This document shows positions 1 through 32,163 of a stretch of 32,163 nt of DNA, one piece after another. The stretch's first letter is position 1. Every line of letters starts with the position of its first letter. The notes under the pieces are model-generated. The model did no database searches. It was not told the origin of the DNA and saw only the letters and a program-made list of their open reading frames with translations. A program made the translations under genes and the position numbers. Source of the DNA: an uncultured Saprospiraceae bacterium (GTDB taxonomy: Bacteria; Bacteroidota; Bacteroidia; Chitinophagales; Saprospiraceae); contig CAMZLN010000030.1 of assembly GCA_947311465.1 (NCBI GenBank), positions 1 to 32,163 on the forward strand, in the 5' to 3' direction.

Positions 1-227
1 TGAAGCAGTTGTTCACGGTATTCCTTCCGATTATGAATTTAAAGATAAAGATATTGTCTCTGTTGATTGTGGAGTGATTATGAATGATTTCTTCGGAGAT
101 TCAGCATACACTTTTGCAGTGGGTGATGTGGAGGAAGAAATCATTCATAATCACTCCACAATCAACAGAGACAATATCTTTATCTTTAAATTCATAATCG
201 GAAGGAATACCGTGAACAACTGCTTCA
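1..227. repeat. Perfect 94-bp inverted repeat (arms 1-94 and 134-227, 39-nt spacer 95-133) within map at the window edge
   Basis: Bases 1-94 (tgaagcagttgttcacgg...gaatgatttcttc) are the exact reverse complement of 134-227 (gaagaaatcattc...ccgtgaacaactgcttca). Confidence 0.97.
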
Positions 228-442
228 TTAATAGAAATACATAATGTACCAGGAAATCCACCATAATTTAAGAAACCCGGAATACCACCATTATCTCTAA
301 TAAATGATTCCGCTTCTTTATCAATTTTTTTTGAAGAGACACCCGGTTTAATTAAGCCCGCAACTAAAGATAGAGTTTTACTTACCATCAACGCACTCTC
401 TCGCATCAACTCAATCTCTTCAGTTGTTTTATAAAATACCAT
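134..442 (-). CDS. map: Type I methionine aminopeptidase, N-terminal part (truncated by fold-back; codons below ~134 in ORF 101..442 are not native)
   Basis: MVFYKTTEEIELMRESALMVSKTLSLVAGLIKPGVSSKKIDKEAESFIRDNGGIPGFLNYGGFPGTLCISINEAVVHGIPSDYEFKDKDIVSVDCGVIMNDFF is typical Map. Bases 1-133 (+) read EAVVHGIP...MNDFFGDSAYTFAVGDVE, the expected continuation. Located after secY. Confidence 0.9.
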
Positions 443-469
443 CGTGTTTTATCTTAAAATTTTAGAATA

Positions 470-1828
470 TTACATTCCTGCCCCAACAGTAGGTATTGAA
501 CTAGTTCGTCCTTGAATTTTTCCAGATTTAACCAATCCATCATATTTACTCAAAAGCAGGTAACTTTCAATCTGTTGCAAAGTATCTAAAACGACAGCCA
601 CCAAAATCAATAACGATGTTCCACCAAAGAACATTGCAAAAGATGGATTCACACCAAAAGCTGAAACAATACCAGGTAGAATAGCTATTATACCTAATAA
701 AATTGATCCAGGCAATGTAATTCTTGATACAATCGTATCCACATATTCAGCCGTACTATCCCCAGGTTTTACACCAGGAATAAAAGCATTTCGCTGCTTT
801 AAATATTCAGCTTGTTGCTTTGGATTTACAATTAAAGCTGTATATACGTAAGTAAAAACAACTATCAAAAGGAAGTAAATAATATTATAAGGAAGTGAAG
901 TAAAATCACTTAATGATCGTAGAAATGGACTAGCTGCCCCTTTTGCTCCCATTAGAAATCCCACTAAAGTAGTCGGCAAAAACATCAATGCTTGAGCAAA
1001 GATAATTGGCATAACTCCTGCAGCGTTCACTTTAATAGGAAGGTAATCTCTATTACCAGAAGTAGGTAATTTTGAAGCACCCCTACCAACCATTCTATTA
1101 GCAAATTGTAATGCGATTCTTCTTACTGCTTGAACAATAGCTATTGTTGCTAAAACAACGAAGAATAGAGCTGCGAATTCAAAAACAAGTAATAAGATAT
1201 TATTTTCAAATTGAATTTGCATTTCTGAAATCAAAGCTATTGGTAATCTAGCAATGATACCAACAGTAATCAATAATGAAATACCATTTCCAATACCACG
1301 ATCAGTAATTTTTTCACCCAACCACATTGCGAATACAGTACCAGCAGAAAGAATAATTATATTAGAAAACCAAAATAATCCTTGTGGAATATTTGGATCG
1401 ACAGCTCCTTGAGATGTAAGATATGCTAAATATCCACTACCTTGAACCAAGGTGATAAAAATTGTCAAAATTCTAGTCATTTGACCAATTTTCTTTCGAC
1501 CAGATTCACCTTCATGCTGCTGTAATCTTTGAAAATAGGGAACCGCAAATCCTAATAATTGAATAATAATAGATGCGGTAATATAAGGCATTATACCTAA
1601 AGCAAACAAAGCTGCTTGATTAAAAGCACCTCCAGTAAACATATTAATTAATCCCAAAAGGTCATTTGTATTCTGACCACCAGCCATTAATTTCTCAGGA
1701 ATAACTCCAGGTAGAACAATAAATGATCCTAAACGATAAACTGCTAAAATAGCTATAGTGAAAAGAATTCTTTTCCTAAGTTCATCAATTTTCCAAATAT
1801 TCTTAATTGTGGTAATAAAATTTTTCAT
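470..1828 (-). CDS. secY: Preprotein translocase subunit SecY
   Basis: 452 aa multi-TM protein with SecY motifs (GIMPYITASIIIQLL, GIGNGISLLI); spc operon position. Confidence 0.97.
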   Translation of the reverse strand: MKNFITTIKNIWKIDELRKRILFTIAILAVYRLGSFIVLPGVIPEKLMAGGQNTNDLLGLINMFTGGAFNQAALFALGIMPYITASIIIQLLGFAVPYFQRLQQHEGESGRKKIGQMTRILTIFITLVQGSGYLAYLTSQGAVDPNIPQGLFWFSNIIILSAGTVFAMWLGEKITDRGIGNGISLLITVGIIARLPIALISEMQIQFENNILLLVFEFAALFFVVLATIAIVQAVRRIALQFANRMVGRGASKLPTSGNRDYLPIKVNAAGVMPIIFAQALMFLPTTLVGFLMGAKGAASPFLRSLSDFTSLPYNIIYFLLIVVFTYVYTALIVNPKQQAEYLKQRNAFIPGVKPGDSTAEYVDTIVSRITLPGSILLGIIAILPGIVSAFGVNPSFAMFFGGTSLLILVAVVLDTLQQIESYLLLSKYDGLVKSGKIQGRTSSIPTVGAGM

Positions 1829-1837
1829 CGAAATTTT

Positions 1838-2284
1838 TTAAATAAGATTGATACTTCCACCAGCTTTTTCAACAGCTTCTTTAGCTGAACCAGTACAAGC
1901 ATGAACTGTAATCGAAAGAGGTTTTGTAATTTCACCTCCACCCAACACTTTAACTTTATCATTTTTCTTTACTATACCGCATTCTACTAATGCAGCCATT
2001 GTAATATCAGACAAATTGAACTTCTCTGCAATAGATTGGAATCTATCCAAATTTATGCCAACATATTCAACTCTAAATGGATTTTTAAATCCACGTTTTG
2101 GTAAACGCATTTGCAAAGGAGTTTGACCACCTTCAAAATTACGTTTTTTGCTATAACCAGATCTAGACTTAGCACCTTTGTGCCCTCTGGTAGCTGTACC
2201 ACCATGTCCTGAACCTTGTCCACGAGCAATTCTTTTCCCTTTTTTTATAGCACCTTTCGCAGGCTTTAAGTTACTCAAATTCAT
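1838..2284 (-). CDS. rplO: 50S ribosomal protein L15 (start trimmed to MNLSNLKPAKG; the 24-aa N-terminal extension in the ORF track overlaps rpmD)
   Basis: MNLSNLKPAKGAIKKGKRIARGQGSGHGGTATRGHKGAKSRSG is the conserved L15 N-terminus. Confidence 0.95.
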   Translation of the reverse strand: MNLSNLKPAKGAIKKGKRIARGQGSGHGGTATRGHKGAKSRSGYSKKRNFEGGQTPLQMRLPKRGFKNPFRVEYVGINLDRFQSIAEKFNLSDITMAALVECGIVKKNDKVKVLGGGEITKPLSITVHACTGSAKEAVEKAGGSINLI

Positions 2285-2342
2285 CTTATGATAACGTTTA
2301 CGATATTTGACAAAAAATGTGACGAAAAATCTTAAAAAAGAT

Positions 2343-2522
2343 TTAAGCTTTTTCAACTTCTACTAAATGGGCGACTTTAGTCACCATTCCTAAAATGACA
2401 GCTGTTGATGTATGTTCAACTACAGCATTTATTTTTCTAAGTCCCAGAGCGACTAAAGTAGCTTTTTGCTTCTTTGATGCACCAATTGAACTTCTTACTT
2501 GTTTAATTTTAATCTTAGACAT
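2343..2522 (-). CDS. rpmD: 50S ribosomal protein L30 (59 aa; not in the supplied ORF track)
   Basis: Minus-strand translation MSKIKIKQVRSSIGASKKQKATLVALGLRKINAVVEHTSTAVILGMVTKVAHLVEVEKA*; canonical position between rpsE and rplO. Confidence 0.96.
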   Translation of the reverse strand: MSKIKIKQVRSSIGASKKQKATLVALGLRKINAVVEHTSTAVILGMVTKVAHLVEVEKA

Positions 2523-2548
2523 ATCGATTATTCTGACAGTTACGAATT

Positions 2549-3064
2549 TTATCCTTCAAATAATTTCTCTAAAGAAATATTTCTTGCTTTAGCTACTTCA
2601 TAAGGTCCTCTTAGCTGTTTCAAAGCATCAAATGTAGCTTTTACAACATTATGAGGATTAGAAGAACCTTGGGATTTTGCTAATACATTATGAATACCAG
2701 CGATTTCCAAAACAGCTCTCATTGCTCCACCAGCAATTACTCCTGTACCTTCAGAAGCTGGCTTGATCAAAACTTTTCCAGCTCCATATTTACCTCTTTG
2801 TGCGTGTGGAATAGTGCCTTTCCAAATTGGAACTTTCACCAAATTCTTTTTAGCATCATCCACTGCTTTAGAGATTGCAGTTGAAACTTCTCTTGCTTTT
2901 CCTAAACCATGTCCTACGGTACCTTTACCATCACCCACAACAACAATTGCTGCAAAACTAAAAGTTCGTCCCCCTTTGGTAACCTTAGTAACTCTATTTA
3001 CAGTAACCAACTTTTCTTTCAAGTCTGATTCTGCTGGTTTTACTTTTTTATCGTATCTTGCCAT
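2549..3064 (-). CDS. rpsE: 30S ribosomal protein S5
   Basis: [39 protein letters not shown] is diagnostic S5. Confidence 0.97.
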
Positions 3065-3095
3065 TACTTAAATATTTGCAATATAAATTAATATA

Positions 3096-3449
3096 TTAAA
3101 TTTGAACACCAGCTTCTCTAATACCGTCAGCCAATGCTTTAACACGACCATGATACAAAAACCCTCCTCGATCGAAGACAAACTGATTAATATTACCTGC
3201 TAACGCCTTTTCACCTAAAAGCTTACCAACGGCTTTAGCTTGATCTACTTTACTACTTTCATTACTAATCTCCTTCATATTTGAAGATGCAGACATTAAA
3301 GTCTTAGCATTCACATCATCAATTAATTGACAATAGATAGATTTATTACTTCGAAAAACAGCTAATCTAGGTCTTTCACTAGTACCACTAACTTTTTTTC
3401 GAATTCTATAACGAATTTTTTGTCTAATTTCTTTTTTGGACAATCCCAT
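3096..3449 (-). CDS. rplR: 50S ribosomal protein L18
   Basis: [24 protein letters not shown]...[26 protein letters not shown]. Confidence 0.97.
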
Positions 3450-3476
3450 TTTCCTACTCTTTTTAAATCAAAAATA

Positions 3477-4028
3477 TTATCCAGCAGTTTTACCTTGCTT
3501 TCTTCTAATTTCTTCACCTTTAAACCTAATACCTTTTCCTTTGTAAGGTTCTGGTTTTCTAAAAGCTCTAATTTTAGCGGCTATTTGGCCAATCAACTGC
3601 TTATCATGTGATGTTAAAATAATGGTAGGTTTTTGCCCTTTCACCATTTCTGTTTCAACCTTAACTTCATCCGGTACAGAGAAATAAATTGGATGAGAAT
3701 ACCCCAAACCAAGCTCTAACAATTGCCCTTTATTTGCAACTCTATATCCAACCCCCCACAATTCAAGCACCTTTTTATACCCTTCATTAACACCAATAAT
3801 CATGTTATTGATTAATGAACGATAAAGACCATGCATTGCTCTATGACGAATTTGATCAGTAGGTCTTGACACGGATAAAACACCATCTTCAATAGATACT
3901 GATAAATCTTGATCAACCTGTTGAACTAATTCACCTTTAGAACCTTTTACAGTTATAAGATTTCCTTTGCTAATTGATATTTCCACTCCAGCAGGAATAC
4001 TAATTGTAACATTTCCTATTCTTGACAT
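3477..4028 (-). CDS. rplF: 50S ribosomal protein L6
   Basis: MSRIGNVTISIPAGVEIS...PEPYKGKGIRFKGEEIRRKQGKTAG. Confidence 0.97.
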   Translation of the reverse strand: MSRIGNVTISIPAGVEISISKGNLITVKGSKGELVQQVDQDLSVSIEDGVLSVSRPTDQIRHRAMHGLYRSLINNMIIGVNEGYKKVLELWGVGYRVANKGQLLELGLGYSHPIYFSVPDEVKVETEMVKGQKPTIILTSHDKQLIGQIAAKIRAFRKPEPYKGKGIRFKGEEIRRKQGKTAG

Positions 4029-4054
4029 AACTTATATAATTTTAAAGGTAAATT

Positions 4055-4459
4055 CTAGTAAACGTAGCACAACAATTCACCACCTAAATTTTCTTTTTTC
4101 GCTTGTTTGTCAGACATCAAACCCTTTGATGTAGAGACAATACATAATCCCAACCCATTAATGATTCTTGGAATTTCTGTAGCTTTAGCATATTTTCTCA
4201 AACCAGACTTACTAATTCTTCCCAATTTTTTAATAACTGGTTCCTTAGTAGCAGGATCATATTTTAAAGCGATTTTGATAACGCCCCTATTTGGAACAGA
4301 GTCATCAAATTTATATCTATAAATAAAACCTTGATCATATAAGATCTCAGTTATACCTTTTTTCATTTTAGATGTAGGAATCTCCACTACTCGCTTATTT
4401 GCCATTTGGGCATTACGAATTCTAGTAAGATAATCTGCAATTGGATCTGTAACTACCAT
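4055..4459 (-). CDS. rpsH: 30S ribosomal protein S8
   Basis: DPIADYLTRIRNAQ...GLCIVSTSKGLMSDKQAKKENLGGELLCYVY. Confidence 0.97.
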   Translation of the reverse strand: MVVTDPIADYLTRIRNAQMANKRVVEIPTSKMKKGITEILYDQGFIYRYKFDDSVPNRGVIKIALKYDPATKEPVIKKLGRISKSGLRKYAKATEIPRIINGLGLCIVSTSKGLMSDKQAKKENLGGELLCYVY

Positions 4460-4492
4460 TAGTTTCAGTTTTTATTTTACTTATTTAAAAAA

Positions 4493-4762
4493 TTACCAGC
4501 TGGCCTTAGTAACACCTGGAATTTTACCTGCCAATGCCATTTCTCTAAAAGTTACTCTAGAGATGCCAAACATTCTCATGTACCCTTTTGGTCTACCTGT
4601 TAGTTTACATCTATTGTGTAATCTAATTTTGTTAGAGTTACGAGGCAACTTATCTAAAGCTTCCCAGTCCCCAGCATCTTTCAACTGTTTTCTTAATTCA
4701 GCATACTTAGCCACCATTCGTTCTCGTTTTCGCTCTCTTGCGATTATTGCTTTTCTAGCCAT
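4493..4762 (-). CDS. rpsN: 30S ribosomal protein S14 (long, cysteine-poor type)
   Basis: [41 protein letters not shown]-type C-terminus; 89 aa. Confidence 0.97.
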
Positions 4763-4778
4763 AATTATTGCTATTTAA

Positions 4779-5333
4779 CTATTTCTGATTTTTAAAAGGA
4801 ACCCCTAAAGCCTTCAACAAGGCCAATGCTTCTGCATCTGTCTTAGCAGTAGTTACAAAAGTAACATTCATACCAGTGATTCTACTAACTTTATCTAAAT
4901 CAATTTCAGGAAAAATGATATGTTCTTGCACACCAAAAGAATAATTACCTCTTCCGTCAAAACTTTTATCATTAATTCCTCTAAAGTCTCTTACTCGAGG
5001 TAAAGCTACCGTAACCAAACGATCAAGAAACTCATACATTCTCTCCTTTCGCAAAGTAACTTTAGCACCAATATTCATACCTTCTCTCAACTTAAAGTTT
5101 GAGACAGATTTACGTGCAACAGTTGGAACTGCTTGTTGACCTGCAATAGTAGACATTTCCTTAACAGCAGTATCCACTAATTTTTTGTCTTGAGTAGCAT
5201 CTCCTACACCTTGGTTTAAAGAAATCTTTACCAATTTAGGTACTTGCATTGATGATTTATATTGAAACTGCTCCATTAATTTAGGAACGACTTCATTATC
5301 ATATTTTAATTTAAATCTTGGTACGTAACTCAT
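4779..5333 (-). CDS. rplE: 50S ribosomal protein L5
   Basis: [21 protein letters not shown]...[20 protein letters not shown]. Confidence 0.97.
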
Positions 5334-5677
5334 TATTTTATAATTTCTCCAGATTTTTTAGAATAACGAACGATTTTGCCGTCCACTAATTTTCTTCCTA
5401 TTCTTGTTGGTTCACCTGTTATAGGATCAACCACCATTAAGTTAGAGATATGCACAGATAAAGTAATATCTTGAATACCCCCTTCATTATTTTCAGAAGG
5501 TTTCATGTGTTTTTTTCTAACATTAACTCCTTCGACAACGGCTCTATTCTTAGCAGGAATTACTTCCAAAACTTTACCTTCTTTACCCTTGTCAGCTCCA
5601 GCGATAACGATAACCATATCGTCTTTTTTAATTTTAAACTTTGGAGCAAATCGCTTACTTGTATTATTTTTTGACAT
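5333..5677 (-). CDS. rplX: 50S ribosomal protein L24
   Basis: [36 protein letters not shown]. Confidence 0.96.
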
Positions 5678-5689
5678 CCTAATGATATT

Positions 5690-6055
5690 CTAAAGCACTT
5701 CTGGTGCCAATGAAACAATCTTCATATAATCTCTTTCTCTTAATTCTCTTGCTACAGGACCAAATACACGAGTTCCAATTGGATCAAGAGATGCATTTAG
5801 TAAAACAACAGCATTATCATCAAATCTGATATATGAACCATCTTTTCTTCTAATAGCTTGTTTTGTTCTTACAACGATAGCTTTAGAAACGGTACCTTTT
5901 TTCACACCGTTCGGAGTAGCTTGTTTTACAGTAACAACTATAGTATCGCCCACTGACGCATATCTACGTTTAGATCCACCTAGCACTTTTATACAAAGTA
6001 CTTCCTTTGCACCGCTATTATCTGCGACATTTAGTCTTGATTCCTGCTGTATCAT
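5690..6055 (-). CDS. rplN: 50S ribosomal protein L14
   Basis: [37 protein letters not shown]. Confidence 0.98.
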
Positions 6056-6101
6056 AATCTTTTATTTAAATATTTTCAAAACATATAAAATAAGACTGAA
6101 C

Positions 6102-6353
6102 TTATTTTGCTTTTTCGATTACTTCAAGCAATCTCCATCTTTTCTTTTTACTTAAAGGACGTGATTCCACAATTTTAACCAAATCCCCTTCATTACATGA
6201 ATTAGCTTCATCATGTGCGGTGAATTTTTTATGTTTCTTTACGAACTTTCCGTACATAGGGTGTCTTAGCTTTCTTTCAACAGTGACAGTAATGGTTTTA
6301 TCCATTTTGTCACTAGTAACTACCCCAACTCTTGTTTTTCTATTTGATGCCAT
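6102..6353 (-). CDS. rpsQ: 30S ribosomal protein S17 (start MASNRKTR)
   Basis: [43 protein letters not shown] at 6353 preferred over the upstream TTG. Confidence 0.95.
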
Positions 6354-6384
6354 TAGCAACTAAATTTAGACTTATTATCTATTA

Positions 6385-6645
6385 TTATTTTTTTCTTCTT
6401 CTTCTTCGAATCTTTGAACGACCAGCTAGGAACTCATCACTAGCTTCAGCCAGAACTCTACGACCCAATTCTGTTTTAATTCGAGCTACATCTCTACGAG
6501 ACTCTCTCAATTCTAAAGGATTTTGTAAACCATCCATTGAATGCTCAAATTTCATATTATTATACTCCGCTTCTCTTTCTGATAAGATTCCTTTCAAATC
6601 ATCTACAGACAAATCTTGCAGTTCTAAAAATTTCTTTGATGCCAT
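6385..6645 (-). CDS. rpmC: 50S ribosomal protein L29
   Basis: L29 position; NPLELRESRRDVARIKTELGRR. 86 aa with basic C-terminal tail RSKIRRRRRKK. Confidence 0.93.
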   Translation of the reverse strand: MASKKFLELQDLSVDDLKGILSEREAEYNNMKFEHSMDGLQNPLELRESRRDVARIKTELGRRVLAEASDEFLAGRSKIRRRRRKK

Positions 6646-6672
6646 TATTAAAATATTATAAATGTCAAATTA

Positions 6673-7086
6673 TTAAAAATCACGTCTTACAACAAACTTA
6701 GTAAGAACAGGTAACTTTTGTGCTGCCAATCTTAACGCCTCTTTTGCAGTTTCGTAAGGTACACCATCCATTTCGAACATAATTCTTCCTGGTTGTACTG
6801 GGGCCACATAATGATCCAAAGCTCCTTTACCCTTACCCATACGAACTTCAGCTGGTTTAGAAGTCATTGGTTTGTCTGGAAAAATTCGAATCCAAACTTT
6901 ACCTTCTCTTTTCATGTATCTCGTCATCGCGATACGGGCAGCTTCTATCTGTCTATTTGTAATCATTCCAAAATCCAAAGATTTCAAACCAAATGACCCA
7001 AATGAGATACTACTTCCTCTATATGCTAATCCAGTATTTCTACCTTTTTGCATTTTACGATATTTCGTCCTTTTCGGCTGTAACAT
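6673..7086 (-). CDS. rplP: 50S ribosomal protein L16
   Basis: [24 protein letters not shown]...[23 protein letters not shown]. Confidence 0.98.
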
Positions 7087-7124
7087 TACTTAAATATTTA
7101 TGATTTCAATACCTATTAATTCAC

Positions 7125-7150
7125 GCTTTTTAAAAAGCTTGGCAAAGGTA
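7125..7150 (-). promoter_or_regulatory. Candidate internal promoter/operator in the rpsC-rplP gap: TACCTTTG-CCAA-GCTTTTTAAAAAGC
   Basis: Perfect -7 box TACCTTTG followed after 4 nt by a perfect 14-bp palindrome, in an 84-nt intergenic gap. Confidence 0.4.
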
Positions 7151-7170
7151 CAATAATTTTATTTAAAAGT

Positions 7171-7887
7171 CTAACTACGACGATTATTTCTACGTCTGTC
7201 GTTTCCTCTTCCTCTTTTCTTATCATTTCGAGATGGCACATTAGGCGAAAGATCTCTTTTTCCTAATACTTCTCCTTTATAAATCCACACTTTAATTCCA
7301 ATTTTACCATAGATGGTCAAAGCTTCAACAAGTGCATAATCAATATCAGCTCTAAAAGTATGCAAAGGCGTTCTTCCTTCTTTAAACTCTTCAGATCTAG
7401 CCATTTCCGCACCATTCAAACGTCCAGAAACTCGAATTTTTATTCCTTCACCACCAGATCGTCTACAAGCCTGAATAGCCATTTTAATAGCTCTTTTGTA
7501 ACTAATACGTCCTTCGATTTGTCGAGCAACAGATTCACCAACAATGGTAGCATCCATTTCTGGCTTTCTAATTTCAACAATATTGATTTGAATATCAGAT
7601 CCAGAAATGTTCTTTACCTCCGCCTTAATTCTATCTACTTCAGACCCACCCCGACCGATAATAATACCAGGCCTAGAAGTATGAATCGTAATGGTAATTC
7701 TTTTCAAAGTTCTTTCAATTGCAATCTTTGAAATACCACCTTGATTAATCCTTGCTTTCAAATATCTACGTATATTTTCGTCTTCCACGATATTCTCAGC
7801 ATACGACTTTGTACCACTAAACCAGTTTGAATCCCAGCCACGAATGATACCTAAACGATTACCAATTGGATTTGTCTTTTGACCCAT
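7171..7887 (-). CDS. rpsC: 30S ribosomal protein S3
   Basis: [23 protein letters not shown]...[16 protein letters not shown]. Confidence 0.98.
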
Positions 7888-7918
7888 TTTAATTATTTTA
7901 AATTACTTTCAATTTTTT

Positions 7919-8317
7919 TTATTCTGCAACAACTGCTTCTTCTTGATTAGAAACCTTTTCAGCATCAATTTTAATTCTATTCTCAACAATCAATGTAACA
8001 TGATTTGTTCTTTTACGAATTCTATGCGCTCTACCATGTGGAGCAGGTCTAAATCTTTTCAATGAAGTACCACCATCAGAAAATGCAGTTTTCACATACA
8101 AATCAAAATCATCAGCTTCGTAAGCATTTTCATTCTTGTATTCCCAATTTGCTATGGCAGAAAGTAAAAGTTTTTCTAACCAAATACTAGCTTCTTTTTT
8201 TGAGAATTTTAGAATATCTAAAGCCTCAGTCACATTTTTTCCACGAATTAAGTCAACCATTAATCTCATTTTACGAGGTGACATTGGACAACTTTTCAGC
8301 TTTGCAATTGCTTCCAT
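7919..8317 (-). CDS. rplV: 50S ribosomal protein L22
   Basis: [20 protein letters not shown]...[24 protein letters not shown]. Confidence 0.97.
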
Positions 8318-8365
8318 TATATTATACTTTTATACTAAGGATTTCTCCTTATTTAAAAATTATTA

Positions 8366-8635
8366 TTATTTCTTTTTACCTCCGCCGTGACCTCTAAAGT
8401 TACGAGTTGGTGAAAATTCTCCTAATTTATGACCTACCATATTTTCTGTAACAAAAACTGGAACGAATGTTTTCCCGTTATGCACAGCGATAGTTAAACC
8501 GACCATACCTGGATAAATCATAGAACTTCTAGACCAAGTTTTGATCACACTTTTCTTTCCTGATTCCTGAGCAGCTTCCACTTTTTTAATTAATCTGTGA
8601 AATACGTAAGGTCCTTTCTTAATTGATCGAGCCAT
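8366..8635 (-). CDS. rpsS: 30S ribosomal protein S19
   Basis: [11 protein letters not shown]...[46 protein letters not shown]. Confidence 0.98.
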
Positions 8636-8666
8636 TATTTTTAGTATTAAAATTATGCTTTAAAAA

Positions 8667-9494
8667 TTATTTTTTCTTTCTTTTAGTAACTATCAATCTA
8701 TTTGAATATTTATTCGGATTTCTAGTTTTTTGTCCTTTGGCCATGATACCAGTTCTAGAACGAGGATGTCCCCCTGAAGCTTTACCTTCACCACCACCCA
8801 TCGGGTGATCTACCGGATTCATTGCAACCCCTCTTACTCTTGGTCTTCTACCTTTCCATCTTGATCTACCCGCCTTACCTGAAATCTCCAAACTGTGATC
8901 TCCATTAGAAGTAGAACCAATAGTTGCTCTACAAGTTTCTAAGATTTTTCTAACTTCACCAGAAGGCAACTTTACAATTGCGTATTTATCTTCACGTCCC
9001 ATCAAAGTAGCATAAGTACCCGCACTTCGAGCAATACTTGCGCCTTTACCTGGTTGCATTTCAATAGCATGAATGATTGTTCCGAAAGGAATTTCACTTA
9101 AAAAAAGTGTATTTCCTACTTTAATTGGAGCACCCACTCCTGACAAAACTTCAGCCCCCACTTGTAATCCATCTGGAGCAATAATATAAGTCTTTGTTCC
9201 ATCTTGATACTCAAGTAAAGCGATAAAAGCAGTTCGATTCGGATCATACTGAATAGATTTAACTGTAGCAGTCATTCCATCCTTAGATCTTTTAAAATCC
9301 ATGATACGATATCTTCTTTTATGCCCACCACCACGATGACGGTGTGTCATTTTTCCTGTTCTATTTCTACCACCTTTTCTTTTGATAGGTGCTAGCAAAC
9401 TTTTTTCAGGTTTACTTTCCGTAATTTCAGCAAAGGTATTTGCCACCTTATGTCTTAAGCCCGGAGTTATTGGACTAAACTTCTTAACTGCCAT
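8667..9494 (-). CDS. rplB: 50S ribosomal protein L2
   Basis: [22 protein letters not shown]...[26 protein letters not shown]. Confidence 0.98.
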
Positions 9495-9532
9495 TTTAAA
9501 AAAAATTTATAGTTATCAGCAAAAGCTGTTAA

Positions 9533-9835
9533 TTATTCTTCATCACTTCCGAAGAAATCTAATTCTTCTCCTTCATTCAAGGTAATAATTGCCTTTTTAA
9601 ATGAAGATGTTTTTCCTTTCACTAAACCAGTTTTAGTATTACGCACTTTGCTTTTACCCGGCATAATCAACGTATTCACTTTTTTAACACCTACATTAAA
9701 GGTATCTTCAACTGCTTTTTTGATTTCAATTTTATTAGCATCTTTGCTCACTATGAAAGTGTACTTTCCGAATTTGTCAGTCAACTTTTCAGTTTTTTCT
9801 GTAAACAAGGCTTTAATTAAAATTCTTTTTTTCAT
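9533..9835 (-). CDS. rplW: 50S ribosomal protein L23
   Basis: LIKALFTEKTEKLTDKFGKYTFIVSKDANKIEIKKAVEDTFNVGVKKVNTL. Confidence 0.96.
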   Translation of the reverse strand: MKKRILIKALFTEKTEKLTDKFGKYTFIVSKDANKIEIKKAVEDTFNVGVKKVNTLIMPGKSKVRNTKTGLVKGKTSSFKKAIITLNEGEELDFFGSDEE

Positions 9836-9867
9836 TTCAAAATTCTTTCATTCCAACTAAGGAATAT

Positions 9868-10494
9868 TTATGAAAATATTTCTTTCATTGCTTGAATACT
9901 AGACTCAGCAAAAACTAAAGAATTGGATCGCAAGATTTCGTATGTATTCAAATCTTTTGCATTCATTACTGAAGCTTTAGGACAATTACGACTAGAAAGG
10001 TATAAATTCTTGTCATGATCTCCAGTTACAAACAAAGTTCGAGAATTCCCTAATTTCAAATTCTTAACAACGTTAACAAATTGACTAGTTTTAGGTGCAT
10101 CAAATGTAAAATCTTCAATAATCATAATTTTACCTTCTGCCATCTTTGAACTTAAAGCTGATTTACGAGCCAAAGCTCTAACTTTTTTATTCAATTTAAT
10201 CCCATACGTTCTAGGTCTTGGACCGAAAATACGTCCACCCCCTCTAAATATAGGAGATTTAATATCCCCTGCTCTTGCAGTACCCGTACCCTTTTGTCTT
10301 TTAATTTTCTTTCTAGAACCTTGGATTTCTCCTCTTTCCTTAGACTTATGAGTACCTTGTCTCTGATTTGCAAGATATTGCTTAACCGCTAAATATACAG
10401 TATGCTCATTAGGATCTACACCAAAAATTTCTTCTGGAAGATCAACAGATTTACCTGTTTTTTCACCGTTTATATTAAAAACATCAAGTTTCAT
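9868..10494 (-). CDS. rplD: 50S ribosomal protein L4
   Basis: RQGTHKSKERGEIQGSRKKIKRQKGTGTARAGDIKSPIFRGGGRIFGPRPR. Confidence 0.97.
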   Translation of the reverse strand: MKLDVFNINGEKTGKSVDLPEEIFGVDPNEHTVYLAVKQYLANQRQGTHKSKERGEIQGSRKKIKRQKGTGTARAGDIKSPIFRGGGRIFGPRPRTYGIKLNKKVRALARKSALSSKMAEGKIMIIEDFTFDAPKTSQFVNVVKNLKLGNSRTLFVTGDHDKNLYLSSRNCPKASVMNAKDLNTYEILRSNSLVFAESSIQAMKEIFS

Positions 10495-10524
10495 TATAAT
10501 AAATTTTCTTTATTCTTCTTGAAT

Positions 10525-11178
10525 TTATTTCTGTACTATTACATAAGCCCCCTTATGTCCTGGAATTGCACCTTTAACTAATATTAGGTTCTTTTCACTT
10601 AAAATTTCTAAAACTTCTAAGTTAACAATTCTTATTTGGGTTCCCCCCATACGTCCAGCCATTCTCATACCTTTAAATACTCTTGCAGGATAAGAAGCAG
10701 CACCGATTGATCCAGGAGCTCTTTGTCTATTATGTTGACCGTGTGTTGCATCATTTACACCTTTAAAGTTGTATCTTTTCACAACCCCCTGAAAACCTTT
10801 ACCTTTAGAGGTTCCCGTTACATCAACGTAATCTCCTTTAGCAAACACATCATCTACAGATAAAGTATCTCCTAAACCTTTAGCCACAGCATCTGCCCCT
10901 TCAGGAACTACAAGGCTATCCAAATCAAAGTTTCTAAATTCAACAACTTTTCTTTTTGCTGTAGTATTAGCTTTTTTGAAGTGTCCCATCAATTGCTTTG
11001 ATGTATTCTTCTCTTTAGCTTCATCAAAAGCTAACTGAAGGGCATTATAGCCATCAGTTTCTGTAGTTTTAACTTGGGTAATTACACATGGCCCCATCTC
11101 AACAATTGTACAAGCAACCTGCTTGCCATCAGTAAAGATACTAGTCATACCTAATTTTCTACCAATTAATCCGTTCAC
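10525..11178 (-). CDS. rplC: 50S ribosomal protein L3
   Basis: [13 protein letters not shown]...[19 protein letters not shown]...[23 protein letters not shown]. Confidence 0.97.
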
Positions 11179-11272
11179 GATAATTAGTTTTATAAATTAA
11201 AGACAAGACTTCTATACTAAAAGTCCAAATCCTATAAATTAATTTTAACTCGATTTACTACTTAAGTGTAGT

Positions 11273-11298
11273 GCATTTTAAAATGCAGCACGAAAGTA
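11273..11298 (-). promoter_or_regulatory. Candidate internal promoter/operator in the rpsJ-rplC gap: TACTTTCG-TGCT-GCATTTTAAAATGC
   Basis: Near-consensus -7 box followed after 4 nt by a perfect 14-bp palindrome, in a 149-nt gap; same layout as 7125-7150. Confidence 0.35.
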
Positions 11299-11327
11299 AT
11301 AAAAAAAATCCACAAAGAAGAGATATA

Positions 11328-11636
11328 TTACGTCAATTTGACTTGAATATCCACCCCGCTTGGCAACTCTAACTTAGACAATGCATCTACAGTTTTTTGA
11401 GTTGGCGCAAAAATTTCAATTAACCTTTTGTGTATTCTCAATTGAAACTGCTCACGAGATTTTTTATTGACGTGCGGTGATTTTAGCACAGTAAATATTT
11501 TTTTCTCCGTGGGCAGAGGAATCGGTCCTGCGACAACTGCACCACTGTTACGTACAGTCTTCACAATTTTCTCCGTTGATTTATCCACCAAATTGTGGTC
11601 GTAAGAACGAAGTTTGATTCTAATTTTCTGATTCAT
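11328..11636 (-). CDS. rpsJ: 30S ribosomal protein S10
   Basis: [20 protein letters not shown]...[28 protein letters not shown]. Confidence 0.98.
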
Positions 11637-11673
11637 ATCCCAGTTTATACTTTATTAATAATATTATAAAAGA

Positions 11674-11697
11674 TAGTCATCCTCAAAAAGATGACTA
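11674..11697 (-). terminator. Candidate hairpin attenuator/terminator between fusA and rpsJ
   Basis: tagtcatc-ctcaaaaa-gatgacta, 8-bp perfect stem; minus strand continues TCTTTTATAATAT. Confidence 0.45.
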
Positions 11698-11713
11698 CCA
11701 TCTGTATTCTTTT

Positions 11714-13840
11714 TTAACTATTTGCTGCTTCGATTATTTCCTTAGCCAATCCTTTTGGTACAGGACTATAATGCGAAAATTCCATTGTAGAGCTTGCTCT
11801 ACCCGCAGTAATTGTTCTTAATTCAGTAACATATCCAAACATTTCAGATAATGGTACATCAGCTTGAATAGCGATCACACCTCCAGTTCTAGTATCTTGC
11901 CCTTTCGGCAATCCACGTCTTCTATTCAAGTCACCAATTACAGATCCAACATATTCATCAGGAGAAATAACTTCCAATTTCATAATTGGCTCCATTAAAA
12001 CCGGCTTACAAGATTTTGCTGCTGATCTAAACCCTTCCTTAGCACATAATTCAAAGGCAATTGGTTTTGAATCCACACTGTGCATTGATCCATCAAATAC
12101 TTTAACTTTCATACTATCGATATTGTATCCAGCTAAAATACCATTTGACATCATTGCTCTAAACCCGTCTCGAATTGGCTTTACATAGTTTTTATCAATA
12201 GCACCACCAACGATAGCCCATTCAAATTGAAGTTTTTCTTTTCCAGAAGTAAAATCTTCTGATTCCAAAAATTCTTCATCAGCAGGACCTAATTCAAATT
12301 CCATATCTGCGAATAATCCTGATCCCCCAGATTGTTTTTTCAAACGCTCTCTATGTTCCACTTGGACAGTCAATGCTTCACGGTAACTCACTTGAGGTTT
12401 ACCTTGAGTACATTCTACGCCAAACTCTCTTTTCAATCTATCTACAATAATTTCCAAGTGAAGTTCTCCCATACCACTAATAATAGTTTGGTTAGATTCT
12501 TCATCATATCTTACTTTAAAAGTAGGATCTTCTTCAGCCAATTTTGCTAAAGACATACCTAATTTATCTAAATCCTTTTGAGTTTTAGGTTCTATAGAAA
12601 TACCGATTACTGGTTCAGGGAAAGTCATACTTTCCAAAACAATTGGATGAGCTAAATCACAAATTGTATCCCCAGTTCTTAAATCTTTAAATCCAACTGC
12701 GGCAGCAATATCCCCCACTCTTACACCCGGAATAGCATTTTGCTTATTTGAGTGCATTTGATAAATTCTTGATACACGTTCCTTTTTATCAGTTCTTGTA
12801 TTCAAAACATACGAACCAGCGTCTAATGTGCCAGAATAAGTACGAAAAAAAGCCAAACGTCCAACGAAAGGATCTGTTGCGATTTTAAAAACCAAAGCGG
12901 AGAAAGGTTCATCCTCAGATGGTTTTCTTTGTATAGGTTCTTCTGTATTCGGATCTATACCAACAATTGCATCAATATCCAATGGAGAAGGCATATAAAG
13001 ACAAACTGCATCTAAAACAGCTTGAACTCCTTTATTTTTAAAGGCAGACCCACACATCATAGGTGTCATACTCATATCAATAACAGCAGCTCTTACGGCA
13101 GCTCTTACTTCATCTACAGTAATACTTTCAGGATCAACAAAAAACTTTTCCATCAAAGCGTCATCATATTCTGCTACTGCTTCAAACAGTTTTTCTCTAT
13201 ATTCAGCAACCACATCGACCAAATCTTCAGGAATATCAACAACGTCATAAGTCATTCCTTTATCTTCTTCATTCCAAATGATTGCTTCATTGGTTACTAA
13301 ATCAACCACTCCTACGAAAGTTTCTTCAGCCCCAATTGGTATCTGTAGAGGAACAGCATTTGCTCCTAATTTTTCTTTAACATCATTTACAACATTAAAA
13401 AAATCAGCCCCAGATCTATCCATTTTATTAACGAATCCAATTCTAGGCACTTTATATCTATCCGCTTGTCTCCAAACTGTTTCAGATTGAGGCTCAACCC
13501 CAGAAACTGCACAGAACAAAGCTACAACACCATCCAATACACGCAAAGATCTTTCTACTTCAACAGTAAAATCAACGTGACCTGGAGTATCAATAATATT
13601 AATATCATATTCTTGTCCTGCCCATAACCAAGTTGTTTTCGTTGCAGCAGAAGTAATCGTGATACCACGCTCCTGCTCTTGCTCCATCCAATCCATAGTA
13701 GCAGCACCATCATGCACTTCACCAATCTTATGGCTAATACCTGTATAGTATAACACCCGCTCTGTTGTTGTAGTTTTACCTGCATCTACGTGAGCTGCGA
13801 TTCCAATATTTCTTAAATGTTTAAGACTGTTCTTTGCCAT
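11714..13840 (-). CDS. fusA: Elongation factor G
   Basis: 708 aa; [46 protein letters not shown]. Confidence 0.98.
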
Positions 13841-13883
13841 GATTAAATACTATTTCTTATTATTATGGATTATAAATTAACTC

Positions 13884-14348
13884 TTAAGAATAATGCGCGA
13901 AAGCTCTATTTGCTTCAGCCATTCTATGAGTATCTTCTTTTCTTTTTACTGCTGCCCCTTCCCCTTTACTAGCAGCCATTAATTCAGCAGCTAATTTTTC
14001 AGCCATTCCTTTACCACTTCTCTTTCTTGCAAAACTAATTAGCCATTTCATACCGATAGCAATTTTTCTTTTTGCTCGAATTTGCGTTGGAATTTGGAAA
14101 GTTGCCCCCCCTATTCTTTTACTACGCACTTCTACTTGTGGCATTGCATTATTTAATGCTTTTTTCCACACCGCGTGAGGATCTTCATCCATACGATCTT
14201 TGATTTTATCCATTGCATCATAAAAGATAGTGAAAGCTAAACTTTTTTTACCTTCCTTCATCATATTATTAACAAAAGTAGTTACCAATTCATCTCCATA
14301 TCTAGGATCAGGCTTTATGATTCGCTCTTTCGGTTGTCGTTTACGCAT
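13884..14348 (-). CDS. rpsG: 30S ribosomal protein S7
   Basis: MRKRQPKERIIKPDPRYGDELV...RIGGATFQIPTQIRAKRKIAIGMKWL. Confidence 0.97.
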   Translation of the reverse strand: MRKRQPKERIIKPDPRYGDELVTTFVNNMMKEGKKSLAFTIFYDAMDKIKDRMDEDPHAVWKKALNNAMPQVEVRSKRIGGATFQIPTQIRAKRKIAIGMKWLISFARKRSGKGMAEKLAAELMAASKGEGAAVKRKEDTHRMAEANRAFAHYS

Positions 14349-14385
14349 TTCTTTATTCTTTTATATTGTATTATATAAATTCAAA

Positions 14386-14760
14386 TTATTTTTTAGGTCT
14401 TTTCGTACCATATTTAGATCTACTTTGTGTTCTATCACCAACACCAGCCGTATCCAATGCACCCCTTACAATTGTATATCGTACCCCAGGTAAATCTTTT
14501 ACTCTACCACCACGTACAAGTACAATCGAGTGCTCTTGCAAATTATGCCCTTCTCCCGGGATATAACAAATCACTTCAATTCCGTTTGTCAATCTAACCT
14601 TAGCCACTTTTCTCAAAGCTGAATTAGGTTTCTTTGGAGTCGTAGTATATACACGAGTACATACACCTCTCTTTTGAGGGCATGAATCCAAAGCTCTTGA
14701 TTTACTAGCTTCAACAATTTTCTTTCTGCCTTTACGGACAAGTTGATTAATTGTAGGCAT
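14386..14760 (-). CDS. rpsL: 30S ribosomal protein S12
   Basis: [12 protein letters not shown]...[28 protein letters not shown]43/K88-equivalent residues intact. Confidence 0.98.
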
Positions 14761-14865
14761 ATTTTTTATATTTAATTATAAGTTATTAGTACAATTTCAA
14801 TTCTGTTTTACGATAAAAAGCTACTGAAATTACTAAAATTATAGCCTTATCTTCGAAAACGAATG

Positions 14866-14896
14866 CAAAGATAAGATTATTTTTCTTTAAAACAAA
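14866..14896 (-). promoter_or_regulatory. Bacteroidota-type promoter of the str/S10/spc operon
   Basis: Minus strand TTTG (14896-14893) - 19 nt - TATCTTTG (14873-14866), matching the published Bacteroidota TTTG/TAnnTTTG consensus, ~105 nt upstream of rpsL. Confidence 0.8.
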
Positions 14897-15020
14897 GTCC
14901 AAATTGAAATTATTTTAATAAAAATAAAATAGTGAAGACTTTCATCTAAAAATATTTCTTAAAATGCGAGATTTATATTGTATTATTACATCTTTATTAT
15001 GGAAAATAATCATTCAAAAT

Positions 15021-15464
15021 ATGAATATACATATCAGACATGGTAAGTCAAGCGATCTTCCAAAAATTCATGAGCTAGTCCATACATTAGCCATCTATGA
15101 AAATGAACCAAATGCAGTAACAGCTACACTTGAAGATTATTATAGAGATTATAATGATGGACTTTTCAAAATTATCGTTGCAGAAATAGATGCTGATGTT
15201 AAAGGAATGATGTTATACTACACGGCATATTCAACATGGAAAGGAAAAATGATACATTTAGAAGACTTTGTTATTGAAAAAAACTACCGTAAACTAGGTA
15301 TAGGTCAGCAACTTATGAATTTTTTATTGCAATTAGTGAAACAAGATAACGCCAAACTAGTTAAATGGCAAGTACTAGATTGGAATACACCAGCAATAAA
15401 ATTTTATAAAAAAATGACGCAATCATTGAAAAAAACTGGTGGAATTGTAAGGTTTTCACATAAA
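15021..15464 (+). pseudogene. GNAT family N-acetyltransferase with one apparent -1 nt indel at A7 (15408-15414)
   Basis: MNIHIRHGKSSDLPKIHELVHTLAIYENEP...KWQVLDWNTPAIKFYKK in frame 1. Adding one A gives the family-like ending NDAIIEKNWWNCKVFT* with stop at 15462-15464. The ORF-track C-terminus (MTQSLKK...) is out of frame. Confidence 0.8.
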
Positions 15465-15624
15465 TACATTAAAAAAAAGTATAATACGGAAAAAAGTATG
15501 AAAATAATTTGCACGTTACAAAACAATTATATACTTTTACCACATCGAAATTTGAACTTAAGAAAATAGTGTTTCATAGTGTGAGGGGATTAACGACATT
15601 TATGTGTGTTAATCCCACTTTTTT

Positions 15625-16593
15625 TCAGGAAACTCTATTCATCAATTTACCAGCTAGCATTTCGATTTCTCTTTTATTTTTATGCGAATCTAAATTTAGC
15701 TTCTTTAATGCTGCTTGAGCATTTTGGTAATATGTATTCATTTTTGCTTCAGCAAGATCTTTTATTCCATATTTATTATATAAAGCTTTGACTTTACTAA
15801 TTTTATCCTCAGCATTCAAAGTTGCTGTTGTACTAAATATTTGATTGTCATCATACTTCATACTTGCTACTAAAGACAACATCAAGAAAGTTTTTTTATT
15901 CTGAACAATATCTCCACCTATCTTTTTTCCAAAAGTTTCAGGATCACCATAAACATCGAGAATATCATCCTGCAACTGAAAAGCAAGACCAATATTAATT
16001 CCATATTCCCACAATAAATCACATTGATCGGAGGAAGCATTACCTAAAATAGCACCCATTTTTAAAGCTCCAGCTAATAAAACAGCAGTTTTATACTCAA
16101 TCATGGTCAAATACTCTGATATTTCTACGTCATTCCTAGTTTCAAAATCCATATCCATTTGTTGTCCTTCGCAGACCTTTCTCGCCACACGATTAAAGGT
16201 AGAAATAATATCTAATGTTCGTTCTGATTTTAAACTTGCCAAATATTCATAAGTTTTAATCATCATAACATCTCCTGAAAGAATCCCAGTATTAATATCA
16301 TATTTATGATGAACAGAAGGTTTTCCACGTCGCAATTCTGCTTCATCCATAATGTCATCGTGTACTAAACTAAAATTATGAAACATTTCAATAGCATGGG
16401 CTAAGGGAAGTGCTTTTTCAATATCTTCTTGAAATAGATTATAGCTCATTAAGGCTAACACTGGTCGGATGCGTTTTCCACCAAGATTCATGATATAATT
16501 AACAGGTTCATATAGTCCTAGAGGAGATTTCGTAATGATTTCCGTATTAAGATATCCTAAATACAGGGATTGTAATTCTTTGAAAGTTTGCAT
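15625..16593 (-). CDS. Polyprenyl (trans-isoprenyl) synthetase family protein
   Basis: GGKRIRPVLALM, LVHDDIMDEAELRRGKPSVHHKY (first Asp-rich motif), FQLQDDILDVYGDPETFGKKIGGD (second Asp-rich motif). Confidence 0.95.
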   Translation of the reverse strand: MQTFKELQSLYLGYLNTEIITKSPLGLYEPVNYIMNLGGKRIRPVLALMSYNLFQEDIEKALPLAHAIEMFHNFSLVHDDIMDEAELRRGKPSVHHKYDINTGILSGDVMMIKTYEYLASLKSERTLDIISTFNRVARKVCEGQQMDMDFETRNDVEISEYLTMIEYKTAVLLAGALKMGAILGNASSDQCDLLWEYGINIGLAFQLQDDILDVYGDPETFGKKIGGDIVQNKKTFLMLSLVASMKYDDNQIFSTTATLNAEDKISKVKALYNKYGIKDLAEAKMNTYYQNAQAALKKLNLDSHKNKREIEMLAGKLMNRVS

Positions 16594-16610
16594 AGTTGGT
16601 TAATTTGTAG

Positions 16611-16618
16611 CAAAGATA
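16611..16618 (-). promoter_or_regulatory. -7 box TATCTTTG upstream of the polyprenyl synthetase
   Basis: caaagata on +, 18-25 nt upstream of the start; a TTTG lies at 16644-16641 (22-nt spacer, slightly long). Confidence 0.55.
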
Positions 16619-16681
16619 TATATTGAAATTAATAATACATCAAATTATCGCAAAAATTCAATATTTACAAAAAAAAGACTG

Positions 16682-16711
16682 TATTTTCGCAAAACGTAGT
16701 AGAAATACTAC
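16682..16711 (+). promoter_or_regulatory. Candidate scpB promoter element TATTTTCG followed by 5'-leader hairpin GTAGTA-GAAA-TACTAC
   Basis: Perfect 6-bp stem with a GAAA tetraloop at 16696-16711; TATTTTCG at 16682-16689. Confidence 0.35.
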
Positions 16712-16743
16712 ATTCATAATTCCTAATTCTCAATTTTAAAGAG

Positions 16744-17472
16744 GTGAAATACTTAGATCAAAATATTGAAAGCCTGATTTTTACAGCTAAAGAACCTATC
16801 TCTTTGCAGCAAATCAAAACTTGTCTTGAAGAAGTTTTTAAAACCAAATTCAAAAAAGATGACTTAATCGCTTCTATCGAAAATTTAAAAAAACGATATC
16901 AAAAAGACGAATTCTCATTTGAATTAGTTGAAATTTCAAAAGGATTTCAGTTTCTTTCTAAAGGTGTTTATCATAATGTGGTCGGCACTTTCCTGAAACA
17001 AATTACAAAAAAACGACTATCTCGTTCTGCTATTGAAACCTTAGCTATTATTGCCTATAAACAACCTATCATTCGTAGCGAAATCGAAAAAATTAGAGGC
17101 GTCTCTTGTGATTACGCTATGAAAAAACTCTTGGAAAAAGAACTCGTAGCCATCACAGGAAGAAGTGATGGTCCAGGACGTCCACTTTTGTATGGAACAG
17201 GAATAAAATTCATGGACTATTTTGGATTAAAAGACTTGTCTGCTTTACCAAAACCAAAAGATTTTAAAGAAGTAGATAATACTATTGGAGAACCCGCTCC
17301 TATCGAAGAATCAATTGAAAAATCGATTGTTGATAACAAAAATGATGATTCGGTTGAAAATCAAGAAAATTCAAATAGTGAAAATCCTTTAGAATCTCTA
17401 ATTGAAAAAAATGAAATTGTTATCGAAGAAGAAAATACCAACGAAGAAAATGTGGATCTAGATTTGGATTAA
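16744..17472 (+). CDS. scpB: SMC-Scp complex subunit ScpB (GTG start)
   Basis: LSRSAIETLAIIAYKQPIIRSEIEKIRGVSCDYAMKKLLEKELVAITGRSDGPGRPLLYGTG. Confidence 0.95.
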   Translation: MKYLDQNIESLIFTAKEPISLQQIKTCLEEVFKTKFKKDDLIASIENLKKRYQKDEFSFELVEISKGFQFLSKGVYHNVVGTFLKQITKKRLSRSAIETLAIIAYKQPIIRSEIEKIRGVSCDYAMKKLLEKELVAITGRSDGPGRPLLYGTGIKFMDYFGLKDLSALPKPKDFKEVDNTIGEPAPIEESIEKSIVDNKNDDSVENQENSNSENPLESLIEKNEIVIEEENTNEENVDLDLD

Positions 17473-17594
17473 ACCTTTGTATAGAGCATTTTGTTCCTTT
17501 AGGAACTGTGTAGATATAAATGTTCAGAATCTAAGTAGATGGTCATTTATTTTTCACAGATTCTTAGTACAGTTTCTAATCAAATAATTAAAGT

Positions 17595-18113
17595 ATGAAT
17601 ACAAATAAACCATTGGTCAATAGAATTGCAAATAGTGGATTGGTTAATATTGATTTAGAACAGCTCCTTTCTACAGATCCAATAGCAATCCTTGATATTA
17701 AGAATTTTCTATTTATGGAAATGATTCTTAAAGAAAAAGATTTTCGAAATGATTTAGATAATCATGATTGGACTCAATATCAAAACAAAACGTTATTGGT
17801 ACAATGCTCCGTTGACGCAATTATTCCAAAGTGGGCATTCATGTTGGTAGCCGTCAAAGCTGAAGAATATGTTAAAGATGTCTTTGTTGGAACTGAAAAC
17901 CAGTATTACTTCGTTGATTTATTACGCACCCTTTCTCAAATTGATTATGCCCAATATCAAGATAAAAGAATCATTGTCAAAGGATGTGGAAAACGAGAAG
18001 TGGATGCCGCAGCATATTTAGAAATAGCAAAATGCTTAAAACCCTACGCAAAATCAATTATGTACGGAGAAGCATGTTCTACTGTACCTATTTTCAAAAA
18101 ACCACGTTCATAA
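17595..18113 (+). CDS. DUF2480-like family protein
   Basis: 172 aa; resembles the Bacteroidota-restricted DUF2480 family (LVNRIANSGLVNIDLEQL...VIVKGCGKREVDAAAYLEIAKCLKPYAKSIMYGEACSTVPIFKK-like), assigned from memory. Confidence 0.7.
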   Translation: MNTNKPLVNRIANSGLVNIDLEQLLSTDPIAILDIKNFLFMEMILKEKDFRNDLDNHDWTQYQNKTLLVQCSVDAIIPKWAFMLVAVKAEEYVKDVFVGTENQYYFVDLLRTLSQIDYAQYQDKRIIVKGCGKREVDAAAYLEIAKCLKPYAKSIMYGEACSTVPIFKKPRS

Positions 18114-18143
18114 TGATACATTAGAAACATTAAAAAATATTCC

Positions 18144-19076
18144 ATGCAAATTAAAATAATATCTTATTACGTAATTGTCCTTGCGGGATTCCTATCTTTC
18201 GCTCTATTTGGCTCATTTTCAAGTGATTCGCTAAAAGTTGATAAAGTCGTAGACAATGACATCAATGTCCTTCCACAAATCATAAAACCCGTAGATTATT
18301 CTACCAAGCAATTCTTCTTTGCCGATGAAATTGTTCCTATCGAGCAATTTGATGTAATGGAACGTTTGGATCGTGAATTACTAAGAGGTACTTATTGGCA
18401 TTCAAAAACTTTGTCCTACTTGAAATTGGCGAATAGATATTTTCCAATGATAGAACCAATTCTAGCCAAAAATGGAATTCCTGATGACTTTAAATATCTA
18501 GCTGTCGCTGAAAGTGGTCTGCGCAATGTAACTTCTCCCGCAGGTGCAAAAGGACTTTGGCAATTTATGAAGGGAACAGGAAAAGATTACCATTTACAAA
18601 TCACAGGAGAAATTGATGAACGATATCATGTTGAAAAAGCTACTCAAGCGGCGTGTGATTTATTGTTGAAATTGAAAAATAGATTCGGTACTTGGTCATT
18701 GGCTGCAGCCGCATACAATATGGGCGGTGGTGGTCTTAACAAAAATTTAAAGAAACAGAAACAAACCAACTTTTTTGACCTAAATCTCAATCAAGAAACA
18801 ATGAGATATTATTTCAGATTAGTGGCGATTAAAGAATTGATGACACATCCAGAAAATTATGGTTTCCAAGTAAATCCACAAAACTTATATAAACCTTTAG
18901 ACGATTTTATTTATTTAGCTGTTGAAAAAACTGTTGAAAACTGGGGGGATTTTGCCAATCAAAATGGAATTAGTTATCGAATACTGAAAATCTATAATCC
19001 TTGGATTATCTCAACAAAACTAACCAACGCAAAAGGAAAAAAATATTTGGTGAAGATTCCTAAACAGAAATTTTAA
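18144..19076 (+). CDS. MltD-like lytic transglycosylase (SLT domain)
   Basis: IPDDFKYLAVAESGLRNVTSPAGAKGLWQFMKGTGKDYHL...WSLAAAAYNMGGGGLNK; N-terminal hydrophobic segment. Confidence 0.88.
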   Translation: MQIKIISYYVIVLAGFLSFALFGSFSSDSLKVDKVVDNDINVLPQIIKPVDYSTKQFFFADEIVPIEQFDVMERLDRELLRGTYWHSKTLSYLKLANRYFPMIEPILAKNGIPDDFKYLAVAESGLRNVTSPAGAKGLWQFMKGTGKDYHLQITGEIDERYHVEKATQAACDLLLKLKNRFGTWSLAAAAYNMGGGGLNKNLKKQKQTNFFDLNLNQETMRYYFRLVAIKELMTHPENYGFQVNPQNLYKPLDDFIYLAVEKTVENWGDFANQNGISYRILKIYNPWIISTKLTNAKGKKYLVKIPKQKF

Positions 19077-19177
19077 TTTCTAAGTCAAGATCATTTCTAA
19101 TTTCTAATATTGTTTTAGTTGCAATAAAATCTTTTTAATTGATCACTTATCTTTAGTTTGTAGTCTTTTCCAAGAGA

Positions 19178-19209
19178 TTTGTCAAAGAACGAAAATTATT
19201 CTACCTTAG
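19178..19209 (+). promoter_or_regulatory. Candidate promoter for the FGGY kinase/lutA unit
   Basis: TTTG (19178-19181) - 20 nt - TACCTTAG (19202-19209), one mismatch to TAnnTTTG. Confidence 0.45.
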
Positions 19210-19240
19210 CTGATTATTTATAGAAAACTAAAGTATAATA

Positions 19241-20599
19241 ATGGACATCACCCTTATCTTTGACATTGGAAAGACAAATAAGAAATGCTTCTTATTTGAT
19301 GAGAATTTTGAAGTCATTGAAAAAGATGAAATTAAAATTGTAGAAATTTGGGATGAAGATAATTTTCCTTGTGATGATCTGAAATATCTTTCAAAATGGA
19401 TTGTAGCTACCTATAAACGTTTCTCCGCTAGCCACAATATTACTCGAGTTAATTTCGCAACCTACGGGGCTTCTTTAGTTCATTTGGATGAAAATCTAAA
19501 TCCTATATCTCCATTATACAACTACCTTAAAAAAGTAAAAGAAAACTACTTTGATGAGTTCTATCAAAAATATGGTGGAAAAGATAATTTTTCAAGAGAA
19601 ACCGCTTCTCCTGCCTTAGATTTTCTTAATTCAGGATTGCAGCTTTTATGGATTAAAAATGAAAAACAATTTTTATGGGATAAATGGAAGTATTCATTGC
19701 ATTTTCCTAACTATTGTGGATTTCTTTTACATGGTCAATTGATAAGTGAATATACCAGTATTGGTTGTCATTCGGCTCTTTGGGATTATGAAAAAATGGA
19801 TTATCATCAATGGGTAGAAGATGAAGATTTAACAAAATTGTTGCCCAAAATAGTGAATGGTCGTACCACATATACACATGTTTCTGATAAAAAAACAATA
19901 GTCGGAACAGGACTGCATGATAGTTCTGCTGCACTCATCCCCTACCTTTTTGGAGTAAAAGAGCCTTTTATGTTAATCTCAACAGGCACTTGGTGCATTA
20001 CCTTAAATCCTTTTAATACCGAAGTATTGACTTTAGATGAATTACAGAAAGATGTACTTCAATTTTTGAGAATCAGTGGCAAACAAGTCAAAGCATCTCG
20101 ATTATTTTTAGGAAAGGTCTTGGAAGTACAATTGTCTAATTTGAATTACCATTTTGATATAGAAAAACCTAATCTGGATGATTATCAATCAATACTTTTT
20201 GATAAAGATTTGTATTTGAAAACTAAAAATAATAATAAAAAAGCATTCCAATTTACATCTTTAAATGATTCAGATAATCGAAATATATTTTTAAGTAGTT
20301 TTTCCAATTTTAAAGATGCTTATTTTCAATTGATGTTTGAAATAGTACAACGGCAAATTGATGCAATTAAATTAGCATTAGGAAATACAAAAGATATCAA
20401 AACTATCTTTATTGATGGTGGATTTTCTAAAAATGACGTATTTTGTAAAATGTTGGCACATGAATTACCACAATTTATTTTTAAAATTACAGATGTAGCT
20501 GCGGGGTCTGCTCTAGGTGCTGCGATAGCAATCAATCCCGATTTATTTAGTCCAAAACATTTTGATACCATTTTAAAAGTACAAACTGTTGAAAAATAA
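19241..20599 (+). CDS. FGGY-family carbohydrate kinase, probable rhamnulokinase by context
   Basis: DIGKTNKKCFLFD (phosphate-1), FATYGASLVHLD, GTGLHDSSAALIPYL, ISTGTWC, FIDGGFSKNDVFCKMLA, AAGSALGAAIA; same locus as rhamnose isomerase and aldolase. Confidence 0.82.
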   Translation: MDITLIFDIGKTNKKCFLFDENFEVIEKDEIKIVEIWDEDNFPCDDLKYLSKWIVATYKRFSASHNITRVNFATYGASLVHLDENLNPISPLYNYLKKVKENYFDEFYQKYGGKDNFSRETASPALDFLNSGLQLLWIKNEKQFLWDKWKYSLHFPNYCGFLLHGQLISEYTSIGCHSALWDYEKMDYHQWVEDEDLTKLLPKIVNGRTTYTHVSDKKTIVGTGLHDSSAALIPYLFGVKEPFMLISTGTWCITLNPFNTEVLTLDELQKDVLQFLRISGKQVKASRLFLGKVLEVQLSNLNYHFDIEKPNLDDYQSILFDKDLYLKTKNNNKKAFQFTSLNDSDNRNIFLSSFSNFKDAYFQLMFEIVQRQIDAIKLALGNTKDIKTIFIDGGFSKNDVFCKMLAHELPQFIFKITDVAAGSALGAAIAINPDLFSPKHFDTILKVQTVEK

Positions 20600-20606
20600 T
20601 TAAAAG

Positions 20607-21341
20607 ATGAAAATAGCTTTATTCATTCCTTGCTACATTGATCAATTTTATCCACAAGTGGGTATTGCAAGTTATGAATTGCTGACCAAATTGGGTTTTG
20701 ATGTAGATGTTCCAACTTCAGCAACCTGTTGCGGGCAACCCATAGCCAACTCAGGATTTGAACATGAAGCCATCCCTGTTTATGAAAAATATGTAGATGC
20801 CTATGCTGGATACGACTTCGTTGTGATGCCTTCGGGGAGTTGTACGCTACATGTAAAACAGCATTATGATATTCTTCCACAATCTAAAAATGTTAAAAAT
20901 ATCAGATCCAATACAATTGATATTATTGACTTTTTAGTTCAACATTGCTTGGATAAATTGCCGCAAATTGACTTTCCACATCAAGTAGCATTGCACATGG
21001 GTTGCCATAGCCTACGGGGCTTAGGACTTGGGCACTCATCTGAACGATATGGGAAACCTACCAATCAACTAGAAATCTTAATGCAAAAAGTAAATACTAC
21101 TTCTTTAAATACTTTCGAAAGACCCGATGAATGTTGTGGGTTTGGAGGTACTTTTGCGGTTTTGGAAGAAGCTATTTCTACAAAAATGGGTCAGGATAAA
21201 ATCAAATATATCAAAAATACTCCTACCGAAATTTTGATTAGTAATGACGTTTCGTGCTTGATGCATTTAGATGGTGTGGCTAAAAAAACAAAACAGCAGT
21301 TAAAAATGATGCACATTGTGGAAATATTAAATTTGTTTTAA
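20607..21341 (+). CDS. lutA: (Fe-S)-binding protein, LutA/YkgE-like L-lactate oxidation subunit
   Basis: MKIALFIPCYIDQFYPQVGIASYELLTKLGFDVDVPTSATCCGQPIANSGF... ALHMGCHSLRGLGLG... CCGFGGTFAV (CCG domains). Confidence 0.85.
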   Translation: MKIALFIPCYIDQFYPQVGIASYELLTKLGFDVDVPTSATCCGQPIANSGFEHEAIPVYEKYVDAYAGYDFVVMPSGSCTLHVKQHYDILPQSKNVKNIRSNTIDIIDFLVQHCLDKLPQIDFPHQVALHMGCHSLRGLGLGHSSERYGKPTNQLEILMQKVNTTSLNTFERPDECCGFGGTFAVLEEAISTKMGQDKIKYIKNTPTEILISNDVSCLMHLDGVAKKTKQQLKMMHIVEILNLF

Positions 21342-21700
21342 GATGCCACAGATTTCTCCTAAAAAAGCTCGAATTAAGATTTAACTAATAATAAAATGAA
21401 ATATAAGAAATGTTGTATGGATTGATAAGGGCTATTTCAAAACGACAAACCTTTTGTTCACAGATAACGAATAAGTCAATATGAAATTTATTTATATCTC
21501 TAGGCAACACTTTCCCTACTTGGGGAATCTTTATAATTAGTGGTTGTATGGAAACTCGGAATTTTACAAAATGAATAATTTTGAGTTACGGTACAACTAC
21601 TTCAGTACCAACCATTATTCATTCATTCTTTAATGGTTTTTTAAATATGCAGATGTAATAAATTAGATAGACACTTTATCTGTAAAATAACACTGTAATC

Positions 21701-24093
21701 TTGAAAAACGAAAAATTCATAAAAATGAAACGAAATCTACTTTTTTATTTACTATTAATCCCATTTTTCTCGTTGAGCCAGACATGGACTAATTTCACAA
21801 CTATTAACACTACAAGTGAGATTCAGGGGAATTTTTGCAACATTATATCTGGTAATGGCAAAACATGGGTAACTTCGTATAAGAATAAAGGTCTTTTCTA
21901 TTTGGAAAATAATATTTGGTCCCATTTTCCACAATTAGATTCTTTTAATGTTAGAATCTTAGGATTAGATAACCAAAAAAATCCGTGGTTTATTAAATCG
22001 GATGACCACGGACATTATATATTATTTAAGGTCATAGATAATGTGATTGTTGAATATGGCGATTATGGGAGTCTTAATAACAATGTTACTCTTGGTAAAA
22101 AGATGATGCTTGGATTCTAGATTTCTCTCAATTATTACACATTAAGAATAATGATGCAATAGAGAAATTTAATGTTCCAAAAGAATTTGTAGTAAATCGT
22201 AGATCAAAATTGGCTGTTTTAGACAATAACGAGCTGTGGTGTTATGGAAGTAAAAGAATTGCTGACAACGAACAATGTCCTCCAGTTTATGAATATAAAA
22301 AAATGATTTTAAGATATGATGGTACTCAATGGACAAATTTGCGAGATTCTACTGTTTTTGATAAGAATATTGATTTTCAAAATATTGCAGTTTTTCAAAA
22401 TAAAATCTGGCTAAGAAGTGATAAAGAGCTTTTTACATTTGATGGTACATCATGGCACATGATTGACATTGATCCACTCCAAGATTTAACAATTTTAAAA
22501 ATTTTACCAACGAATGATTATTTTTGGGTGCTAACGGATACTGGGCTTTATAAATATGATGGTACATCGTGGCAGTTGATTGACTTAAATCTACCCGATT
22601 TTCCGTACATATATAATACATTCAATCTATTGGCAGATGGTGATAATCTTTGGATTGGGTATGAAAAAGGAATTATCAAATACAATGCATCCAATACGGA
22701 GTATTTTGGTTCAGAGCATGACATTTATATTTGCAATTCACTTCATAAAACAAGCAATGGTGATATATGGTTTACTTCATATAGTGATGGTGGTAACATT
22801 GTTGCAGACATTATTCAATATAGTAATGGTTCGTTTACTAAACAGGGAGTATTTAACAACAGACTTTATGACAGAATATCTGTGTCCGATGATAAGATGT
22901 GGTTTTTTAAAAAAGGTTATGGTATTTCCCAATTCAATAACAACCAGTGGACTTTCTATTCTGCCACCGGCTTATCCGATAATTTAATAAAGGATATCAA
23001 TCAAGACAAAGCGGGCAATATCTTAATTAGTACTAGAAGCGGAATAAATTCTTATAATAAGGCTGTCAATAGTTGGCGTATTTTAACACATCAACCAAAT
23101 TCTAAATTCTTCAATGACAACAACAATAAAATATGGATGTACCGTAATCAACTACAATCTATTGATGAAGATGAAAATATTCAAGATGAAGAACTTATAA
23201 TCCAAGATGAAGCAATTTCTAATATAAAGTCCGTATTTGACTTTTTTCAAGATGAAAATGGGGTCTATTATATGATTGCTGATATGCCCTACTATAAGGA
23301 TGGAAATTCTTGGGTAACATTTAAGCCTGGAATATCTTGGTTTAGTCTAACATCTGGGGTTAAAAAAGATGATTTGCTATTTGTTGGCTCAAAAAAACAA
23401 GGAATTATCATTCTTGGTGGGCAATCTATAGAATGGGAAAAAACTACAGATATTAGTAAAAATGTAAGTGATCTTCTTAAAGATTCAAATAATCGTATTT
23501 GGTGTACTAGAATAGATCAAAATATTGACCAAGATCAATGCGGCCTTACTTATGTGGACGGTGGAATTTCTGTCTTAGATGGAGACGAATGGACATATTT
23601 TACAGATTTACCCATAATGGATGCATTTTGTATTATGGAAGACAATTTGGGACGTATTTGGTTTGGTACCGAAAAGGGTGTTTTTGTTTATGCATTTGGA
23701 GAATGGCACAATTATAATAAAGACAATAGTGGATTACTGAGTAATAAAATAACCACTATATTTCAAGATGAAAATAATGATATTTGGATAGGAACAACCG
23801 TTGGTATAACAAAAATAGAAGATCCAAATCTCCTGTCAATGCGTATTGTAAAAACAGAGAATATTGACCAAATTAAATGGGCGATAGCTCCTAATCCAGC
23901 TCAAAATTTTATAACTATTAATAATTCCCAATCGGGGAATCTATCTATTGTGAATTCGCTTGGAATTCAAGTTTATGCTTATGAAAATTTTCAAGGTGGT
24001 AATATTGATATTCATCAATTAAATCCTGGACTTTATTTTGTAGGACTAGAAATTAATAATACAATATCATATCAAAAATTGATTATAAAATAA
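21701..24093 (+). pseudogene. Two-component-regulator-type beta-propeller protein with T9SS type A C-terminal sorting domain; split by one apparent indel at A5 (22097-22101)
   Basis: Signal peptide MKRNLLFYLLLIPFFSLSQ; propeller repeats (FQDENNDIWIGTTVGITKIE, MEDNLGRIWFGTEKGVFVY); C-term WAIAPNPAQNFITINN...LNPGLYFVGLEINNTISYQKLIIK. After 22101 the open frame reads DDAWILDFSQLLHIKNNDAIEKFNVPKEFVVNRRSKLAVLDNNELW with no break into ORF 22210..24093. Confidence 0.85.
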
Positions 24094-24104
24094 ACGTTCA
24101 ATTC

Positions 24105-24154
24105 AAATCTTGTTGAGATGTTGGCTGAAAAAATTCAACATCTTAACAAGATTT
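24105..24154. terminator. Bidirectional intrinsic terminator between convergent propeller and rhamnose isomerase genes
   Basis: aaatcttgttgagatgttg-N12-caacatcttaacaagattt: 19-bp stem with one G-T/G-U pair, followed by a T-run on +. Confidence 0.85.
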
Positions 24155-24173
24155 TTCAATTTAATAATAAAGA

Positions 24174-25457
24174 TTACAACCCCGTAGCCGCATTATCCAT
24201 CCCACGCTCATCAATCAATGCCTGACGAACATCAATCGTTCGATAAACATCAATCGGAGACATTGCTGCCCCTGACTTTCTTCGTGCTTCCATTAATATA
24301 GGTGTGACATCTGTATTGTAGGCAGTCTTTAAAATATTTTGACAGGCTACTACATCATTTTTCATCTGAGCCTTTTCCAAGGCTTTTTGATCTATCAAAA
24401 GTGCTTTTGCGTAAGCTGTTTCTATGGCATCTAAAGATTGCATCAAATCTTCTAAAGGATCTTTTACATTATGACTTGCATCAATCATCCAAGCAGGAAT
24501 TGGGTTTTTGGCCGTATTATTTGCCATTCCATAAACCAATTCATTAAAAATCAAAAACAATTGATAAGGCTTAATTGCTCCAACAGTCAAATCATCATCT
24601 CCATATTTACTATCGTTAAAATGAAATCCACCCAATAAGCCACGAGACATTAGTGTACCTACAATTTGTTCGATATTTGTATTGGGCAAGTGATGTCCTA
24701 AATCTACTAATGTATATGCTTTTGGTCCCAATTCCTTTGCCAATAGGGAAGATGTTCCCCAATCTTGAATGACCATAGAGTAAAAATTAGGTTCATAAGG
24801 CTTGTATTCAATAAACAATTTCCAGTCTTTGGGTAAGTGTTTATAAATTGCCTTTAAACTGTCTAAAGTATTATTTAATGCTCGTCTAAAATTTAATTGT
24901 CCCGGAAAATTAGATCCATCTGCCAACCAAACGGTCAAAGATTTTGAGCCTAAAGCTACTCCATAATCAATCACTTCTTTGTTGTGATCCACAGCTTGTT
25001 TTCGCACTTTTTTATCCACATGACAAAGAGATCCATATTTATAACTGTGTTTTTGGTCTTTTTGATCCTGAAATGTGTTTGAATTCATTGCGTCAAAAAC
25101 AATACCTAAACTATCAGCATGTTTTTTTATCTTTTTCACATCTTTGGGGATATCCCAAGGAATATGAAGAGAAACAGCCCCCGCTGATTGGGTCAAAGCA
25201 TGCACTACGCCAATGTCAGATATTTTTTGAAATAAATCACCTGGTTCTCCACCATATCCAAAACGACCAAACCGAGTTCCGCCAGCTCCCAATGCCCAAC
25301 TTGGAATAGCAATTTGATAATCTTTTAAAGTATCAACAATCTTATTGGCATTTACGCCTTTACTTTTTAATTTATCAGATAGATATTTAAAGTCCTTTTT
25401 ATGTTGATTCAATAAAGGTTTGTTGACTTCGGTAATTTGCTTTTTTGTTATTTTCAT
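24174..25457 (-). CDS. rhaI: L-rhamnose isomerase, Pseudomonas stutzeri-type / sugar isomerase
   Basis: 427 aa; IAIPSWALGAGGTRFGRFGYGGEPGDLFQKISDIGVVHALTQSAGAVSLHIPWD...FHFNDSKYGDDDLTVGAIKPYQLFLIFNELV; adjacent to the aldolase fusion. Confidence 0.9.
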   Translation of the reverse strand: MKITKKQITEVNKPLLNQHKKDFKYLSDKLKSKGVNANKIVDTLKDYQIAIPSWALGAGGTRFGRFGYGGEPGDLFQKISDIGVVHALTQSAGAVSLHIPWDIPKDVKKIKKHADSLGIVFDAMNSNTFQDQKDQKHSYKYGSLCHVDKKVRKQAVDHNKEVIDYGVALGSKSLTVWLADGSNFPGQLNFRRALNNTLDSLKAIYKHLPKDWKLFIEYKPYEPNFYSMVIQDWGTSSLLAKELGPKAYTLVDLGHHLPNTNIEQIVGTLMSRGLLGGFHFNDSKYGDDDLTVGAIKPYQLFLIFNELVYGMANNTAKNPIPAWMIDASHNVKDPLEDLMQSLDAIETAYAKALLIDQKALEKAQMKNDVVACQNILKTAYNTDVTPILMEARRKSGAAMSPIDVYRTIDVRQALIDERGMDNAATGL

Positions 25458-25474
25458 GATGTTGTAGTTGGTTT

Positions 25475-27565
25475 TTATCTTGTAAAGGCAGGAGCAACGC
25501 CCCCATCTACATTAATAATCAAAGCAGTACTTTTTGTCATTTGTGTCAATACCGCATAAGTTGCATCAGCTATGTCCTGTGGCAAAATGATTTTATTCAA
25601 TAAAGTTCGTTTTGCATAATGAGCGGGTAAATCTTCGACCTTGATACCATAAGCCTTCGCACGCCCTGCTGCCCATTTTCCTTCCCAAATCTTACTGCCC
25701 ACGATCACGGCATCTGGATTTACTGTATTTACACGGATATCATCTGGACCTAATTCTGCTGCCAACAATCTTGACATGTGCAATTGGGCGGCTTTTGCAG
25801 TTCCATACGCTACATTATTTGGACCAGAAACCAGGCCATTTTTACTTGCAATATTGATGATATTTCCGCCTAGATTTTGCTGACGCATAATTTTTGCTCC
25901 CATTTTTGCCAACAGAAACTGTCCTTTCACTAAAATATCTTGCAGCAAATCCCAATCTTTTTCTTCTGTTTCAGCGATGGGTTTTGAAATAGCAATTCCA
26001 GCACTATGTACTACAATATCGACACCACCAAATTCCAAACAAGCAGCATCAAATGCTTGTTGAATAGATTTAGATTTGGTAATATCGCTTACTACAAAGG
26101 TATGGGCATCTTTTTTGAATTTAGATGCAGATATTTTAAGATTTTTTTCATTGATATCCGTCAAAACAACTACTGCTCCATTTGCTACTAATTTTTGAGC
26201 GATAGCTCCGCCAATTCCACCGCCAGCTCCAGTTACTAACGCTATTTTTCTTGATAATAATTGCTCAGGTGGTTGTCGTTGCAATTTTGCTTCTTCCAAT
26301 AACCAATATTCAATATCAAACGCTTCTTGTAAAGGTAGAGATTGATATTTTGAAATAGATTCCGCCCCTTTCATTACATTAATGGCATTGCTATAAAATT
26401 CAGAAGCCACTCTTGCGGTTGATTTATTCTTAGCAAATGTAAACATACCTACTCCTGGGTATAAAATCACCACAGGATTGGCATCTCTCATTGCTGGACT
26501 ATTCGCTCTTTTATGCGATTCATAATAATTTTTATAATCTTCTCGATAAGATTCAAATTGTTTTGTGATTTTTGCTAAAACTTTAGGATTATCAACATCA
26601 TCATTGGGTTTGATATCCAAAACCAAGGGTTTGATTTTAGTTCTCAAAAAATGATCAGGACAAGATGTTCCCATGGGAGCCAATTTCTTGACTGCACTTG
26701 AATTAATAAATTCTAAAACTCTAGCATCATTAGTAAAATGACCAATCATAGGTTTATCACTAGAACAAAATCCCCTTAAAATTGGAGCAATGACAGTCGC
26801 TTGTGCTACCAAATTCTTTTTAGCCAAAGTTTTTACCTTTTGAACTTTAAAAGGGTTCTTCTTTTTATAACTTGCTTCGATAAAAGCACCTGCATCTTCA
26901 ATTTTATCTAAACTATTGATATAACATTCATAAGAAGTATGTCCCCAAGTAAATAAGCCATGTCCTTCAAGGATAATCCCTTCGATTTGTGGATTTTCTT
27001 CAAAATGCTTTGCCAATTGAATCCCTAAATCAAAACCAGGTCTTTGCCACGGTAACCATCCCATTTTATCTCCCCAAATTTTTTGGGTCAATTTTTTAGA
27101 ATCTTTTGCTGCTGCGATAGCGATTACCGCATCAGGATGTAGATGGTCGATATGATCAAATGGCAAAAATGCATGCAGAGCAGTATCAATGGATGGAGCT
27201 CTCGAATCTAAATCAAAAATGCAATGCTGATACAATGCCACCATTTCATCTTCGTACTTCAATCCACGATAAATATTTTTCAGGTTATTGAGTCGGTCCA
27301 TATATAGTCCTGCCAACCCATTTCGCTTTAAAGTTCCGATGTCTCCACCAGACCCTTTCACATACATTACATTGGTTTTCTTTTTTGTAAGCGGATCTTT
27401 TTGATCGACCTTACAACTGGTATTTCCACCCCCAAAATTAGTGATTCGGAGATCTGCTCCCAACAAATTGGAACGATACAACAAAAGGTCAATTTCTTTT
27501 CCTTTCATCTTATTTGCGACTTTGGTATCCCAAAGATAATCTACATGCTTATACTTCTTAGCCAT
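25475..27565 (-). CDS. Bifunctional rhamnulose-1-phosphate aldolase / short-chain dehydrogenase (RhaEW-type; probable L-lactaldehyde dehydrogenase)
   Basis: N-terminal class II aldolase (ITNFGGGNTSCK, HPDAVIAIAAAKD, GIILEGHGLFTWG) fused to C-terminal SDR (ALVTGAGGGIGGAIA, NIINIASKNGLVSGPNNVAYGTAKAA). Confidence 0.93.
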   Translation of the reverse strand: MAKKYKHVDYLWDTKVANKMKGKEIDLLLYRSNLLGADLRITNFGGGNTSCKVDQKDPLTKKKTNVMYVKGSGGDIGTLKRNGLAGLYMDRLNNLKNIYRGLKYEDEMVALYQHCIFDLDSRAPSIDTALHAFLPFDHIDHLHPDAVIAIAAAKDSKKLTQKIWGDKMGWLPWQRPGFDLGIQLAKHFEENPQIEGIILEGHGLFTWGHTSYECYINSLDKIEDAGAFIEASYKKKNPFKVQKVKTLAKKNLVAQATVIAPILRGFCSSDKPMIGHFTNDARVLEFINSSAVKKLAPMGTSCPDHFLRTKIKPLVLDIKPNDDVDNPKVLAKITKQFESYREDYKNYYESHKRANSPAMRDANPVVILYPGVGMFTFAKNKSTARVASEFYSNAINVMKGAESISKYQSLPLQEAFDIEYWLLEEAKLQRQPPEQLLSRKIALVTGAGGGIGGAIAQKLVANGAVVVLTDINEKNLKISASKFKKDAHTFVVSDITKSKSIQQAFDAACLEFGGVDIVVHSAGIAISKPIAETEEKDWDLLQDILVKGQFLLAKMGAKIMRQQNLGGNIINIASKNGLVSGPNNVAYGTAKAAQLHMSRLLAAELGPDDIRVNTVNPDAVIVGSKIWEGKWAAGRAKAYGIKVEDLPAHYAKRTLLNKIILPQDIADATYAVLTQMTKSTALIINVDGGVAPAFTR

Positions 27566-27632
27566 TTTATTGATTTACTTAAAATATAAAATATAATAAT
27601 AAATGCAATATTACGGTATTTTAAGGGTTTAG

Positions 27633-27644
27633 GCAAACGTTTGC
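27633..27644. promoter_or_regulatory. LacI-family-operator-like palindrome GCAAACGTTTGC upstream of the aldolase/isomerase operon
   Basis: Perfect 12-bp palindrome ~68 nt upstream of the start, downstream of candidate -7 box TATATTTG (minus, 27670-27663). Confidence 0.65.
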
Positions 27645-27662
27645 ATAGATTTGTTTAAGTAT

Positions 27663-27670
27663 CAAATATA
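27663..27670 (-). promoter_or_regulatory. Candidate -7 box TATATTTG for the rhamnose aldolase/isomerase operon
   Basis: caaatata on +; a TTTG lies at 27697-27694 (23-nt spacer, long). Confidence 0.4.
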
Positions 27671-27705
27671 GAAGTCAACCAAGCCATAAATGTCAAAATG
27701 ACAAA

Positions 27706-27801
27706 GTCCTGAAGTCTTGCCGTCTTGAAGTCCTGCCGTCCTGCCGTCTTGAAGTCCTAATCTCCTGAAGTCTTGCCGTCCTGCCGTCCTGCCGTCCTGA
27801 A
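27706..27801. repeat. Imperfect 8-bp tandem repeat, 12 units, consensus GTCYTGMM (gtcctgcc / gtcttgaa / gtcctgaa / gtcttgcc)
   Basis: gtcctgaa gtcttgcc gtcttgaa gtcctgcc gtcctgcc gtcttgaa gtcctaat ctcctgaa gtcttgcc gtcctgcc gtcctgcc gtcctgaa. Confidence 0.97.
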
Positions 27802-27810
27802 GCCTCCTTA

Positions 27811-28278
27811 TCAAATCTCCTTCAACTGCAAATCAATAAAAAATTTCAATTCATCAGAAAAAGCATCCTTATCTCGCCCTTTTTCAAAAGCTTGATTGGT
27901 CAAATTCACATGCGTTTCTTTCCCGTCTTTTACAGTATTTAGGAATAAGGCTGTTCCCGCCGCTTCAAATTTTTCAGCCAATTTAAAATTAGCTTCATCA
28001 TCGACGTTTACGGTTTTGAATACGATTTTACCGCTTTTAAGCTCATCTCCAAAATATGTTTCTAAGGTATATTTCGTATTTGCTTCTATTGCTTTACAAG
28101 TTACACAGCGATGAGAACCATAAAAATCTAGTACTTCGATGCGATTAGCCATTTTTGTTTTGGCTACTTCTTGAGTTGAATGATTGCTTGTTGCGGATGA
28201 ACTTTCAGTAGAACTATTGCCACAAGATAAAATAAAAATAGCCGAGATGAATAAAAATAGGTATTTAAGATTTTTCAT
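27811..28278 (-). CDS. Thioredoxin-fold lipoprotein (CVTC motif)
   Basis: Lipobox LSCG after hydrophobic N-terminus; VLDFYGSHRCVTCKAIEANTKYTLETYF...VFKTVNVDDEANFKLAEKFEAAGTALF. Confidence 0.8.
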   Translation of the reverse strand: MKNLKYLFLFISAIFILSCGNSSTESSSATSNHSTQEVAKTKMANRIEVLDFYGSHRCVTCKAIEANTKYTLETYFGDELKSGKIVFKTVNVDDEANFKLAEKFEAAGTALFLNTVKDGKETHVNLTNQAFEKGRDKDAFSDELKFFIDLQLKEI

Positions 28279-28345
28279 AATTATTTTTTTATTTAGTTAT
28301 CGTTTCTTTTGTTAGGAATGATAAATTCAAAAGCTTTATTCATCG

Positions 28346-28376
28346 CAAATATACGATTGGTTTTTACCTTAATCAA
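28346..28376 (-). promoter_or_regulatory. Candidate promoter of the thioredoxin-like lipoprotein gene
   Basis: Minus strand TTG (28376-28374) - 20 nt - TATATTTG (28353-28346). Confidence 0.5.
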
Positions 28377-28467
28377 GGAAAATGAATTAATATCCATAAA
28401 ATAAAACCAAATTATGGTATTATATGTTCTAATAATGATTATTTACAACTAAAATACGCTACACTCC

Positions 28468-28710
28468 ATGTATTACTGGATTAAAAAAATATTCATTCTT
28501 CCTATACGATTTTATCAATTATTCATCTCACCTATGTTAGGTCCTTCATGCAGGTACGCTCCTACCTGCTCTCACTATATGGTGGATGCGATTATGGAAT
28601 GGGGCATATTCAAAGGTACTTGGATGGGATTGAAGAGAATTACAAGGTGTCACCCATATTCAAAACATGACCACCATGATCCTGTTCCTAAAAAAGACAA
28701 GAAGAGTTAG
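28468..28710 (+). CDS. yidD: Membrane protein insertion efficiency factor YidD
   Basis: [64 protein letters not shown]. Confidence 0.96.
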
Positions 28711-28890
28711 CTGCTAGATAATTTTTTTGTGACTGGATGGAAACTCGCTATTTACCAATTAATTTATAAACAACCACTTGTTCTATAGAGTCATTAGAAT
28801 TTCTTTCTTACAAGCAGTTTTTAAAATCACATTAGGAAAAGGAGCAGATTTTGAAATTAACATTCCTTAGGTATTTAAAACTTGTTTATT

Positions 28891-28898
28891 TACCTTTG
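28891..28898 (+). promoter_or_regulatory. -7 box TACCTTTG upstream of the phosphoglucomutase/phosphomannomutase gene
   Basis: Perfect TAnnTTTG 16 nt before ATG 28915; lies inside the ORF-track 5' extension, supporting the downstream start. Confidence 0.55.
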
Positions 28899-28914
28899 CA
28901 AAAAAGATATAAAA

Positions 28915-30642
28915 ATGAACACAGAAATAAAAAAAAATGCAGAGCTTTGGACAAAAGCTCCATTTGACCAAGCTACTCAATCAGAAATCAGACAACTTTT
29001 AGATTCCAACGATGAAAAGGAACTCACGGAAAGGTTCTACAAAAAATTAGCGTTTGGCACAGGTGGTATGCGTGGAGTGATGGGTGCAGGAATCAATCGT
29101 ATCAATAAATATACACTTGGAAAAAACACACAAGGTCTTTCCAATTATTTGATAAAAACGTTCCCAGGAAAAGCATTGAAAGTCGTAATCGCTTATGATT
29201 GTCGTCACAATTCAAAGGAATTTGCAAAAGAAGTTGCCAATGTATTTTCAGCCAATGGAATCAAAGTATATTTGTTTGAAGATTTGCGTCCGACCCCAGA
29301 GTTGTCTTATGCAGTACGATTCTTAGGATGTGATATCGGTATTGTATTGACTGCTTCTCATAACCCACCAGAGTACAATGGCTATAAAGTTTATTTTAAT
29401 GATGGGGCGCAGATTGTACCACCACAAGATGGTGATATTATCAATGAAATCAATGCTATTTCGTTTTCGGATATTAATTTTGATGCCAATGCAGAATTGA
29501 TTGGTATTATAGGTAAAGATGTAGATAACGCTTTTATAAGAGCATCTGTTGAAAATGGAACTTTTCCTAGTACCAAAAATCGAGATAATCTAAAAATAGT
29601 TTTTACATCACTGCATGGAACTTCAATCACAATTATCCCTGATGCTTTAAAGGCTGCGGGATATAACGATGTGCACATCGTAGAAGAACAACGCATTCCA
29701 AATGGAGATTTTCCCACTGTAAAATCTCCAAATCCTGAAGAACCAGCTGCCTTGAAAATGGCATTGGATTTAGCGGATAAAATCAATGCAGATATCGTAA
29801 TTGGTACAGATCCAGATTCAGATAGAATTGGAATTGCTGTACGAGATACAGATCATAAAATGAAATTGCTCAACGGAAACCAAACGATGGTTTTGATGAC
29901 TGATTTTTTAATAAAACAATGGAAAGCAGTAGGGAAATTAAATGGTCAACAATTTGTAGGTTCTACCATCGTATCTACTCCTTTGGTGAATGATGTTGCC
30001 GCAGGATATGGAGTAGAGACAAAAGTAGGCTTGACAGGATTCAAATGGATAGCCAAAATGATTCGTGATGCAGAAGGTAAGCAAGAATTCATAGGTGGTG
30101 GAGAAGAGAGTTTTGGGTATTTGGTTGGAGATTTTGTAAGGGATAAGGATGCTGTAACTGCTGCTCTTTTGGCTTGTGAAATTGCTTCTTCGGCAAAGAA
30201 CGATGGAAGTTCTACCTATGAAAATCTACTTCAAATCTATGTGGATCATAAATATTACAAAGAATATCTAATTTCAGTAGTTAAAAAAGGCATGTCTGGA
30301 GCAGCAGAAATCAAACAAATGATGTCTGACCTTAGAAATAATCCATATACCGAAATTGATGGATCAAAAGTAAAGTTCGTTTATGATTACCAATCGTCTA
30401 TTTGTAAAAATATGATTTCAGGAGAAGAAACGACTTTAGATATTCCAAAATCCAATGTTTTAATCTATGAAACCCAAGAAGGTACTCGTGTAGCCGCTCG
30501 TCCTAGTGGAACGGAACCTAAGATTAAATTTTATTTTAGTGTGAAGGGCGATTTGGATGTGAAAGGAAATGCGGAGAAAGTGGAGAAGGAGTTGGATACA
30601 AAGATTCAGCGGATAATTTTAGAATTGGAGTTAAAAAGGTAA
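28915..30642 (+). CDS. Phospho-sugar mutase (phosphoglucomutase/phosphomannomutase family); start MNTEIKKNAELW
   Basis: KLAFGTGGMRGVMGAG, GIVLTASHNPPEYNGYKVYFNDGAQI (active-site Ser), IGTDPDSDRIGIAVRD, GGGEESFGYLVGDFVRDKDAV, TRVAARPSGTEPKIKFYF. Confidence 0.94.
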   Translation: MNTEIKKNAELWTKAPFDQATQSEIRQLLDSNDEKELTERFYKKLAFGTGGMRGVMGAGINRINKYTLGKNTQGLSNYLIKTFPGKALKVVIAYDCRHNSKEFAKEVANVFSANGIKVYLFEDLRPTPELSYAVRFLGCDIGIVLTASHNPPEYNGYKVYFNDGAQIVPPQDGDIINEINAISFSDINFDANAELIGIIGKDVDNAFIRASVENGTFPSTKNRDNLKIVFTSLHGTSITIIPDALKAAGYNDVHIVEEQRIPNGDFPTVKSPNPEEPAALKMALDLADKINADIVIGTDPDSDRIGIAVRDTDHKMKLLNGNQTMVLMTDFLIKQWKAVGKLNGQQFVGSTIVSTPLVNDVAAGYGVETKVGLTGFKWIAKMIRDAEGKQEFIGGGEESFGYLVGDFVRDKDAVTAALLACEIASSAKNDGSSTYENLLQIYVDHKYYKEYLISVVKKGMSGAAEIKQMMSDLRNNPYTEIDGSKVKFVYDYQSSICKNMISGEETTLDIPKSNVLIYETQEGTRVAARPSGTEPKIKFYFSVKGDLDVKGNAEKVEKELDTKIQRIILELELKR

Positions 30643-30889
30643 TTTGTAATCACAAAACATTGGTTGAGCAAACGGATGTCTTTATCTGAAATTGAGAAAT
30701 CGTAATAGTATATCTATGGAACTGTGTTTCTAGGTTATTTTTTACAAAATCTGTAAAAAAAACAATTGATAGTGCAGAATAAAGCCCTTTTTATTGCTTT
30801 TTATATTTTTTTATCTTATTTTGCATACAAAAGAGCAATATAATGCATATTAATGGATTGGTTGAAAAATAAAAGTCCGTAGAAAGGTA

Positions 30890-31063
30890 ATGAAAATTAC
30901 TCAAAAAAGCCTAGCAGAATTATCTGGTGTAGGCTTGCGAACTTTAAAACACTTAGAGAGTGGTCATGGAAATCCAACGTTGGAAACCATTAGTAAAATT
31001 GCAGATGTTTTGGGGATGGAGCTATGTCTTAAAATAAAAGATTTAGAAGATATTCAAATTTAA
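30890..31063 (+). CDS. hipB: HipB-like helix-turn-helix component (57 aa as read; N-terminus possibly lost to an indel near 30871-30874)
   Basis: MKITQKSLAELSGVGLRTLKHLESGHGNPTLETISKIADVLGMELCLKIKDLEDIQI*; not in the ORF track (<60 aa). Confidence 0.85.
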   Translation: MKITQKSLAELSGVGLRTLKHLESGHGNPTLETISKIADVLGMELCLKIKDLEDIQI

Positions 31064-31069
31064 AACAAA

Positions 31070-31396
31070 ATGAGGCAAGCGAAAATTTTATTTAGAACTG
31101 AAGATGCAGGAATCTTGATACAACATGATAATGGTTCTTATACATTTCAATATAATGAGATGTGGCTTGCAGATACTCATAAGCCTCCAATCAGTCTTAC
31201 TTTTCCTAAGAAAAAAAGGATGTTTCAATCAAATTATTTTTTTCCTTTTTTTTTCAATATGCTTCCTGAAGGTAGCAATAAAGAATTGATTTGTAAATAT
31301 AACCGTATTGATTTGGATGATTATTTTAGTCTTCTTATGTCTATTGCGAAAGGAGATAATATTGGGGCGGTGAGTGTTGAAAATATAGAATTATGA
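31070..31396 (+). CDS. hipS: HipS-like protein: stand-alone HipA N-subdomain 1
   Basis: 108 aa; QHDNGSYTFQYNEMWLADTHKPPISLTFPKKK...NMLPEGSNKELICKYNRIDLDDYFSLLMSIAKGDNIGAVSV matches the HipA N-terminal subdomain. Confidence 0.88.
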   Translation: MRQAKILFRTEDAGILIQHDNGSYTFQYNEMWLADTHKPPISLTFPKKKRMFQSNYFFPFFFNMLPEGSNKELICKYNRIDLDDYFSLLMSIAKGDNIGAVSVENIEL

Positions 31397-32163
31397 ATGT
31401 CCCCGAAATACAATATTGTCCAGGAACACTTGCAAAAGGTTTTGATACATATAGTCGAACATGTTTAAAAAGAGTATTTCATGGTAAAAAAGTAAATCAC
31501 ATACTACCTTATGATTCTCCTTTAGTTAATTCCATAACAAATCAGTTATTTGAAAATAATCGTAGGCGTATATCCATTTCAGGGGTTCAGGAAAAATTTT
31601 CAGTTTTACTTGAGAAGAATAAATTGAGATTAACTCAAAAAGGTGAGCAAAGCAATTATATTTTAAAACCTATCCCTAAATTTGGTGAAAGAGCAGATCA
31701 AATGCCCGCAAATGAACATTTAACTATGCAAATTGCTCGTCAAGTATTTGGAATTGAAATAGCAGAAAATGCCCTTATTTTCTTTAAAAATGGAAGTCCA
31801 TCTTATATTACAAAACGATTTGATATTGATAAAGATGGTTTTAAATTGGCTCAAGAAGATTTTGCATCATTGGCAGGGAGAACACCGCAGACGCATGGAG
31901 AGCATTATAAATATTTAGGAAATTATTTAGAATTATTTGAATTAATGAAGCAATATGTTCCTGCTTATAAAATAGAAGCTCACAAACTTTTGAAATTACT
32001 CATGTTTAATTATCTTTTTTCAAATGGAGATGCTCATTTTAAAAATTTCTCTTTACTCGAGACTTCAATGGGCGATTACAAGTTAAGTCCAGCTTATGAT
32101 CTTCTTAATACCCGTATTCATATCAATGATAATGATTTTGCCCTCAATGATGGTCTTTTACCA
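31393..32163 (+). CDS. hipT: HipT-like Ser/Thr kinase toxin (HipA core), truncated by window end; absent from ORF track
   Basis: ATGA overlap with hipS. Translation MNVPEIQYCPGTLAKGFDTYSRTCLKRVFHGKKVNHILPYD...NNRRRISISGVQEKFSVLL...NEHLTMQIARQVFGIEIAEN...FNYLFSNGDAHFKNFSLL...LSPAYDLLNTRI. Confidence 0.9.
   Translation, partial: MNVPEIQYCPGTLAKGFDTYSRTCLKRVFHGKKVNHILPYDSPLVNSITNQLFENNRRRISISGVQEKFSVLLEKNKLRLTQKGEQSNYILKPIPKFGERADQMPANEHLTMQIARQVFGIEIAENALIFFKNGSPSYITKRFDIDKDGFKLAQEDFASLAGRTPQTHGEHYKYLGNYLELFELMKQYVPAYKIEAHKLLKLLMFNYLFSNGDAHFKNFSLLETSMGDYKLSPAYDLLNTRIHINDNDFALNDGLLP

What the first reader, a model, noticed from the sequence alone, without database searches (positions are those of the whole stretch)
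30890..32163. HipBST-like tripartite toxin-antitoxin operon in a Bacteroidota genome
Gene order is HTH (HipB), then a 108-aa stand-alone HipA N-subdomain (HipS), then a HipA-core kinase (HipT), with a 6-nt gap and an ATGA overlap. This matches the HipBST system described in enteropathogenic E. coli, where HipS rather than HipB neutralises the kinase and HipT targets TrpS. The kinase carries RRRISISGVQEKFSVLL, containing the two-serine S-I-S autophosphorylation motif, and the catalytic/metal motifs GDAHFKNFSLL and SPAYDLL. Its target and antitoxin logic in this lineage are untested.
Basis: partly seen in the sequence, partly recalled or inferred. Interest (0 to 1): 0.65.

Follow-up and report, generated by a model that had tools for sequence, protein, structure and literature searches.

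The report
Bacteroidota HipBST toxin-antitoxin operon
This is a three-gene toxin-antitoxin operon of the known HipBST kind, belonging to a lineage widespread in Bacteroidota that differs from both studied systems; in this genome its first gene carries a one-base frameshift and the toxin gene is cut by the contig end.

Summary
The three ORFs are there, with the stated gap (6 nt) and ATGA overlap. HipS and the HipT kinase are well supported. Two details were missed. (1) hipT is cut by the contig end; its last ~68 codons lie on another contig of the same genome that shares an exact 59-nt end. (2) "HipB" at 30890 is an internal start. The conserved gene starts at 30843 and is broken by a one-base deletion, so the 57-aa ORF lacks the first HTH helix.

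80 Bacteroidota loci (73-82% identical HipT) carry the same operon. All 79 readable kinases have the SIS loop, and all 78 readable HipS have LPEG-[STPA]NK. The family is HipBST, but not the EPEC type invoked: HipT scores 100 bits to Legionella HipT and 47 to E. coli HipT, and HipS lacks the inhibitory Trp. Its tree clade is also separate from the SIQ-loop Bacteroidota kinases that resemble Legionella HipT. TrpS as target has no support.

New here: an inverted operator pair (AGTGC-N8-GCWCTTTT) flanks the promoter in relatives, and its only two genome matches lie at this locus. In this genome the -7 box, both operators, hipB and HipS depart from relatives while HipT does not, so the copy may be decaying. 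Known kind, modest interest.

The parts
30771..30791 (+). O1, predicted HipB operator (AGTGC-N8-GCCCTTTT), upstream copy
   Evidence: Same site at -72/-73 in 41 of 63 relatives in strict form; 0.01 loci expected in shuffles. One of only two RTGCN8GCYCTTTT matches in the 3.04-Mb genome. PWM 15.2 against a median of 25.6 in relatives.
30816..30823 (+). Position of the Bacteroidota -7 promoter element; here TTATTTTG instead of TAnnTTTG
   Evidence: TAnnTTT[GA] present in 63 of 63 relatives (TAnnTTTG at exactly -27 in 48 of them); absent in the window.
30829..30848 (-). O2, predicted HipB operator, inverted copy overlapping the hipB start codon
   Evidence: Strict form at -11 in 39 of 63 relatives; second of the two genome matches; PWM 16.9 against a median of 28.8.
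30843..30872 (+). Conserved 5' end of hipB, closed early by a one-base frameshift (MHINGLVEK-stop; A-run 30865-30869)
   Evidence: 47 nt to ATG 30890 against 48 nt in relatives; downstream frame reads IKVRRKVMKITQ.., matching relatives' IKERREVMQVTQ...
30890..31063 (+). hipB remainder: 57-aa HTH ORF from an internal ATG, lacking the first HTH helix
   Evidence: HTH_3 E=2e-12 from profile position 9; couple_hipB 46 bits, below its cut-off of 71.65.
31070..31396 (+). hipS: 108-aa stand-alone HipA N-subdomain 1, inferred antitoxin
   Evidence: TIGR03071 E=3e-25, Couple_hipA E=2e-19; HipS(Lp) 60 bits, HipS(Ec) 37.5 bits; model pLDDT 89, best fold match HipS(Lp) TM 0.87.
31393..32163 (+). hipT: HipA-core Ser/Thr kinase, inferred toxin, first 257 codons; cut by the contig end
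   Evidence: HipA_C E=1e-39; HipT(Lp) 100 bits, HipT(Ec) 47 bits; 3' end on contig C26 17696-17754 (-) with an exact 59-nt overlap.
31564..31614 (+). Gly-rich (P-)loop RRRISISGVQEKFSVLL with the S-I-S motif
   Evidence: Read directly; SIS in 79 of 79 relatives.

Best explanation
A HipBST-type toxin-antitoxin operon of a Bacteroidota lineage. [quoted passage not shown] its target is unknown, with an aminoacyl-tRNA synthetase the class most likely by analogy. HipS, the missing N-lobe made as a separate protein, would bind HipT and hold its Gly-rich loop out of the active site. It would do so without the Trp plug of E. coli HipS, using the conserved LPEG-[STPA]NK turn or its surroundings. HipB, an HTH protein, would repress the operon by binding an inverted pair of AGTGC-N8-GCWCTTTT operators that flank the promoter, one overlapping the hipB start codon. 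Homology, architecture, conservation and the operator pair are shown here. Kinase activity, neutralisation, DNA binding and target are inferred. In this particular genome hipB is frameshifted and the promoter and operators are degenerate, so its regulation, and perhaps the whole module, may be impaired; a base-call error in hipB cannot be excluded.
For: Domain hits. The same B-S-T order, sizes and overlaps in 80 Bacteroidota loci at 73-82% HipT identity, as far as they could be read. SIS in 79/79, catalytic NGDAHxKN in 79/79, Mg motif SP[AS]YDL in 79/79, HipS EG-[STPA]NK in 78/78. PDB scores. HipS fold. Tree: HipT types against HipA 100/99, the window's clade 93/81. Operator pair. Published HipBST mechanism in E. 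coli and Legionella (PMC6581861, PMC10627512, PMC10653801). Flanks not shared between loci, and plasmid copies including one beside a replication gene, fit a mobile TA module.
Against: No experiment on this lineage was found. hipB is frameshifted and the promoter -7 box altered in this genome. HipS here departs from strongly conserved columns more than any of 79 relatives, 4 of 40. hipT is not complete on one contig.
Confidence: 0.82

Rival explanations
1. The copy in this genome is a decaying remnant: promoter and repressor are damaged and the operon no longer works as a TA module, although HipT still looks intact.
For: One-base frameshift in hipB; -7 box lost while present in 63/63 relatives, both operators about 10 bits below the median; HipS more diverged at conserved columns than any of 79 relatives, HipT not unusual.
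Against: HipS and HipT frames are open and keep all motifs; only one frame-breaking change was found; a fragmented assembly (339 contigs, 83.5% complete) can carry a homopolymer error; 12 of 63 relatives have operators as weak as the window's or weaker.
Confidence: 0.35
2. An EPEC-type HipBST: HipT phosphorylates TrpS and HipS inserts a bulky residue into the kinase.
For: Same gene order; S-I-S loop as in HipT(Ec); grouping E. coli HipT with the window's clade is not rejected (AU p 0.17).
Against: HipT 47 bits to HipT(Ec) against 100 to HipT(Lp); HipS has Ser-Asn where HipS(Ec) and H. influenzae HipS have Trp; the closer characterised relative HipT(Lp) is not rescued by TrpS (PMC10653801).
Confidence: 0.12
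3. A simple split of a classical HipA, neutralised by HipB as in HipBA.
For: HipS and HipT together cover the HipA domains; HipB is of the Y4mF/HipB type.
Against: HipA proteins of the same family of bacteria lie outside all HipT types with 100/99 support; HipA scores only 27-33 bits; HipS is stand-alone in all loci that could be read.
Confidence: 0.04

Closest known systems
HipBST of Legionella pneumophila (Lpg2368-2370; PDB 8EZR, 7VKB, 7WCF)
   Same: Gene order and sizes; best PDB match for HipT (100 bits for the window's part, 108 for a full-length relative) and HipS (60 bits, TM 0.87); no Trp in the HipS plug; homologs reported as widespread in the FCB group.
   Different: Loop is SVQ there, SIS here; HipS plug is PEGIM there, PEGSNK here; operators differ (three evenly spaced 18-nt sites there, an inverted pair around the promoter here); other Bacteroidota kinases with an SIQ loop and PEG[IAV][ML] HipS form a separate clade in the tree.
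HipBST of E. coli O127:H6, H. influenzae, T. auensis (PDB 7AB3-7AB5, 7CZO)
   Same: Gene order, SIS loop, overlapping genes, all kinase motifs.
   Different: Only 47-55 bits to HipT(Ec); HipS(Ec) Trp65 replaced by Ser-Asn; TrpS target not indicated.
HipBST clade with SIS loop in other Bacteroidota (e.g. Flavobacterium frigoris, Chitinophaga, Flagellimonas, Flammeovirga kamogawensis plasmid p2)
   Same: Same clade, about 65-82% HipT identity, same HipS turn; operators in most of the close relatives.
   Different: Their hipB is unbroken and their -7 box intact where read.
HipBA (E. coli K-12, S. oneidensis)
   Same: Kinase fold family; HTH partner.
   Different: HipA carries its N-subdomain in one chain; HipA proteins lie outside the HipT types in the tree.

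Membership tests
HipBST (split-HipA tripartite TA) | Three genes in the order HTH - HipS - HipT, closely spaced | tested here: met
   same in the 80 relatives as far as they could be read.
HipBST (split-HipA tripartite TA) | HipS of ~100 aa homologous to HipA N-subdomain 1 | tested here: met
   Couple_hipA E=2e-19; TM 0.87/0.84 to HipS(Lp)/HipS(Ec).
HipBST (split-HipA tripartite TA) | Kinase lacks N-subdomain 1 but keeps Gly-rich loop, catalytic and Mg motifs | tested here: met
   HipA_C only, from residue 60; SIS, NGDAHFKNF, SPAYDLL. The C-terminus is on another contig.
HipBST (split-HipA tripartite TA) | Kinase groups apart from HipA in phylogeny | tested here: met
   100/99.
HipBST (split-HipA tripartite TA) | HipB with a complete HTH that autoregulates the operon | tested here: inconclusive
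   In the window hipB is frameshifted and the ORF lacks helix 1, real or an assembly error; complete in relatives. DNA binding not testable.
HipBST (split-HipA tripartite TA) | HipS, not HipB, neutralises a toxic HipT | not testable with these tools
   Needs expression in a laboratory strain.
HipBST of E. coli type | HipS Trp65 inserted into the kinase active site | tested here: not met
   PEGSNK in the window; [STPA]NK in 78/78 relatives.
HipBST of E. coli type | S-I-S double serine loop | tested here: met
   79/79 relatives.
HipBST of E. coli type | Target TrpS | not testable with these tools
   Needs rescue or phosphoproteomics.
HipBST of Legionella type | Closest sequence match among solved structures | tested here: met
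   HipT 100 bits, HipS 60 bits, the highest of all PDB entries.
HipBST of Legionella type | S-[VI]-Q loop and PEGIM-type HipS | tested here: not met
   SIS and PEGSNK; Bacteroidota kinases with SIQ and PEG[IAV][ML] are a separate clade, 100/99.
HipBA | N-subdomain and kinase in one chain, HipB as antitoxin | tested here: not met
   Separate ORFs; tree. The antitoxin role of HipB was not testable.

The most novel reading that the evidence does not exclude
A third HipBST lineage, spread across Bacteroidota by horizontal transfer: SIS autophosphorylation loop, HipS inhibition without a Trp or other bulky plug (LPEG-[STPA]NK), and repression through a conserved inverted operator pair around the promoter, with a target that is neither TrpS nor GltX.
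Probability: 0.4. Interest if true: 0.45.

Novelty: new member of a known kind. Interest (0 to 1): 0.3.

Why it matters
The two HipBST systems studied so far differ in loop chemistry, in how HipS blocks the kinase, and in target. This clade combines the E. coli-type double serine with a HipS that lacks the Trp plug, so it separates two features that have been discussed together. It is common in Bacteroidota, where the papers searched report no characterised HipBST system. The invariant SIS and NK positions and the operator pair give direct mutational tests.

Tried and rejected
Classical split HipA: rejected by the tree and scores. EPEC-like with TrpS as target: not supported. Membership in the Legionella SIQ clade: the nearest characterised relative, but the tree and both signature motifs put the window's clade elsewhere; the exact branching of the window's clade, the Lp-like and the E. 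coli types is not resolved (AU p 0.12-0.17). A predicted structure of a full-length relative HipT was too poor to use (pLDDT 59.7). No phage record carries a close relative. No Rfam match. The sigma-70-type promoter scan was no better than shuffles, as expected for Bacteroidota promoters. A second species in the same genus to check the hipB frameshift was not available.

Full report
What is in the sequence. The three ORFs stand as described: HTH 30890-31063, HipS 31070-31396, kinase 31393 to the window end, with a 6-nt gap and an ATGA overlap. Pfam and NCBIfam give HTH_3 (E=2e-12), Couple_hipA / TIGR03071 (E=2e-19 / 3e-25) and HipA_C (E=1e-39). Two corrections follow.

First correction: hipT is cut by the assembly. 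The window is the whole of contig C30 (32163 bp). The last 59 nt recur exactly on contig C26 of the same genome (17696-17754, minus strand), followed there by about 68 codons that match the missing C-terminus of relatives. Before those 59 nt C26 carries unrelated sequence, so the assembly graph forks inside hipT.

Second correction: hipB is frameshifted. In relatives HipB reads MH[FLY]..LIKTIKERREVMQVTQETLAELSGVGLRTLKQFESGKGNPTL.... In the window the conserved start is ATG 30843, but that frame stops after nine codons (MHINGLVEK-stop), and the rest, IKVRRKVMKITQKSLAELSG..., continues in another frame. The distance from the start to the internal ATG 30890 is 47 nt instead of 48. The 57-aa ORF therefore lacks the first helix of the HTH (Pfam match from position 9). 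Either a real deletion or a homopolymer error in a 339-contig, 83.5%-complete assembly could cause this; no second genome of the genus was available.

Relatives. 80 loci in public genome contigs encode HipT 73-82% identical over the 257 residues. Apart from one record titled only 'uncultured bacterium', all are named as Bacteroidota (Flavobacterium, Chitinophaga, Mucilaginibacter, Dyadobacter, Flagellimonas, Bacteroidales MAGs and others). As far as they could be read they have the same order, HipS of 106-114 aa, and -4 / -1 / short-gap junctions. SIS occurs in 79/79 kinases, the catalytic motif NGDAHxKN in 79/79, and HipS has EG-[STPA]NK in 78/78. Close to the window's genome, 12 of 99 other genomes of its family have a kinase at 54% identity or more. 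Across the phylum sample 20 of 395 other genomes match a full-length relative at E<=1e-60. Flanking DNA is hardly shared between loci (6 and 8 of 1081 pairs), none of the 80 has the window's upstream phosphoglucomutase gene, and plasmid copies exist, one next to a replication initiation gene in Flammeovirga kamogawensis. This is the pattern of a mobile TA module.

Which HipBST. The window's HipT scores 100 bits to HipT(Lp), 47 to HipT(Ec) and 25-30 to HipA; a full-length relative scores 108, 55 and at most 33. The window's HipS scores 60 bits to HipS(Lp), 44 to H. influenzae HipS, 38 to HipA and 37.5 to HipS(Ec). A HipS model (pLDDT 89) matches HipS(Lp) best, TM 0.87, then HipS(Ec), 0.84. In a tree with other Hip kinases of Bacteroidota, HipA lies outside all HipT types (100/99), and the window sits in a clade of SIS-type kinases (93/81; 98/90 in the set with one more row). 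That clade is separate from kinases with SIQ loops and PEG[IAV][ML] HipS, which look like the Legionella type, and from kinases with T[VI][TP]-like loops and PEGW HipS. One kinase of the PEGW group scores even higher to HipT(Lp) (150 bits) than the window's clade does. E. coli HipT is a long branch and its place is unsure (AU p 0.17 for joining it to the window's clade). HipT(Lp) itself was not put in the tree.

Literature. HipBST was defined in E. coli O127, where HipT phosphorylates TrpS and HipS is the antitoxin (PMC6581861); a Trp of HipS enters the active site, and both loop serines matter (PMC10627512). The Legionella system works alike, but lacks that Trp and the double serine, and its toxicity is not rescued by TrpS or GltX; homologs are described as widely distributed in the FCB group (PMC10653801). 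The window's clade shares the double serine with E. coli and the absence of Trp with Legionella. Whether published trees already include this clade could not be checked, since their supplements are not readable here.

Regulation. Aligning upstream DNA shows two inverted copies of AGTGC-N8-GCWCTTTT: one at -72 in 41 of 63 loci in strict form and one overlapping the hipB start codon in 39 of 63; shuffles give 0.01 loci. They flank a Bacteroidota -7 box, TAnnTTT[GA], present in 63 of 63 (that this is the -7 consensus of the phylum is my own knowledge). The second copy covers the ATGCACT of the start, which would explain why HipB begins Met-His in nearly all loci. The motif is absent from the loci of the other HipT types examined. 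In the 3.04-Mb genome a relaxed pattern occurs twice, both here (30772-30791 and 30829-30848), with 0 for the reversed control. The relaxation was fitted to the window's own sites, so the count is illustrative, and one chance hit or so would not be surprising. HipB binding is inferred.

State of this copy. In the window the -7 box reads TTATTTTG, both operators score about 10 bits under the median (12 of 63 relatives are weaker), hipB is frameshifted, and HipS departs at 4 of 40 strongly conserved columns, more than any of 79 relatives, while HipT is ordinary (3 of 134; 14 of 80 relatives depart as much or more). This fits relaxed selection on regulator and antitoxin, or early decay. The numbers are small and the frameshift unverified.

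Verdict. A member of the HipBST kind, in a Bacteroidota clade distinct from both characterised systems, with an unverified lesion in hipB. The EPEC/TrpS reading is not supported. Function remains inferred from homology.

Noticed in passing
30771-30848: Inverted operator pair AGTGC-N8-GCWCTTTT around the promoter of this HipBST clade; the downstream copy overlaps the hipB start codon and constrains its first codons.
   Followed up: yes
L103 3697-3814 (contig C26 of the same genome): The 59 nt shared with the window end are preceded on C26 by 59 nt of unrelated sequence: a fork in the assembly inside hipT, possibly a strain variant or rearrangement.
   Followed up: partly
L099-L102, L119, L127-L129: A second group of HipBST operons in Bacteroidota with PEGW HipS and T[VI][TP]-like loops; L101 scores 150 bits to Legionella HipT.
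   Followed up: partly
L096-L098, L126: A third group with SIQ loop and PEG[IAV][ML] HipS, the likely counterparts of the Legionella system in Bacteroidota.
   Followed up: partly
L116 5459-6987 (Flammeovirga kamogawensis plasmid p2): A plasmid copy of the window's clade directly downstream of the replication initiation gene, a typical addiction-module position.
   Followed up: no
31070-32163: HipS and HipT match weakly the PADLOC candidate defence families PDC-M03B and PDC-M03A.
   Followed up: no
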